DNA of 64,000 nt, taken from Arcanobacterium ihumii (GTDB lineage: Bacteria; Actinomycetota; Actinomycetes; Actinomycetales; Actinomycetaceae). Under the pieces are notes generated by a model. The model did no database searches. It was given only the letters and a program-made list of their open reading frames with translations, and was not told the DNA's origin. The DNA lies in contig NZ_UWOS01000001.1 in assembly GCF_900604515.1 (NCBI RefSeq), positions 372,001 through 436,000 on the forward strand, read 5' to 3'. Below are positions 1 to 64,000 of the stretch, in pieces; position 1 is the first letter of the stretch; each line of letters begins with the position of its first letter. A program made the translations under genes and the position numbers.

Positions 1-64
1 GTACCTTTGCTTGGGTGCCCTTTCCTGCTCCAGGAGGACCAACCATAACAAAACGTGCCTTCAT
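1..64 (-). CDS. adk: Adenylate kinase, N-terminal fragment
   Basis: Adenylate kinase interconverts ATP, AMP and ADP in the cytoplasm. Only the first 21 codons lie in the window; the gene runs off the left edge. The translation begins MKARFVMVGPPGAGKGTQAK, which contains the P-loop GPPGAGKGT typical of the family. The ATG at 64-62 overlaps the TGA stop of secY (63-61) as ATGA, so the two genes are probably translationally coupled, and secY-adk is a very common gene order in bacteria. The fragment is too short to judge the rest of the protein. Confidence 0.93.
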   Translation of the reverse strand, partial: MKARFVMVGPPGAGKGTQAKV

Positions 65-1347
65 CGTAAGAAACCTTCATAGTGACGTTGTTGGAGCTGC
101 GCGTCAATATCTTTGACTGTTTGGAGTCCAACTCCAACGAGGATGATAATCGAAGTTCCACCAAATCCACCGGATGCGATTCCGAGTTGGTTGAACACGA
201 TATGTGGAATAAGCGCAATAATCGCAAGGTAGAGTGCACCAACCCAATTGATGCGGTTAATGACGTAGCGTAAGTAATCCGCGGTTGGCTGTCCAGCACG
301 AATACCTGGGATGAATCCCCCGTAGCGCTTCATGTTATCTGCAACTTCTTCTGGGTTGAATGTAATCGACGTGTAGAAGAAAGCGAAGAAAATGATTAGT
401 AACGCGTAAACGACCATGTACCATGGCGACGTCCACGTGAAGTTTGCATGTAGCCACTGAACCCAACCAGAATTCTGGTTACCAAACTGGGCAATCATCT
501 GAGGAAGCGAAAGGATAGAGGACGCGAAGATCACTGGGATCACGTTCGCCATATTGATCTTCAGAGGAATATAAGTGGACGTGCCGCCGTAGGTGCGTCG
601 TCCAACAACACGCTTAGCATACTGAACTGGAATACGTCGCTGAGACTGCTCAACGAAAACAACGACCACAGTGATTGCCAAGAACATGACGACGACGATC
701 GCTACGTCCATCCAGCCACCTGCGGACTTGGAAACGGTTCCGAGCATCGCTGGGAAGTTTGCAGCGATTCCGGTGAAGATCAAGAGGGACATTCCATTGC
801 CGACGCCGCGCTCCGTGATTATTTCCGCGAGCCACATGACCAAAGCCGTACCAGCAGTCATTGAGAGGATTGTTAAAAGCTTTGTTCCAATCGTGGCATC
901 TGGAATCGGCTGAACGTTACATCCAGCAAAGAGTCCTGTATTGGCAACAGAAACGATCACCGATGACTGAAGGACTGCCAAGAATATCGTGAGGTAACGC
1001 GTGTACTCTGTGAGCTTCGCGGTACCCGACTGACCTTCCTTGTGGAGCTCTTCAAAACGTGGGATGACGACGCGCATCAACTGGATGATAATCGACGCAG
1101 TAATGTACGGCATGATTCCCAAAGCAAAGACCGAAAGTTGAAGCATGCCACCACCGGCGAACATGTTCATCATGGTTAGCAAGTCAGCCGAACCTGCCTG
1201 ATCCAAACAAATTCGGACATTCTCATATGAAATGAACGGAGCCGGAACGTATGTACCAAGGCGGTAAATCGCCATGATAAACATCGTTAAGAGCAGCTTG
1301 CGACGCAAGTCTGGAGTACGGAACGCCGATCCTAGTGCTTTCAGCAA
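61..1347 (-). CDS. secY: Protein translocase subunit SecY
   Basis: SecY forms the protein-conducting channel of the Sec translocon in the cytoplasmic membrane together with SecE (encoded here at 38586-38828). The 428 residues have the family length and about ten hydrophobic segments. The N-terminus (LKALGSAFRTPDLRRKLL) and the cytoplasmic loop with QSQRRIPVQYAKR (about residues 235-250) are family hallmarks. The start chosen is TTG at 1347, which gives the expected N-terminus and has a purine-rich GAGAGG sequence upstream. In most bacteria secY follows rplO directly. Here a surface-protein gene and a terminator lie between them, so secY probably uses its own promoter (see the TATAAT at 1433-1438). 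Confidence 0.97.
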   Translation of the reverse strand: MLKALGSAFRTPDLRRKLLLTMFIMAIYRLGTYVPAPFISYENVRICLDQAGSADLLTMMNMFAGGGMLQLSVFALGIMPYITASIIIQLMRVVIPRFEELHKEGQSGTAKLTEYTRYLTIFLAVLQSSVIVSVANTGLFAGCNVQPIPDATIGTKLLTILSMTAGTALVMWLAEIITERGVGNGMSLLIFTGIAANFPAMLGTVSKSAGGWMDVAIVVVMFLAITVVVVFVEQSQRRIPVQYAKRVVGRRTYGGTSTYIPLKINMANVIPVIFASSILSLPQMIAQFGNQNSGWVQWLHANFTWTSPWYMVVYALLIIFFAFFYTSITFNPEEVADNMKRYGGFIPGIRAGQPTADYLRYVINRINWVGALYLAIIALIPHIVFNQLGIASGGFGGTSIIILVGVGLQTVKDIDAQLQQRHYEGFLR

Positions 1348-1432
1348 GAGAGGTCCTCTCGGTCAGGCCAATTTCTGGCTATTCGGTTTTGTGAGCCGAA
1401 TGTTAGTGCGCGAGCATATACGCCAATGAAAC

Positions 1433-1438
1433 ATTATA
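1433..1438 (-). promoter_or_regulatory. Probable -10 box of a secY promoter
   Basis: On the minus strand the hexamer is TATAAT, a perfect -10 consensus, about 85 bases before the secY TTG. No good -35 hexamer stands 16-18 bases upstream, so it may be a -10-dependent promoter. An independent promoter is expected because secY is cut off from the ribosomal cluster. Confidence 0.4.
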
Positions 1439-1645
1439 CCGGTAAATGAGCAATTCTTGATACGCAAATTTGAGAGACTTACAACGCGTTTGGAAACATT
1501 TTGCCTACAAATCGGTCATTTAAGGTCCAAAGGACTGGCATTGACCGATGAAGATATGACATAGAACTTATTGAGCCACGTTTTTGGTATGGATTTGGTG
1601 CGATATTTTGGCAGTTTGGAGTGCTCGACGGTAACTGGATAGCAC

Positions 1646-1686
1646 TGTGGGATTGGAAACCGTTGTTTCGGCTCCAATCCCACAGC
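1646..1686. repeat. Perfect 13-bp inverted repeat, possible terminator
   Basis: CTGTGGGATTGGA and TCCAATCCCACAG form perfect arms around a 15-base loop, about 140 bases downstream of the surface-protein stop codon. No U tract follows on the minus strand. It could end the surface-protein transcript or act as a protein-binding palindrome. Confidence 0.45.
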
Positions 1687-1822
1687 GGTTTGGGTGTTTA
1701 ATATGTGCTTGTCAGAAAACACCCAAGTCTTGTCCCCTACCCATGGTTGCCACGCCGGTTAGCGCAATTTCAGTGTTCACACATAAAGTGTGGCTACCAA
1801 AGAGGTTCAAGGAGATAATGCG

Positions 1823-4475
1823 TCAGGCATTCTTGCGGCGAGTCACTAGCGCGCCCACACCAGTAAGAGTAGCCATCATGGCGATCAGGCCAAGACCAAG
1901 ACTGGTCGAACCAGTCTTTGCAAGACCACCACCAGCACCGCCAGCGTCAGTGCTGGCACTGGCATCGCCGAGTGCGATCGAGTCAGCAGTCACTTCCAAC
2001 TGACCTTCCTGCTGGACAAGCGCACCACCAGCACGCACAGCCATCACATGATGCAAACCAAGCTCAGCCGACGCAGGAACAGTAAAGGTCACTGTTGCCA
2101 TTCCCTTTGCATCAACAGTCACATTCTGTACCAGACCAATCGTGGTCGAGTGCAACTCGAGAGCTACTACTTCCCCAGCCTTGAAACCAGACAACGAAGC
2201 GGTAACCTGCTCACCACGATGAACACGAACCTTATCCAAGGTCAACTTGTACGGGAAGGACCGTGAATCAAGCGGATCAGTACCATCCTTGATCTCATCA
2301 CCATCACTTACCCCATCGCCATCGGTATCAGCCTTGTTTGGATCGGTACCGTTCTTGATCTCATCACCATCGGAAACACCGTCACCATCAGTGTCTGGGT
2401 TCTTTGGATCAGTGCCGTTCTTGATCTCATCACCATCGGAAACACCATCGCCATCAGTATCGACCTTCAACGGATCGGTACCGTTCTTGATCTCATCACC
2501 ATCCGAAACGCCATCACCATCAGTATCGGCCTTGGTTGGGTCAGTGTGATACTTGTTCACCTCATCGCCATCAGTTAAACCATCACCATCGGTATCTGGG
2601 TTCTTTGGATCAGTGCCGTTCTTGATCTCATCACCATCATTGACCCCATCACCATCAGTATCAGGCTTGAGCGGATCAGTACCATGCTTTGCTTCGTCTT
2701 CATCAGTGACACCGTCGCCATCACTGTCGAGCGCTTCCCATACTGCACGAAGTGTTACCGATAATGCAGACGAGGACGCTACTAGATCAGAATACTTCAT
2801 CGTGTTAGTCACGTTAGAAGTAGTCTTTGAACCTGATACGGCTTCCCAACCTTTGAACGCATAATACTGGCGTGTAGGAGCTTGGTCAGGAAGAAGAGAA
2901 GTATCAGACCACGTCACATTAGCCTTATCGGCAATAGTTGCCGGGCTTCCCCCAGCAGTATCATACTTAACCGAATACAAACGGTTGTAGACGTAATAGA
3001 TATCAGTAACACCAGTTGCAGGAAAAGGAACATCGACTGCGGAAGTGCGAACACTAGAAGCGTCTTTACCAATCATCACTCCCGCCGCAGCAGCATCTGC
3101 AACAAGGACATACCCATCAAGAGTTTTCGGCGCGGCCTTCACTGCAGCATCAGCTGGTTGCGTAGCAGAACCAGGAAAACCATATACTACCTGAGTAGGC
3201 TCAATAGGTGTACCAGTTTGATCAACATGATGAACACTGACAGTAGTTTGTGAATCGGCTTTATTTGACAGCACAACATCAGAAAGTTGGGTAGAGCGTT
3301 CAACACCATACGAAGTCTTCACTGTAATAGTTGCTGTTTCTTTCACCAACGGATCAGCAAACTTTATCGCAGCGTACATTTCAGGAGATGTCGAGATTAA
3401 ATTCCGCTGCTTAGTAACAGTGTAATAGTCAATCGTAGGCTGATTTGCATCCGTAGGAACAGTCGCATTACTAGGTATGCTGAACACCGTATTCCCTTCA
3501 AGCGGACCATAATTGACTGCAACAGTCCAACTACTATCAGAGTTCTTCACAAAACCATACTCGCCTGGCTTCAATACTTTCTCAGCATCAGTCACAGATG
3601 CCAAATCCTGTGGAATCGAGAGATTTTTGCTACTAAAAGAGAAACGATCAGCTTCGTTTATAAAACCTGTATTAGCACCATCCCGTCGATACATAGCAGA
3701 ACCAATTGCGTTTATATCAAGCGCAGTAATCGTTGCCCCATTTGTTGGCGCAATATTCATCATAATAACGCGATTAGCAGATGCAGTGGGAACTGTATGT
3801 CCAGAAATTACCTCATTCAAATCTGCAAATAACAGTGGCGCAAAAACTAAATTGTTAGAGTTATATATTGCGTTGTCGCTCAAGTAAAAATCGTTCGCAT
3901 TAGGAATAATTCCTTGAGCAGGGTAATTCGCAGCAACTTTATACACAGAAGAACCAATAGAAAAAGATTCAACTCCAGTAGAACCATTAAAATTTGCCCA
4001 AATTAGATTTGAAGAAACAGGAATTGTTGCACTAAATTTTCCAGCCGCTGGGATAGCATTTTTAGTTAGCACAAGACAGTTACTTGCAATTGAGGCAGTA
4101 TACAGAGGATTACCCTCTGGAACGTTCGGGGAAGTTCCTCGTAAGCTAAGAGTAAGCACGCTTCCAGGCGAACGCTCAAAACAGGTTGTTACTGTATCGC
4201 CTATCTGAAGAGTCGATTGCTCAGCAATCTGCAAATTAAAGGTAGTTATTGTATCTTGTTGAAGACCAGCAGGTGAAGTTTCATTATAAATCTTAGTACC
4301 ATCAAGACTAGTGATGCTGGTGATCTCAGCTGAGCCAATATCAGTAATCTTATGATCTGTTGCCGCACTGGCAGTTGGCGCAAGGGAAACAAGGCTGCCA
4401 ACAGTAACTATCGATGCAACAAACGCACCGAATAGTCTCTTAAAGCAAGCCCCCCGCGATTTTCTGTGTATTCAT
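1823..4475 (-). CDS. LAKTG-anchored surface protein with thrombospondin type 3 repeats; reading frame broken at a G6 tract in the signal peptide
   Basis: Predicted cell-wall-anchored surface protein. The main reading frame is open from about 4471 to the stop at 1823, but it has no ATG, GTG or TTG codon before 4234, which lies beyond the signal peptide. The ATG at 4475, preceded by AAGGA, begins MNTQKIAGG and meets a stop after eleven codons. A run of six G (plus-strand C at 4450-4455) separates the frames. With one G fewer, the product is 883 residues with a signal peptide whose core is [18 protein letters not shown] followed by an APTASA cleavage site. Downstream come a long N-terminal region of unknown fold, a MucBP-like segment (about 3000-3250), an InlB-type B repeat (about 2750-2980), seven thrombospondin type 3 repeats (2264-2728), a further beta-rich domain, then LAKTG, a membrane segment and RRKNA. 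The LAxTG motif is typical of class E sortase substrates. Family calls come from motifs only; host target unknown. Confidence 0.8.
2264..2728 (-). repeat. Seven tandem thrombospondin type 3 repeats (66-69 bases each)
   Basis: Seven units of 22-23 residues follow the pattern DTDGDGxxDGDExxxGTDPxxx. Spaced Asp residues like these coordinate calcium in thrombospondin type 3 repeats. Units 4 to 7 are nearly identical at the protein level ([19 protein letters not shown] with small changes) and very similar at the DNA level, so the array could gain or lose units by recombination. It probably forms a rigid calcium-dependent stalk between the N-terminal region and the wall anchor. Confidence 0.9.
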
Positions 4476-4524
4476 AGCAATCCTTGCATTGAGGAAATAA
4501 GTACTTGGATACCAAAATAACAGC

Positions 4525-4554
4525 GTTATAGGAATCCACTATAAATCTATACAA
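4525..4554 (-). promoter_or_regulatory. Candidate promoter of the surface-protein gene
   Basis: On the minus strand TTGTAT (4554-4549) and TATAAC (4530-4525) are separated by 18 bases, about 50 bases before the ATG at 4475. The 310-base region 4476-4785 is markedly A+T-rich and also holds a 7-bp hairpin (TTTCTAA/TTAGAAA at 4567-4586). Confidence 0.4.
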
Positions 4555-4730
4555 CATAAATTTATTTTTCTAATTAATTTTAGAAATATTCACTATTCAA
4601 TATACATAAGTAGAGAATTCTGTACCATTTGATAGCAAATAGGCGTTTTGTACGATATTTAATGAACTGTACTCACTACCAAAGTCCTAGATGTATCTAA
4701 CCTCAGTTAAAAATTCAAACTTACTAATGT

Positions 4731-4776
4731 AAACGTAAGGGTGGCTCCCACTTACGTGGGAGCCACCCTTACGTTT
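4731..4776 (-). terminator. Terminator after rplO
   Basis: A perfect 21-bp stem with a 4-base loop starts ten bases after the rplO stop. The inner arm is GGGTGGCTCCCAC. Minus-strand bases after the stem are TTTACATTAG, so the U tract is weak, but the stem is very stable. It probably ends the S10-spc transcript before the surface-protein gene. Confidence 0.8.
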
Positions 4777-4785
4777 TTCGAAACC

Positions 4786-5262
4786 TTATGCTTCGCGCTT
4801 CTCGATTAAACCACCAGCAGCTTCGATCTTCTCCTTTGCAGAAGCAGACCACGCATCAGCAGTTACCGAAACCTTCACAGAGATCTCACCGGTACCGAGA
4901 ATCTTCACTGGAAGCTTAGGGCGTACAGCACCCTTAGCAACTAGCTCTTCAACGGTAACGTTTCCACCCTCTGGGAATAGCTCAACAAGCTTGTCCAAGT
5001 TAACTACCTGGTACTCAACGCGAGCCGGGTTCTTGAATCCACGCAACTTCGGAAGGCGCATGTGCATTGGCATCTGGCCGCCTTCGAAGCCTGCAGGCAC
5101 CTGGTAACGAGCCTTTGTCCCCTTGGTACCACGACCTGCAGTCTTACCCTTGGAGCCTTCACCACGACCAACACGAGTACGAGCTTTCTTGGCTCCCTCA
5201 GCTGGGCGAAGATCATGAATCTTGAGAATGTCAACGGATTCGGTCGTCTTCTTTTCTGACAT
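4786..5262 (-). CDS. rplO: 50S ribosomal protein L15
   Basis: Binds 23S rRNA during assembly of the large subunit. The 158 residues start with an acidic leader of about 15 residues, followed by [14 protein letters not shown] and the glycine/lysine-rich stretch [17 protein letters not shown] (about residues 33-49), and end in the L18e/L15 fold. Its ATG shares one base with the TGA of rpmD (TGATG). It is the last gene of the ribosomal cluster here, because a strong hairpin follows at once and secY, its usual next neighbour, is about 3.4 kb further on. Confidence 0.98.
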
Positions 5263-5438
5263 CAGTCAACCTCCTCCACGGTAACGAGGTGCGCTACCGT
5301 ACGAATCATTCCGCGTACAATCGGAGTATCCTCACGAACCACGGACTGATGAATCTTACGCAGACCCAGGGAACGCATGGTGTCCTTCTGGTTCTGCTTG
5401 GCGCCAACAAGGCCCTTCTTTTGCGTAATCTTCAGCAT
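5262..5438 (-). CDS. rpmD: 50S ribosomal protein L30
   Basis: Small large-subunit protein of 58 residues, translated from [20 protein letters not shown] onward and ending LVTVEEVD. The core [20 protein letters not shown] is the L30 signature, in which LGL(R/K)K(I/L) lies near residue 24. The gene is tightly packed: its ATG shares a base with the TAA of rpsE (TAATG) and its TGA shares a base with the ATG of rplO. The position between rpsE and rplO is the conserved spc order. Confidence 0.97.
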
Positions 5439-6145
5439 TATGCACCAACTCCTGCTGCAGCTGCCTCATTCTCTGCCTGCTGGGCAGCGATTTCAGCATC
5501 CTCGCGTTCCTTGGCTTCGTGCTCAGCGCGAGCGCGGAGCATCGATGCTGGAGCTACACGGTCAAGTGGGAGACCACGGCGAGCGGCAACAGCCTCTGGC
5601 TGCTCAAGCTGCTTAAGTGCAGCTACCGCGCCGCGAACAATGTTGATCGCGTTTGACGATCCGAGCGACTTGCTCAAAACGTCGTGGATACCAGCGCACT
5701 CCATCAGAGCACGCACAGGACCACCAGCAATAACACCGGTACCGGCGGAAGCTGGGCGGAGCAAAACTACGCCAGCAGCGTCCTCACCCTGAACGAGGTG
5801 TGGAATCGTGGTGCCAATACGTGGAACCTTGAAGAAATTCTTCTTTGCATCCTCAGTACCCTTAGCAATTGCTGCAGGAACTTCCTTTGCCTTGCCGTAG
5901 CCAACACCAACGGTGCCATTGCCATCGCCAACCACTACAAGAGCGGTAAACGACATGCGGCGTCCACCTTTAACGGTCTTAGCAACACGGTTGATTGTAA
6001 CGACGCGCTCGATGTAAGCGTTCTTCTCCTCGGCGCGACGATCGGTGCGACGGTCGCCACGGCGACCATCACGACGGTCATTGCGCTCTTCGCGCTCGCC
6101 GCCATTTTCCGAGCCCTTGGCTCGTCCTCGCTGCTCTGCAGCCAT
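5438..6145 (-). CDS. rpsE: 30S ribosomal protein S5
   Basis: Small-subunit protein at the mRNA entry site, involved in decoding accuracy. The 235 residues are longer than in E. coli because of an N-terminal extension rich in Arg, Glu and Asp (about residues 1-42) and an Ala/Glu-rich tail. Both are common in actinobacterial S5. The conserved core begins at [20 protein letters not shown] and includes [20 protein letters not shown]. It lies between rplR and rpmD. Confidence 0.98.
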
Positions 6146-6169
6146 CAGAATATCCTCTCGTTTTGCCTA

Positions 6170-6541
6170 TTACAAGGTCAGTCCGGCATCGCGGGCGCCG
6201 TCTGCTACTGCAGCTACGCGACCATGATACTTGTTGCCACCACGGTCGAAGACCACAGCGGAAACGCCAGCCTCGATCGCACGCTTTGCAACGAGTTCAC
6301 CGACTTCACGTGACTTATCAACCTTGTTCGCTTCCTTCGAACGAAGAGAAACTTCCAAGGTAGATGCGGAAGCAAGTGTCTTGCCTACGGTATCGTCGAT
6401 AACCTGTGCAACCATATGACGGTTCGAGCGGGTTACGACGAGGCGTGGACGCTCTGCGGTACCAGAAATGCGCTTGCGAAGGCGTGCATGACGACGTGTG
6501 CGAGCAACGAACTTGCCTTTGCCCTTGATTGATACTGCCAT
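6170..6541 (-). CDS. rplR: 50S ribosomal protein L18
   Basis: Binds 5S rRNA and joins it to the large subunit. The translation [26 protein letters not shown] shows the basic N-terminus, and [20 protein letters not shown] the family core. I prefer ATG at 6541, which shares a base with the rplF TGA (TGATG). A GTG one codon upstream (6544) is also possible. From ATG the length is 123 residues. Confidence 0.97.
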
Positions 6542-7077
6542 CACTTACCAGCCTTTCCAGCCTTGCGGCGGATAATTTCGTCAGCGTACTTGACGCCCTT
6601 GCCCTTGTAAGGCTCAGGCTTGCGAAGCTTACGAATACGCGCAGCCATCTCACCGACCTGCTGCTTGGAGATACCGTTCACGGAGAACTTTGTTGGACCC
6701 TCCACTTCGAAAGTGATACCTTCCGGAGCCTCAACAAAAATCGTGTGGGAATAACCGAGCGAGAATTCAAGATCCTTGCCCTTAGCTACTACGCGGTAAC
6801 CTGTACCAACAATTTCCATCGCCTTTTTGTAACCGTCGGTTACACCGATGATGTTGTTGTTAATGAGGGTACGAGTTAGACCGTGAAGCGAACGTGAAAC
6901 ACGCTCGTCGTTAGGACGGGTAACTACAACCTGGTTGTCCTCGAGAGCTACTTCGATCGGAGAAGGAACCGACTGGGTGAGTTCACCCTTTGGGCCCTTA
7001 ACGGTGACTACACCGTTTTCGACCTTAACCTCTACGCCGCTAGGGATAGCAATAGGGAGCTTACCAATACGTGACAT
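6541..7077 (-). CDS. rplF: 50S ribosomal protein L6
   Basis: Large-subunit protein near the factor-binding centre. The 178 residues contain two copies of the L6 fold. The N-terminus is [17 protein letters not shown] and the C-terminal signature [14 protein letters not shown], which lies near the rRNA contact, is intact. It follows rpsH after 17 bases and overlaps the rplR start. Confidence 0.98.
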
Positions 7078-7094
7078 TGTTTGACTCCTTTCGC

Positions 7095-7493
7095 TTACCA
7101 GACGTAGGCGAGGACTTCCCCACCTACACCCTTATCCTTAGCCTCACGATCGGTGAGGAGACCTGAAGATGTAGAAAGAATTGCTACACCCAAGCCACCA
7201 AGTACCTGAGGAAGATTCGTCGACTTCGCGTAAACACGAAGACCTGGCTTTGAAATACGGCGAAGACCAGCAAGCGAACGCTCACGGTTTGGACCGAACT
7301 TCAAGTTAAGAACGAGGGTTTTTCCAACCTTTGCATCCTCAACTTCGTAGTTTTCGATGTAACCCTCACGCTGGAGGATATCGGCGATATTCGCCTTCAT
7401 CTTTGAGTACGGCATAGATACCGACTCGTGGAATGCTGAGTTAGCATTCCGCAGACGCGTTAGCATGTCTGCAATTGGGTCTGTCATTGACAT
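7095..7493 (-). CDS. rpsH: 30S ribosomal protein S8
   Basis: Primary 16S rRNA-binding protein. In E. coli it also represses translation of the spc operon. The 132 residues begin [17 protein letters not shown] and carry the C-terminal signature [20 protein letters not shown], which are both standard. It lies between rpsZ (54-base gap) and rplF. Whether the autoregulation seen in enterobacteria exists here cannot be told from the sequence. Confidence 0.98.
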
Positions 7494-7547
7494 CGGGCAA
7501 AGCCCTTTCTCGTCGTGGTTTCCTATTCAGACCTACGACGTAGATTC

Positions 7548-7733
7548 TTACCAGCTGGACTTCTTAACGCCTGGGAGTTCGCCACGGAGGGCCATCTCAC
7601 GCAAGCAAACACGGCAGAGACCGAACTTGCGGTACACCGAGTGTGGGCGTCCACAACGCTGGCAACGCGTATAAGCGCGAACAGCGAACTTCGGCTTGCG
7701 ATCAGCCTTGATTTTGAGAGCGGTTTTTGCCAT
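7548..7733 (-). CDS. rpsZ: 30S ribosomal protein S14 type Z (zinc-binding)
   Basis: Small-subunit head protein, the short zinc-ribbon form (61 residues). Four cysteines at residues 24, 27, 40 and 43 ([10 protein letters not shown] and GLCRVCLRE) make the CxxC-CxxC zinc site. This distinguishes it from the cysteine-free form of about 100 residues that many actinobacteria keep elsewhere for zinc starvation. It sits between rplE (2-base gap) and rpsH, as usual for type Z. Confidence 0.97.
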
Positions 7734-7735
7734 CG

Positions 7736-8302
7736 TCAGTCCTCCTTGAATGGGAAGCCAAGGTGACGTAGCAAAGCACGTCCCTCGTCGTCGTTCTTAG
7801 CGCTCGTAACTACGGTGATATCCATACCACGAACACGGTCGATCTTGTCCTGATCGATCTCATGGAATACTGACTGTTCAGTCAAGCCGAAGGTGTAGTT
7901 TCCATTACCATCGAACTGCTGAGCCGAGAGTCCACGGAAATCGCGGATACGTGGCAAAGCGGTGGAAAGCAAACGATCGAGGAATTCCCACATGCGATCG
8001 CCGCGAAGCGTCACGTGCGCACCAATTGGCATACCTTCACGCAACTTGAACTGCGCGATGGACTTACGTGCCTTGGTAACCTGTGGCTTCTGACCGGTGA
8101 TAACGGTGAGGTCGGCAATTGCGCCGTCGATGACCTTTGAGTCACGAGCGGCTTCGCCAACACCCATATTTACGACGATCTTAACTAGACCAGCGGTCTG
8201 GTTAACGTTTGCATAGCTGAACTCGCCCTGAAGCTTCGCGATGATCTCTTCGCGGTACTTTGCCTTGAGGCGTGGCTGGACCTTATCGGTTGCGGTGCTC
8301 AC
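7736..8302 (-). CDS. rplE: 50S ribosomal protein L5
   Basis: Binds 5S rRNA and contacts the P-site tRNA. The 188 residues include [16 protein letters not shown] and the segment [17 protein letters not shown], both family signatures. The start codon is GTG at 8302 and overlaps the rplX TGA by four bases (GTGA), which suggests coupling. Confidence 0.98.
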
Positions 8303-8643
8303 AGCTCGATCTCCTCTCCTGCACGACGACCAATGCGCTCACGCATGATCTTCTTGCGGCCGTTGCGCTCGACTTCAACCTCACGGTAGCCGACGCGTAC
8401 TGGCTTCTTATCAGGGCCAATTAGCGCAACATTGGAAATGTGAATCGGAGCTTCAACGGTTTCCTTGCCACCGGTCGCCGCGCCACGATCAGTGCGACCA
8501 ACCTTGGTGTGCTTCGTTACCATCTGAGCATGCTCAACAAGGACGCGATTGTTCTCAAGATCAACCTTGAGAACACGACCGGTCTGTCCCTTGCTCCGAC
8601 CTGCGATAACCTTAACGAGGTCACCCTTCTTGATCTTCGCCAT
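8299..8643 (-). CDS. rplX: 50S ribosomal protein L24
   Basis: Assembly initiator of the large subunit. The 114 residues open with a KOW motif ([21 protein letters not shown], about residues 2-22), which defines the family. The stop overlaps the rplE start by four bases, and the ATG shares one base with the rplN stop. Confidence 0.98.
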
Positions 8644-9011
8644 CAGATTACCTCCGGTGCCAATGAAACGATACGCATGAACTTCTTGTCACGTAGCTCG
8701 CGAGCTACGGGTCCGAAGATACGCGTGCCGCGTGGTTCCGTGTCGTTCTTAAGAATAACGGCAGCGTTTTCACCGAAGCTGATGTACGAACCATCAGCGC
8801 GACGAGTTTCCTTCTTCGTGCGGACGACAACCGCCTTTACGACGTCGCCCTTCTTTACATTTCCGCCAGGAATTGCATCCTTGACGGTGGCAACAATTGT
8901 GTCACCAATTCCGGCGTAGCGCCGGCCGGATCCACCGAGAACACGGATGCAAAGAATTTCCTTTGCGCCGGTGTTATCAGCAATCTTGAGCCGCGACTCC
9001 TGCTGGATCAT
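8643..9011 (-). CDS. rplN: 50S ribosomal protein L14
   Basis: Large-subunit protein at the subunit interface (bridge B8) and a docking point for ribosome-silencing factors. The 122 residues begin [18 protein letters not shown], an almost invariant N-terminus, and contain the signature [16 protein letters not shown]. It is separated from rpsQ by about 90 bases, the largest gap within the spc part of the cluster. That gap contains GCCGGC-rich inverted sequence but no gene. Confidence 0.98.
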
Positions 9012-9103
9012 TTATTTTCTCCTGTCGTCGTGCCGGTTCTCGTTAAACGAGCCTTGCCGAACGGATGGTTTTAATCGGCCGGCACTGATGCCGGCCGACA
9101 AAA

Positions 9104-9382
9104 TCACTTAGCCTTCTCGATAATCTCAACCACGCGGAAATGCTTGGTTGCAGATAGCGGTCGGGTTTCCATGATTTTAACAAGATCACCTACGTGAACC
9201 TCGTTATTTTCGTCATGGGCTTTGACACGCTTGGTACGAGTCATAACCTTACCGTAGAGCGGATGCTTACGGCGGTCTTCTACCTCGACCACAACGGTCT
9301 TATCCATTTTGTCACTAACCACGTATCCACGGCGAACCTTACGGTTATTTCGCTGTGTGGTTTCGGTCATTTCTTCGCTCAC
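9104..9382 (-). CDS. rpsQ: 30S ribosomal protein S17
   Basis: Primary 16S rRNA-binding protein with an OB fold. The core [22 protein letters not shown] and the C-terminal [20 protein letters not shown] are typical. Two GTG starts are possible: 9394 (overlapping the rpmC stop as GTGA) and 9382. I prefer 9382 because GAGG lies seven bases before it; this gives 92 residues. It is the last gene of the S10-type block before rplN. Confidence 0.96.
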
Positions 9383-9390
9383 GTTAGACC

Positions 9391-9624
9391 TCACTTCTTA
9401 GCCGTTGGGGCGGTGCGAATTCCGAGCTCACGCTCACGGGCAATAGTGTAGATACGTGCAATGTTGCGACGTACTTCTTTAAGACGGCCGGAATCCTCAA
9501 GACGGTGAGTCACAGCCGAGAAACGAAGATTGAACAGTTCTTCCTTCGCCTCCTTGAGCTTTTCAGCAAGCTCACCATCGGTAAGCTTATTGAGCTCTTC
9601 AGTGGTGATGCCCTTAGCCATCAT
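9391..9624 (-). CDS. rpmC: 50S ribosomal protein L29
   Basis: Small helical protein at the polypeptide exit tunnel, where it helps dock trigger factor and signal recognition particle. The 77 residues contain the helix pair [20 protein letters not shown] and LFNLRF, the family signature. Two adjacent ATG codons (9624 and 9621) overlap the rplP stop. The C-terminal tail (RTAPTAKK) is longer than in E. coli L29. Confidence 0.97.
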
Positions 9625-10037
9625 TCACCATCCTCACGGGTTACGAAACGAGTCTTCATCGGGAGCTTGTGCATTGCACGGAGCATAGCTTCACGAGCGA
9701 GCTCCTCAGGAACGCCAGCCAATTCGAACATAACGCGTCCTGGCTTTACGTTTGCAATCCAAGTCTCGACTGGGCCCTTACCGGAACCCATACGAAGACC
9801 AAGTGCCTTCTTTGTTAATGGGCGGTCTGGGAAGATGTTAATCCACACCTTTCCTCCACGCTTAACGTGACGGGTCATGGCAATACGAGCGGCTTCGATT
9901 TGACGGTTCGTAACGTATGCAGGCTCGAGAGCCTGAATACCGTACTCACCAAAAGCCAACTTGTTGCCACCCTTGGACATGCCGTGGCGATCGGGGCGAT
10001 GCTGCTTACGATGCTTTGTGCGGCGGGGAATGAGCAT
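9621..10037 (-). CDS. rplP: 50S ribosomal protein L16
   Basis: Large-subunit protein that organises the aminoacyl-tRNA site. The 138 residues begin [15 protein letters not shown] and include [16 protein letters not shown] and [14 protein letters not shown], both highly conserved. It sits between rpsC (5-base gap) and rpmC (overlap). Confidence 0.98.
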
Positions 10038-10042
10038 GAAAC

Positions 10043-10873
10043 TCAGGCCTCCGTTTCCTGGGTAGTAGCTGGCTCGGTTGCTGGAGCTTCAGCAGTTGCT
10101 TCTACTGCAGCTTTCTCGGCCTGCTGGTTATTGCGAGGTGCACGGTTTGCGCGCTCACCGCGACGACCGCGACGCTCGTTGCGTCCACCGCGACCACCAC
10201 GTGGGGCCTCAGCGAGTGAACGGAAGTATTCCTTCTCGGTCATGTCGCCACGGTAAATCCACACCTTCACGCCAATGCGACCAAAGGTAGTACGAGCCTC
10301 GTAAAAACCGTAATCAATATTTGCGCGAAGAGTGTGCAATGGCACGCGACCTTCGCGGTAGAACTCGGAACGCGACATTTCAGCGCCACCAAGACGACCC
10401 GAACACTGAATTCGGATACCCTTCGCTCCGGAGCGAAGCGCGGACTGCATGCCCTTGCGCATTGCGCGACGGAACGAAACTCGGGACGAGAGCTGCTCAG
10501 CAATTCCCTGTGCAACGAGCTGTGCATCTGCTTCAGGGTTCTTCACTTCGAGAATGTTGAGCTGTACGGACTTACCCGTAAGCTTCTCGAGGTCCTGACG
10601 CAAACGATCAGCTTCGGCTCCACGACGTCCAATGACGATGCCTGGACGAGCAGTGTGGATATCAACCACAACGCGCTCGGTGCGGCGCTCGATATTTACG
10701 CGGGAAATACCCGCACGCTCAAGGTTCTTTTCCATGAGGCGGCGAATCTTGATGTCTTCACCTAAGTAGTCAGCATAACGCTGACCCTTCTTAGTTGAAT
10801 CCGCGAACCACTTAGAACGGTGGTCAGTTGTGATACCGAGTCGGAAACCAGTTGGATTTACTTTCTGTCCCAC
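10043..10873 (-). CDS. rpsC: 30S ribosomal protein S3
   Basis: Head protein at the mRNA entry channel with helicase-like activity together with S4 and S5. The 276 residues begin [13 protein letters not shown], followed by a KH domain ([20 protein letters not shown], about residues 77-96) and the C-terminal domain with [15 protein letters not shown]. The last 60 residues are an Arg-rich then Ala/Glu/Thr-rich extension, common in actinobacteria and of unknown role. Confidence 0.98.
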
Positions 10874-10875
10874 AA

Positions 10876-11241
10876 TCAGGCTCCCTTCTCGTTCTTACCA
10901 TCACTGACAACAACTGTAATGTGGCTCGTGCGCTTTAAGATCCGATTCGCGCGGCCCTGTGCTCGTGGCTGAATACGCTTCATGGTTGGACCCTCGTCAA
11001 CGTAAGCAGCGGAAACCTTGAGGTCAGCTTCGTCGAAACGAACGCCAGCCTGCTCAGCACTATAACGTGCGTTTGCAATTGCGGATTCCAAAATCTTCTT
11101 TACGTCGCGAGCGACAGCCTGTGGTGCGTACTGCAGCACGTCGACGGCATCCAGTGCACGCTTTCCGCGGATTTCATTAACCACACGGCGCGACTTCTGG
11201 GGCGTGACGCGCACAAATCGTGCTTGCGCCTTAGCTTCCAT
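10876..11241 (-). CDS. rplV: 50S ribosomal protein L22
   Basis: Lines the exit tunnel with a long beta hairpin; macrolide resistance mutations occur there. The 121 residues show [20 protein letters not shown] at the N-terminus and the hairpin region [21 protein letters not shown], both without the deletions known from resistant strains. Order rpsS-rplV-rpsC is standard. Confidence 0.98.
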
Positions 11242-11274
11242 AATTTTGCCTATCTCTTTCTCGTGCTACGTGCC

Positions 11275-11556
11275 TCAGCGGCGACGGCCCTTGCGATCGT
11301 CCTTCTCATGACCCTTGAAGGTACGAGTTGGAGCGAATTCACCCAACTTGTGACCTACCATGGATTCGGAAACAAACACTGGAACGTGCTTGCGTCCGTC
11401 ATGAACTGCGAAGGTATGACCAAGGAAGTCCGGCGTGATAATTGACCGGCGCGACCAGGTCTTGATGACGTTCTTAGTACCCTTTTCGTTCTGAGCGTCC
11501 ACCTTCTTCATGAGGTGTTCGTCTACGAATGGGCCTTTCTTCAAACTACGCGGCAT
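11275..11556 (-). CDS. rpsS: 30S ribosomal protein S19
   Basis: Head protein that forms a complex with S13 and contacts tRNA. The 93 residues begin [20 protein letters not shown], and the core [20 protein letters not shown] is the family signature. The C-terminus ends in a basic DDRKGRRR tail. It follows rplB after 17 bases. Confidence 0.98.
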
Positions 11557-11573
11557 TGCTCATCTCCTCCTGA

Positions 11574-12410
11574 TCAGCGCTTCTTGCCAGTCTTGCGACG
11601 GCGCACAATGAGCTTGTCGCTGGGCTTGTTAGGATGACGGGTGCGACCTTCCTTCTGACCCCAAGGTGAGACTGGGTGACGACCACCGGAAGTCTTACCT
11701 TCACCACCACCGTGTGGGTGGTCTACAGGGTTCATAACGACACCGCGGACGGTTGGGCGAACGCCCTTCCAACGCATACGTCCTGCCTTACCCCAGTTGA
11801 TGTTGGACTGCTCAGCATTTCCAACTTCACCAACGGTTGCGCGGCAACGTACATCAACGTTACGGATTTCTCCAGATGGCATACGCAACTGAGCGTACTT
11901 ACCTTCTTTAGCAACGAGCTGTACTGACGTACCTGCAGAACGAGCGATCTTCGCGCCGCCACCCGGACGAAGCTCAACAGCGTGAACAACGGTACCAACT
12001 GGAATGTTACGCAGTGGAAGGTTGTTGCCTGGTTTGATGTCGGCCGAAGGACCGTTCTCAACCATCATGCCTTGCTTCAGATTTTCCGGAGCCAAGATGT
12101 AGCGCTTCTCGCCGTCCACGTAGTGGAGCAGTGCGATACGAGCGGTACGGTTTGGATCGTATTCAATATGTGCGACACGTGCCTGGATACCGTCCTTGTC
12201 GTGACGACGGAAGTCGATCACGCGGTACTGGCGCTTGTGTCCGCCACCCTTGTGACGGGTGGTAATGCGACCATTGTTGTTACGGCCACCAGTTTTGTGT
12301 AGTGGGCGAAGAAGCGACTTCTCAGGCGTAGACCGAGTGATCTCGACGAAGTCGGCAACGCTCGCACCGCGACGACCCGGAGTCGTCGGCTTGTACTTAC
12401 GAATTCCCAT
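11574..12410 (-). CDS. rplB: 50S ribosomal protein L2
   Basis: Core large-subunit protein required for subunit joining and peptidyl transfer. The 278 residues begin [18 protein letters not shown] and contain [17 protein letters not shown], which carries the conserved His near the peptidyl-transferase centre. The C-terminus [10 protein letters not shown] is basic as usual. Confidence 0.98.
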
Positions 12411-12440
12411 GAGTTCTAATCCTCAATATCCTCGCCGGCT

Positions 12441-12758
12441 TCAGCCGACGATCTCGCCGTAGATGTCGATTGTGCCCTCGCGGAGGGTAACGATAGCGCG
12501 CTTGGTTGCCTTACGGCGTCCAAGACCATCACGAGTCCGGCGGGTCTTACCTGCACGATTGATCGTGTTTACCGAGTCAACCTTGACGTTGAAAATTTTC
12601 TCGATAGCGAGCTTGATTTCCGTCTTGTTGGCGCTTGGATGCACGAAGAATGTGTACTTACCTTCATCTTCAAGACGAGTGGCTTTTTCAGAAGCTACTG
12701 GCGCAAGAATGATGTCTCGCGGATCCTTGTTCTTGAAAGCTGCGTATGATTCAGTCAC
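12441..12758 (-). CDS. rplW: 50S ribosomal protein L23
   Basis: Exit-tunnel rim protein and docking site for trigger factor and SRP. The 105 residues carry [23 protein letters not shown] at the N-terminus and the hairpin [19 protein letters not shown]. The ATG overlaps the rplD stop by four bases. Confidence 0.97.
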
Positions 12759-13402
12759 TTCGTCTCCTCCTTAGAGTTTGCGCCGACCCAAGCTTCGAGT
12801 GCGGCCTCAGTGAAAATCACATCATCAGCGACGAGAACATCATACGAGTTCAACTGGTCACCATAAATGCTGTGAACTTCAGGAACGTTACGAAGCGAAA
12901 GAACATTTACGTCCTCGTCACGTCCGAGTACTACGAGCGCACGACGTCCTTCATTAACCTTAGCGAGAAGCTTAATAGCTGCCTTGGTCGAAGGTGTCTC
13001 AGCGTCAACAAAGCCCTTTACAACATGAACACGACCATTGCGTGCACGGTCAGAAAGTGACTGACGAAGTGCAGCTGCGATCATCTTCTTAGGGGTGCGC
13101 TGTGAGTAATCACGTGGCTGTGGACCGTGTACGATGCCACCGCCGGTGAAGTGTGGAGCGCGGATCGAACCCTGACGAGCACGACCAGTACCCTTCTGCT
13201 TGAAAGGCTTAATACCACCACCGCGTACTTCACCGCGGGTCTTGGTCTTGTGAGTGCCCTGACGAGCAGCAGCAAGCTGAGCAACAACAACCTGGTGGAT
13301 AAGTGGAATGTTTGCGTCTACGTCGAATAGTGCTGCAGGAAGAGTAGCCGTTCCAGCTTTCTCCCCCGCGTAATCGAGGACGTCAACCTTGAAGTCTGCC
13401 AT
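12755..13402 (-). CDS. rplD: 50S ribosomal protein L4
   Basis: Tunnel-lining protein. In E. coli it also represses the S10 operon. The 215 residues contain the extended loop [19 protein letters not shown] (about residues 65-83) that reaches into the tunnel, and the C-terminal Rossmann-like domain ending before a lysine tail. It lies between rplC and rplW. Enterobacterial-style L4 autoregulation cannot be judged here. Confidence 0.98.
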
Positions 13403-13407
13403 TAAAA

Positions 13408-14076
13408 TCAGGCTCCCTTCACGGCAGTGCGGATCACGACGACGCCACCCTTGTTACCTGGGATTGCTCCCTTAACAAGAATGAGATTGTTCTCAGCGTC
13501 AATTGCGTGAATGGTCAGATTCTGTACGGTGACGCGGGCGTTACCCATGCGACCTGCCATACGCATTCCACGGAATACGCGTGAAGGTGTTGCACAAGCA
13601 CCGATCGAACCTGGTTTACGGTGATTACGGTGGGCACCGTGGGAAGCAGAAACGCCGGCAAAACCGTGGCGCTTCATAACTCCAGCAAAGCCCTTACCCT
13701 TTGACTTACCAATAACGTCAATGGTTTGGCCTGCTTCAAAAGTGTCCACACCGAGTTCTTGACCGAGGTTGTATTCCCCTGCGTCAGACGTACGAATTTC
13801 TGCGACGTGACGACGAGGCTCAACGCCTGCCTTGTCGAAGTGACCTTGAAGTGGTTTCGTCACGTTCTTTGCTTTCAGCTCGCCAGAAGCGATCTGAACT
13901 GCTTCATAACCGTCAACTTCAGATGTACGTACCTGAGTGACTACGTTCTTTCCAACTCGCACAACGGTGACAGGAACAAGGTTAGCTTCCTCATCCCAAA
14001 CCTGCGTCATGCCGAGTTTGGTGCCGAGCAGAGCCTTAACTGGCTTTGCTACAGCTGCCTGGATGTTCTTTACCAT
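13408..14076 (-). CDS. rplC: 50S ribosomal protein L3
   Basis: One of the two assembly initiators of the 50S subunit. The 222 residues contain [20 protein letters not shown] at the start, and the loop [20 protein letters not shown] with the conserved Gln/His region that reaches the peptidyl-transferase centre. A 15-residue N-terminal leader precedes the core. It follows rpsJ after 11 bases. Confidence 0.98.
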
Positions 14077-14087
14077 AATGCGTTACC

Positions 14088-14396
14088 TCAGAGCTTGATC
14101 TCGACGCTGACGTCAGCTGGCAGATCCAGACGACGCAGGGTGTCAATTGTCTTCAGGGTCGGATCAACGATGTCGATCAGTCGCTTATGCGTACGCATTT
14201 CGAACTGTTCACGACTGTCCTTGTATTTGTGGGGCGAGCGAATGACTGTGAAAACGTTTTTCTCAGTCGGCAACGGCACCGGTCCCACAACCGACGCTCC
14301 AGTACGGGTAACTTCGTCGACGAGCTTTTTCGCTGCACTGTCGATGACCTCATGGTCATAAGACTTCAGACGGATGCGGATCTTTTGTCCCGCCAT
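14088..14396 (-). CDS. rpsJ: 30S ribosomal protein S10
   Basis: Head protein and, as NusE, a partner of NusB in antitermination and of NusG in coupling transcription to translation. The 102 residues begin with [20 protein letters not shown] and include the signature [22 protein letters not shown]. It is the first gene of the ribosomal cluster, preceded by 420 bases without a gene. Confidence 0.98.
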
Positions 14397-14567
14397 GGCG
14401 TCGTCTCCCTCTCTCTACCGCGGTGACACCGAAACCCGCAGTCGGGCGTGTCGCGCGAAAAGTACAACGTCAAGCCCTATGCAGTTTTGGTGAACCTCTT
14501 AATGTACCGAAGAGCGATTGCATCTTCGGCCAAGTTCATAACTCGGCTAATTCCGAGCAACTTAATT

Positions 14568-14597
14568 AGTATGCCAAATATAAACTTAGTCCAGCAA
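14568..14597 (-). promoter_or_regulatory. Weak candidate promoter of the S10 cluster
   Basis: TTGCTG (14597-14592) and CATACT (14573-14568) are spaced by 18 bases on the minus strand. This would leave a leader of about 170 bases. Other pairs are possible, so this is a suggestion only. Confidence 0.22.
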
Positions 14598-14744
14598 GTT
14601 TCTTCGCAGTTTGGTGGCACACCACACTTGAAACTCCACCCCTGAGTTCAATAGAAAACAAGGTTGTATTTTGGACACTCATGCGAGTGTATCTACATTC
14701 ATTGCCCGCTTCCACTTTTGTGACGGACTCTATACCGAATTCAC

Positions 14745-14792
14745 ATTAAACAAAACAACGGTGGGCCCCGTACCTAAGTACGAAGCCCACCG
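14745..14792 (-). terminator. Terminator after tuf
   Basis: CGGTGGGC and GCCCACCG form the outer stem, CGTAC/GTACG the inner stem. On the minus strand the hairpin is followed by TTGTTTTGTTT. It begins 25 bases after the tuf stop and fits a Rho-independent terminator. Confidence 0.85.
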
Positions 14793-14816
14793 AAGAGAGT
14801 TATCTAAATCAGTTCA

Positions 14817-16007
14817 TCACTTGATGATCTTGATAACACGGCCTGAACCAACAGTGTGTCCGCCTTCGCGGATTGCGAAGCCGAGGCCCTCTTCCATAGC
14901 GATTGGCTGGATGAGTTCAACAACCATCTCAGTGTTATCGCCAGGCATAACCATTTCGGTGCCTTCTGGAAGGGTGATGACGCCGGTGACGTCAGTGGTA
15001 CGGAAGTAGAACTGTGGGCGGTAGTTCGAGAAGAATGGGTTGTGGCGTCCTCCTTCTTCCTTCTTCAGAACGTAAACCTGAGCTTCGAACTCCGTGTGAG
15101 GGGTGATCGAACCTGGCTTAGCAATAACCTGTCCACGCTCAACTTCATCACGCTTGGTACCGCGAAGAAGAAGTCCACAGTTTTCGCCAGCGTCTGCGTG
15201 ATCCATTGACTTATGGAACATTTCGATACCGGTAACGGTGGTCTTCTGTGGTGCACGGATACCGAGGATTTCAATTTCCTCGTTGAGGTTGAGCATACCG
15301 CGCTCAACACGACCGGTAACAACGGTTCCACGACCAGTGATGGTGAAAACGTCTTCGATCGGCATGAGGAATGGCTTCTCAAGATCGCGAACTGGATCTG
15401 GGAAGTACTCATCAACCTGGTCCATGAGCTCTTCAACGGAAGCAACCCACTTGGCATCGCCCTCAAGAGCCTTGAGTGCGGAAACCTGAACTACTGGAGC
15501 GTTGTCGCCGTCAAATTCCTGCGAGGAGAGAAGGTCGCGAACTTCCATCTCAACGAGCTCGAGGATTTCTTCGTCATCAACCATGTCGGACTTGTTAAGT
15601 GCAACAATGAGGTTTGGAACACCAACCTGACGAGCAAGAAGAACGTGCTCGCGAGTCTGAGCCATTGGACCGTCGGTAGCTGCAACCACGAGGATTGCAC
15701 CGTCCATCTGAGCTGCGCCGGTAATCATGTTCTTGATGTAATCGGCGTGGCCTGGAGCGTCAACGTGTGCGTAGTGACGCTTTTCGGTCTGGTACTCAAC
15801 GTGGGAAACGTTAATCGTAATACCACGCTGACGCTCTTCTGGAGCATTATCAACCTGGTCGAACGGGGTGAACTCGTTCAACTCTGGGTACTTGTCAGCA
15901 AGTACCTTGGTGATAGCTGCGGTAAGGGTTGTCTTACCATGGTCGACGTGACCGATGGTGCCGATGTTCATATGCGGCTTGGACTTATCGTACTTGGCCT
16001 TGGCCAC
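14817..16007 (-). CDS. tuf: Elongation factor Tu
   Basis: GTPase that delivers aminoacyl-tRNA to the ribosome. The 396 residues show the G1 motif GHVDHGKT (19-26), the G3 motif DAPGHADY, the G4 motif NKSDMVDD, and the two beta-barrel domains after [13 protein letters not shown]. The C-terminus ends GRVIKIIK. Only one copy lies in the window. It follows fusA by 122 bases that contain a likely promoter of its own, so it is probably transcribed both with fusA and alone. Confidence 0.99.
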
Positions 16008-16085
16008 TTGTGCCCTCCTGGGACTAGGGTAGTGTCTTTCAGCTTCTTGAATTTAGTGCTCGCGCACAAATCCATGGCTAAATGA

Positions 16086-16115
16086 ATCCTACTGGTTTAA
16101 ATGTAATCTTGTAAA
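16086..16115 (-). promoter_or_regulatory. Candidate tuf promoter
   Basis: On the minus strand TTTACA (16115-16110) and TAGGAT (16091-16086) are 18 bases apart, in the gap between fusA and tuf. TAGGAT is a frequent actinobacterial -10 sequence. The start codon lies about 80 bases downstream. Confidence 0.45.
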
Positions 16116-16129
16116 TTTAACCTGTTGGC

Positions 16130-18250
<2,121 letters not shown>

Positions 18251-18298
18251 ATAGGTCTCTCTTCTTTAATCGAAGGTTGCTGAACAGCAGCCTTGTTT

Positions 18299-18769
18299 TT
18301 ACCAGCGATAGTGTGCAAAGGCGCGGTTCGATTCAGCCATGCGGTGCATGTCTTCACGACGCTTTACAGCTGCGCCTAGTCCGTTAGCGGCATCCATGAT
18401 TTCATTTTGGAGACGCTCGAGCATGGTGTTCTCTCGACGCTGCCGTGAGAAGTCAACGAGCCAGCGGAGAGCGAGAGTGTTGGCACGGCCAGGCTTAACC
18501 TCAACCGGAACCTGATACGTTGCGCCACCGACGCGGCGGGAACGTACTTCGAGTTGTGGACGGATATTGTCCATCGCGCGCTTAAGAACGGCGATTGGAT
18601 CCTGTCCGGTCTTCTCTGCAACTGCTTCAAGTGCACCGTAAACGATGCGTTCTGCCGTGGACTTCTTACCATCAAGAAGCACGCGGTTAATAAGCTGTGT
18701 TACGAGGGTCGAACCATGAACTGGATCTGCGATAAGTGGACGCTTGCGCGCTGGGCCCTTACGTGGCAT
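18299..18769 (-). CDS. rpsG: 30S ribosomal protein S7
   Basis: Primary binder of the 16S rRNA 3' major domain, near the E site. In E. coli it represses its own operon. The 156 residues begin [20 protein letters not shown] and contain the signature [14 protein letters not shown] and the tail [11 protein letters not shown]. Its ATG shares a base with the rpsL TAA (TAATG), consistent with coupled translation. Confidence 0.98.
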
Positions 18770-19143
18770 TACTTCTTCTCCTTCTTCGCACCGTACTTGG
18801 AACGTCCCTGCGAACGGCTCTTAACACCCTGCGTGTCGAGAGCGCCGCGTACGATGTGGTAGCGGACACCAGGAAGATCCTTCACACGACCACCGCGAAC
18901 GAGAACGATCGAGTGCTCCTGAAGGTTGTGACCTTCACCTGGAATGTATGCCGTGACCTCGATACCGGAGGACAAACGAACACGGGCAACCTTACGAAGC
19001 GCCGAGTTAGGCTTCTTCGGTGTAGTGGTGTAGACGCGGGTGCAAACTCCACGACGCTGCGGACTCTTCTTGAGTGCAGGCGTATTGGAGGCACTAACCT
19101 TGCTGCTACGGCCCTTGCGGACCAGCTGCTGAATAGTTGGCAC
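18769..19143 (-). CDS. rpsL: 30S ribosomal protein S12
   Basis: Decoding-centre protein. The 124 residues begin [12 protein letters not shown] and hold the two loops tied to streptomycin sensitivity, [11 protein letters not shown] and [10 protein letters not shown], both in their wild-type form with the key lysines present. It is the first gene of the str operon. Confidence 0.98.
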
Positions 19144-19233
19144 TATTTCTCCTGTTTAACTATTTCTTTCGTCGAACTGCCCGCCTGTCCGAATGAACCT
19201 GCGGTTGAAGAGGACACCGTTCCTCTTCCAACG

Positions 19234-19264
19234 TCTATAAGCCCTTCATCCAACGAATTCTCAA
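19234..19264 (-). promoter_or_regulatory. Candidate promoter of the str operon
   Basis: TTGAGA (19264-19259) and TATAGA (19239-19234) lie on the minus strand about 90 bases before rpsL. The 19-base spacer is longer than ideal. Between here and the lipoprotein stop (19144-19495) there is no gene. Confidence 0.35.
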
Positions 19265-19386
19265 CCCTAATTGCAACCATAAAGGCGGAGACGTTAGTTT
19301 AGCAACGTGAAGGACCCTAGAACGGGCACCAACGTTAAGACTAACGTTATAGCGCCAAATCAGTCAAAGACAGAGCACAAATTGCA

Positions 19387-19426
19387 AACGTGGCACTACA
19401 CACATTCGGGTGTGTAGTGCCACGTT
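19387..19426 (-). terminator. Terminator after the small lipoprotein gene
   Basis: Perfect 17-bp stem (AACGTGGCACTACACAC and its complement) with a 6-base loop, 70 bases after the lipoprotein stop. The minus-strand sequence after the stem is TGCAATTTG, a weak U tract. Confidence 0.7.
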
Positions 19427-19495
19427 ACTTGGAATTAGCTTAGCGAAGCTGAGCAGACGAGTACTGATTGCACTCCCCTACTGAGCATTGTTAAA

Positions 19496-19963
19496 TCACT
19501 TAACTTCTTTCCAGCCGTTCTTCTTAAGCTCCTCAACGCTCTTCTTCAAAGATAGGTAATCTACCTTCTTATCTTGAACTGGAACGAGCTTTGCATCAAT
19601 TGCCTGCTTCAGGGTTTCCTTATCTCCAACAGGAAGAGTAATCGTCTCAGTCAAGACTCCCTTATCCTCAGAAGTCTTGTATTCAGCGCCCTTAACCTTC
19701 TTGTATTCAGCCTGAGCTTTCTCAACTGCAGACTTGATCATTTGCTTCTGTGAATCATCAAATTTGGCGGTGTCGATAACGGTTTCCTGCTTGAAGGTCT
19801 GAACCTTATCGTCTTCTGCGTCGAGGGTCATCACAATCTTGAGACCGTTCTTTTCTTGGCTGAGCTTTGCGGATTCTTTCACCGGCGAACCGCAAGCAGC
19901 AAGACCGAAAACGAGCAGCATCGATGCGAAGAATGCGGTGAGAGCACGTGCGAATTTCTTCAT
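19496..19963 (-). CDS. Small lipoprotein resembling the DUF1307 / YehR family
   Basis: Predicted membrane-anchored lipoprotein of 155 residues. The N-terminus has two lysines, a hydrophobic core and the lipobox LAAC at residues 21-24, so Cys24 would be lipidated. The mature part is hydrophilic, lysine-rich and predicted to be mixed alpha/beta. The pattern of a small lipoprotein with a ...DKxDYLSLKKSVEELKKNGW... C-terminus resembles DUF1307 (YehR-like) proteins, whose function is unknown. It stands alone between rpsL and rpoC, with terminators on both sides, so it is probably its own transcript. The family call is tentative; the lipoprotein call is firm. Confidence 0.8.
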   Translation of the reverse strand: MKKFARALTAFFASMLLVFGLAACGSPVKESAKLSQEKNGLKIVMTLDAEDDKVQTFKQETVIDTAKFDDSQKQMIKSAVEKAQAEYKKVKGAEYKTSEDKGVLTETITLPVGDKETLKQAIDAKLVPVQDKKVDYLSLKKSVEELKKNGWKEVK

Positions 19964-20104
19964 ATTATTCCTATTCCGAGGTTGAGCAGCTTTCGCTGTT
20001 TACAGATGGAGTTTATCAAGATTTGCTACCAATAGCAGTAATTTACCTCCGCGATGTTAAATACCCTATGATTCATCAAAGAAGCATCGCGCTACCAAGA
20101 TCAA

Positions 20105-20151
20105 AAAGGGAGGTGGGTTTATCACGCTAAGTGATAAACCCACCTCCCTTT
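20105..20151 (-). terminator. Terminator after rpoC
   Basis: Perfect 21-bp stem with a 5-base loop; the inner arm is GAGGTGGGTTTATCAC. The minus-strand continuation is TTTTTGATC, a short U tract. It begins 37 bases after the rpoC stop. Confidence 0.85.
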
Positions 20152-20188
20152 AAGCAACTAATGCTGGATTGATATTAAATCATAAGCA

Positions 20189-23100
20189 TCAGAATTGTAA
20201 GCCGTAGCCATAGCCGATGGAAGTATCGTAGTCTTCAAATCCGCCATAGCCGTAGATATCATCGAATGAATCGAGATCACGGCTAATTATGTTGTTGAGC
20301 TGCTCGTATTCACTGCGAGCCGCTGGAGTTGGCTCGGCCTTCATACCACGCAACTGCTCAAGCCCGGTACCAGCTGGGATCAGCTTACCGAGGATGACGT
20401 TTTCCTTGAGTCCAGCAAGTGGATCAGACTTCGAGTTTAGCGCAGCTTCAGTAAGGACCTTAGTGGTCTCCTGGAACGAAGCAGCCGAGAGCCACGAATC
20501 CGTAGCAAGCGACGCCTTTGTAATACCCATGAGTTCTGGTCGACCCGATGCGGGTTTTCCACCCTCAGCAAGCGTTGCGCGGTTCGCATCTTCGAAGACT
20601 GCAACATCCACGAGCTCACCTGGGAGCAATGTGGTATCGCCTGCTTCAAGGACAGTCACGCGACGAAGCATCTGACGAACGATAACTTCGATGTGCTTAT
20701 CGTGGATTTCTACACCCTGTGAACGGTAAACGTTCTGAACTTCGGATACAAGGTGAAGCTGAGCCTGACGGCGTCCGGTAATACGGAGGACCTTCTTAGG
20801 ATCAACTGAACCTTCGACCAACTGCTGACCAACAGTTACGTGTGCATTCTCTGGAACGAGAAGCTTCGCACGCTTTCCAACAAGGTATACGAGGTCTTCG
20901 TCACCATCGTCGCGCTTGATGATGAGGCGGCGTGAACGCTCCATGTCCTCGATCTCAAGGCGTCCTGCTGCCTCAGCAAGAGGAGCTTCACCCTTAGGAG
21001 TACGTGCTTCGAAAAGTTCCTGAACACGTGGAAGACCCTGAGTGATGTCTTCTGCCGACGCCGCACCACCCGTGTGGAAGGTACGCATCGTAAGCTGGGT
21101 TCCCGGTTCGCCAATCGACTGAGCCGAAACAATACCAACTGCTTCACCGATATCAACGAGCTTTCCGGTTGCAAGCGAACGACCGTAACAAGCTGCACAG
21201 GTGCCAACACGGGAGTTACAAGTAAGAACGGAGCGAACCGAAATTTCCTTGATGCCTGCGTCAATCAGCTTCTCGAGAGCGACGTCGCCGATGTCCGTAC
21301 CAGCTTCGACGACGACGTTTCCGTCAGCATCCACCGCATCCTTTGCGAGGGTGCGTGCGTATACCGAGGTATCAATATCTTCGGAGCGAACCTCATTACC
21401 ATCTGCATCAGTGACGATGATTTGCTTCGTCAAACCACGCGAGGTACCACAATCTGCTTCGCGAACGATGACGTCTTGTGCAACGTCAACGAGACGACGG
21501 GTCAGGTAACCCGAGTCGGCGGTACGAAGAGCCGTGTCAGCAAGTCCCTTACGTGCACCGTGGGTTGCAGTGAAGTATTCGAGAGCCGAGAGACCTTCGC
21601 GGTAGTTGGACTTAATTGGACGTGGAATAATTTCACCATTTGGATCCGCAACAAGACCACGCATACCAGCAACCTGGCGAATCTGCATCCAGTTACCACG
21701 AGCACCGGAGGAAACCATCTGGTTGATGTTATTCCAGTAATCGAACTGATCACGCATTTCGTCGGCAACCTTGTCGGTTACTTCAGTCCACAATGCAACG
21801 AGGTCCTTACGACGATCCTCATCGCGAATGTTTCCTTCCTGGAAGTCCTGCTCAATCTTCGCAGCTTGCTTTTCCGCAGCCTCAAGGATTTCCGCCTTGT
21901 TCGCTGGGGTCTTAACATCGGAAACTGCGATGGTAACACCGGAGCGTCCACCCCAGTAGAATCCGGTTTCCTTTAGCGCATCGAGAGAAGCACCGACGTC
22001 GACCTTCGGGTAACGCTCGGCGAGTTCGTTAACGATTGCGCCAAGAACCTTCTTATCCACTACCTTGTTCACAAACGGGAACTGAGTTGGGAGTGCGTTA
22101 TTAAAGATCGAACGACCCAAAGTCGTTTCGAGCAAAATAGCGTCGCCCTCTTCGTAGTTCTTTGGAGCTTCCCAATCGCGTGGAAGAACAAGATCTTCTG
22201 CACCGAAGCGGATGTGAACCATTGCGTTAAGGTCCAATTCGCCAAGGTCAAACGCCATCTGCGCTTCAGACATCGAGGAGAAGTAACGTCCCTCGCCCCT
22301 TCCGCCTTCACGAATCATCGTAAGGTGGTAAAGACCAATAATCATGTCCTGTGAAGGAACCGTGACTGGGCGTCCGTCCGATGGCTTCAAAATGTTGTTA
22401 GCCGAAAGCATCAAGATGCGTGCTTCTGCCTGTGCTTCCACCGAAAGTGGAAGATGTACAGCCATCTGATCGCCGTCGAAGTCAGCATTGAATGCCGAAC
22501 ATACGAGTGGGTGGAGGCGAATGGCCTTACCTTCGATGAGCTGCGGCTCGAACGCCTGAATACCTAAGCGGTGAAGAGTAGGTGCACGGTTAAGGAGGAC
22601 CGGGTGCTCCTTGATGACCTCTTCGAGAACGTCGAAGACTTCGTCACGTTGGCGCTCAATAAGGCGTTTTGCAGCCTTGATGTTCTTAGCGAGCTCAAGG
22701 TCAACAAGACGCTTCTGGACAAACGGCTTGAAGAGCTCAAGTGCCATCGTCTTCGGAAGACCACACTGATGAAGCTTCAAGGTAGGGCCGACGACGATAA
22801 CCGAACGACCTGAGTAGTCAACACGCTTACCCAGCAAGTTCTGACGGAAGCGTCCCTGCTTACCCTTGAGCATGTCGGAAATCGACTTCAATGGACGGTT
22901 TCCTGCACCTTGGACTGGGCGACCACGGCGACCGTTATCGAAGAGCGAATCCACAGCTTCTTGGAGCATGCGCTTTTCGTTGTTAATCATGATCTCAGGC
23001 GCATTGAGATCAATCATGCGCTTGAGGCGGTTATTACGGTTAATAACGCGTCGGTAAAGATCGTTCAAATCGGAAGTCGCAAAGCGTCCACCGTCGAGCT

Positions 23101-24085
23101 GAACCATTGGGCGTAGATCCGGTGGAATCACTGGAAGCGCGTCGAGAACCATTGCTTCTGGCTTGGTGCCCGAGTGCAAGAATGCGTTAACAACCTTAAT
23201 ACGCTTGAGAGAACGGGTCTTGCGCTGGGCAGTTCCGGTTTCGATCTGTTCAACCAATGCATCGTGCTCTGCTTGAAGATCGAAGTCACGAAGACGGCGC
23301 TGAATCGCTTCTGCACCACGGAAAGCCTCGAAGTAATCACCCCAACGAGTTTCCATCTCACGATATGCGTCTTCGTCACCTTCAAGATCTCCGACCTTGA
23401 GCTTGAGGAACTTGTCCCAAACTTCATCAAGGCGTTCGAGATCCTGCTCGTACTGACGACGGATGCGGCGAGTATCTGCCTCCGAGGAACGCTTAATCTT
23501 GGCGCGAGTTGCTGAATCGACGTCGGACTTCTCCGCATCTTTCAACGCATCTTCTTCCGCGCGAAGAGCCTTTTCAACCTCAGCATCGCGTTCCTTTTCC
23601 AGGTTTGCGCGCTCAAGTTCATATTCACCAGTCAGGGTCGCAAGATCCTGGTGGCGGCGGTCTTCATCAACACTGGTAACCATGTAAGCTGCAAAGTAAA
23701 TGACCTTTTCAAGATCCTTTGGAGCAATATCAAGAAGGTAACCGAGGCGCGATGGAACACCTTTGAAGTACCAAATGTGGGTAACAGGTGCAGCGAGCTC
23801 AATATGACCCATACGCTCGCGACGTACCTTTGAACGCGTGACTTCTACGCCACAACGCTCACAAACAATGCCCTTGTAACGTGGGCGCTTGTACTTTCCA
23901 CAAGCACATTCCCAGTCACGGGTAGGACCGAAAATCTGTTCACCGAAAAGGCCATCCTTTTCTGGCTTAAGAGTACGGTAGTTGATGGTTTCAGGCTTGG
24001 TAACTGTGCCGTGTGACCATGAACGGATATCGTCGGACGTGGCCAGCGATATGTGGAGCTGATCGAAGAGATTAACGTCGAGCAA
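20189..24085 (-). CDS. rpoC: DNA-directed RNA polymerase subunit beta'
   Basis: Catalytic large subunit of RNA polymerase. The 1298 residues include the N-terminal zinc site ([20 protein letters not shown], about residues 60-79) and the absolutely conserved NADFDGDQM near residue 530, whose three Asp bind the catalytic magnesium. The second cysteine cluster [13 protein letters not shown] follows later. A charged coiled-coil insert near residues 140-230 is typical of actinobacterial beta'. The C-terminus ends in a Tyr/Gly-rich tail. The gap to rpoB is 102 bases, so they are probably cotranscribed. Confidence 0.99.
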
Positions 24086-24187
24086 GATTCCTACTTCCGA
24101 AGTATTTTACGCCGGGTAAATTCTTTTATTTCAATCGGTGGGCTAGGCGGCAGGCGTTTCGCCACCTACCCCACCGTCGAGAGCTAA

Positions 24188-27100
24188 CTAGAAGTCAGCG
24201 CCTGTCTGAAGGTCTTCGAGGCCAGTCTGAACACCAGCAGATTGCGGTGCACGGAAGGCGTCGTCGTCGGAATCCTGAAGGTTAATAGCATTACCCACAG
24301 AATCAAGGGCTTCTACGTTCAAGCAAAGCGAGCGCATTTCTTGAACAAGAACCTTGAATGATTCCGGAAGACCCGGCTCAGGAACGTTGTCTCCCTTAAC
24401 GATTGCTTCATAAACCTTGACACGACCAACGGTATCGTCAGACTTAATCGTCAACATTTCTTGAAGTGTGTGTGCGGCACCGTATGCTTCCAGTGCCCAA
24501 ACTTCCATTTCTCCAAAGCGCTGTCCACCGAACTGAGCTTTTCCACCGAGTGGCTGCTGGGTGACCATTGAGTATGGTCCAGTCGAACGAGCGTGGATCT
24601 TATCATCAACCAAGTGGTGAAGCTTGAGCATGTACATGTAACCAACCGAAACAGGCTCTGGGAATGGTTCACCGGTTCGACCGTCGAACAGACGTGCCTT
24701 ACCAGTCTCATTAACCATGCGGTCGCCGTCACGATTTGGCAAAGTATTGCCCAACAGACCCTTGAGCTCGTCGGAAAGCACACCGTCGAACACAGGGGTT
24801 GCCACGGTTTGGCGACCTTCAGTCTTCACAGCGGATTCAGGAAGGCGCAATGCCCACTCTTCACCGTTCTTGCGTGCTTCGGAAGCATCCCAACCTTGTG
24901 CTGCAATCCAGCCAAGGTGAAGTTCGAATACCTGTCCAAGGTTCATACGAGAAGGAACACCAAGTGGATTCAAAACAATATCTACCGGAGTTCCGTCTTC
25001 CATAAACGGCATGTCTTCGAGTGGAAGAATACGGGAGATAACACCCTTGTTTCCGTGGCGGCCCGCCATTTTGTCACCAATTGTGATCTTGCGACGCTGC
25101 GCAATATGAACACGAACAGTTTGGCGAACATCGGCTGCAAGTTCATCGTGGTTCTCAGACGAGAATTCCTTCACTCCAATGACGATTCCGGACTCACCAT
25201 GAGGAACGCGAAGTGAGGTGTCGCGAACTTCCTTTGCCTTTTCACCAAAGATTGCACGAAGCAGGCGCTCTTCGGAAGTAAGCTCGGTTTCACCCTTAGG
25301 GGTGATCTTTCCAACTAGGATGTCACCTGCCGAAACTTCAGCACCAATACGGATGATTCCACGCTCGTCGAGGTGCGAAAGCATTTCCTCAGAAACATTT
25401 GGAATATCGCGGGTAATTTCTTCTGGTCCGAGCTTAGTGTCGCGAGCATCAACCTCATGTTCTTCAATGTGAATCGAAGTCAAGAGATCCTCAGCCTGGC
25501 AACGCTGCGAAAGGATGATAGCGTCCTCGTAGTTGTAGCCGTTCCATGCCATGAAAGCAACCAAGAGGTTCTGCCCAAGAGCTAGTTCTCCACCGTCAGT
25601 CGCTGGACCGTCTGCGATAAGCGAACCCTTCTCCAAACGATCACCTTCAGAAACGGCGACGCGCTGGTTGGTGCAGTTACCTGGGTTGGAACGCTCGAAC
25701 TTAGCGAGCTTGTACATACGGTGGTTGCCGTCGTCTTCCTCCACGTAAACAGCATCTGCCGAAACTTCGGTAACAACGCCAGGAGCAAATGCAACGGTAA
25801 CATCTCCCGCATCAACAGCTGCACGGATTTCCATACCGGTTCCAACAAGCGGAGCAACCGGACGAATAAGTGGCACAGCCTGACGCTGCATGTTAGCACC
25901 CATAAGTGCTCGGTTAGCGTCGTCGTGCTCAAGGAACGGAATCATTGCAGTACCAACGGAACACATCTGACGCGCAGAAACGTCCATGTATCCAACTTCG
26001 TCTGGGTGAACAAGCGCAGGCTCTCCACCAGGAAGGCGAACGAGGACTTCTTGTTCCTTGAACGAACCATCTTCGTTAAGTTCAGCAGAAGCCTGTGCCA
26101 CTGCGTAACGATCTTCGTCAGCGGCATCGAGGTACTCGATTTCGTCAGTAACGCGGCCATCAACCACCTTACGGTACGGCGTCTCGATGAAACCGAATGC
26201 GTTTACGCGACCAAAGGAAGCGAGTGAGCCAATAAGACCAATGTTTGGTCCTTCAGGAGTTTCGATTGGACACATACGACCGTAGTGCGAAGGGTGAACG
26301 TCTCGAACTTCCATCGACGCACGGTCACGCGAAAGACCGCCAGGACCAAGTGCTGAGAGACGGCGCTTGTGAGTCAAACCAGCAAGTGGGTTATTCTGAT
26401 CCATGAACTGCGAGAGCTGAGAGGTTCCGAAGAACTCCTTGATCGCTGCGACGATTGGACGAATATTGATCAAGGACGACGGCGTAATCGCTTCAGCTTC
26501 CTGCGTCGTCATACGCTCACGAACCATACGGTCGAGGCGGGAAAGTCCGGTACGTACCTGATTCTGGATAAGCTCACCAACAGCGCGAATGCGACGGTTG
26601 CCAAAGTGGTCGATGTCATCGGTTTCAACAACGACGCTACGACCGCCTTCAGCCGAAACAACTTCTGTTTCGCCTGCGTGAAGTGCAAGCAAGTAACGAA
26701 GAGTTGCGGTTACGTCGGTGATCGAGAGCTGACGCTTCGAAGACTCGATGTCAAGACCGAGCTTCTTGTTGACCTTGTAACGGCCAACCTTTGCAAGATC
26801 GTAGCGCTTATCGTTGAAGTAGAAGTTGCGAAGGAGGTTACGTCCCGCTTCTGCCGTCGGTGGTTCACCTGGGCGGAGCTTGCGGTAAAGATCCTGAAGG
26901 GCTTCTTCTTGGGTCTTGACGGTGTCCTTTTCTAGGGTGTCAATGAGAATTGGGAAGTCCTTGAACTCTTCACGGATTTCCGACTCGCTCATACCCAAAG
27001 CCTTGAGGAACACAGTTACAGACTGCTTACGCTTACGGTCAATACGAACGCCAACCGAATCACGCTTATCGATTTCAAACTCAAGCCATGCACCACGCGA

Positions 27101-27649
27101 AGGAATTACCTTGGTGGAGTAGATGTACTTATCAGAAGTTTTATCCGCCAAACGCTCAAAATAAACGCCTGGAGAACGAACCAGCTGAGAAACAACAACA
27201 CGCTCAGTACCGTTAATAATGAAGGTACCTTGCGGGGTCATCAGCGGGAAGTCACCAATAAAGGTGGTCTGTGACTTGATTTCACCCGTTTCGTAGTTCT
27301 GGAATTCAGCAGTTACATAAAGTGCTGCCGAGTAGGTCATGTCCTTATCTTTACACTCAACCATCGAAGCTTTTTCATCTTCAAGGTGAGGGTTCGAAAG
27401 AATAAGGCCCATGGTACGAGCAGTGTTTTCAATCGGTGAAATCTCGTCAAAAATTTCTTCAAGGCCCGACTTTTCGCCTGGATGCTCAGCTCGCCATTCG
27501 TCTGAGCCAGTGAGCCATCCATAGGAGGAAGTCTGCAGACTTAGAAGGTCCGGAACCGACATAGGCTCCGTTAGTTTAGCGAACGAGATACGATCAGCGG
27601 CAAGTTTGCCGTTCACGACGGTGGGCATAGAGGTGCGCGAAGCAGCCAA
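24188..27649 (-). CDS. rpoB: DNA-directed RNA polymerase subunit beta
   Basis: Second large subunit of RNA polymerase and the target of rifampicin. The 1153 residues show the rifampicin-binding region [20 protein letters not shown] with the Asp, His and Ser positions of sensitive strains. They also show the C-terminal signatures [12 protein letters not shown] and [19 protein letters not shown]. Unusually, rplL is not directly upstream: a 5-kb PTS operon lies between them, so rpoBC must have a promoter within 27650-28048. Confidence 0.99.
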
Positions 27650-28048
27650 AGGATGTTCCTTCCCTGGGTTCCGGTAAGGCTATCAGCGCAAGGACCGGAC
27701 ACGCGCACGCAAAATTAACGAAATTTTGGTTTCAGATAAAAAGGGTACGGGTGTTGATACACTGCGCAAGTTTCAAATTTACCGAATCTGGGTGAAATAG
27801 TCCAGCCCCTACCAATGTGGAAGGGGTCACGACTCCTATGCTCCAAGAAATCCTCGAAGGTCTGAGGGCGGTCGCTGCCAATCAGTTTCATCGATTTGCT
27901 TAGATTTTATTGACCAGAGCGCAATACGTGCTTTCTCGGTCTAGAAAGACTTTCCCACACCTGAGCGAAAACTGCAAACTCCCGGAGTGGCGTGTGCCCA
28001 CGTCAGGAAAGACATGGACACACGCAAACTAACGCTTACTTACTGCAA
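27650..28048. other. Intergenic region between ptsI and rpoB
   Basis: These 399 bases must hold the rpoBC promoter, but I cannot pick one with confidence. The only weak candidate is CTGGAC and TAAATT, 18 bases apart on the minus strand around 27775-27805. There is a small imperfect hairpin at 27806-27826 (CCCCTaCCA/TGGaAGGGG) and a probable ptsI terminator near the right end. No gene is seen. Confidence 0.45.
27990..28025 (-). terminator. Possible terminator after ptsI
   Basis: GCGTGTG and CACACGC form a stem that extends to 13 pairs, including two G-U pairs, around a 10-base loop. It lies about 25 bases after the ptsI stop. There is no U tract. Confidence 0.42.
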
Positions 28049-29734
28049 TTACAGCAAATCCTTGAGACCGGGGCTCGTCAAAGCTAATACGGCTGCCCGA
28101 GCATTTTCAGGATCATCTGCATCAACGGCGTATGCTGCCATTTGCTGACATGTGGCAAGATCATGAAGTCGGAGCGCGGTACGAACCGCGTTGACTTTGT
28201 TCGGTGCCATCGAAAGCGAAGACACTCCAAGTCCTACCAAAACCAGTGCGAGCAGAGGGTCTCCCCCCGCCTCGCCGCAAACACCAACCGGTTTACCGGT
28301 TGCCCGACCGCCTTCACACGTCATCTTGATCAGTGTGAGAAGAGCAGGTTGCCACGGACTAAGGAGCTCGGAGAATTCTCCTTGCATACGGTCGGCAGCC
28401 ATGGTGTACTGCGAAAGATCATTTGTTCCAATAGAAACAAAATCTACTTCACGCATCACACGGCCAGCCAAAATTGCGGTTGAAGCAATTTCAACCATCG
28501 CTCCAGCCTTCGGCAATCCAACTTCTTTAACCTTAGAAGCAAACCAACGAGCCTCTGAAGCAGTAGCAATCATCGGCGCCATAACCCGAACATCGGCGTG
28601 AGTTGCTTGATAAGCAGCCGCAAGTGCTTGGAGCTGAGTGTCCAAAAGGTCTTCTCGACGCTGGCAAAGTCGAATACCGCGTCGTCCAAGAGCAGGGTTT
28701 TCTTCTTCACCAAGGTTGGCAAATGCCAACGGTTTATCCGCACCAGCATCGAGCGTGCGAACCACGATACGGCGATCCCCAAACGATTTGAAAACCTTCG
28801 TATAAGTATCGATTTGTTCTTCGAGGCTAGGAGCATCAGTCCGATCAAGGAAGAGGAATTCAGTGCGGAACAAGCCACAGCCCTCAAGATCCATTGCAGC
28901 TGCGCGGGCGGCATCGTCAGCCGTGCCGATATTGGCAAGCAACGCGACCTTGTGTCCATCGTAGGTGGCGCCTTCTCCAGAAGATCCGGCAAGCGCCTTA
29001 GCGCGGCGAACAGCGCGTTCCTTAAGCTCATCGATTTCAGCTTCGCTTGGGTTAACAACCACTTCGCCAACGCCACCATCCACAGCCACGACGTTACCCT
29101 CAGCAGCTTCCACGATTCCTGAAACCTGAACAATCGCAGGGATTCCAAGCTGAGCCGCCAAAATAGCAGTATGGCTGGTTGTCCCACCTTCTTCGGTAAT
29201 AATCGCCGCACAGAGCTCAGGGGAAAGTGTTGCCGTCTCTGCCGGAGCAAGGTCACGAGCAACCAACACTGAAGGTTCGGTCAACTCTGGAACGCCTGGT
29301 GCTGGCAAGCCCAGTAACTGGGAAATCGTGCGGTCGCGGATGTCATACAGATCCGTAACACGCTCGGCCATGTAGCCACCAAGGCTGGACAACATATCCG
29401 CGTAGCCTTGGGTCGCCTCATGAACGGCTCGGGTCACCCCAACACCTTTCTTAAGTTTGGCATCCACGGCTTTTGCCAGCCCACGGTCCTTGGCGAGTTT
29501 CGCCGAGGCTTCTAGAATTGGACGCACACCTTCCGAGGCTTGTTCGGCACGTTCAGTGAGCTGTTGCGACACCGATGCCATCGCCTCGCGAACGCGAGAA
29601 CTTGCAGACTCCCAATCTTGGGTCTCAGGTTCCTTAGCATCGAAGCTAGGCGCTGCATGGACTACAACCGCCATGGCAGCAGCCGTTCCGCTAGATACAC
29701 CTAGACCGTGCAATACCTTGTGAATGCCAGTCAT
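28049..29734 (-). CDS. ptsI: PTS enzyme I (phosphoenolpyruvate-protein phosphotransferase)
   Basis: First enzyme of the sugar phosphotransferase system: takes phosphate from phosphoenolpyruvate and passes it to HPr in the cytoplasm. The 561 residues have the N-terminal HPr-binding domain, the phosphohistidine signature GGTTSHTAILA with the active His near residue 188, and the C-terminal PEP-binding barrel with LDAGADKPL, DFVSIGTNDLSQY and GVCGEAGGDP. It is the last gene of the PTS operon, 11 bases after the HPr gene. Confidence 0.98.
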   Translation of the reverse strand: MTGIHKVLHGLGVSSGTAAAMAVVVHAAPSFDAKEPETQDWESASSRVREAMASVSQQLTERAEQASEGVRPILEASAKLAKDRGLAKAVDAKLKKGVGVTRAVHEATQGYADMLSSLGGYMAERVTDLYDIRDRTISQLLGLPAPGVPELTEPSVLVARDLAPAETATLSPELCAAIITEEGGTTSHTAILAAQLGIPAIVQVSGIVEAAEGNVVAVDGGVGEVVVNPSEAEIDELKERAVRRAKALAGSSGEGATYDGHKVALLANIGTADDAARAAAMDLEGCGLFRTEFLFLDRTDAPSLEEQIDTYTKVFKSFGDRRIVVRTLDAGADKPLAFANLGEEENPALGRRGIRLCQRREDLLDTQLQALAAAYQATHADVRVMAPMIATASEARWFASKVKEVGLPKAGAMVEIASTAILAGRVMREVDFVSIGTNDLSQYTMAADRMQGEFSELLSPWQPALLTLIKMTCEGGRATGKPVGVCGEAGGDPLLALVLVGLGVSSLSMAPNKVNAVRTALRLHDLATCQQMAAYAVDADDPENARAAVLALTSPGLKDLL

Positions 29735-29745
29735 ACGTTTTCCTC

Positions 29746-30012
29746 TCAGGCGTCGAGGTCAGTTTCCAAAAGCTGTACCAGTTTTTCTAGCGTTTCTTCC
29801 GCGCCGTCGCCTTCCGCGGACAATGTAACTTCGTCACCACACTGAGCGCCGAGCGTCATAACTTCCAAAACGGAACCGGCGTCTACCGCTTCTTCTCCGC
29901 CAAGGGCAATTTCAACGTCAAGGCCAGATTCTTCAACGGCCTGCGTGAAGATCGCAGCCGGACGAGCATGTAGACCAACAGCTGAGGCAATCTTTGCCGT
30001 ACGAGTAGCCAT
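29746..30012 (-). CDS. ptsH: PTS phosphocarrier protein HPr
   Basis: Carries phosphate from enzyme I to the EIIA domain. The 88 residues contain GLHARPAA with the active His15. The region aligned with the regulatory serine of Firmicutes HPr reads GSVLEVMTLG. A serine is present, but the IMGVMSL core around it is not, so regulation by HPr kinase is doubtful. The gene lies 2 bases after the antiterminator gene and 11 before ptsI, clearly in one operon. Confidence 0.97.
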   Translation of the reverse strand: MATRTAKIASAVGLHARPAAIFTQAVEESGLDVEIALGGEEAVDAGSVLEVMTLGAQCGDEVTLSAEGDGAEETLEKLVQLLETDLDA

Positions 30013-30014
30013 TT

Positions 30015-30869
30015 TCAGGATTCCTTTCGGATCGGTTGAGCATCACCACTCACTCGAGCAATGTGCATTGTCAGGTAGGAAATTTCATCTTCGCTGACGC
30101 GTGTATCAAATCGCAATTCGATGATTGACGCCAGTCTATGCGCAACGGCCACACATTCGGGATAAGTATCGCGGATAGCTTGACCGATGGTTGAAATACC
30201 CTCGTTATTTAATTGTTTGTGTTGATGAATACGAACAAAAAGATAGCGCAGGTGGGTGATAAATCGTCCCACGTTCACAGACGTCGAGTCGAGGCGAACG
30301 TCAAAAGCAGCCTCGATTACTTCAACCATCTGTTGGATGACGCCGGTCATCATATACGTATAGGAGAGGTCACCATGGCTGAACCCTAAGTTCACGAGGT
30401 GTAAAGCGATTGCAACTGCTTCGTCTTGGGGAAGCTTGTTCTCCGCCAAGCGGTTGATCTGGGTGAGCAAATCAACCGCTTGCGTATATTCTTGCGGATA
30501 AAGACTTCTCACCTCTGCTTCGAGCGGGTATTGAACGTCAATATTGTTCTTTACCCGTTCGAAGGCGAAGGTAATATGGTCTGCTAACGCAAGAACGAAT
30601 GCGGGGTTGGATCCCAAGCCATCATGGCATGAGTTGAACGCTTTCTCGAGCAATTCGAGGATCTGAGGTGGGATATCAGCCAATAGCTTTCCCATATGGT
30701 CTGGGTCCCGCCCATCCACGGGCACGAATTTCCGAACAACTTTGACAGGGTCAACCTGGTGTCCAGGCTTAGCGTGGAAACCAAGTCCCCAACCCGTGAC
30801 GATGACTTCTGAACCGTCGTCGTCACGGGCCAAAACCACATTGTTGTTGAAAACTCGAAGGACGTCCAT
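30015..30869 (-). CDS. BglG/LicT-family transcriptional antiterminator
   Basis: RNA-binding regulator that prevents early termination in PTS sugar operons. The 284 residues start with a CAT RNA-binding domain (about residues 1-57, MDVLRVFNNNVVLARD). Two PRD domains follow (about 65-170 and 175-280), with the usual histidines in LADHITFAFER, AIALHLVN, FITHLRYLF and LTMHIARV. EII and HPr phosphorylate such histidines to signal sugar supply. Its expected target, a RAT hairpin overlapping a terminator, is present at 32988-33052 upstream of the transporter gene, so it probably controls its own operon. Confidence 0.95.
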   Translation of the reverse strand: MDVLRVFNNNVVLARDDDGSEVIVTGWGLGFHAKPGHQVDPVKVVRKFVPVDGRDPDHMGKLLADIPPQILELLEKAFNSCHDGLGSNPAFVLALADHITFAFERVKNNIDVQYPLEAEVRSLYPQEYTQAVDLLTQINRLAENKLPQDEAVAIALHLVNLGFSHGDLSYTYMMTGVIQQMVEVIEAAFDVRLDSTSVNVGRFITHLRYLFVRIHQHKQLNNEGISTIGQAIRDTYPECVAVAHRLASIIELRFDTRVSEDEISYLTMHIARVSGDAQPIRKES

Positions 30870-30871
30870 CG

Positions 30872-32944
30872 CTACCTAGTTACAGAGATGATTGGGTCGC
30901 CAGCGTTGACCGTGCTCTCCTGAGTTGCTTCAACGCTTGCCATTGACTTTGTATTCGTCACGGTAACAATTGTAGTGGTGGAGAAGCCAGCCGTAGTGAT
31001 TCTTTCCAGATCAACTTGAGCTAACTGATCGCCAGCACTGACGCGATCTCCCTTATTAACATGGACGTCGAAGCCTTCGCCTTGCATCTTGACGGTGTCG
31101 ATTCCAACGTGAACAAGCACTTCAACACCGTCGTCGCTCTTGATACCAAAAGCGTGACCGGATTTTTGAATAGAGGCGATAACGCCGTTGACCGGCGCCA
31201 CGATACGTCCATCGACTGGGGTAATTCCGATTCCCGCACCCAAAACTCCCGAAGCGAATACTGGATCTTCCGTCCTATCGAGTGGAATAACCGTTCCCGC
31301 AACTGGTGCATTCACAGTTACCGTTCCATTTACGACGACGGGCGCGACGTCACCTTCAGTGCTATCCGCTTCGGTTTCAAGCGTAGGCGCTGAGACGGCA
31401 TCGCCCGAAACAGCTTCCGATTCTGCAAGTGGTGCCTGCGCTTTTGCTTCTTCTTGCTCAGCCTTAAATGCGGCGCGCTCCTCTGGGGTGCGGAAGTCGG
31501 AGATGATGATTAGGAACATCGAAACGAAGAAAGCCACTGCAACACCAATGGTATAACGCCACACTGGAGCAAACACCGGGATCGTCAGAAGCGATGTGAA
31601 CGCGAATGCGCCAGTGGTTACACCGCCGGTTAAACCGATGACGATACCGCCAGCCAAGCAGCCGACGAGCATGCGAGGGTAGATTCGCTTGAAGCGCAGG
31701 TGAATACCGTAGAGTGAAGGCTCGGAAATACCACCGAGTAGACCGGCAGCCAACGCACCGAAGGAAACCTGGCGCATCACCGTTTCATTGTGGCGAATCG
31801 AAAGAACGAGCACACCAGCGGTTGCACCGAAGCAGGCGAAGTTCCAAGCACCCATTGGACCCTGGATGAAGTCGTAACCAAGAGTCTGGATGTTGATGAG
31901 CATAAGGGCGTTGAGCGGCCAGTGAAGACCAAGTGGAACCAAGAATGGGTAGATAACTGGGATAACGATCGCAAAAATGATTGGAGCGTGACCATTAAGC
32001 CAAGCGAGGCCACTGCCAAGACCATTACCCATCCAGACACCGAGTGGACCGATGAGGAAGGCGGTAATCGGAATCATGATGATCATAGAGAAGAATGGTA
32101 CGAATACCATCTGAAGATTCTCAGGGAAAACCTTCTTCAAACCGCGATAGACGACGGCGAGGAGCGCAACCATCATAAGCGGAACGAATACTTGACCTGA
32201 GTAGTCTTTTAGCTGCATGTGTATACCAAACACTTCAGCAACACAGGACTTGGTTCCAAGTGCATCATTACTTCGGCAAACGGTGTTCGGGAAACGCTCT
32301 GGATTGCTGAGCGAAACAAATTCCGGAGTCATGAGAGCACCCATGATCGCAGTTCCTACCCAAGGATCTACCCGAAGCTTCTTTGAACCGTTATATGCAA
32401 CCATGAGTGGGAGGAAGAAGAATACCGAATGCCACATCGCGTCAACAAAAACCCAGGTTGAGGATTTATCATCGGCACGGAAGTTAACGACGTGGAAGGC
32501 GTCAAGGATCGATGCGAAAGCAATGATCAGTGATGCACCGAGGAGTACTCCCAAGATTGGGCGGAAGGAATCGGAAAGGAATTCGAAGAAGCTATCTACC
32601 CAAGCAACGCGTCCACGAGCCTTGCCACGAGCCTCTGCCTTGATTTCGGCGTCGGTTTTTTGGGTTGTTTGCAAAGACTTTGCCATCGATGGCAATTCCT
32701 TGATTTCGCGGTATAAAGTAGACACTCCTCCACCCGCAACAACCTGGTAGCGATCGCCAGACTGAGGAACTACTCCTAGTACTCCTGGAATCTTTTCGAG
32801 TTCTTCGCGGTTAACCAGACCCGAGTCGCGCAGCTCAAACCTCAATCGAGTTGCACAGTGAGTAAGGCTTTTAATATTGGCTGGACTGCCAATGGCATCG
32901 ATGATTCGCTGTGGAGCAGAATCAACTCGCGTTTCATTAGACAT
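30872..32944 (-). CDS. PTS EIIBCA transporter, beta-glucoside (BglF/BglP) type
   Basis: Membrane transporter that takes up and phosphorylates a sugar. From the ATG at 32944 (AAGGAAG upstream) it has 690 residues: an EIIB domain with the phospho-cysteine Cys30 in SLTHCATRLRF, an EIIC membrane domain (about residues 95-480) with GGISEPSLYGI, a linker rich in Ala and Glu, and an EIIA domain with the active His near 612 in VLVHVGIDTV. The order B-C-A and the RAT-type leader match beta-glucoside permeases. Related permeases carry sucrose or trehalose, and no phospho-glycosidase gene lies beside it, so the sugar is not settled. A longer in-frame reading from 32980 would lack the ribosome binding site. 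Confidence 0.93.
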   Translation of the reverse strand: MSNETRVDSAPQRIIDAIGSPANIKSLTHCATRLRFELRDSGLVNREELEKIPGVLGVVPQSGDRYQVVAGGGVSTLYREIKELPSMAKSLQTTQKTDAEIKAEARGKARGRVAWVDSFFEFLSDSFRPILGVLLGASLIIAFASILDAFHVVNFRADDKSSTWVFVDAMWHSVFFFLPLMVAYNGSKKLRVDPWVGTAIMGALMTPEFVSLSNPERFPNTVCRSNDALGTKSCVAEVFGIHMQLKDYSGQVFVPLMMVALLAVVYRGLKKVFPENLQMVFVPFFSMIIMIPITAFLIGPLGVWMGNGLGSGLAWLNGHAPIIFAIVIPVIYPFLVPLGLHWPLNALMLINIQTLGYDFIQGPMGAWNFACFGATAGVLVLSIRHNETVMRQVSFGALAAGLLGGISEPSLYGIHLRFKRIYPRMLVGCLAGGIVIGLTGGVTTGAFAFTSLLTIPVFAPVWRYTIGVAVAFFVSMFLIIISDFRTPEERAAFKAEQEEAKAQAPLAESEAVSGDAVSAPTLETEADSTEGDVAPVVVNGTVTVNAPVAGTVIPLDRTEDPVFASGVLGAGIGITPVDGRIVAPVNGVIASIQKSGHAFGIKSDDGVEVLVHVGIDTVKMQGEGFDVHVNKGDRVSAGDQLAQVDLERITTAGFSTTTIVTVTNTKSMASVEATQESTVNAGDPIISVTR

Positions 32945-32987
32945 GATAGCTTCCTTGCTTTCATTGGAATTCAACACCACCCAGAAA

Positions 32988-33031
32988 ATAAAAAAGACCC
33001 AAGCTGTGACGAAACGTCAAGCTTAGGTCTT
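32988..33031 (-). terminator. Leader terminator of the PTS operon
   Basis: On the minus strand AAGACCTAAGCT pairs with AGCTTGGGTCTT (one G-U pair), extended by TGACG/CGTCA, and is followed by TTTTTTATT. This is a strong Rho-independent terminator located before the EII start codon. Its left arm overlaps the RAT, so the two hairpins exclude each other. Confidence 0.92.
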
Positions 33032-33052
33032 GCCCCTTCTGGGTAACAATCC
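33023..33052 (-). promoter_or_regulatory. RAT: LicT/BglG ribonucleic antiterminator
   Basis: The minus-strand sequence begins GGATTGTTACCCAG and ends GGGGCAAGACCTAA. This matches the RAT pattern GGATTGTTACT...GGCAAAACC. A CAT-domain protein bound here would stabilise this hairpin and block formation of the overlapping terminator. Confidence 0.9.
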
Positions 33053-33077
33053 TCTAGTTTGTAAACCAGTGTTCGTT

Positions 33078-33106
33078 TGAACGATATACCGAATATCGAC
33101 CAATGT
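33078..33106 (-). promoter_or_regulatory. Weak candidate promoter of the PTS operon
   Basis: TTAGAC and TATATC are separated by about 16 bases on the minus strand, roughly 30-60 bases before the RAT. The position is right for a leader transcript, but the match is modest. Confidence 0.25.
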
Positions 33107-33196
33107 CTAACTGTGTGTTACAAATCATATCATTTGAGCTTTTTTGAGGAGAGCTTCCCTTGGTAAAAGATCCGCATTATTAAGGATCTAAATACA

Positions 33197-33232
33197 AGTG
33201 TGGGGATCCGATTTCGATCGGATCCCCACACT
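33197..33232 (-). terminator. Terminator after rplL
   Basis: Perfect 16-bp stem (GTGTGGGGATCCGAT core) with a TTCG/CGAA loop, followed on the minus strand by TGTATTTAG. It starts about 54 bases after the rplL stop and separates rplJL from the PTS leader. Confidence 0.8.
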
Positions 33233-33285
33233 CAACCACCGGTGTCTAACCAGCAAGTTCATAGATGCGGTCTAAACCGCAGGAA

Positions 33286-33672
33286 TCACTTAAGGGTGAC
33301 GGTTGCGCCAGCGCCCTCGAGCTGCTCCTTAGCCTTCTCAGCGGTTTCCTTGTTAACGCCTTCGAGAAGAGCCTTAGGTGCGGAGTCAACGAGCTCCTTA
33401 GCTTCCTTGAGACCAAGTGGGGTAAGAGCGCGCACCTCCTTGATGACCTGGATCTTCTTGTCGCCAGCGGACTCGATGATAACGTCGAAGGAATCCTTCT
33501 CTTCTTCAGCAGCAGCGTCGCCTGCAGCTGGTGCAGCAGCAGCTGCAACAGCAACTGGAGCAGTTGCTTCTACTTCGAATTCTTCTTCGAACTTCTTAAC
33601 GAAGTCGTTGAGCTCTACGAGGGTGAGCTCCTTGAAAGCTTCGATGAGCTCTTCAGCGGTAAGCTTAGCCAT
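33286..33672 (-). CDS. rplL: 50S ribosomal protein L7/L12
   Basis: Stalk protein that recruits translation GTPases. The 128 residues have the N-terminal dimerisation domain ([20 protein letters not shown]), an Ala-rich hinge (about residues 40-55), and the C-terminal domain with [20 protein letters not shown]. It lies 58 bases after rplJ. The usual next genes, rpoBC, are displaced by the PTS operon. Confidence 0.98.
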
Positions 33673-33730
33673 GATTGACCTTCTTTCCTGTGCCTACGCG
33701 AGGCAAATTAATTGGTTATTCACCACTGCC

Positions 33731-34252
33731 TCAGGCAGCGGATTCCTGCTTCTCGCGCAGGGCGTCTACGGTGCGCACCGTCTTGGACAGTGGCGCCTTG
33801 AATACGTATGCAGCCTTGTAAAGCGAAGCCTTGAGAACTCCAGCAGTCTTGGCCAGCAGAACCTCACGGGATTCGAGATCGGCGAGCTTCTGAACATCTT
33901 CAGCATTGAGAAGATTGCCTTCAAGAACTCCAGCCTTAACGACGAGTGCCTTGTTTTCCTTTGCAAAATTCTTAATAGCCTTAGCTGCGGAAGCGATGTC
34001 ACCGGTAACAAATGCCAGCGCGGTCGGACCCTTGAGGTCGTCATCGAGTCCTTCGATGCCGGCTTCATGGGCTGCAATGCGTGCGAGGGTGTTCTTAGCA
34101 ACCTTGTACTCAGCGTCTGTACCGAGAGCGCGACGAAGAGTCTTCATTTGCGCTACGGTCAAACCGCGGTATTCAGTCACGAGAACGGCCGAAGACTTGC
34201 GGAAATCTTCCGTAAGCTCTGCGATCGCTGCAGACTTGTCGGTCCGTGCCAT
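33731..34252 (-). CDS. rplJ: 50S ribosomal protein L10
   Basis: Base of the ribosomal stalk; binds L7/L12 dimers through its C-terminal helix. The 173 residues contain KSAAIAELTEDFRKSSAVLVTEYRGLTV and GPTALAFVTGDIASAAKAI. In many bacteria L10 with L12 represses its own synthesis by binding the leader RNA, and the region upstream looks like such a leader. Confidence 0.98.
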   Translation of the reverse strand: MARTDKSAAIAELTEDFRKSSAVLVTEYRGLTVAQMKTLRRALGTDAEYKVAKNTLARIAAHEAGIEGLDDDLKGPTALAFVTGDIASAAKAIKNFAKENKALVVKAGVLEGNLLNAEDVQKLADLESREVLLAKTAGVLKASLYKAAYVFKAPLSKTVRTVDALREKQESAA

Positions 34253-34253
34253 G

Positions 34254-34429
34254 GGACCTCCTTCCGAATAGTAGCCGCAAAAGTCGGAAGCTTAGCAAAA
34301 CAAAAACCCTCGCGCAGCGCACGAGGGTTAGAGGCAAACTACTGCCTGAAAAATCGTACCTGCGCTGGCTTCGCATTGCGAACTTCACCCCGTTGGCAAC
34401 GGGCGACCTGCGGTCTTGGGCAGAATATA
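34254..34429 (-). promoter_or_regulatory. Probable L10 leader with promoter and attenuator hairpin
   Basis: A -10-like TATATT lies at 34429-34424. The transcript would then contain AAGACCGCAGGTCGCC and, about 40 bases later, CAGCGCAGGTACG, which resemble the conserved elements of ribosomal protein L10 leaders. A terminator-like hairpin follows just before rplJ. The match to the L10 leader family is by eye and needs a covariance search. Confidence 0.5.
34295..34328 (-). terminator. Terminator or attenuator before rplJ
   Basis: ACCCTCGTG pairs with CGCGAGGGT over nine base pairs and is followed by TTTTTGTTTTGC, a textbook Rho-independent terminator. It ends about 45 bases before the rplJ ATG. 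It may attenuate rplJL transcription, or end transcription from the genes upstream. Confidence 0.8.
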
Positions 34430-34528
34430 CGCTACCTGCGCCGGCGTCGTCATGCAAGGAATAGGCAAGCTTCGTGAGCGAAACAACAGAGAATTTGATC
34501 GAAACACATATTTTGACAGGATAGCCGT

Positions 34529-35254
34529 TCAACCTTCGTATTTTTCAAACTCGGCGACGATCTTTTTCAGTTTGTCAGTTGGCTCAAAGCCATCCCAATA
34601 TTCCTCGCACCGATGAGGGTTGTTGTATGAATACTCAGCTATAAATAGATTGTCATTGACCGCGTAGAAGGGGTCTGCACCAATGAACATATCTCGCCGG
34701 AACTGTTCCACACGCGAATCGTGCCGGTTATACTCAATAATTTGTAGGCAAACTTCGGGAATCGCCGTCACAGACACTGCATTATAGCTGCTCTGTTCTC
34801 GTTCATCGGATACTACCTCACCTGTCACATAACCATTATTGACGAGATAAGTTACAACCTCACGTGATGATAGACCCGGATCTACGTAGGGAAGCAAGAA
34901 GTAGTACCAATCCCCATAAGTATCAGGTCTTTCCCTCCAGCGCTTAGCACCCTCGTTATTATGAACCCACGTATGGTAATTTTTTGTATGTTGAGCTATT
35001 GCGAAAGAACGGTAAGTGAACCCATCATCTGAGGCCATACCCGCGAATTTCGTAACATATCCAATATGGAAGACTTTGCCATTGGGATAAGCCTGCCCCA
35101 CGAAACTACCCGCTTTAATTCTCCCCGCGAATGTTCCCCAATCATAAGCTCTACGGGTAATACCCCCATGTCGTGCAAAGTCGTCAGCTACTGTCCAAGC
35201 ACGAGAGGTATACACTGCACCAATAGCAGTAGTGCCGGTTTTGTAAAACCACAC
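34529..35254 (-). pseudogene. Amidase-like (Amidase_6-type) domain protein, apparently lacking its N-terminus
   Basis: A frame of 241 codons opening at GTG 35254. The segment WFYKTG...SRAWTVADDFARHGGI, then HIGYVTK and FAIAQHTKNYHTW, resembles the middle and end of Amidase_6 domains, which usually carry a catalytic Cys in a DCxNFxSQ motif before the WxY part and His residues in these later motifs. No such Cys motif and no signal peptide are present. A stop codon sits four codons upstream. A second ATG at 35306, with GGAG before it, encodes the signal-like MKRLLAAVLA and then stops, in another frame. So this looks like a decayed or truncated secreted peptidase gene. The family link is inferred from motif order only; a short intact gene cannot be excluded. 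It lies between rplJ and udk. Confidence 0.45.
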
Positions 35255-35498
35255 CGAACCTTGTTATTGATAACTAGGCAAGTACCGCTGCAAGTAAACG
35301 CTTCATCTGGATCTCCGTCCATGATTAGTTTTCTCAATTATGATGGAGAATATAGGAATCACGCATTAAGTTTCGATAATGCTGAGGTTTCCAAAGGCAC
35401 AGGAAAATCAATCCAAAAGTTGAATGCACTAGAAAAGAAAATAGCTGAGGAACACCGGTCAGCAGATTTGCCGACAAGCTCGAAAGAAAAACGCCGAA

Positions 35499-36119
35499 TT
35501 AGCGTGTAGAAACTAAATGCTCGATCCGGTGGAACAAAATATCGAGTGCAACAAGGTTGTGCCCACCCTCAGGGATAATGAGATCTGCATGTCGTTTAGA
35601 TGGCTCGACGTACAGTTCGTGCATCGGTTTAACCGTCGCAAGGTACTGGAGTTCAACAGAGTTAATGTCACGTCCGCGCTCTAAAACGTCACGCTTGATA
35701 CGGCGCAAAATGCGAACATCGGCGTCGGTATCAACGAATAGTTTCAAATCAAAAAGGTCACAAAGCTGAGGTTCGGCAAAAATAAGGATACCTTCAACCA
35801 AAATGACCGGAGCTGGCTCAATACGCATCGTGTTTGCAGAACGATTGTGGTCTGCAAAATCGTAAATTGGGCTATCAATCGCATTACCAGCAATCAAATC
35901 ACGAAGTTGAGCAGCCATAAAATCATTGTCAAAGGCATCCAGCGAATCAAAGTTGAGCTTTGAACGTTGCTCATAGGTCAACCCTGTATGGGATTTATAG
36001 TAGTTATCGTGATAAACAACCGTCGTCTTGGAATCGAAACGTTCGGCGATTGCTTGAGTGAGAGTGGTTTTACCACTGCCAGTCCCACCAGCAATACCGA
36101 TAACAAATGGTTTTACCAC
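35499..36119 (-). CDS. udk: Uridine kinase
   Basis: Phosphorylates uridine and cytidine in pyrimidine salvage. The 206 residues begin MVKPFVIGIAGGTGSGKTTL with the P-loop GGTGSGKT at 11-18. YHDNYYK and the nucleoside-site region with ILVEGILIF and RRIKRDVLERGR are typical. It appears to be transcribed alone. Confidence 0.95.
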   Translation of the reverse strand: MVKPFVIGIAGGTGSGKTTLTQAIAERFDSKTTVVYHDNYYKSHTGLTYEQRSKLNFDSLDAFDNDFMAAQLRDLIAGNAIDSPIYDFADHNRSANTMRIEPAPVILVEGILIFAEPQLCDLFDLKLFVDTDADVRILRRIKRDVLERGRDINSVELQYLATVKPMHELYVEPSKRHADLIIPEGGHNLVALDILFHRIEHLVSTR

Positions 36120-36209
36120 GATAAACCTTCCTATAAAGCCACTCGTTTGATTCTATCGGCAAATCGTTATGTTAAGGAAATCTAAGAAAATCTTTCACGT
36201 TGATTTCAA

Positions 36210-36263
36210 GGGGCGATTTTCGCAACTAGCGGCGATATATCCGGAAGTTGCGAAAATCGCCCC
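36210..36263. repeat. Perfect 18-bp inverted repeat upstream of udk
   Basis: GGGGCGATTTTCGCAACT and its exact complement flank an 18-base spacer. The right arm continues into a run of seven C. It lies between the rplA terminator and udk. The loop is longer than in the terminators nearby and there is no U tract. It may be a dyad binding site, a second terminator for rplKA, or a mobile palindromic repeat. Confidence 0.7.
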
Positions 36264-36326
36264 CCCTGAATCGAAATGTTTCCGGCAAAAGACGTGTTTT
36301 TGGCACAAGCTGATAGCAGCAATACG

Positions 36327-36364
36327 AAAGGGACTCTGAAAACCAAAGTTTTCAGAGTCCCTTT
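36327..36364 (-). terminator. Terminator after rplA
   Basis: Perfect 17-bp stem (AAAGGGACTCTGAAAAC and complement) with a 4-base loop, starting 28 bases after the rplA stop. The stem itself ends TTT on the minus strand and is followed by CGTATTGC. Confidence 0.8.
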
Positions 36365-36391
36365 AAAGCGTTAATTCACACAGTCAGCAAA

Positions 36392-37096
36392 TCACTTCTC
36401 AGTCTTGCCAAGCTTTGCAATATCGAGTGGGATACCAGGTCCCATTGTGGTCGAAATCGTTGCCTTGAGGAGGTAACGACCCTTAGACGAAGCAGGCTTG
36501 AGACGCATGATCTCTTGGTATGCGGCGTCGAAGTTCTCAACCAACTGCTCCTGGGTGAAGCTGGTATTCCCAACGATGAATGGGAGGTTTCCGTGCTTGT
36601 CAACGCGGAACTCAATACGTCCACCCTTGATATCGGTAACAGCCTTAGCGGTATCCATAGTGACAGTACCGGTCTTAGGGTTAGGCATAAGACCACGTGG
36701 ACCGAGTACACGACCGAGCTTTCCAACCTTACCCATCATGTCTGGGGTTGCAACAGCTGCATCGAAGTCAGTCCAGCCACCGGCAACCTTCTCAATGAGG
36801 TCGTCGTCGCCAACTTCATCCGCACCAGCTTCGAGAGCTGCCTGAGCACGCTCACCGGTTGCGAACACGATAACGCGAGCCGTCTTGCCCGTACCATGTG
36901 GAAGGGAAACGGTTCCGCGAACCATCTGATCAGCTTTACGTGGGTCAACACCGAGGCGGAATACAGCTTCAACCGTCGATGCAAACTTCGTTACGGAAGT
37001 CTTGGAAGCAAGTTCCAACGCTTCCTGTGCGGTGTAAAGCTCGCCGGCTTGAATAAGTTCGGCAGCCTTACGGTAATTCTTTGAGCGCTTTGCCAT
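36392..37096 (-). CDS. rplA: 50S ribosomal protein L1
   Basis: Forms the mobile L1 stalk that helps release deacylated tRNA, and often represses its own operon. The 234 residues contain [26 protein letters not shown] and [14 protein letters not shown], the family signatures. The 97 bases between rplK and rplA hold GTGGTA/TACCAC and GCACC/GGTGC hairpins that might serve as an L1 binding site. Confidence 0.98.
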
Positions 37097-37193
37097 TCTG
37101 CTTTCTCCTTTTTAGCAGTCGTGGTAATACGAACCAGCTCCGGGTTCTACCACGATGTCCCGAGGACACCTGCACCTTACGGTGCCTAAAAAA

Positions 37194-37628
37194 TCAGATC
37201 TCGTCTGTGGTTAGACCCATGGAACGAGCGGTGCCCGCGATGATACGAGCAGCATTGTCAATGTCGTTCGCGTTAAGATCTGGCTGCTTCGTCTTTGCAA
37301 TTTCGCGAAGCTGGTCAGCGGTAACGTGACCGACCTTGTTGGTATGTGGAACGCCTGAACCCTTCTTGATTCCAGCAGCCTTCTTAAGCAAGTCAGCAGC
37401 AGGTGGGGTCTTTGTTACGAAGGTGAATGAACGATCTTCGTAAACAGTGATCTCAACTGGGATGACGTTGCCGCGCATGGACTCGGTAGCGGCGTTGTAG
37501 GCATTGCAGAACTCCATGATGTTCACACCGTGCTGACCCAAAGCTGGGCCGATTGGTGGAGCTGGGTTTGCAGCACCTGCCTGAATCTGTAGCTTGATCA
37601 GGCCTGCAACCTTCTTCTTCGGTGGCAT
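37194..37628 (-). CDS. rplK: 50S ribosomal protein L11
   Basis: Part of the GTPase centre, needed for the stringent response and target of thiopeptide antibiotics. The 144 residues begin [20 protein letters not shown] and contain [18 protein letters not shown] with the proline-rich signature intact. It lies 91 bases after nusG in the standard order secE-nusG-rplK-rplA. Confidence 0.98.
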
Positions 37629-37719
37629 TTAATGATCCTTTGTTTCTAATGTGTACCGTCACATGGCAAAAGTGACGGGCGTCGAACAATCGCGACGAAA
37701 ACGAACAATCCTGGGAGGA

Positions 37720-38538
37720 TCAATCCATCTTCTGTACTTGACCGAACGACAGGTCGACCGGGGTTTCCTGGCCGACAAGTGTCATGAGCACGGTAAGTCG
37801 CTGATTTACCGCATCAACCTGTGAAATTGTAGCTGGCATTCCAACCCACGGCTCAGTGGTGAGCGTTACAGTTTCGCCAACTTCATATTCAGCAATAAGA
37901 ACAGGAGCACCCGAAACTACTGGCTTTCCAGCAGCAACGGCCTCTTGAGCAACTTCTTGTTCAACAACCGGGGTGAGCATCTTCACGATCTCATCTTTAG
38001 TCAAAGCGACTGGATTTCGTCCGTTTCCGACAAATCCTGTAACACCATTCGTCTCCTGAACGACTCGCCAAGAGTCATCCGTAAGATCCATACGAACCAG
38101 TGCATAGCCGGGAATACGAACGCGCGAAACCCGCTTATTCTGACCCTTCTTCACTTCGATGACTTCTTCCATAGGAACTTCAACCTGGAAAATGTAATCT
38201 TCCATGTCCATCGAGTGAATACGGATCTCAAGATCCTGCTTTACGCGCTTTTCATATCCAGCGTAGGTGTGCAAAACGTACCAGCGACCCGGGAGCCCAC
38301 GTAAACGCGCACGCACCATTTCTTCAGTGACGACGCCTTCTTCACTTTCGTCCTCGGAAGTAACAGCTGGAGCCTGGGCACTTTCTTCTGCCGGCGTTTC
38401 TACCTCACTTGCTTCTGCAACCTCGGAGGAAACGTCTTCAGAGGTAAGTTCCGTAGCTGAAGTCTCCACTTCAGAATCTGGAGTCGAACCATCGGAAAAC
38501 AGCGGGCTGTTTTGCGATTCGAATGTTTCTTCAGGCAT
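37720..38538 (-). CDS. nusG: Transcription elongation/antitermination factor NusG
   Basis: Binds RNA polymerase and links transcription with translation and Rho. The 272 residues have an acidic, low-complexity N-terminal extension of about 80 residues (rich in Glu, Ser, Val), common in actinobacteria. Then comes the NGN domain starting RWYVLHTYAGYEKRVKQDL, and a KOW domain with GETVTLTTEPWVGMPATISQV. It follows secE after 47 bases. Confidence 0.97.
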   Translation of the reverse strand: MPEETFESQNSPLFSDGSTPDSEVETSATELTSEDVSSEVAEASEVETPAEESAQAPAVTSEDESEEGVVTEEMVRARLRGLPGRWYVLHTYAGYEKRVKQDLEIRIHSMDMEDYIFQVEVPMEEVIEVKKGQNKRVSRVRIPGYALVRMDLTDDSWRVVQETNGVTGFVGNGRNPVALTKDEIVKMLTPVVEQEVAQEAVAAGKPVVSGAPVLIAEYEVGETVTLTTEPWVGMPATISQVDAVNQRLTVLMTLVGQETPVDLSFGQVQKMD

Positions 38539-38585
38539 GATCCCTGCTCTTCCCTACTATGGACAATAACTACCGAGCGTTAGCG

Positions 38586-38828
38586 TCAGCCGAACACCCA
38601 GAATACAAATTGGCTGAACCCTAGATCGAGCACGCCAACAAAAATCATTACAACGATCAAGAATCCCACAACCGTGAGGAACATCGTCCACAATTCGTTT
38701 CCAGTTGGGCGCTGAACCTTCTTAAATTCAGCAAGAACCTGCTTAAAGAAAGTGACGATTCGGGCAAAGAAACCCTCTTTAGCGCCTTTGGTCGCACGGT
38801 GATCATGCGCTTTAGCAACGTTGTTCAC
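38586..38828 (-). CDS. secE: Preprotein translocase subunit SecE
   Basis: Clamps the two halves of SecY in the membrane. The 80 residues have a basic amphipathic region (FKQVLAEFKKVQRPTGNEL, about residues 28-46) followed by one membrane segment, the minimal single-span SecE of Gram-positive bacteria. It sits between tRNA-Trp and nusG, a standard arrangement. Confidence 0.95.
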   Translation of the reverse strand: MNNVAKAHDHRATKGAKEGFFARIVTFFKQVLAEFKKVQRPTGNELWTMFLTVVGFLIVVMIFVGVLDLGFSQFVFWVFG

Positions 38829-38880
38829 GAGTGGATCCTCTCGGTTAATGTGGAAAACGGCCCGATTGGGCCGCTTTCTG

Positions 38881-38953
38881 CAGGGCAGGAGGGACTCGAA
38901 CCCACAACCGCCGGTTTTGGAGACCGGTGCGCTACCAATTGCGCCACTACCCT
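38881..38953 (-). tRNA. tRNA-Trp (CCA)
   Basis: A 73-base cloverleaf beginning AGGGTAGTGGCGCAATTGG. The acceptor stem AGGGTAG/CTGCCCT pairs with one G-U. The anticodon loop is CTCCAAA, so the anticodon is CCA, and the T loop is TTCGAGT. The discriminator is G and no CCA end is encoded. It lies just upstream of secE and is probably cotranscribed. Confidence 0.97.
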
Positions 38954-39259
38954 ATCGCTTAGCGAGCAGTAATAATTATGCCTGATGTTGAAGCATAATT
39001 TCTATTGCTTGGCACAGCTCAACCAACTTTAGTCGGCTTTTCTCAATTAGTCCAAACCGATTGAGCACCAAGATCTGTAATTCTCACCACGTCAACTGTG
39101 AGCAATCGCAATGAACTCCTTACGTTTTTCACTCAAAACCGTCAAAAATAGTCAGTTTTTAGCAAATAGGCGCACTAAATTACTCGGTACGCGAAATTCT
39201 TTAGCCCAGATTGCAATACAAAGACGCGCCACCAACGTGTTTTGTGACACGATAGACGT
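38954..39259. other. Divergent intergenic region between tRNA-Trp and the aminotransferase gene
   Basis: These 306 bases must contain promoters in both directions. On the minus strand CATAAT lies about 20-25 bases before the tRNA and is a plausible -10 box. An 8-bp inverted repeat AATTATGC/GCATAATT (about 38974-39000) overlaps it. No gene is seen. Confidence 0.4.
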
Positions 39260-40468
39260 GTGAGCGAAAAAATTACAGCCCGCCGGGTCTCCACCCGCCT
39301 TGGGGCACTTCAAGAGTCAGCAACCCTCGCCGTCGACGCAAAGGCCAAAGCCTTGAAAGCTGAAGGGAAACCGGTTATCGGTTTCGGCGCCGGTGAGCCC
39401 AATTTTCCTACCCCTGATTTCATCGTAGAAGCAGCGGTTGAAGCTGCAAAGGATCCAAAGAACCACAAGTACACCCCCGCAAAGGGTCTGCCTGAGCTCC
39501 GGGATGCGATCGCCGCTAAGACTAAGCGTGATTCCGGCGTCGTTGTGGATCCAAACAACATCATCGTTACCAACGGCGGAAAGCAAGCCGTCTACCAGGC
39601 TTTCTGCTCTATCGTTGACGAAGGTGATGACGTAATCCTCCCCGCTCCATACTGGACCACCTACCCTGAGGTCATTCGTTTGTGTGGAGGAAACCCGATT
39701 GAGATCCTTGCCGGTTCGGACCAAGGCTACAAGGTCACCGTAGCTCAGCTCAACGCCGCGCTAACGCCGGCCACAAAGGCGATGTTGCTTTGCTCTCCGT
39801 CGAATCCCACGGGTGCTGTGTACACCTCAGAAGAGCTCAAAGCCATCGGAACCTGGGCCCTTGAGAACGGCGTTTGGGTTATCACTGACGAGATCTACGA
39901 GCACCTCATTTACGAAGGCAAGCCATCCTATTTGCTCGATGTGGTTCCAGAGCTCGCAGATCAGACCATCGTGGTTAACGGCGTTGCAAAGACCTATGCC
40001 ATGACTGGCTGGCGTGTGGGCTGGATGTTCGGTCCAGCAGACGTTATCAAGGCCGCGTCGAATTTCCAGTCGCACATCACCTCGAACGTCTCAAACGTAT
40101 CCCAACGCGCCGCGTTGGCAGCTATTACCGGTGATCAGAGCGTAGTTGCAGATATGAAGGCAGCTTTCGACCGCCGTCGTAAGAAAATTGTTGAGATGCT
40201 TCGCGAAATCGAAGGTTTCGAAGTTCCTGAGCCAACGGGTGCATTCTACGTCTTCCCAAATGTTCAGGCTGTGCTCGGCAAGGAGATCAATGGTCGCGTC
40301 GCCAATTCAACCTCTGAACTTGCAACTTTGATCCTCGAAGAGGCTGAAGTCGCCGTTGTTCCAGGTGAAGCTTTCGGCGCTCCTGGTTACATTCGGCTCG
40401 GTTATGCTCTTTCCGACGACGATCTGGTTACGGGTATCGAGCGCCTTCAGAAACTGTTCAACGCCTGA
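39260..40468 (+). CDS. aspC: Aspartate-type aminotransferase (class I, PLP-dependent)
   Basis: Transfers an amino group between aspartate (or a related amino acid) and 2-oxoglutarate in the cytoplasm. The 402 residues have the fold-type I motifs [18 protein letters not shown] and [14 protein letters not shown], in which Lys244 should bind pyridoxal phosphate, and a late IRLGYALS Arg. The start is GTG at 39260. Substrate range within the subfamily (aspartate, or others such as prephenate) cannot be fixed by motif. Placement next to secE/nusG is seen in other actinobacteria. Confidence 0.92.
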
Positions 40469-40487
40469 GCTTAATTAGCTGGAGCGA

Positions 40488-41735
40488 TCAGTAGCCTTCT
40501 TTGTGTAGGCGCTGACCTCGTTCCACCCAACTCTCTGCGATACGGAGGCGGTTTTCCGCCTCCGTATTCCATTGTTTGCGCTGTTTACGAGCTCCAGCCA
40601 CCAAGGAAATAACTACCCCAGCCGCAGACGCACACAAGGCCACCGGATCAACCCTCGAATTCAAGGCTTCAAACCAATCATCCGTAATACGTTCCACCGC
40701 ACGGTACGGTTGTGGCGCGAGGCTCGGCAGAACGGACATATGTGCAAGCAAGCAAGCCCAATCGTGTACCCGGTGACCTGGACTTAATGAGTCAAGGTCA
40801 AGTAGACCCGTCAGTTCCCCAGAGCCTGGGTCCACATAAATATTTGCTTCGTAGAAATCACCGTGGACAGGAACGACCGGTCCAAGATCGGCGTCATGAA
40901 GAAGCTCACGAATATGGGTTGCGACCATGTGGCAGCGGTCTTCATATTCGGGAAGCGCTAAAGCTGCTGCGTGAGCATAGTGTTCACAGCGGTCCACCCA
41001 TGCTGCACGTTTAGGCATTCCAAGCGCCAAATAAGGAAGTGAATCTAAACATTGTTCAAGCGACTGGAGCACCGAGCGTTGTTGTTTTGCTTGCGCAATT
41101 TCAACGCCGGAAAAGAATTTTGATAGCGGAGTCCCTGCAACCGGCGTCATTACAACAAAACCACGTGTTGATTTATAAACCATCGGCGCTGGGATACCGG
41201 CTTTCGTTACCAATTCTAAACGCCGTTCTAAATCAGATTGTTCGCTTTCACGAACAACTTTCCCATAGAGCGCACTGCCCCTTTCACGCTCAATTTTTAC
41301 CACCGCACGGCGAGTTGGACGATAACCCAAAAGCTCTATATCAACTTGCTCTTCTAAAAAATCAGATAGGAGTGCCGGGCTACACGCTAACTTAAGAGCC
41401 GAGAGTTCGGGATCATTTGGGTGTTCCCAAATAGCAACTCGCGTTTCACCGAACCTCAGAATTTTCCCTTGCGCGTCGAAAATCTGATCGTCCTTAATGC
41501 GAGCCGTCGAGGCTACAACGTACATATCGGTGCGTCGTCGATCCTCATTGGCATCGACGATAATCGTGTATCCAACAGATACACCTGCACCCGGACGATG
41601 ATGTACTTGATGGACTGCCCACGAACGCAAAATTCCACGGTCTGCAACTGCTAAGCGCAGCATTTCTCCCGCGCGAGTACCGGTGAGGAGCGCAAGGTCG
41701 CGTCTCTCCCTCAGTGCTCTTTCAGAATTTTGCAT
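40488..41735 (-). CDS. Phosphotransferase of the choline/aminoglycoside kinase fold
   Basis: Predicted small-molecule kinase. The C-terminal half has the APH-type catalytic loop VHGDFYEANIYVD and the metal-binding LLDLDSLSPGH, so catalysis is likely intact. The N-terminal half includes a kinase-like lobe (RRAVVKIERER, with a candidate ATP-binding Lys) and a preceding region of about 110 residues that I do not recognise. Start chosen at ATG 41735, because the upstream alternative at 41759 would begin in the promoter region; the product is 415 residues. The substrate is unknown, and nothing here points to drug resistance. It converges on the aminotransferase gene with only 19 bases between. Confidence 0.8.
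   Translation of the reverse strand: MQNSERALRERRDLALLTGTRAGEMLRLAVADRGILRSWAVHQVHHRPGAGVSVGYTIIVDANEDRRRTDMYVVASTARIKDDQIFDAQGKILRFGETRVAIWEHPNDPELSALKLACSPALLSDFLEEQVDIELLGYRPTRRAVVKIERERGSALYGKVVRESEQSDLERRLELVTKAGIPAPMVYKSTRGFVVMTPVAGTPLSKFFSGVEIAQAKQQRSVLQSLEQCLDSLPYLALGMPKRAAWVDRCEHYAHAAALALPEYEDRCHMVATHIRELLHDADLGPVVPVHGDFYEANIYVDPGSGELTGLLDLDSLSPGHRVHDWACLLAHMSVLPSLAPQPYRAVERITDDWFEALNSRVDPVALCASAAGVVISLVAGARKQRKQWNTEAENRLRIAESWVERGQRLHKEGY
40540..40567 (+). terminator. Hairpin inside the 3' end of the convergent gene, probable aminotransferase terminator
   Basis: ATACGGAGGCGG and CCGCCTCCGTAT form a perfect 12-bp stem around a TTTT loop, 71 bases after the aminotransferase stop. It lies within the last codons of the minus-strand phosphotransferase, so it must satisfy both coding and folding. 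Confidence 0.5.
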
Positions 41736-41851
41736 ACTCTTTTTATATGAAACCTTCACCCTAAATACAAACTCACCACACCCTCTGTGACATTGGGTGC
41801 AGGAAATCGCATCTCTTGGAAAGTTTCAAGATCCGCTGGCAAACTAGGTAC

Positions 41852-42889
41852 ATGCGAGATCTCCAAGCTCTTCCTAAAGCTCACCTTCATCTTCACTTCA
41901 CCGGCTCGATGCGGGTGTCTACTTTGAAAGATATGGCCCAGGAACAGGGAATCCGCCTTCCTGAAAATCTCACTGACAATACCGCGTTGCAAGTACCCGC
42001 TGATCAACGTGGCTGGTTTCGTTTCCAACGTGCTTACGACGCTGCCCGAAAAGTTGTTCGCTCTGAAGAAGCTATGCGCCGCATCGTACATGAAGCCGCT
42101 GAAGACGAAGCTCGCGAAGGTTCGCGTCGCCTCGAAATTCAGATTGATCCGACGTCGTATGCACCTTTCGTTGGCGGAATAACCCCCGCTCTCGAAATAG
42201 TTTTGGACGAAGCCACCCACGCCTCGCGAGATACAGGCGTACAGGTGGCAATCGTCGTCGCCGCCTCGCGATTAAAGCATCCTTTAGACGCACGGATCTT
42301 GGCTCGTCTTGCAGCGCAGCATGCCGGCGAAGGAGCAGGGAAGGTTGTTGGATTTGGCCTTTCTAACGATGAAAGACGCGGTAACACTCCTGAGTGGGCA
42401 GGCGCTTTTGAGATTGCACGAAAGGCCGGTCTAGCTGCAGTTCCTCATGGCGGTGAATTACTTGGTCCGTCGCATATTCGGGACATCGTCACGGCGCTCA
42501 AACCGCACCGCCTCGGGCATGGTGTGCGATCTGCGGAAGACCCTCGATTACTCGAGTATATTGTAGACCACGGTATTGCACTGGAAGTTTGCCCTGCTTC
42601 GAACGTTCAACTAGGCGTTTACAACTCGCTGGGAGATATTCCCCTTCGCACCCTCATTCAAGCAGGTGCGAAGATCGCTCTTGGCGCCGACGATCCTCTC
42701 TTGTTCCTCTCGAGACTCACTGACCAGTACGAGAACGCTCGAAAACTCGGTCTTACCGATCAAGAAATTGCACAGTTAGCGCACTCGTCCATCGATGCTT
42801 CGCTCGCTTCGCCAACCGACAAGTTTCGCTGGCACGCGGAGGTTAACGCATGGATCGCCCAACCAGATCCCGACGAGGAAATTAGATAG
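41852..42889 (+). CDS. add: Adenosine deaminase family protein
   Basis: Hydrolytic deaminase of adenosine or a related purine, in the cytoplasm. From ATG 41852 the protein has 345 residues and begins MRDLQALPKAHLHLHFTGSM, with the zinc ligands HLH at 11-13. PHGGELLGP supplies a His and the catalytic Glu, HRLGHGVR the next His, and LGADDPLLF the Asp pair. These are the complete metal and catalytic set. An upstream ATG at 41816 would add 12 residues without family resemblance. The 3' end overlaps the end of murB by 8 bases on the opposite strand. Confidence 0.92.
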   Translation: MRDLQALPKAHLHLHFTGSMRVSTLKDMAQEQGIRLPENLTDNTALQVPADQRGWFRFQRAYDAARKVVRSEEAMRRIVHEAAEDEAREGSRRLEIQIDPTSYAPFVGGITPALEIVLDEATHASRDTGVQVAIVVAASRLKHPLDARILARLAAQHAGEGAGKVVGFGLSNDERRGNTPEWAGAFEIARKAGLAAVPHGGELLGPSHIRDIVTALKPHRLGHGVRSAEDPRLLEYIVDHGIALEVCPASNVQLGVYNSLGDIPLRTLIQAGAKIALGADDPLLFLSRLTDQYENARKLGLTDQEIAQLAHSSIDASLASPTDKFRWHAEVNAWIAQPDPDEEIR

Positions 42890-44057
42890 TTACGCCTACA
42901 AGCACTGGTTCAGGTACAAGCGTGACACCAAATTGGTCAAGAACGCCATCACGAATCGTTTGCGCTAGGCGAACGATTTCCTCCGATGTTGCTCCTCCCC
43001 TATTTGTTAACGCAAGTGAATGTTTGGTGGATACAGCCGCATTTCCCGGCAGGCCAAAGCCTGGTTTGAAACCTGCACGGTCAATGAGCCAAGCAGCAGA
43101 GGTCTTGATTTGCCCTGCTATTTGAGGTGCGGCAGCTCCTATTTGATCCACTGACGTAGACTGAGAGACTCCGTATCGCGGAGCATCTTCCGGCAAACTT
43201 TCAGCCTGCTCTTCGCTGAGAATTGGATTTGTAAAGAATGAACCGAGTGAGTAGGTGTCTCTATCTTGCAGGTCGAGGACCATACCTTTTCCACCTCGAA
43301 GCTTAAGAACCGCACCCCGAACATCCCTCGAGGGGACTCGTTCGCCTGGATTTATATCAAGCGTATTAGCAAGTTGAGCATAGCGAACCGGTTCAGAGAG
43401 AGTTGCTCTACGTAGGTGGAAAAGCACGTCAAGCACAATCCAGCGTGGAGATGGACCCCACGGTCCTTCAACCATCGAAGCCTTAAGAATCGAAGAACGG
43501 TATCCGAAATTAAGATCAGAGGCAAAGAAAGTGCGCACTGTTTTCGTTTTACGGTCGAACGTACGAACGGAAGCAATTGACGCTGCTACTTCTTGACCGT
43601 AGGCACCGATATTCTGCACTGGGGCGGCCCCTACGGTACCTGGAATACCCGAGAGCGCTTCTAGGCCCATCCAGCCATGTTCAATGGCGTATACGACGAC
43701 TTCATCCCATGAGGTTCCTGCCGAAACGCGCATCTGAGCACCGCCGCAAGAATCTTCGGCAATGGTTTCGATGTTGGATCGTGCATCATGAATAACCGTT
43801 CCTAGGAAATCAGCGTCCGAAGCAAGGATGTTCGATCCGCCACCGAGCACCAAAAGTTTTTGTGATTCTTCGTCAAAGGTTTCAATAGCAGAGATGAAAT
43901 CCTCTTCCGAAGAAACATTTTCAAATTGCTGAACTTTGCCCCCGACTCCGATAGTGGTCATTTGAGAAAGCCGAGTGGCATTGGGAGACAGCCGAGTAGA
44001 CAGGACTGGTGCTTGGGTGCTGGTTGGCTCTGATGGCTCTGGAATCGAACAAGTCAT
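42882..44057 (-). CDS. murB: UDP-N-acetylenolpyruvoylglucosamine reductase
   Basis: FAD- and NADPH-dependent reductase that makes UDP-N-acetylmuramate for peptidoglycan. The 391 residues have a 20-residue leader, then LSQMTTIGVGGKVQQF, the FAD-binding LVLGGGSNILASD, GLEALSGIPGTVGAAPVQNIGAYG, and the C-terminal substrate domain with SLGSFFTNPIL (Ser/catalytic region). This longer form is usual in actinobacteria. It lies downstream of rpmG behind a terminator. Confidence 0.96.
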   Translation of the reverse strand: MTCSIPEPSEPTSTQAPVLSTRLSPNATRLSQMTTIGVGGKVQQFENVSSEEDFISAIETFDEESQKLLVLGGGSNILASDADFLGTVIHDARSNIETIAEDSCGGAQMRVSAGTSWDEVVVYAIEHGWMGLEALSGIPGTVGAAPVQNIGAYGQEVAASIASVRTFDRKTKTVRTFFASDLNFGYRSSILKASMVEGPWGPSPRWIVLDVLFHLRRATLSEPVRYAQLANTLDINPGERVPSRDVRGAVLKLRGGKGMVLDLQDRDTYSLGSFFTNPILSEEQAESLPEDAPRYGVSQSTSVDQIGAAAPQIAGQIKTSAAWLIDRAGFKPGFGLPGNAAVSTKHSLALTNRGGATSEEIVRLAQTIRDGVLDQFGVTLVPEPVLVGVTI

Positions 44058-44083
44058 ACTTCAACCTTAATGATCGGCTAGCA

Positions 44084-44115
44084 AAAAAGAAAACCTCCGA
44101 CGATGCGGAGGTTTT
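44084..44115 (-). terminator. Terminator after rpmG
   Basis: AAAACCTCCG pairs with CGGAGGTTTT around a 6-base loop and is followed by CTTTTTTGC on the minus strand. It is a typical Rho-independent terminator between rpmG and murB. Confidence 0.9.
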
Positions 44116-44160
44116 AATGCTCTGTTTTGAGCGATGCTCACCTTAAGAGCTGAGAACCGA

Positions 44161-44331
44161 TCAACGGGTCTCGCGATGCGCCTGGTTCTTATTGCAACGA
44201 GGGCAGTACTTGTTCAGTTCGAGACGATCCGGCGTGTTACGACGGTTCTTCTTGGTGATGTAGTTTCGCTCCTTGCAAACCTCGCAGGCGAGGGTGATCT
44301 TAGGGCGAACGTCTTGAGACTTGCTAGCCAC
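44161..44331 (-). CDS. rpmG: 50S ribosomal protein L33 (zinc-binding form)
   Basis: Small large-subunit protein near the E site. The 56 residues start with GTG and read (M)[20 protein letters not shown], with [16 protein letters not shown] at the end. Four cysteines at 16, 19, 43 and 46 give the zinc-ribbon form; many actinobacteria also keep a cysteine-free copy for zinc limitation. It follows tRNA-Met by about 55 bases in a tRNA-rpmG unit common in the phylum. Confidence 0.96.
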
Positions 44332-44387
44332 GGTTGTTTCCTCACGTTCGGTTTGATTGGAGAAGCGGGTGCTTCTATTGCCTATAG

Positions 44388-44461
44388 TAGCGGGGGCGGG
44401 GTTTGAACCCGCGACCTCACGATTATGAGTCGTGCGCTCTGACCAACTGAGCTACCCCGCC
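44388..44461 (-). tRNA. tRNA-Met (CAT)
   Basis: A 74-base cloverleaf beginning GGCGGGGTAGCTCAGTTGG. The anticodon loop is CTCATAA, so the anticodon is CAT. The acceptor pairs fully (first pair G-U), and the D stem GCTC is elongator-like rather than initiator-like. Tilt toward elongator tRNA-Met is by eye; a CAT tRNA modified to read isoleucine is the alternative. No encoded CCA. Confidence 0.95.
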
Positions 44462-44496
44462 TCACTTCATTATTTAATAACTTAAACAATGAATCG

Positions 44497-44569
44497 AGCC
44501 CCGAAAGGGAATCGAACCCTTGACCTTCTCCTTACCATGGAGACGCTCTGCCGACTGAGCTATCGGGGC
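44497..44569 (-). tRNA. tRNA-Thr (GGT)
   Basis: A 73-base cloverleaf beginning GCCCCGATAGCTCAGTCGG, with acceptor GCCCCGA/TCGGGGC, anticodon stem TCTCC/GGAGA and anticodon loop ATGGTAA, giving anticodon GGT. No CCA is encoded. It lies 35 bases upstream of tRNA-Met in the same unit. Confidence 0.96.
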
Positions 44570-44680
44570 AACGCTGGATAGCTTACCAAATCTCTCAGGT
44601 AATCTACCAACTTAATAACCAGATAAACACGGTGAACAAGATCACCAAATCTATCCGATCTGATCGATAAACGATCTCGG

Positions 44681-44761
44681 TGGCGGGTGAGGGATTCGAA
44701 CCCCCGAACCCGAAGGAGATGATTTACAGTCACCTGCATTTGGCCACTCTGCAAACCCGCC
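44681..44761 (-). tRNA. tRNA-Tyr (GTA)
   Basis: An 81-base class II tRNA beginning GGCGGGTTTGCAGAGTGG, with anticodon loop CTGTAAA (anticodon GTA) and a long variable arm (CTCCTTCGGGTTC region). The acceptor GGCGGGT/ACCCGCC pairs perfectly. It is the first gene of the tRNA-Tyr/Thr/Met-rpmG unit. No CCA is encoded. Confidence 0.96.
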
Positions 44762-44799
44762 ATCGTGTTTAGTTTTTTAAACCTCGCACGTCAAAGAAG

Positions 44800-44828
44800 A
44801 TTAGCAGTTAGGGTGGGTATCCTGTCAA
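44800..44828 (-). promoter_or_regulatory. Promoter of the tRNA-Tyr/Thr/Met-rpmG unit
   Basis: A perfect -35 TTGACA (44828-44823) and GCTAAT (44805-44800) are spaced by 17 bases on the minus strand, about 40 bases before tRNA-Tyr. Confidence 0.65.
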
Positions 44829-44945
44829 ACCAATTAGCATTATTGGGCATGAAGTGCTGGTCACATTTCTGACTATGAGTGTATATACGATTCGATTCAA
44901 TACCCTATAAGCTGTATACATACCGAAAAGGAAGGGAGCCATTCA

Positions 44946-45440
44946 ATGGCAGATTCATCATTCGATATTGTTTCCAAACTCGACCGCCAAGAAGTTGATA
45001 ACGCAGTCAACCAGGCAGCAAAAGAGATTAGCCAACGTTATGATTTCAAGAACGTCGGGGCCTCAGTTGAACTCTCTGGCGAGAGTATCACTATGATCGC
45101 TAACTCCCCTGAGCGAGTTCTTGCCGTGTGGGACGTCCTACAATCGAAACTGATTCGCCGTGGACTTTCACTGAAGCAGGTCGATGTTGGCGACGCCGAA
45201 CCTAAGGCCTCTGGTAAGGAGTACCGTCTTGTTGGGTCGCTTAAAGAAGGGATCGACCAAGAGAACGCCAAGAAGATCACCAAGATCATCCGCGATGAGG
45301 GACCAAAGGGCGTTAAATCACAAATCCAGGGCGACGAAGTACGAGTTTCTTCAAAGTCTCGAGATGCCCTGCAAGACGTCATTTCTTTGCTCAAGAGCTC
45401 AAAACTCGATGTTGCTCTTCAGTTCGTCAACTACCGTTAA
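44946..45440 (+). CDS. yajQ: YajQ family nucleotide-binding protein
   Basis: YajQ proteins are small cytoplasmic proteins with two RNP-like domains. Some bind cyclic di-GMP and act with transcription factors, but the role in actinobacteria is not known. The 164 residues begin [24 protein letters not shown] and contain ISQRYDFKN and [27 protein letters not shown], which are family signatures. AAGGAAGGGAG lies a few bases before the ATG. It is a single-gene unit that converges on fprA. Confidence 0.95.
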
Positions 45441-45477
45441 TTCATCAATTCACTAGCTAGTTGACAGCTACTGATAC

Positions 45478-45518
45478 GGGTGGGGTGTGATGATATTAGT
45501 TATCATCACACCCCACCC
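45478..45518. terminator. Shared terminator between yajQ and fprA
   Basis: GGGTGGGGTGTGATGAT and its complement form a perfect 17-bp stem with a 7-base loop, extended by a partly paired GATA/ATATC. It lies between two convergent genes and could stop both. U tracts are absent. Confidence 0.75.
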
Positions 45519-45573
45519 ATATCAGCTTCCGTTACCGATAATCAACAGGCTTGACGGAAATGAATTTACCTAA

Positions 45574-46956
45574 TCAATAAAGCTTCCCATCGTGTTCTTC
45601 ACCACGCGAAACAGCAGTCATCGTCTCACGCTCAACAACCTTGATACGCTCACGCCCAGCTGGTTCACCAAGCGACTTTTCATAGGCTTCTAGGAGTTCC
45701 CACCCCTGCCAAGTTGTGTAGCGGACATTTCGACTTTCAAGAACTGCTTGAGTTGCCTCCCAGCCAAGATCTTCAGTCGTAGCATGGAGAAGACCAGCTT
45801 CATAATCCGCTACCAAATTCCCTATGGTTTCTTGAGCATCAGACTTAGTTGAGCCGATAAGGCCAACCGGGCCACGTTTAATCCAACCGGTGGCGTACAT
45901 GCCGTTCACTACGCCAGTTTCATCAATGACGCGGCCTCCTACATTTGGAACAACTCCACGAATGTCGTCGAACGGTGCTCCTGGGATCGGGGAGGAAAAA
46001 TAGCCTACCGCACGATAGACAGCTTGAACCGGGTAATCAATAAACTCACCCGTCCGAGCGGTAGTGCCATCCCCTTTAAGGGCGTTACGAGCCATGCGAA
46101 TACCTTCGACGTGTTCTGCACCAAGCACTTCCGCAGGTTCTTGCAACATATGCAGGTGGATACGACGCGAAGCAGTCTTCTCCTCTTCTTGATCAAAGAG
46201 GTAGTCAGTCAAGATATTTACTACCTGGCGCGTCATCTTCGATTCTGCAACAGCACTCTCCGAAGCCTCGTCATAATCGTAGTCTTCTTCATAAACAATA
46301 ATGTCTACATCCGGCACTTCACCCAGCTCACGCAATTCCATAGGAGAGAACTTCACCTGCGCAGGGCCTCGGCGGCCAAATACGTGAACATCTGTAACTG
46401 GTGACTGACGCAAGCCTTCTTCAACATTTTGTGGAATTTCAGTGCTCATCAAGTCATCTGGATGCTTCGCCAAAATACGCGCAACATCTAAGGCAACGTT
46501 TCCAACTCCAATAACCGCAACCTCTTTAGCGTTCAATGGCCACGTACGCGGGTAATCAGGATGTCCGTCATACCAAGAAACAAAATCTGCAGCACCATAA
46601 ACTTCAGGCAAATCTGAACCAGGGATATTAAAAGGTCGATCGCGATCAGCGCCGGTAGCGATAATAATTGCGTCGTAGTGCTCATGGAGTTCATCGAATG
46701 TTACGTCTTTACCGATTTCTACATTACCGACGAGTCGAATATCACCACGCTGCAAAACGTTGTACAACGCCTTAATAATCTGCTTAATACGCGGGTGATC
46801 AGGAGCAACTCCATAGCGAACTAACCCATATGGTGCCGGGAGTCTTTCATATAGATCAATCTGAACATCGACGTCGGACTTCGACAAAATATCGGAAGCA
46901 TAGATTCCTGCTGGACCAGCTCCGATAACGGCTACTTGTAGCGGACGATTACTCAC
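45574..46956 (-). CDS. fprA: Ferredoxin/adrenodoxin-type NADP reductase, FprA family
   Basis: Flavoenzyme that moves electrons between NADPH and ferredoxins. The 460 residues begin with the FAD-binding VAVIGAGPAGIYASDIL (GAGPAG at 12-17), and the NADPH-binding VAVIGVGNVALDVARIL follows near residue 148. YPVQAVYRAVGYFSSPIPG and GMYATGWIKRGPVGLIGSTKSDA are typical of the adrenodoxin reductase-like FprA of mycobacteria. The gene appears monocistronic, between two strong hairpins. Confidence 0.95.
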   Translation of the reverse strand: MSNRPLQVAVIGAGPAGIYASDILSKSDVDVQIDLYERLPAPYGLVRYGVAPDHPRIKQIIKALYNVLQRGDIRLVGNVEIGKDVTFDELHEHYDAIIIATGADRDRPFNIPGSDLPEVYGAADFVSWYDGHPDYPRTWPLNAKEVAVIGVGNVALDVARILAKHPDDLMSTEIPQNVEEGLRQSPVTDVHVFGRRGPAQVKFSPMELRELGEVPDVDIIVYEEDYDYDEASESAVAESKMTRQVVNILTDYLFDQEEEKTASRRIHLHMLQEPAEVLGAEHVEGIRMARNALKGDGTTARTGEFIDYPVQAVYRAVGYFSSPIPGAPFDDIRGVVPNVGGRVIDETGVVNGMYATGWIKRGPVGLIGSTKSDAQETIGNLVADYEAGLLHATTEDLGWEATQAVLESRNVRYTTWQGWELLEAYEKSLGEPAGRERIKVVERETMTAVSRGEEHDGKLY

Positions 46957-47026
46957 AAAAACCTCTTCCTAGAATTATGGTCTGTGTAAATCGTACTAGC
47001 TCCGCGAATTTCGCCATAGATTAGTT

Positions 47027-47068
47027 AAGAGTGGGTGACCAATTCGTCAAAATTGGTCACCCACTCTT
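47027..47068 (-). terminator. Terminator after hpf
   Basis: AAGAGTGGGTGACCAATT and its complement form a perfect 18-bp stem with a 6-base loop, about 75 bases after the hpf stop. The U tract is weak. Confidence 0.75.
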
Positions 47069-47141
47069 CGTCATATGCGGTTGACGATTTACGTCAAATA
47101 AGTGCTACAACGGTTTGTTGACGCTAGATTCTTATTGCATT

Positions 47142-47807
47142 TTAAGAAGCTACGGACTCTCCAAAGTCGGAGGTCTTTGCATCGAGACGAATAATTCCAT
47201 AGGTCCATCCGTGACGACGATATGCCGCACATGGTTGGAGTGTTTCAGAATCAATAAAGAGATAGAACGGATGCCCGACCAACTCCATCTCATAGAGCGC
47301 TTGGTCCACCGTCATTGGTTCAGCTTCGTATAGCTTCTGACGAAGAGTTACCGGCGAATCCCCTAGTTGTGTTTCTACCGCCTTACCCGGTTCGGTTGGA
47401 ATCGTCTTTTCCTCAGTCTCAACTTGTCCTTCTTGCTTGAGACTATGTAACAAAGCTTCAATATCTAGATGCTCGGGTTCATGCTCCCACTTGCCTCCCT
47501 TGTGGTGGCTCTTTTGGCGCTCATGTGCGCGTCGTAACTGCTCAACGAGTTTCTGTGTAGCAAGATCAAGTGCTCCATAGCGATCTGAAGCAGCAGCTTC
47601 AGCTCTAACTACTGGACCTTTATCTCGAACCGTAATTTCGATCTTCTCAGAAATTTCGGCCTGAGCCGGGTTAGATTCGTGGGTAACTTCTACATCAACG
47701 CGCTGCGCACGCGGTGCGAATAGCTCAATCTTTGCCAGCTTTTCTTGAACATGAGCACGGAACTTGTCTGAAACCTCAGTGTTTCGACCTTTAACTACAA
47801 ATTCCAC
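47142..47807 (-). CDS. hpf: Ribosome hibernation promoting factor, long form
   Basis: Binds the 30S decoding centre and pairs ribosomes into inactive 100S dimers in stationary phase or stress. The 221 residues carry the N-terminal S30AE domain (MEFVVKGRNTEVSDKFRAHVQEK, about residues 1-100), a linker, and the C-terminal dimerisation domain (MTVDQALYEMELVGHPFYLFIDSE...YRRHGWTYGIIRL). This makes it the long HPF of Gram-positive bacteria. Upstream are 234 bases without a gene that include a TATAGT -10-like box and two short hairpins (GCGGGA/TCCCGC, TCACC/GGTGA) in the leader. Confidence 0.96.
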   Translation of the reverse strand: MEFVVKGRNTEVSDKFRAHVQEKLAKIELFAPRAQRVDVEVTHESNPAQAEISEKIEITVRDKGPVVRAEAAASDRYGALDLATQKLVEQLRRAHERQKSHHKGGKWEHEPEHLDIEALLHSLKQEGQVETEEKTIPTEPGKAVETQLGDSPVTLRQKLYEAEPMTVDQALYEMELVGHPFYLFIDSETLQPCAAYRRHGWTYGIIRLDAKTSDFGESVAS

Positions 47808-48041
47808 GACGACCTCCTGATTGGCCTATCTAGGTGCGGGAAACTCCCGCGGAATAAGGGAAAACTCACCACATAGGTGAGCGATGAATCGAGCATCACC
47901 CCCTAAACCCTCTAGACCTCAGAGTGCAAACCACATCGGATCTGCACCAGCCTCAAGCTGGAATATATCCTGCCTGTTCACGACTTCGGTGTATTAACTT
48001 TGAGTACCTCAACTATACCTGATTTTTTGCTGACATGTGAC

Positions 48042-48938
48042 TTATGCCACCAGCGAAATTCGTGGATCTTTTGCCATTGCTAGCGCAAATCCCCCTATCA
48101 CCCTTCCACCTGACTTCCGCACTGCGCGAAAAGCAGCATCGAAAGTGGCACCCGTGGTCACGACGTCGTCGACCAAAATTACGTCGACTCCACGCAAATC
48201 AGCGACGCAATAGATCGAATTTCTCTTCGCCTTTCGTTTCTCTAATCCTTCGCTCCCCGGGACTACTCGCACAAACGGCAGTCTCCGCCCTTGTTTCCCG
48301 TTCCATGACTTTCCAAAACTTCGAAATAACTCGGCGACGGAAGTTACGCCTTCTGGCTGAAGGATATTTTTCTTTCTAAGAAGATTTCTCACCTCGATCT
48401 GGGTTTCTTCTCCAAGTACTTCGCTTAACTCCCCCACAATGAATCTCCCTTCATGTAAACGCTTCCATCGTGATGCGATTGGCACGATAATTATGGGAAC
48501 AGCAGAATTAAGCGCTGGAAACGCCTCACATATCCTTACTTCCTCGAACAGCATCTTAAGTTGGATTCGCCATACGGACCTCATTACCCGCGACAGCCCT
48601 GCTGACTGTGTGTTTTTCCAGGTAACAATCGTCTCAGCAACTACACCACTGTATTCACAAGGAGAATAAATCGGAAACAGAGAATAATCACCACGCCCTG
48701 AACCTTCGATATGTTGTAGCACCTGCGTGTGGTGGTCTGCTCGGCACCAAAAAGGAACAAAAGATTCTATACAGTGTTCGCACAGATCAGAATCCCATTG
48801 CCCACATGAGACGCAGGCGCGCGGGTAGAGTAAGTCAAGTACCTCCCCGAGAACTTTTCTATGCATTCCTAACAATGATTCGAGCATTTCCACTGTTGAA
48901 AGTATGCAGAGTTCGAAAGAAAACTTCTCCCGTCCCAA
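48042..48938 (-). CDS. comF: ComF family phosphoribosyltransferase-like protein
   Basis: ComF proteins are linked to DNA uptake in naturally competent bacteria, but they are widespread and their exact role is unclear. The 298 residues have an N-terminal zinc-finger-like part with CVSCGQWDSDLCEHC, and a C-terminal phosphoribosyltransferase motif GVDVILVDDVVTTGATF. The start is uncertain: Met codons at 48887 and 48866 give more usual lengths (about 281 or 274 residues). It follows lpqB after about 107 bases, the order found in many actinobacteria. Confidence 0.88.
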   Translation of the reverse strand: MGREKFSFELCILSTVEMLESLLGMHRKVLGEVLDLLYPRACVSCGQWDSDLCEHCIESFVPFWCRADHHTQVLQHIEGSGRGDYSLFPIYSPCEYSGVVAETIVTWKNTQSAGLSRVMRSVWRIQLKMLFEEVRICEAFPALNSAVPIIIVPIASRWKRLHEGRFIVGELSEVLGEETQIEVRNLLRKKNILQPEGVTSVAELFRSFGKSWNGKQGRRLPFVRVVPGSEGLEKRKAKRNSIYCVADLRGVDVILVDDVVTTGATFDAAFRAVRKSGGRVIGGFALAMAKDPRISLVA

Positions 48939-49045
48939 AAAATCCGTGGTAAAGGTAACCGCTTTCTTTTATCGTGGACAAGCACAGTCTGCCAAAACTG
49001 TTATAGAAACCCACCAAGGAAAATTGAGGCACGAAAAATGCAGAA

Positions 49046-50734
49046 TCACCCGGGAAGAGCTGGTGACTTATAACCTTGTGCGAATACTCGCCATACACCG
49101 CTGAGGTACTCGTAGAGGGTGCCTTTTTGATCCAAAAGAACGATCGAATCACGGCCACGTCCACCGGTAAGTTCCGTCGCTCCATCGATCGCAGTGACGT
49201 GAGTTGATGGGCCACCAACTTCAGCAATGTAGAGTCCGTGGGTAGACTGATCCACTCCCTTTGCAATCAGTGCAAACTTAGATTCACTAATCCACGCAAC
49301 GTCAACGATATCTTTAAGCCTCTGAACTATTGGGATGGAATCTCCCAAGCTAATTGGGGTACCTGAGCCATCACGCACAATAGATACAGCACAAGCTAAC
49401 GTGGCACCCTCACGGTCATAGACGACGATCATGCGCGATCCCTCACGCGAAACCCTAACTGATCGAATATGCGAATTTGCCACTTCAGGTAAATGCATCT
49501 TGGTATTGGCACCAGTCGTGGTGTTGTAGACGCCGAAGTCGCCCGCAGAATCACTTTCTCCAGTCCACACCCATGAATATGAATCATAGCTCGGTGGGAT
49601 TAGCTTCTTACCAGATGTAATCTGCGTAAATCTATTGTTCACAAAATCGAGACTCTGCAGCTGCGTACCACTATTAGATAACGCGACAGCCTGTTGAACT
49701 TGATCGGAGTAGCTAACTGCTAAATCGCTAAGACCCATTGATTTCAAGGCGTCGGATTGACTTAGCAGTTTGGGTTTACCATCCACAATCTGCGCAGGCA
49801 CTCCATCTACCAAAGCCGCGAGTGGTGCCGTTGCATACGGGTAAGCCGGAAGTTCTAGACGCGAACCCGCCGCAAGCTTTGCTCCGCCCGACGTAAGTTC
49901 AACTTGCTGCACCAGACCGGTTGAGGTCAAGGTTCGGAAGAATTGCGTCTCGATAAGTGCGCGCTGCCCTTCCGAAAGAGATGCCACCGACGACGAAAGG
50001 TCGATTTTTGCTACCGAATCCTCCACCGAAACGGCCACGTTTTCTACCGCAAGATCGAGTGGGATCGCACTATGGACAGCTGGGTTAAGCCACGGAGATG
50101 GACCCTTAACAAGTCCCTTGGCCAACTGAGCAATCACCTCTTGACGTGGATACCAACGAATATCGGCAACCAATGAAGTGTTACTTAAATTGAGAAAGTA
50201 AAGAGGGGCCTTGACGTACAACGAAACAAAAAGGGATTGAGGCATCGAGATACCGTCGTCGAGAACAGCAATTCGCCATTGACCTTCGCTATTGAGCATT
50301 AAAGTGAACTCGTTGGAAATAATCGAATCCACTGGTGACGCAGCATAGCGGCCTTCGGCGTCGAGCGACCCTAGTGCTTTAACAGAAACACGGACAGCTT
50401 CCGTTGGTGTTCGCGAGAACTTTCGGGATTCACTATCTGGGAAAACACGCACAGAAGCAGTCGGGTTCCAACGCGCAGCTGCCTCAGGAGTCAGATATTG
50501 ACGCGCCACCACAAAGTCATCTGAATTACCCACTGACGACGCTCGCATAAAGCCTTCTACCAGCTCTTCCGGTGAAGAATCGGCAGACGGACCCTTCGGG
50601 TTGAGCACGATGCCTCCGTCGGGACGTACGTCGTCTTCTACTACATGTACAGCTCCTGTTGTAGGCAAACTTCCTGAGCACGCAGCAAGCAAGAATAAAG
50701 CCGAACACAAAACCGTGCGGAATTTACGATTCAT
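49046..50734 (-). CDS. lpqB: Lipoprotein LpqB
   Basis: Extracytoplasmic lipoprotein that modulates the sensor kinase MtrB in actinobacteria. From ATG 50734 the protein has 562 residues; the lipobox LLAACS places the lipidated Cys near residue 19. A GerMN-like domain (about residues 190-290) and a beta-propeller-like C-terminus follow. The ATG lies inside the end of mtrB with an 11-base overlap and GAGGAGG upstream. An alternative start at 50755 would only add MRRTTAK. Order mtrA-mtrB-lpqB is the hallmark of this system. Confidence 0.95.
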   Translation of the reverse strand: MNRKFRTVLCSALFLLAACSGSLPTTGAVHVVEDDVRPDGGIVLNPKGPSADSSPEELVEGFMRASSVGNSDDFVVARQYLTPEAAARWNPTASVRVFPDSESRKFSRTPTEAVRVSVKALGSLDAEGRYAASPVDSIISNEFTLMLNSEGQWRIAVLDDGISMPQSLFVSLYVKAPLYFLNLSNTSLVADIRWYPRQEVIAQLAKGLVKGPSPWLNPAVHSAIPLDLAVENVAVSVEDSVAKIDLSSSVASLSEGQRALIETQFFRTLTSTGLVQQVELTSGGAKLAAGSRLELPAYPYATAPLAALVDGVPAQIVDGKPKLLSQSDALKSMGLSDLAVSYSDQVQQAVALSNSGTQLQSLDFVNNRFTQITSGKKLIPPSYDSYSWVWTGESDSAGDFGVYNTTTGANTKMHLPEVANSHIRSVRVSREGSRMIVVYDREGATLACAVSIVRDGSGTPISLGDSIPIVQRLKDIVDVAWISESKFALIAKGVDQSTHGLYIAEVGGPSTHVTAIDGATELTGGRGRDSIVLLDQKGTLYEYLSGVWRVFAQGYKSPALPG

Positions 50735-52475
50735 CTTCGCTGTTGTCCTCCTCAAACTCAGTCAGCTCATTTTCTACAGCTAATACTTCAGGCGCGGGAA
50801 GCGAATCATCAACTCCGAGGTCAAGGTTTATTTCAGGAGGAAGCTGCAGTGGTTGCGGAGCATGTAATTCAATTGGTTTCACAAAGGTTTCACCAGGCGC
50901 TTTAGGAAGCGTCATCAAGAACATCGAGCCGACGCCGAGCGCCCCCACAGCTTCGAGCAGGCCACCGTGCAAAAGTGCGTCCTCGCGCGCAATCGTCAAG
51001 CCAAGACCAGTACCACCTGTTTTACGAACACGAGAAGAGTCGGCACGCCAGAAACGATCAAATACGTGTTCTGCTTGTTCGTCGGTCAGTCCAACCCCAT
51101 GGTCAACGACCGACACAGCAACCGCGGACTCCCCTCCTTGGACATGCACGAAAACAGGAGCACCTTCTGCGTGCTCGAGAGCATTAACGACGAGGTTTCG
51201 GACGATACGTTCCACTCGACGTCCCTCGATTTCCGCCGTCGTATCTCCATCAGCCGTGAAGATAACTTCCACACCGTTATCGTGAGCGAGCGGTTGAGCA
51301 ATATCAATGACGTGATTGACGACGTCGCGAAGATCCGTTGGTTCAGTAGCCAACGTCATGGCACCAGCATCGTACCGTGAGATTTCCAAAAGATCGGTGA
51401 GCATGGAATCGAGATTGATGAGCTGAGCGTGCTGCAACTCAGCGCTTCGTTTCAAAGAAGTCGATAGTTCTTCGCGCTTATCGTAAATGAGCTGACCAGC
51501 CATACGGATCGTCGTCACCGGTGAACGTAGTTCGTGAGAGACGGCGGAAACAAAGTTTGTTTGAAGCTCAGACATTCGCTCGAGGCGTTTGAACTGGGTT
51601 TCGAGCGATGAAGCCATCTGATTGAAGGAAAGGGCGAGACCGGCAAATTCGTCAGTACCCTTTACTTTCATTCGAGTATCAAATTCACCTTCCGCCAACT
51701 GTTGAGCATTCTTGGAGACTTCTTGAATCGGGCGTAGAAGCATACGCAAAACAAGCACCGTAAAGAACAAGATCAAAGTAAGCATCGCGATCGCAGCGAT
51801 CGCCAGCACTTTGTTCGTGGTAGAAAGCAGTTCCTGCTGGCTCTCCAAGGAATAAACCGCATAGAATTCGTAGCTACCGGAGTTAGGGATTTGGATCGAG
51901 GTTCCGATCACGATTCCAGGTAAGTCCAAAGCATTATCGCGCGGGATCTTAACCGATTGCCAAGCTATACGGTGACTTGTACTAACCTCGCTTCGAATCT
52001 CCCTCGAAACGAGGAGACGAACCTTCGTTGCGGAAGCCGTTGCAGGCTCAATGATCTGTGCTGGAGTCGGAGTTTGATCAACCGTACGCAGAAGCACCGC
52101 ACCGATCAGTCCACGCGACGGATCATACATTGAGGAAACCAGCTGGTTTGCGACTTGTTGAGCCTGACCCGTCGTTGGTGAAGCCGCCGCCGAGAAGCGC
52201 TCTTGGGCGATAGCTGCTTCGCTTTTGAACTGCTTTATACTTGACTCTGCAGCTTGATTAAAAACTGCTGAGCGAATCTGAGTTGTAATAACTACTGAAG
52301 TAACACCAACACCAACGATTCCACCCACGAGGATAAATACGATCAGTCGCGCTCTGAGCGAGGAAGCCCACATCGCTTGAATCTGATCGATCGTATGCGA
52401 AAGCCGCTCAAAAACACGCTGTTTTCGATCGATGTTTTGAGTTTTTTCGCTACCCTCGATAATTTCTTGGGTCAC
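50724..52475 (-). CDS. mtrB: Sensor histidine kinase MtrB
   Basis: Membrane sensor that phosphorylates MtrA and controls cell-wall and division genes in actinobacteria. The 583 residues have a first membrane segment (about 42-65), an extracytoplasmic domain, a second membrane segment (about 225-250), a HAMP domain, the phospho-acceptor SHELRSP near residue 315, and an ATPase domain with NALEHAEGA, DHGVGLT and GGTGLGLTIA. An acidic C-terminal tail follows. Its start overlaps the mtrA stop by four bases. Confidence 0.97.
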   Translation of the reverse strand: MTQEIIEGSEKTQNIDRKQRVFERLSHTIDQIQAMWASSLRARLIVFILVGGIVGVGVTSVVITTQIRSAVFNQAAESSIKQFKSEAAIAQERFSAAASPTTGQAQQVANQLVSSMYDPSRGLIGAVLLRTVDQTPTPAQIIEPATASATKVRLLVSREIRSEVSTSHRIAWQSVKIPRDNALDLPGIVIGTSIQIPNSGSYEFYAVYSLESQQELLSTTNKVLAIAAIAMLTLILFFTVLVLRMLLRPIQEVSKNAQQLAEGEFDTRMKVKGTDEFAGLALSFNQMASSLETQFKRLERMSELQTNFVSAVSHELRSPVTTIRMAGQLIYDKREELSTSLKRSAELQHAQLINLDSMLTDLLEISRYDAGAMTLATEPTDLRDVVNHVIDIAQPLAHDNGVEVIFTADGDTTAEIEGRRVERIVRNLVVNALEHAEGAPVFVHVQGGESAVAVSVVDHGVGLTDEQAEHVFDRFWRADSSRVRKTGGTGLGLTIAREDALLHGGLLEAVGALGVGSMFLMTLPKAPGETFVKPIELHAPQPLQLPPEINLDLGVDDSLPAPEVLAVENELTEFEEDNSEDES

Positions 52476-53152
52476 TCGCGGCCAGCTCCAGCCCGGTATC
52501 CCACCCCACGAACCGTTAAAACGACTTCAGGGTTTTCAGGATCTTTCTCAACCTTTGCGCGAAGACGTTGAATATGAACGTTCACCAAGCGAGTATCTGC
52601 TGAGTGGCGGTATCCCCAAACAATTTCCAACAGCTCATCACGCGAGAAAACTTGGAAAGGCTTACGCGCAAGAACCGTTAGAAGCTCGAATTCCAGCGGT
52701 GTCAGGTGTAATACTTCTTCTCCGCGCTTCACTTCGTGCGCGGTGAGGTCAATAGAGAGATCCGCTACGTGAATCACTTCAGATTCAGGTTCTTGACGGC
52801 GCAAGCGAGCTTTCACCCGAGCAAGGAGAATCGAGTTGTCGAATGGTTTCGTAACATAATCATCCGCACCGGCCTCAAGCCCTGCAATCACATCAACAGA
52901 GTCCGTTTTGGCACTCATCATAATGATCGGCACATCGGATTCCTCGCGAAGCTGACGACATACTGACACTCCGTCTAATCCTGGGAGCATAACATCGAGC
53001 AAGACCAGCTCTGGCCGTTCCGCCCTAAAAAGTGGCAAGACATTTAGTCCGTTGGCACACACGGTTACGTCATATCCTTCAGATTCAAGAAGGATAGCAA
53101 CCATTTCGGAGATGCCTGGGTCATCGTCAACAACAAGGATACGCGCGTTCAT
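52472..53152 (-). CDS. mtrA: Response regulator MtrA
   Basis: OmpR-family DNA-binding response regulator, partner of MtrB. The 226 residues have a receiver domain (ILVVDDDPGISEM, phospho-Asp in LVLLDVMLPGLDG near residue 52, Lys in YVTKPFDN) and a winged-helix output domain (VNVHIQRLRAKVEKDPENP). It is the first gene of the mtrA-mtrB-lpqB-comF unit, divergent from the membrane-protein operon to the right, so the 164-base gap (53153-53316) must serve both directions. Confidence 0.97.
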   Translation of the reverse strand: MNARILVVDDDPGISEMVAILLESEGYDVTVCANGLNVLPLFRAERPELVLLDVMLPGLDGVSVCRQLREESDVPIIMMSAKTDSVDVIAGLEAGADDYVTKPFDNSILLARVKARLRRQEPESEVIHVADLSIDLTAHEVKRGEEVLHLTPLEFELLTVLARKPFQVFSRDELLEIVWGYRHSADTRLVNVHIQRLRAKVEKDPENPEVVLTVRGVGYRAGAGRE

Positions 53153-53316
53153 ACCTCTATATTCTCATGTTTTGCGAATTAAAATCATGCACTCATCGCT
53201 TATCTTTCTATCGCTTGGACCACAATTTCGCCATTTTTCTCCTCTAAACAGTGGAACACCTGAGCTCACAGTAGGTTAAAATAAACGTGACAAGCCAAAA
53301 CTTGAAGGAGATTACA

Positions 53317-54648
53317 GTGGAAGACCACACTCACGACGAGCACTCTTCAGAACCACCAAAGCAGCCATGGGCGCCGCAGTCCTCGTCCGATTCTCAATCC
53401 TCCCAACCGCAATCCCCTTTTAGCAACAGCGGTCCGACCAACGCTGGTTTTGGTCAAAGCGATCAAATTCCCCAAAGGAACCAGTACAACCAGTATGGTC
53501 AGGGGCAATATGCCACCAACGCTCAGGGCTCTTCTAATAACCAATATGTTCCAAACAATCAGTATGGTTCTCCGCAAGCGGATACTTACAGGCAACCGGA
53601 AGACTACAGTCAACCGGCAGCATACGGCTACGAACAAAAGGGGCAATACGGAGTTGCAGATCCTCGCGCTACCCAATTCTCCTCCGGCTGGCGTACGGTA
53701 ATTCCACTCCATCCCCTCGGCGTTGGCGAAACACTCGATGCGGTTCTACGTTTGATCAAATTTAACCCAGTGGCTTTCATTGCTTTCCCCGTAATCGTTG
53801 GTCTGATCTTCTCCGTGGTTTCTAGCGGATTCATTGCAATCTTCGGCGAATCAACTTTCCTTTCCTCCTTACAAGACCCAACGTCTTTTTCCGCAGAAGC
53901 ATCCATCGAACTTGTTGGCTCCTACGCTTTCATGACTACACTCATCTTGGCGTTCTTTTCACTGTTACAGACATCGATCATTACCATCGCTGGAGCTCGC
54001 GTAACTCTCGCCTCGGTCCGAGGTAAGAAACTTCCGCTTTCCGAAACCTTCAAACTGGTTGCTTATAAATTCTGGAACAATTTCTTTAAACTCATCGCAA
54101 CCACCATCCTTCTTGGACTGGTCTACTTTGCGGCATTCTTTGTTGTCGGTTTGATTGTGGTAAGCATTATTGCAGCTACAGCACCAAGTGGACCCGACGA
54201 CGTTTCCGGCGGCACTATTGCGTTAATTTTCCTTTTGTTCTTCCTACTCATGCTGCTATTCTTGGCATTCTCGATTCGCGTCATGCTTGCTCCAACAGCT
54301 GTCGTTATCGAAGGCGCAGGTCCAATCGAGGCAATTAAGCGTTCATGGAATCTGACCCGTGGATCGTTCTTCCATATTCTTGGTCTGATCGTCCTGACGA
54401 TTTTCTTCGGGATAGCCGTAGGAATCATCTTCATGATTATCTTCGCAATCGTTGGAGGTATTACCGCTTCCACGGGATCTTCCGGAGCCCAAATCGCCAC
54501 CTTGATTTCCTTCAGCCTTTCCATGCTGATCGGATCTGCCCTCATCGTCCCATTTACCACCGCATTAACTAATATGGTTTACATAAACATGAGATTCCGT
54601 CGCGAGAACTTCCACCAGCAGCTACTTATGGAGGCAACCGGCCGATGA
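53317..54648 (+). CDS. Multi-pass membrane protein resembling the GDPD membrane domain
   Basis: Predicted membrane protein of 443 residues. The first 120 or so are hydrophilic and rich in Gln, Asn, Ser and Tyr (repeated NQY/QYG), probably disordered and cytoplasmic. Six or more membrane segments follow. IEAIKRSWNLTRGSFFHILG resembles the glycerophosphodiester phosphodiesterase membrane domain, but no catalytic domain is present, so enzymatic activity is not implied. GTG 53317 is preferred because GAAGGAG stands eight bases before it; the upstream GTG at 53287 lacks a binding site. It starts an operon with the DUF4129, DUF4350, MoxR and DUF58 genes. Confidence 0.82.
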   Translation: MEDHTHDEHSSEPPKQPWAPQSSSDSQSSQPQSPFSNSGPTNAGFGQSDQIPQRNQYNQYGQGQYATNAQGSSNNQYVPNNQYGSPQADTYRQPEDYSQPAAYGYEQKGQYGVADPRATQFSSGWRTVIPLHPLGVGETLDAVLRLIKFNPVAFIAFPVIVGLIFSVVSSGFIAIFGESTFLSSLQDPTSFSAEASIELVGSYAFMTTLILAFFSLLQTSIITIAGARVTLASVRGKKLPLSETFKLVAYKFWNNFFKLIATTILLGLVYFAAFFVVGLIVVSIIAATAPSGPDDVSGGTIALIFLLFFLLMLLFLAFSIRVMLAPTAVVIEGAGPIEAIKRSWNLTRGSFFHILGLIVLTIFFGIAVGIIFMIIFAIVGGITASTGSSGAQIATLISFSLSMLIGSALIVPFTTALTNMVYINMRFRRENFHQQLLMEATGR

Positions 54649-55310
54649 TTTTGGATGTGCCATCCATACCTGACGCCGATACGGCACGGCAGTTAGCCGA
54701 AGAGGAATTGGCAAAAGCGAAATACCGCAATGCTGAATCTCTCGTCCAGCGTTTCATCTCATGGTTGGGTGACCTTTTCAAACGCACATTTTCGGATGGA
54801 ACTTCGCAGCTCAAAGTCGCGGATATCATCCTCTTGGTTTTGATCTTCGCACTGTTAGTAGTCCTCGGATACCTAATCGTTCGTTATATACGTCGGGCTC
54901 GCGTTAAAGCCAAGAACGTTTCGATAGCCGAAGCCGCTAAACATTCGTTGTTCAACGATTCACGTACCTCGGCTCAGCTTTTCGCCGATGCCGACGCCGC
55001 ACTGCAACGACGCGACGTCAACCTCGCCGTCGTCGAACGCTTCCGGGGCGTTATCAGGCACTTGGACGAAAAGAAGTATCTAGCTATTAGACCTGGCATG
55101 ACCGCCACGGAAGCTGCGCGGGATGCTAGCTCCGCGATCTCCCACCACGAGTTACTTTTTGAAAATGCTCAGTGGTTCAACAAGGTTTACTATGCTGACT
55201 ACGTTGCAACAAATGAAGCTGTGGCACTTTCCTATCGCGTTATGGAAATAGTTAAGGCAATGCCTATGCACAAAACGCGCAACGAAGTATCGGAGCTGAT
55301 CAACAAATGA
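54645..55310 (+). CDS. DUF4129 domain protein
   Basis: Membrane protein of 221 residues with one central membrane segment (about 62-83, IILLVLIFALLVVLGYLIV). The C-terminal cytoplasmic part AALQRRDVNLAVVERFRGVIRHLDEK...GMTATEAAR is the DUF4129 domain often found fused to or beside transglutaminase-like proteins. The function is unknown. Its ATG overlaps the previous stop by four bases, and its stop overlaps the next start. Confidence 0.85.
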   Translation: MILDVPSIPDADTARQLAEEELAKAKYRNAESLVQRFISWLGDLFKRTFSDGTSQLKVADIILLVLIFALLVVLGYLIVRYIRRARVKAKNVSIAEAAKHSLFNDSRTSAQLFADADAALQRRDVNLAVVERFRGVIRHLDEKKYLAIRPGMTATEAARDASSAISHHELLFENAQWFNKVYYADYVATNEAVALSYRVMEIVKAMPMHKTRNEVSELINK

Positions 55311-56467
55311 GTGATCAGCGTATCCTTAACACCCGTAGTGTCACTTTCCTTCCCCACAAGGAGAAGAAATCGCGCGCCATACTAGTACTAGTTTTGGTAC
55401 TAGCTCTGTTGGCGGCCCTGGTGGCGAATCTGTTCTTTACGCCCTTGCAAGATAATAATCCGCTATCGCCAAATTCCACCTCCGACAAAGGCTCTGCGGC
55501 GCTTGCAACATTGCTCAAGGATCAAGGGGTGAAAGTCCAGCATGTCACTTCTTCGAAAGAACTCAAGGATGTAGATGACGAGTCCACCATTTTGGTCACT
55601 AATCCATCCATGGTGAGTGACGACGACATCGCCTCCTTGGTAGATGCCGATGCCCGGATTCTTATTCTTGGCACAGAAGAATTTATGGACGCTGATCGCT
55701 GGGGATTTTCTGGCTCGGTAAGTGCACGACCATCGCGTAGCGTGATCGCAGATTGTGATCTTCCAGCCGCCAAGGTAGCTGAAGAAATCGGGCCCACCAG
55801 CACTACTATTTCAAGCTCGGAGCAAAACTCCTGTTTCGTCTTGGGTACTCAATCAGTGTGGGCAACAGCATCGAGCAACCCGAATATTTCTTTTTTCGGT
55901 GCTCCCCAGACTCTGAGTAACAAGTACCTCGATAAGCGTGGAAACGCTGCATTTGCACTCCATATACTGGGAGCAAAGCCAAAACTCTTCTGGCTTCAAG
56001 ATTTCACCAGCACAGAAATCATCGAAAACAAAGAACTTGCTGTGACTATGCCACCGTGGCTTTACACCGGAAGTATCGCTGTTCTTGTGAGCGGATTGTG
56101 GCTAGCAGTGTTCAGAATGCGACGTTTTGGCAGCCTTGTTCCAGAGTCGATGCCAGTCATCGTGCCCGCTGGCGAGACTCAACTCGGTCGAGCTCGGCTC
56201 TATACCCGTGGCAAGGACTACCCGCATGCCGCATCAGTTCTGCGAGCAGACGCAATTCAGCGTTTTGCATCGCGCCTCGGCTTACATCGTTATTCCACGC
56301 GTCAAGACGTCGTTTTGGCGTTCGTCGCAGCCACTAACCAAGAAGCCACCAGTATTTCCAACATCCTATATGACAGACAAATCCGTTCCGAACGAGACTT
56401 GCACCGACTTGGTGAAGACCTCAATGAACTAATTAAGGAAATTTCACATGACAAACGCAACTCCTGA
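55307..56467 (+). CDS. DUF4350 domain protein
   Basis: Membrane protein of 386 residues with membrane segments near residues 24-44 and 248-268. Between them is a domain with SDKGSAALATLLKDQGVKV and ILVTNPSMVSDDD, the DUF4350 pattern, which is predicted to fold like a GATase/ThuA-type sugar- or cofactor-binding domain. A cytoplasmic tail follows. The biochemical role is unknown. Its 3' end overlaps the MoxR start by 20 bases. Confidence 0.85.
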   Translation: MSDQRILNTRSVTFLPHKEKKSRAILVLVLVLALLAALVANLFFTPLQDNNPLSPNSTSDKGSAALATLLKDQGVKVQHVTSSKELKDVDDESTILVTNPSMVSDDDIASLVDADARILILGTEEFMDADRWGFSGSVSARPSRSVIADCDLPAAKVAEEIGPTSTTISSSEQNSCFVLGTQSVWATASSNPNISFFGAPQTLSNKYLDKRGNAAFALHILGAKPKLFWLQDFTSTEIIENKELAVTMPPWLYTGSIAVLVSGLWLAVFRMRRFGSLVPESMPVIVPAGETQLGRARLYTRGKDYPHAASVLRADAIQRFASRLGLHRYSTRQDVVLAFVAATNQEATSISNILYDRQIRSERDLHRLGEDLNELIKEISHDKRNS

Positions 56468-57446
56468 GCAGTCATCAAGGCCAGTATCCACTCCAAATCA
56501 AGCTCTTGTTCAAAAATTCATTAATCTTCGAGCCGAGATTGGCAAAGCAGTTGTAGGGCAAGACGACGCTGTTTCAGCGATCCTCATCGCCTTATTATCC
56601 GAAGGTCATGTTTTGCTTGAGGGTGTTCCTGGAACTGCGAAAACACTCTTGGTTAAAGCTCTTTCTGCAGGTCTAGCGCTTGATCACAAACGTATCCAGT
56701 TCACTCCTGACCTTATGCCAGGTGATCTAACCGGCTCATTGATTTACTCCAGCGCAAGTGGAGAATTTGTATTCAGGCCTGGACCGGTATTCACGAATAT
56801 CTTACTCGCTGACGAAATCAACCGTACGCCGCCTAAAACCCAGGCTGCATTGCTTGAGGCTATGGCCGAGCACCAAGTCACCGTTGATGGTGAGCCGCGT
56901 ACGCTTCCGACGCCGTTCACCGTCGTCGCCACGCAAAACCCGGTGGAATACGAGGGCACCTACTCTCTACCAGAAGCACAGTTGGATCGATTCCTGCTTA
57001 AGGTTGAGCTTCCACTTCCACCTCGTGAAGTAGAGGTGGAAATGCTCAACCGCCACGCCCACAATTTTGACCCTGCCCGCATCGAATCTGCTGGAATTAA
57101 AGCTGTTGCTGGTGAGGAAGACGTGATCGCTGCACGTAGCGAAATCCGCCACGTTGAAACTCATCCAGCGATTATCGATTACATCGTTGATTTAGTACGA
57201 GCTACTCGCGAATCGCCTGCAATTAACCTTGGAGTTTCACCGCGAGGAGCAACCGCACTTCTTCATGTTTCACGAGCTTGGGCTTGGCTTAACGGGCGAA
57301 TGTTCGTCACTCCTGACGACGTCAAGGCTCTTGCAATTTCTGCACTAGCTCACCGCATTTCTCTCCATGCCGATGCCGAATTGGACGGTCTGACCGCCCA
57401 CCAGGTAATTTCATCAATCCTTAACTCGGTTCCGGTTCCGCGCTGA
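56448..57446 (+). CDS. MoxR-family AAA+ ATPase
   Basis: AAA+ ATPase proposed to act as a chaperone for proteins with von Willebrand type A domains. The 332 residues carry Walker A GVPGTAKT (59-66), Walker B LLADEINR, sensor 1 VVATQNPVEYEGTY, and the arginine-finger/sensor 2 region SPRGATALLHVSRAWA. Neighbour order MoxR-DUF58 is the most conserved pair of this class. Its stop shares the frame edge with the next start (TGATG-like overlap of one base). Confidence 0.95.
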   Translation: MTNATPEQSSRPVSTPNQALVQKFINLRAEIGKAVVGQDDAVSAILIALLSEGHVLLEGVPGTAKTLLVKALSAGLALDHKRIQFTPDLMPGDLTGSLIYSSASGEFVFRPGPVFTNILLADEINRTPPKTQAALLEAMAEHQVTVDGEPRTLPTPFTVVATQNPVEYEGTYSLPEAQLDRFLLKVELPLPPREVEVEMLNRHAHNFDPARIESAGIKAVAGEEDVIAARSEIRHVETHPAIIDYIVDLVRATRESPAINLGVSPRGATALLHVSRAWAWLNGRMFVTPDDVKALAISALAHRISLHADAELDGLTAHQVISSILNSVPVPR

Positions 57447-58723
57447 TGTTTATTCGTCAAAACGCCGTCATTCTTTCGCTTGCTGGTATCGTCGTAGCAC
57501 TGTTGTCGAACAGCCTTTTTGTGTTGTTCCTATTTCATGGAAGCTTGGTAGCGCTATGCCTTCTTGACATAGCATTTGCACCTACTCCACGATCTCTCAT
57601 GGTTGAACGGCAAGCCGACCAATCTGTCCGAAACAGTGAAACCAGTACCGAGACGCTTATCCTTACAAATGCCTCCCATAGTCATTTACGCGGTGAGCTC
57701 AGGAACGCTTGGCCAGCTTCAGCGGGTCTAGACCCCCAAGTTCATAGTTTTGACCTGAGTCCACTGGCTCAAACCACCGCGAGCGCCACGTTCACCCCAT
57801 ATCGGCGAGGCACACTCAAATCCGAGCACGTGACGATTCGTACCTTCGGACCAATGACTCTAGCTGGGCGACAAAAGGAATTCACAAGCCCTTGGGATCT
57901 TCGTGTTCTTCCACCTTTTCATTCCCGCAAGCATCTTCCATCTCGCCTCGTTCGCCTGCGAGAACTGGAAGGACGCGCGTTGCTTCTAGTCCGTGGTCAG
58001 GGAACCGAATTCGATTCCTTACGTGAATATGTTGCGGGCGACGACGTTCGCGCTATTGACTGGCGATCTACCGCACGTCTAGGCCACACCGTGGTGAGAA
58101 CATGGCGACCAGAACGCGACCGCAAAATTGTTATTGTGCTTGATAGTGGTCGAGCTGGTGCCATGCGTATTGGGGAATTCCCAGCATTTGATTCATTCAT
58201 CGAAAGTTCATTGCTACTCGCAGCTCTCGCCACAAAGGCTGGCGATCAAGTAAGTCTCTTTGCCTTGGATAGTGAAGTACACGGCAGAGTGAAATCTAAG
58301 GGATCAGCAAATATTATTAATCACCTTGCTGAATCTCTCGCTGATGTTGAACCAACGCTGAGTGCAACTGATTGGCTCGTTGGGCAACAAACCATTGATT
58401 CCCTCACTCAGCAGTCAGCGTTGGTGGTTATTCTTACCTGTGCTGGTCTTGGTACCGTCTCCGATGGCTTGGTCGACGTATTGCCACAGCTTTCACGCAG
58501 GCACCGAGTACTAGTTGGAACACTGACGAGCGACGATGCCCAGCGCAGCGATCAAAATACGATTTTCACCGAAGCTAGTATTGCTCGTTCGCGGCTTGAA
58601 ACAGCGGCAATTCTTCAAGAAATCAAGAGACTTGGAGCCGTAGTGGTGACGGGATCGGAATCCACCCTTGCACCGCGCATTGCAGATCGCTATATCGACT
58701 TAAAAGCTCGTGGTCAGCTCTAA
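57446..58723 (+). CDS. DUF58 domain protein (MoxR partner)
   Basis: Membrane-anchored protein of 425 residues with two hydrophobic N-terminal segments (about 8-40) followed by the DUF58 signature FDSLREYVAGDDVRAIDWRSTARL and a vWA-like domain with IVIVLDSGRAGAM (MIDAS-like DSG rather than DxSxS). It probably works with the MoxR ATPase encoded upstream. No terminator is obvious in the 51 bases to the convergent gene. Confidence 0.93.
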   Translation: MFIRQNAVILSLAGIVVALLSNSLFVLFLFHGSLVALCLLDIAFAPTPRSLMVERQADQSVRNSETSTETLILTNASHSHLRGELRNAWPASAGLDPQVHSFDLSPLAQTTASATFTPYRRGTLKSEHVTIRTFGPMTLAGRQKEFTSPWDLRVLPPFHSRKHLPSRLVRLRELEGRALLLVRGQGTEFDSLREYVAGDDVRAIDWRSTARLGHTVVRTWRPERDRKIVIVLDSGRAGAMRIGEFPAFDSFIESSLLLAALATKAGDQVSLFALDSEVHGRVKSKGSANIINHLAESLADVEPTLSATDWLVGQQTIDSLTQQSALVVILTCAGLGTVSDGLVDVLPQLSRRHRVLVGTLTSDDAQRSDQNTIFTEASIARSRLETAAILQEIKRLGAVVVTGSESTLAPRIADRYIDLKARGQL

Positions 58724-58774
58724 TTGTTTTGAGCGTGGCCTTTCACGTGCAATGCCTACTATCCCTGCTCCGAG

Positions 58775-59770
58775 TCAGTTGTAGGTTACAGTCCAACCGA
58801 TTTCTTGCGCCGATTGATCTGCACTAAATCCCCGCTTGACTGCACGGCGTCCATAGGCAATTACCCATGCCCAGAACATAAGCAAAACTACAGTGCCAAT
58901 GGCTATCTTTAAGGGCCACGGAAGTAATGCCGAAGGTGTTACAAAGCCTTCAACCAATCCTGAAATAAAGAGCACGATAATTAATCCGAAACCAACCATC
59001 ATAGTTTGCCGTCCTTCTGTGGCCAGCGAATCCCTGCGAGGTTGACGACCAGGGCTTACCCATGCCCAGAAAATTTTCAGTCCTGCGGCCCCAGCAATAA
59101 AGATTGCGCACAGCTCTAATTGCCCATGCGGCAAAATGAGTTGGAAAAACTCACTAATTGATCCATAGTGGTAAAGAATTCCTCCTGCTTGACCAATGCC
59201 TACGGAGTTTTGAAAAAGTACAATGAGCGGATAAATACCCGTTATTCCGCCTGCTACGCATTGCAGGGCAATCCACGCATTATTAGTCCAAACCATAGCT
59301 GCGAAATCGGAATTGTCATATTCAACGTAGTAGGACTGAAAAGCTCGATTCGCGTAATCCTTGAGTTGTTCCTCCGAACCCGCATTAGTCAGCATTTCAG
59401 GATGAAGCACGAAAGAAACAAGTACTGCAGCAAATAATGCAATACAGGCTAGTGAAACCGCAGCAGACCACCACCTAATTCGATAAAAGGCAAGCGGCAA
59501 AGTCACGGTGAAGAGCTTAACGATCGTATTGAGAGGTGAAAAAGTCGAACCGGTCAGCCGCGACCTCGCGCGTCCAAGAATCGCAGAAAGATTCAATACC
59601 AAGTCCGGGTCAGGTGCTTGCGAACGAAGGACTGCTAAATCACCCGCCGTTTTTTGATAAAGCTGGGCAAATTCATCACTTTCCGCACCACTGAGAACTC
59701 TGCGTCTAGACAGCTTATCTAAGCGGTCCCATGATTCTTCGTGCGTTTTGGCAAATGCTAATGAGTCCAC
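58775..59770 (-). CDS. Stage II sporulation protein M-like membrane protein
   Basis: Integral membrane protein of 331 residues with about six to seven membrane segments and a cytoplasmic N-terminus (HEESWDRLDKLSRRR...). The segment FFQLILPHGQLELCAIFIAGAAGL is the SpoIIM signature. In Bacillus SpoIIM takes part in engulfment; non-sporulating actinobacteria keep a relative beside RDD and MoxR-DUF58 genes, where its role is unknown. It converges on the DUF58 gene and is divergent from the RDD gene. Confidence 0.92.
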   Translation of the reverse strand: MDSLAFAKTHEESWDRLDKLSRRRVLSGAESDEFAQLYQKTAGDLAVLRSQAPDPDLVLNLSAILGRARSRLTGSTFSPLNTIVKLFTVTLPLAFYRIRWWSAAVSLACIALFAAVLVSFVLHPEMLTNAGSEEQLKDYANRAFQSYYVEYDNSDFAAMVWTNNAWIALQCVAGGITGIYPLIVLFQNSVGIGQAGGILYHYGSISEFFQLILPHGQLELCAIFIAGAAGLKIFWAWVSPGRQPRRDSLATEGRQTMMVGFGLIIVLFISGLVEGFVTPSALLPWPLKIAIGTVVLLMFWAWVIAYGRRAVKRGFSADQSAQEIGWTVTYN

Positions 59771-59882
59771 TCTTTAACTTTGCCATACAAACCTAGGAAA
59801 CGTTTATTTATTTTGCCCGATATACCAAAAAATCTGCTCATACCCTTGTCATTTTCTTTAGAAATACCGATAAACTGTACAT

Positions 59883-60743
59883 ATGCCTAGGAATAACAGC
59901 AGCTCTGACCTTTTGCGTAACCAGGGTTACTTCGGTGAAGAAATCATTACTGGAGAGGCCGTCGCACTTGAGATGCCCTCAGCAACCGTAGTCACCCGGC
60001 TATCGTCTGCGGTGATCGACGCAACTGTATATTTGATTCCCTTAATCTATACCGAATATCAGTTGAGCATTTACTCCGGTAATTTCTCTGGCGCAACGGT
60101 CAATACTCTCAATGTTCTTACCTTGGTGTTATGGCTGTGGATTATCCCCGCTCTGGTTACTGGTCTATCACGTGGGCTTTCGCTCGGTCGTATATTGACG
60201 AGCACGCGAATTGTACGACTCGATGGAGGAACGTTAACAATTAGGCAAGCATTCATTAGATCAGCTGTAGCCATCATTGAAGGATGGCTTACGTGTTACG
60301 CCATCGCGTTCTTTGTGATGCTATTTAACAATCGAGCACAGCGATTGGGTGATCTCAATGCTGGTACATATGTGGTTCGCTGGCCCAAGGGACGTAAAAC
60401 CGACTACAAGTTTACACTCGCTCCCAACCTAGCTACCTGGGCCGATGTGGTTCAAACGCGCGAAGCACCCAGTGGGCTTTTACTCAACATTTCAAACCAT
60501 TTTCATGCGGCAAAGAAGATGGAACCACAAGCCAGGAAGGATCAAGCTATGGTTCTTGCCGCAGCCACCGAGAACTACGTTGCTCCTCCACCTCCGTGGG
60601 GCACTGATCCCGAGGATTTCATTTCTGCCTTCGTTCTTATCCGTCATCAGGTGGAATTTGAGCGTGGTGCAAAGGTTCGTGAGCGCCAGGCACGTTTAGC
60701 CGAATCAATTACGAAAATTCCGTTTTCAGTCAAAAACAGCTAA
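59883..60743 (+). CDS. RDD family membrane protein
   Basis: Membrane protein of 286 residues. Three hydrophobic segments (about 37-55, 75-95 and 125-150) form the RDD domain, with TRLSSAVIDATVYLI at its start and RAQRLGDLNAGTYVVR at its end. A hydrophilic cytoplasmic tail of about 110 residues follows (with VAPPPPWGTDPEDF). RDD proteins have been linked to ion transport or membrane homeostasis, but this paralogue type is uncharacterised. It is divergent from the SpoIIM-like gene with a 112-base gap. Confidence 0.9.
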   Translation: MPRNNSSSDLLRNQGYFGEEIITGEAVALEMPSATVVTRLSSAVIDATVYLIPLIYTEYQLSIYSGNFSGATVNTLNVLTLVLWLWIIPALVTGLSRGLSLGRILTSTRIVRLDGGTLTIRQAFIRSAVAIIEGWLTCYAIAFFVMLFNNRAQRLGDLNAGTYVVRWPKGRKTDYKFTLAPNLATWADVVQTREAPSGLLLNISNHFHAAKKMEPQARKDQAMVLAAATENYVAPPPPWGTDPEDFISAFVLIRHQVEFERGAKVRERQARLAESITKIPFSVKNS

Positions 60744-60760
60744 TTCACCCAAGCGTTTCA

Positions 60761-61234
60761 CTAGGATAAATCGCCGTCTGGTTCAGGAACTGCACTCAAA
60801 TCAGGCGTCGCAGACTGCCGATCGTCATGTTTGGGCCACTCCTGATCATCCATTTTTCCACCTTCAACCACGGAGAATTTTGGTCGTGGTCGAGGTGCGC
60901 GGTTCACGTCCATAGCGGGCCGGTAGACTTCTCGACGAGCCGGCTTTGGAGGTGGAACATCTTTTTTTGACGCTTCTCTAATCGCCTCTGCTAAAGCAGT
61001 GAGATCATCGGTCGATGGAGCCACCGGTTCAAACTCAGTAACTAGGCGGACCAGCTGCCAGCCGACTGGGACAGTCACCGAAAGCGCATGATCCGCACAT
61101 AGGTCGAATGATCCAGGCAACGGTACCGGTGCAAGTGGCCCTACCACGGTGGTTGCGTCGCGATAGCTATACGTCATCGTCGCAACTGCAGGTTGTTTGC
61201 AGTTAGTGCGGGAACAATGACGGATATGGCTCAT
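60761..61234 (-). CDS. DUF3499 family protein
   Basis: Small actinobacterial protein of 157 residues. The N-terminus CSRTNCKQPAVATMTYSYRDATTVVGPL, with FDLCADHALSVTVPVGWQLVRL, is the DUF3499 signature. Two Cys in the first motif and Cys/His in LCADH could form a metal site. The second half is a proline-rich, low-complexity tail. The function is unknown. It lies divergent from the zincin-like gene, as in many actinobacteria. Confidence 0.92.
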   Translation of the reverse strand: MSHIRHCSRTNCKQPAVATMTYSYRDATTVVGPLAPVPLPGSFDLCADHALSVTVPVGWQLVRLVTEFEPVAPSTDDLTALAEAIREASKKDVPPPKPARREVYRPAMDVNRAPRPRPKFSVVEGGKMDDQEWPKHDDRQSATPDLSAVPEPDGDLS

Positions 61235-61350
61235 AACTCGTAACTTAGCATCTTCCTAGCATGGAACGTAGCAATTACACTGTGTGCCCTCATACATCTT
61301 CGCGTTTATTTACCGAAGCAATACCAACCGTGTCCCTTTCTTTGGCTAGG

Positions 61351-61800
61351 ATGGGTTTTGTGGATGGGCAAAGAAAATCTCTCCCTCGCCGTCGGGGTAA
61401 ACAACGTGACCGTCACGGTCGCGGTTTTCGCGGACCAGTGATACCGGCATCGGTACCAGCGTGGCGTACTCGCGCAGATATTTTCGACGACGTCATCGCT
61501 TGGGATCTAGGAACGTACCATCGTCATTTGGGTAAACGCCTTGAAAAATACGATTTTGCAGTCCTTGATGTTCCTCAAACAGATCCAGCACCTTGGGAAG
61601 ATGGCGTACCACTCGGGAGAATTTTACCGTTCGAGCGACCTGCCAAAATCCACGCTCGGATCCTCTTTTATCGAATGCCGATTCTCGAGGCTGCCAAGCG
61701 TGAACCTCACCCAAGACTCTTCATTCATCAGGTAGTAACAAACCATATCGCCACCGCTCTAGGCGAGAATCCCGACGATATCGATTATCTCTTAAACTAA
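61351..61800 (+). CDS. Zincin-like metallopeptidase family protein with degenerate zinc motif
   Basis: The N-terminal part (RRGKQRDRHGRGFRGPVIPASVPAWRTRADIFDDVI) matches the actinobacterial metallopeptidase-family protein that pairs with DUF3499. However, where the zincin HExxH is expected, the sequence reads LFIHQVVTNHIATALG, so the catalytic Glu is replaced by Gln and the second His is out of place. It is therefore probably not an active protease. Start chosen at ATG 61351, which gives the family N-terminus (149 residues); ATG 61261 would add 30 unrelated residues, and GTG 61360 is another option. The family call is by pattern and context. Confidence 0.72.
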   Translation: MGFVDGQRKSLPRRRGKQRDRHGRGFRGPVIPASVPAWRTRADIFDDVIAWDLGTYHRHLGKRLEKYDFAVLDVPQTDPAPWEDGVPLGRILPFERPAKIHARILFYRMPILEAAKREPHPRLFIHQVVTNHIATALGENPDDIDYLLN

Positions 61801-61882
61801 CGTGCGCACTTCACCATCAAGATCGTTGCGATCTCTACCAAAGTGGCAACGGTCAACTTGCTAAAACACCTTGTTCGGGAAA

Positions 61883-63394
61883 CTAATTCCGGGTTGAAAT
61901 ACGTACGGAGCTTGAATCGAAGGTGTTCGACGTCAGGGGAATCCAGTCAATACCAGCAACCCCGCTAATATCAATCTGAGCAGCAACAGAAGCATAGACC
62001 GAATCACCGGCAGCGAGCGTTACGTACGCCGTTCCACCTGGCAAATCAATGCCTTGAATACCGTGTACTGAAACATCGTGAGATTCGATCTTTGAGCCGT
62101 CTTCTTTGAAAGCTGTCCAGGTGGCGGTGGTATCCGCAGACGCAGTAATAATTAATCGCCCCTGCATATTTCCGATTGCCGCACCGCCGTTATTGAAGGC
62201 AGGTCTAGCAGCCAGCCACTCGCCGTCAGACTCTCCGCTATCTGTATTGGACGTAACTAGAGCGCCTGCGGAAACCTCACCATCGGCGTCGACGACGACC
62301 GAGTAGTCACCTGGTTTGAGTCCATCGAGATTAAGATCGAGGACTGCCGATGGTGCTATGGTGATGTTTTCTCCACCGGGTAGCGGTGATAATTCGCCAT
62401 CATGGTTCATCACTTTGATGGACACAGTACGGATCGAATTCTCCGCATTTGCAATTCGTAACGAGGCTTTATAATGCGGATCAACGAGCTCAGATTGGTT
62501 AGACACCTGCGCTTCAATAACGGGATCTGGCCCGTTTTTACCGGCCGGCAAATGAAGGCCATTTACAAGAACCTTGCGTCCAGATACACCGGGTTTGATG
62601 AAATCAACACCCTTTGGTTTATATCCTTCGAGTTGCGAAGTCTGAAGTGAGGCAGTGAAAGTACCCGAATCAGCACTCAGATGCAGAGCAATTCGAGGGT
62701 CGCTTGGAACAATTCCGTCAAGTGCTAAGCTCTTTGAGCTCTTAGGAGCAATATTTATGTACTTATTCGCACCCAATTCGGCCTTTCCAACCGATGTGAA
62801 TGCGTCAATGTTTACTTGGATCGGATGAACACCAGGGTTAGTAACCGTTAACCTATTCGAGGTTCCTACTGTACCGTTGGAACCAACTAGCCAAGTTGAG
62901 TTATCGCTCCATTGGCAAGGATTTGATGCCAGACCACGCAAGTCACCTGCATATGCACGATGCATCGAGGTGCCCATCAGGTTACCGATGCCCTCCCCGT
63001 TGCGTTCCAATAGCACAGATCCGTCCAACGTCGGGGTACCCAGCGCATTTCCAGGTACGTGAGCAGGCTTGATAACACCGTTTTCGAAGCCGATATCGCG
63101 CTGATTAAAGGGGGTCCACGCAAGCTTTGGCGCCGTTTCGTTCGGCGTACTTGGAACGTAGAGTATTCCCGCCCATCCAGAAATCTGCTGGTCAACGTTC
63201 TCGATTGGGGTTCCACCTTCGACGAGGCGATGCAAGCCATCTGAGCATGCCAATGCTTGGGTGCCACCTTCGGGTGCCACCAGTTGTGGCTTAACCACCG
63301 AATATTCGACGTCCGATGCTTGAGTGGCGTAGAAAGCTAGGCCAGCGCCGCTTGCCAGCACAACCACACCGGTGAGCAATGATTTAAGTTTCAC
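61883..63394 (-). CDS. DUF5719 family secreted or membrane-anchored protein
   Basis: Extracytoplasmic protein of 503 residues from GTG 63394. A hydrophobic N-terminal segment (LLTGVVVLASGAGLAFYATQ, about residues 6-25) serves as signal or anchor. The rest is beta-rich, with repeated Ig-like stretches (TVTNPGVHPIQVNIDAF...) and the motif LVEGGTPIENVDQQISGW. This length and pattern fit the DUF5719 proteins next to DUF3499. The GTG overlaps the stop of the upstream gene (GTGA), with GAGGGAG about ten bases before it. Role unknown, probably in the cell envelope. Confidence 0.85.
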   Translation of the reverse strand: MKLKSLLTGVVVLASGAGLAFYATQASDVEYSVVKPQLVAPEGGTQALACSDGLHRLVEGGTPIENVDQQISGWAGILYVPSTPNETAPKLAWTPFNQRDIGFENGVIKPAHVPGNALGTPTLDGSVLLERNGEGIGNLMGTSMHRAYAGDLRGLASNPCQWSDNSTWLVGSNGTVGTSNRLTVTNPGVHPIQVNIDAFTSVGKAELGANKYINIAPKSSKSLALDGIVPSDPRIALHLSADSGTFTASLQTSQLEGYKPKGVDFIKPGVSGRKVLVNGLHLPAGKNGPDPVIEAQVSNQSELVDPHYKASLRIANAENSIRTVSIKVMNHDGELSPLPGGENITIAPSAVLDLNLDGLKPGDYSVVVDADGEVSAGALVTSNTDSGESDGEWLAARPAFNNGGAAIGNMQGRLIITASADTTATWTAFKEDGSKIESHDVSVHGIQGIDLPGGTAYVTLAAGDSVYASVAAQIDISGVAGIDWIPLTSNTFDSSSVRISTRN

Positions 63395-64000
63395 TCGGCA
63401 CTCCCTCGGTCCGGGCGCAATGGTAAGGCAGTTACGAATCCAATCAATGCAATCACGATTTGAGCAATAAGGATAACTGTTGACCACGGATCATCGTGGT
63501 AAATCCGTAGTTCGCCGGTTGTTCCGGCTGGAACGCTCCACGCCTGTGCCCAATCGTGATCCTTGGTCTTGAGCGCGACGCCGTCAACCTCAGCTTTCCA
63601 CCCTGAAGACGCACGTTCAGCGATAACAAGCGTGCTCGGTTTCTCCACTGCAATATTGGTTTGGGCACCATAGGGGCGGGCCGGAACTTTCTTAACTGAA
63701 CCGTCGTCATTCGAAATCAGTTTCACCGCAGCAGAGCTAACCTTTGCGTCGTCGGTATTAGCTACGCGCCAGAATTCACCAGTTTCGTTTTCCGTAACGC
63801 GCTCAAGACCGGGGACTGCGTTGAGGTAGGAAATAAGCTTCGTTCGTTCGCTTTGAATGGTGTGGGAGGAGGATGCTGGTGGTACCAACACAACCGACAC
63901 AGCATGTTCTGCGAGTTGAGTAGAGACAGTCTTCGAACCCGACGTCATATTCGCAACAATCTGGGAGAGGTCTATCGTGGCGGCATCATCAAGATCTGGT
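63391..64000 (-). CDS. C-terminal part of a large membrane protein, probable GT2-type envelope protein
   Basis: The reading frame is open across the right edge, so this is the end of a longer gene. The visible 202 residues contain a beta-rich domain (VIAERASSGWKAEVDGVALK, GELRIYHDDPW) and one membrane segment (TVILIAQIVIALIGFVTAL) before a short basic tail. In many actinobacteria the gene upstream of DUF5719 encodes a large glycosyltransferase family 2 protein with such a C-terminal membrane module, and I infer the same here. No glycosyltransferase motif lies within the window. Confidence 0.6.
   Translation of the reverse strand, partial: PDLDDAATIDLSQIVANMTSGSKTVSTQLAEHAVSVVLVPPASSSHTIQSERTKLISYLNAVPGLERVTENETGEFWRVANTDDAKVSSAAVKLISNDDGSVKKVPARPYGAQTNIAVEKPSTLVIAERASSGWKAEVDGVALKTKDHDWAQAWSVPAGTTGELRIYHDDPWSTVILIAQIVIALIGFVTALPLRPDRGSAE

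Follow-up and report, generated by a model that had tools for sequence, protein, structure and literature searches.

PMC10318531 groups Amidase_6 proteins with the peptidoglycan-related papain-like enzymes, and PMC10653849 places two uncharacterised Bacillus members, YhbB and YjcM, among them. The intact relatives of the sequence described here are, in our reading, probably exported cell-wall amidases.

The window analysed here, a stretch of 64,000 nucleotides from Arcanobacterium ihumii, carries between udk and rplJ a 241-codon open frame on the minus strand (34529..35254). Judged from its sequence, this ORF is very probably the pseudogene remnant of a gene for a secreted Amidase_6-family protein, a papain-like, putative cell-wall amidase. 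The reading is favoured because the back half of the domain is present, because neither the Cys half nor a working signal peptide is there, and because a second copy elsewhere in the genome is more decayed still. New relative to a preliminary description of the locus is that the last ~125 codons of the frame are not amidase.

An Amidase_6 back half between udk and rplJ

The frame list and the profile match together divide the 241 codons into an amidase remnant and a tail. The frame runs from a GTG at 35254 to 34529, being open already from 35263, and has AAGG four bases 5' of the GTG. The amidase part (34928..35257, minus strand), delimited by profile search and comparison with relatives, corresponds to ORF residues 1-109 and to positions 50-149 of a 152-position Amidase_6 profile, with E 7.9e-18 for the sequence. 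The domain match itself has 60.8 bits (E 1.1e-17 for this stretch). The profile was made from the Amidase_6 domains of 16 relatives; 18 loci had been named for it, of which L068 and L069 failed the motif search. The search space comprised 1,495 six-frame segments of at least 30 residues from the window, plus L029. The late Amidase_6 motifs noticed in the preliminary description are thus borne out, but by one of two routes. The curated profiles that it had proposed as a check, Amidase_6 and NlpC/P60, gave no match (zero for the ORF in Pfam, including NlpC/P60, and zero in NCBIfam and PHROGs, at E up to 1), whereas the profile made from members of the family itself did. The absence of a profile match, which it had named as counting against the idea, therefore holds for the curated libraries and fails for the family-built profile.

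The ORF keeps the His of a HIGYV motif and an AQHTKNY motif (Gln-His-x-x-Asn). Its His 63 is aligned with a His conserved in seven of the eight rows of alignment A3 (Arg in L007), which we take to be the catalytic His of Amidase_6. Profile positions 1-49 hold an Asp-Cys-x-Asn-Phe segment with the catalytic Cys. This part is absent from the ORF, as had been claimed, and no upstream frame has it: within 35200-35600, none of the three minus-strand frames contains a Cys-x-Asn-Phe-like motif, and the next-best segment of at least 30 residues in the window reached only E 0.98 and matched another region of the profile. Nor could a signal peptide be seen in the ORF by eye, again in agreement with the preliminary description. 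The ORF has matches with E of at most 0.001 in 7 of the 212 other genomes of the bacterial family. The best relative (genome G177) is 51% identical over residues 18-109, and all five of the relatives scanned have the Cys segment and lie above the Pfam Amidase_6 cut-off. Pattern scans of genome contigs gave 19 pattern matches with the ORF, none of them confirmed, and 105 with alignment A4, of which one, in Peptidiphaga gingivicola, was confirmed.

The codon signal of the frame is weak, as for foreign or decaying DNA. Its codon score lies near the bottom of coding DNA (among 60 coding pieces, 3 fall below the domain part and 2 below the tail), and pieces read in the wrong frame score as high in 27 of 300 cases for the domain part and 36 of 300 for the tail. 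Two structure models are poor, with pLDDT 49 (mean) and 43, and a fold search with the first of these found nothing at E 0.001, so no fold is claimed. A PDB sequence search with the ORF returned histone matches alone, at E 0.65 or more, which were taken as noise. The suggestion that the frame might be a new short variant or an immunity-type fold received no positive support, and neither PHROGs nor PADLOC contained a phage or defence family matching the ORF at E up to 1. A chance ORF is ruled out by the Amidase_6 profile match and by the paralogue in the same genome. A mobile element was also rejected: the ORF has no phage or plasmid match at E 0.01, an exact-peptide-pattern scan of viral contigs gave zero matches, and there are no inverted repeats within 34250-35520.

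The surrounding interval, the probable relic start and the second copy

The udk-rplJ interval measures 1,246 bp in the window and 315, 318, 227 and 351 bp in the genus relatives G069, G070, G071 and G076. The extra block (34489..35498, unstranded, from interval comparison) is absent in all four genus relatives in which udk and rplJ are adjacent. (In G074 the two genes lie on separate contigs, and in G072, G073, G075 and G077 udk was not matched at the cut-off used.) In the two closest relatives, udk and the conserved rplJ leader are about 80 bp apart, and homology with G070 ends with udk and restarts at ~34488, just upstream of that leader. The simplest reading is that the block was gained in this lineage; losses in other lineages are possible. 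The full-length version of the gene that the preliminary description expected in this interval was not found in any of these four relatives, all with intervals of 227-351 bp.

Both flanks of the block deserve a remark. The udk gene (uridine kinase; 35499-36119, minus strand) was present in 6 of 10 genus genomes at E 1e-20, and this neighbour of rplJ is therefore itself patchy. Upstream of rplJ, the segment 34291-34438 (minus strand) gives a full-length match to the Rfam L10_leader that is below the gathering score (27.4 against 44; E 0.042). Much of its length is conserved in four aligned genus relatives, and it is probably a divergent actinobacterial L10 leader.

Just 5' of the ORF, at 35274..35317 (minus strand), the sequence contains a GGAG at normal spacing from an ATG at 35306, followed by codons for MKRLLAAVLA and a TAG at 35276-35274, in a frame that differs from that of the ORF. 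This is as the preliminary description had it. The combination of a Shine-Dalgarno-like site, an ATG, a basic residue and six hydrophobic residues out of seven arose 56 times when the 244 bp upstream were dinucleotide-shuffled 20,000 times, and the element is probably what remains of the original start and signal peptide. DNA relatives of the 244 bp were limited, outside the genome itself, to matches of 22-29 bases in 4 of the 212 family genomes; the one that covers the relic start, in L094, sits within an unrelated gene. The second copy has no counterpart of MKRLLAAVLA, its N-terminal region also being gone.

That second copy lies at L029 8016-8580, between what are presumably ispF and an MFS gene, and is 65% identical to the ORF over residues 55-105. 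Its front half is above the Pfam Amidase_6 cut-off (38.4 bits against 23.2) with one TAG inside. The residue at its Cys position is not Cys, its frame contains a stop, 28 residues have been lost internally, and the copy is plainly dead. It was also the one place that the Amidase_6 searches reported in this genome, and they found no intact member of the family in it. More widely, the family is scattered over 24 of 213 genomes of the bacterial family, 15 of 36 genera and 2 of 10 genomes of the genus, the present genome being counted in these tallies solely through its broken second copy. Between the two copies, pN is 0.21 and pS 0.82 over 61 domain codons, and both therefore descend from genes once constrained; over 50 tail codons the values are 0.49 and 0.78. 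The low pN relative to pS is a sign of past constraint, not of present function. Elsewhere, the Amidase_6 genes at L056, L061, L076 and L077 (G092, G019 and one of those in G015) are apparently broken by stops or shifts, and decay of the family therefore seems recurrent.

The orphan tail

What, then, is the rest of the frame? The tail (34529..34912, minus strand; about residues 115-241) is an orphan by virtue of searches that gave no credible relatives outside the genus. None was found in 297 genomes of the order (seven other genomes at E 0.03-0.08), in 213 of the family (one other genome at E 0.045) or in 396 of the phylum, where there were matches at E 0.007 and 0.016. The former of these is to the opposite strand of a 568-residue frame, presumably that of an ATPase subunit. 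Plasmids gave nothing at E 10, phages one match at E 3, NCBIfam and Pfam nothing at E 10, and PDB sequences nothing at E 5. The codon positions of the tail are gene-like, with GC1 0.56, GC2 0.35 and GC3 0.46.

The tail is likewise missing from the amidases themselves. All 19 open frames of relatives outside the genome that reach at least profile position 136 are without it, 18 of them having 0-10 residues behind the profile match and one having 29 (L068, where the match stops at 136), against 132 in the window ORF. These lengths were measured by profile at 26 of 28 loci, all but L045 and L008; L061, L070, L076 and L077 are broken pieces, the G072 member, which a contig end cuts, was left out, and the weak Amidase_6 candidates L073 and L074 gave no profile match at E 0.001. 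A motif-based count agrees, with 17 frames ending 124-144 residues behind the Cys (28 loci scanned, of which 22 gave a frame).

Behind the second copy, in another frame, there is a match to tail residues 191-240, with 27% identity over 52 residues and 29.3 bits; its E of 5e-5 applies to that small search. None of 2,000 tail shuffles, run without composition correction, reached this score, the maximum being 24.3. In G070, 22 codons of the tail's end are kept between ispF and the MFS gene (pN 0.08, pS 0.39), and in G069 blastn found none. The last codons of the tail-like stretch overlap the end of the MFS gene on the opposite strand. A perfect 11-bp hairpin (L029 8060-8095; z -2.75) lies within the tail-like frame, between the second remnant and the convergent MFS gene, and the stretch could therefore be kept as a terminator.

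The tail is probably an ancestral extension of the amidase or a partner gene. Of these, it is possible, if by no means probable, that it was once a separate downstream gene, encoding, for example, an immunity protein or other partner of the amidase, and was fused to it by decay; this is compatible with the pseudogene reading. None of the 19 relatives carries the tail and their ends fall near its beginning, and tail sequence lies behind the amidase in both copies, in the second in another frame. On the other hand, domain and tail share one frame in the window copy, no ribosome site and start between them could be seen by eye, and no free-standing relative was found in 213 family genomes at E 0.1 (apart from the one match at 0.045) or in 396 phylum genomes. 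More tentatively, the tail might represent a domain or partner protein, so far undescribed, that accompanied a secreted Amidase_6 enzyme in the genus, holding it at the surface or protecting the producer, for example. What is left of it would then be remnants at three loci, two in this genome and one in a relative's. It is unlikely that the second copy is followed by tail-like sequence through chance and that the tail is specific to the window copy, for instance through read-through into intergenic DNA. The identity of just 27% over 52 residues would allow this, as would the fact that part of the stretch is the 11-bp hairpin and possible terminator, but order and place are right, the score exceeds the best of the 2,000 shuffles, and the 22 codons in G070 are kept with low pN. 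Whatever its origin, the tail would gain importance only with the discovery of an intact gene and a way to test its role.

A proposed deletion, decay and the known Amidase_6 proteins

Given a decayed amidase gene, how did it come to its present form? The preliminary description had proposed a deletion or a frameshift in a secreted peptidase gene. The decayed amidase is supported, and a deletion is favoured over a simple frameshift, since no upstream frame contains the missing half and the genome searches located it nowhere else but in the dead second copy. A frameshift, programmed or simple, was rejected, the Cys half being in no frame upstream. We infer a single deletion, with one end inside the codons of the signal peptide and the other immediately past the Cys segment. 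It would have put the relic start out of frame with the back half: reading from that start meets a stop after ten codons, and the internal GTG is the one place from which the back half could still be translated. Such a product would be cytoplasmic, without a nucleophile and catalytically dead. The tail would have been attached to the amidase, or directly behind it, before the copies decayed, and the gene itself is probably an acquisition of part of the genus that is now being lost. No relative with an intact copy at the udk-rplJ site, which would display the deletion, was found.

A long-dead gene would not normally stay open, and the 241 codons without a stop therefore count against a pseudogene. 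Other points against it are the silence of the curated libraries on the ORF, the missing counterpart of MKRLLAAVLA in the second copy, and the failure to find a DNA relative of the upstream 244 bp in the bacterial family or an intact copy at this site. That the frame is a small gene still working without catalysis, its cytoplasmic product from the GTG using the amidase back half and tail for binding or regulation, is nevertheless very unlikely: the unbroken frame, the AAGG four bases before the GTG and the gene-like codon positions of the tail speak for it, but the truncation has removed the core Cys helix, the form is absent from the 19 relatives that reach the end of the profile, the structure model is of low confidence (mean pLDDT 49) and the codon signal is weak. 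As a pseudogene, the locus is an ordinary finding. It points to a cell-wall amidase family that is gained and lost among these actinobacteria and whose remains can pass for a fresh 241-codon gene in annotation.

How does the ORF compare with known systems? With the Tae3-type amidase effectors, named together with Amidase_6 in PMC10318531, it has the papain-like amidase class in common, but it is without the catalytic Cys. With YhbB and YjcM of Bacillus subtilis, whose genes a table of PMC10653849 lists as uncharacterised under Amidase_6, it shares the Pfam family as given in that table. The closest comparison is with the Actinomycetaceae members of Amidase_6 (PF12671), with which the back half of the ORF aligns and shares the His and Gln-His-x-x-Asn motifs. 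It differs from them in being without the Cys segment, the N-terminal region and the signal peptide, and in having an extra tail of ~125 residues.
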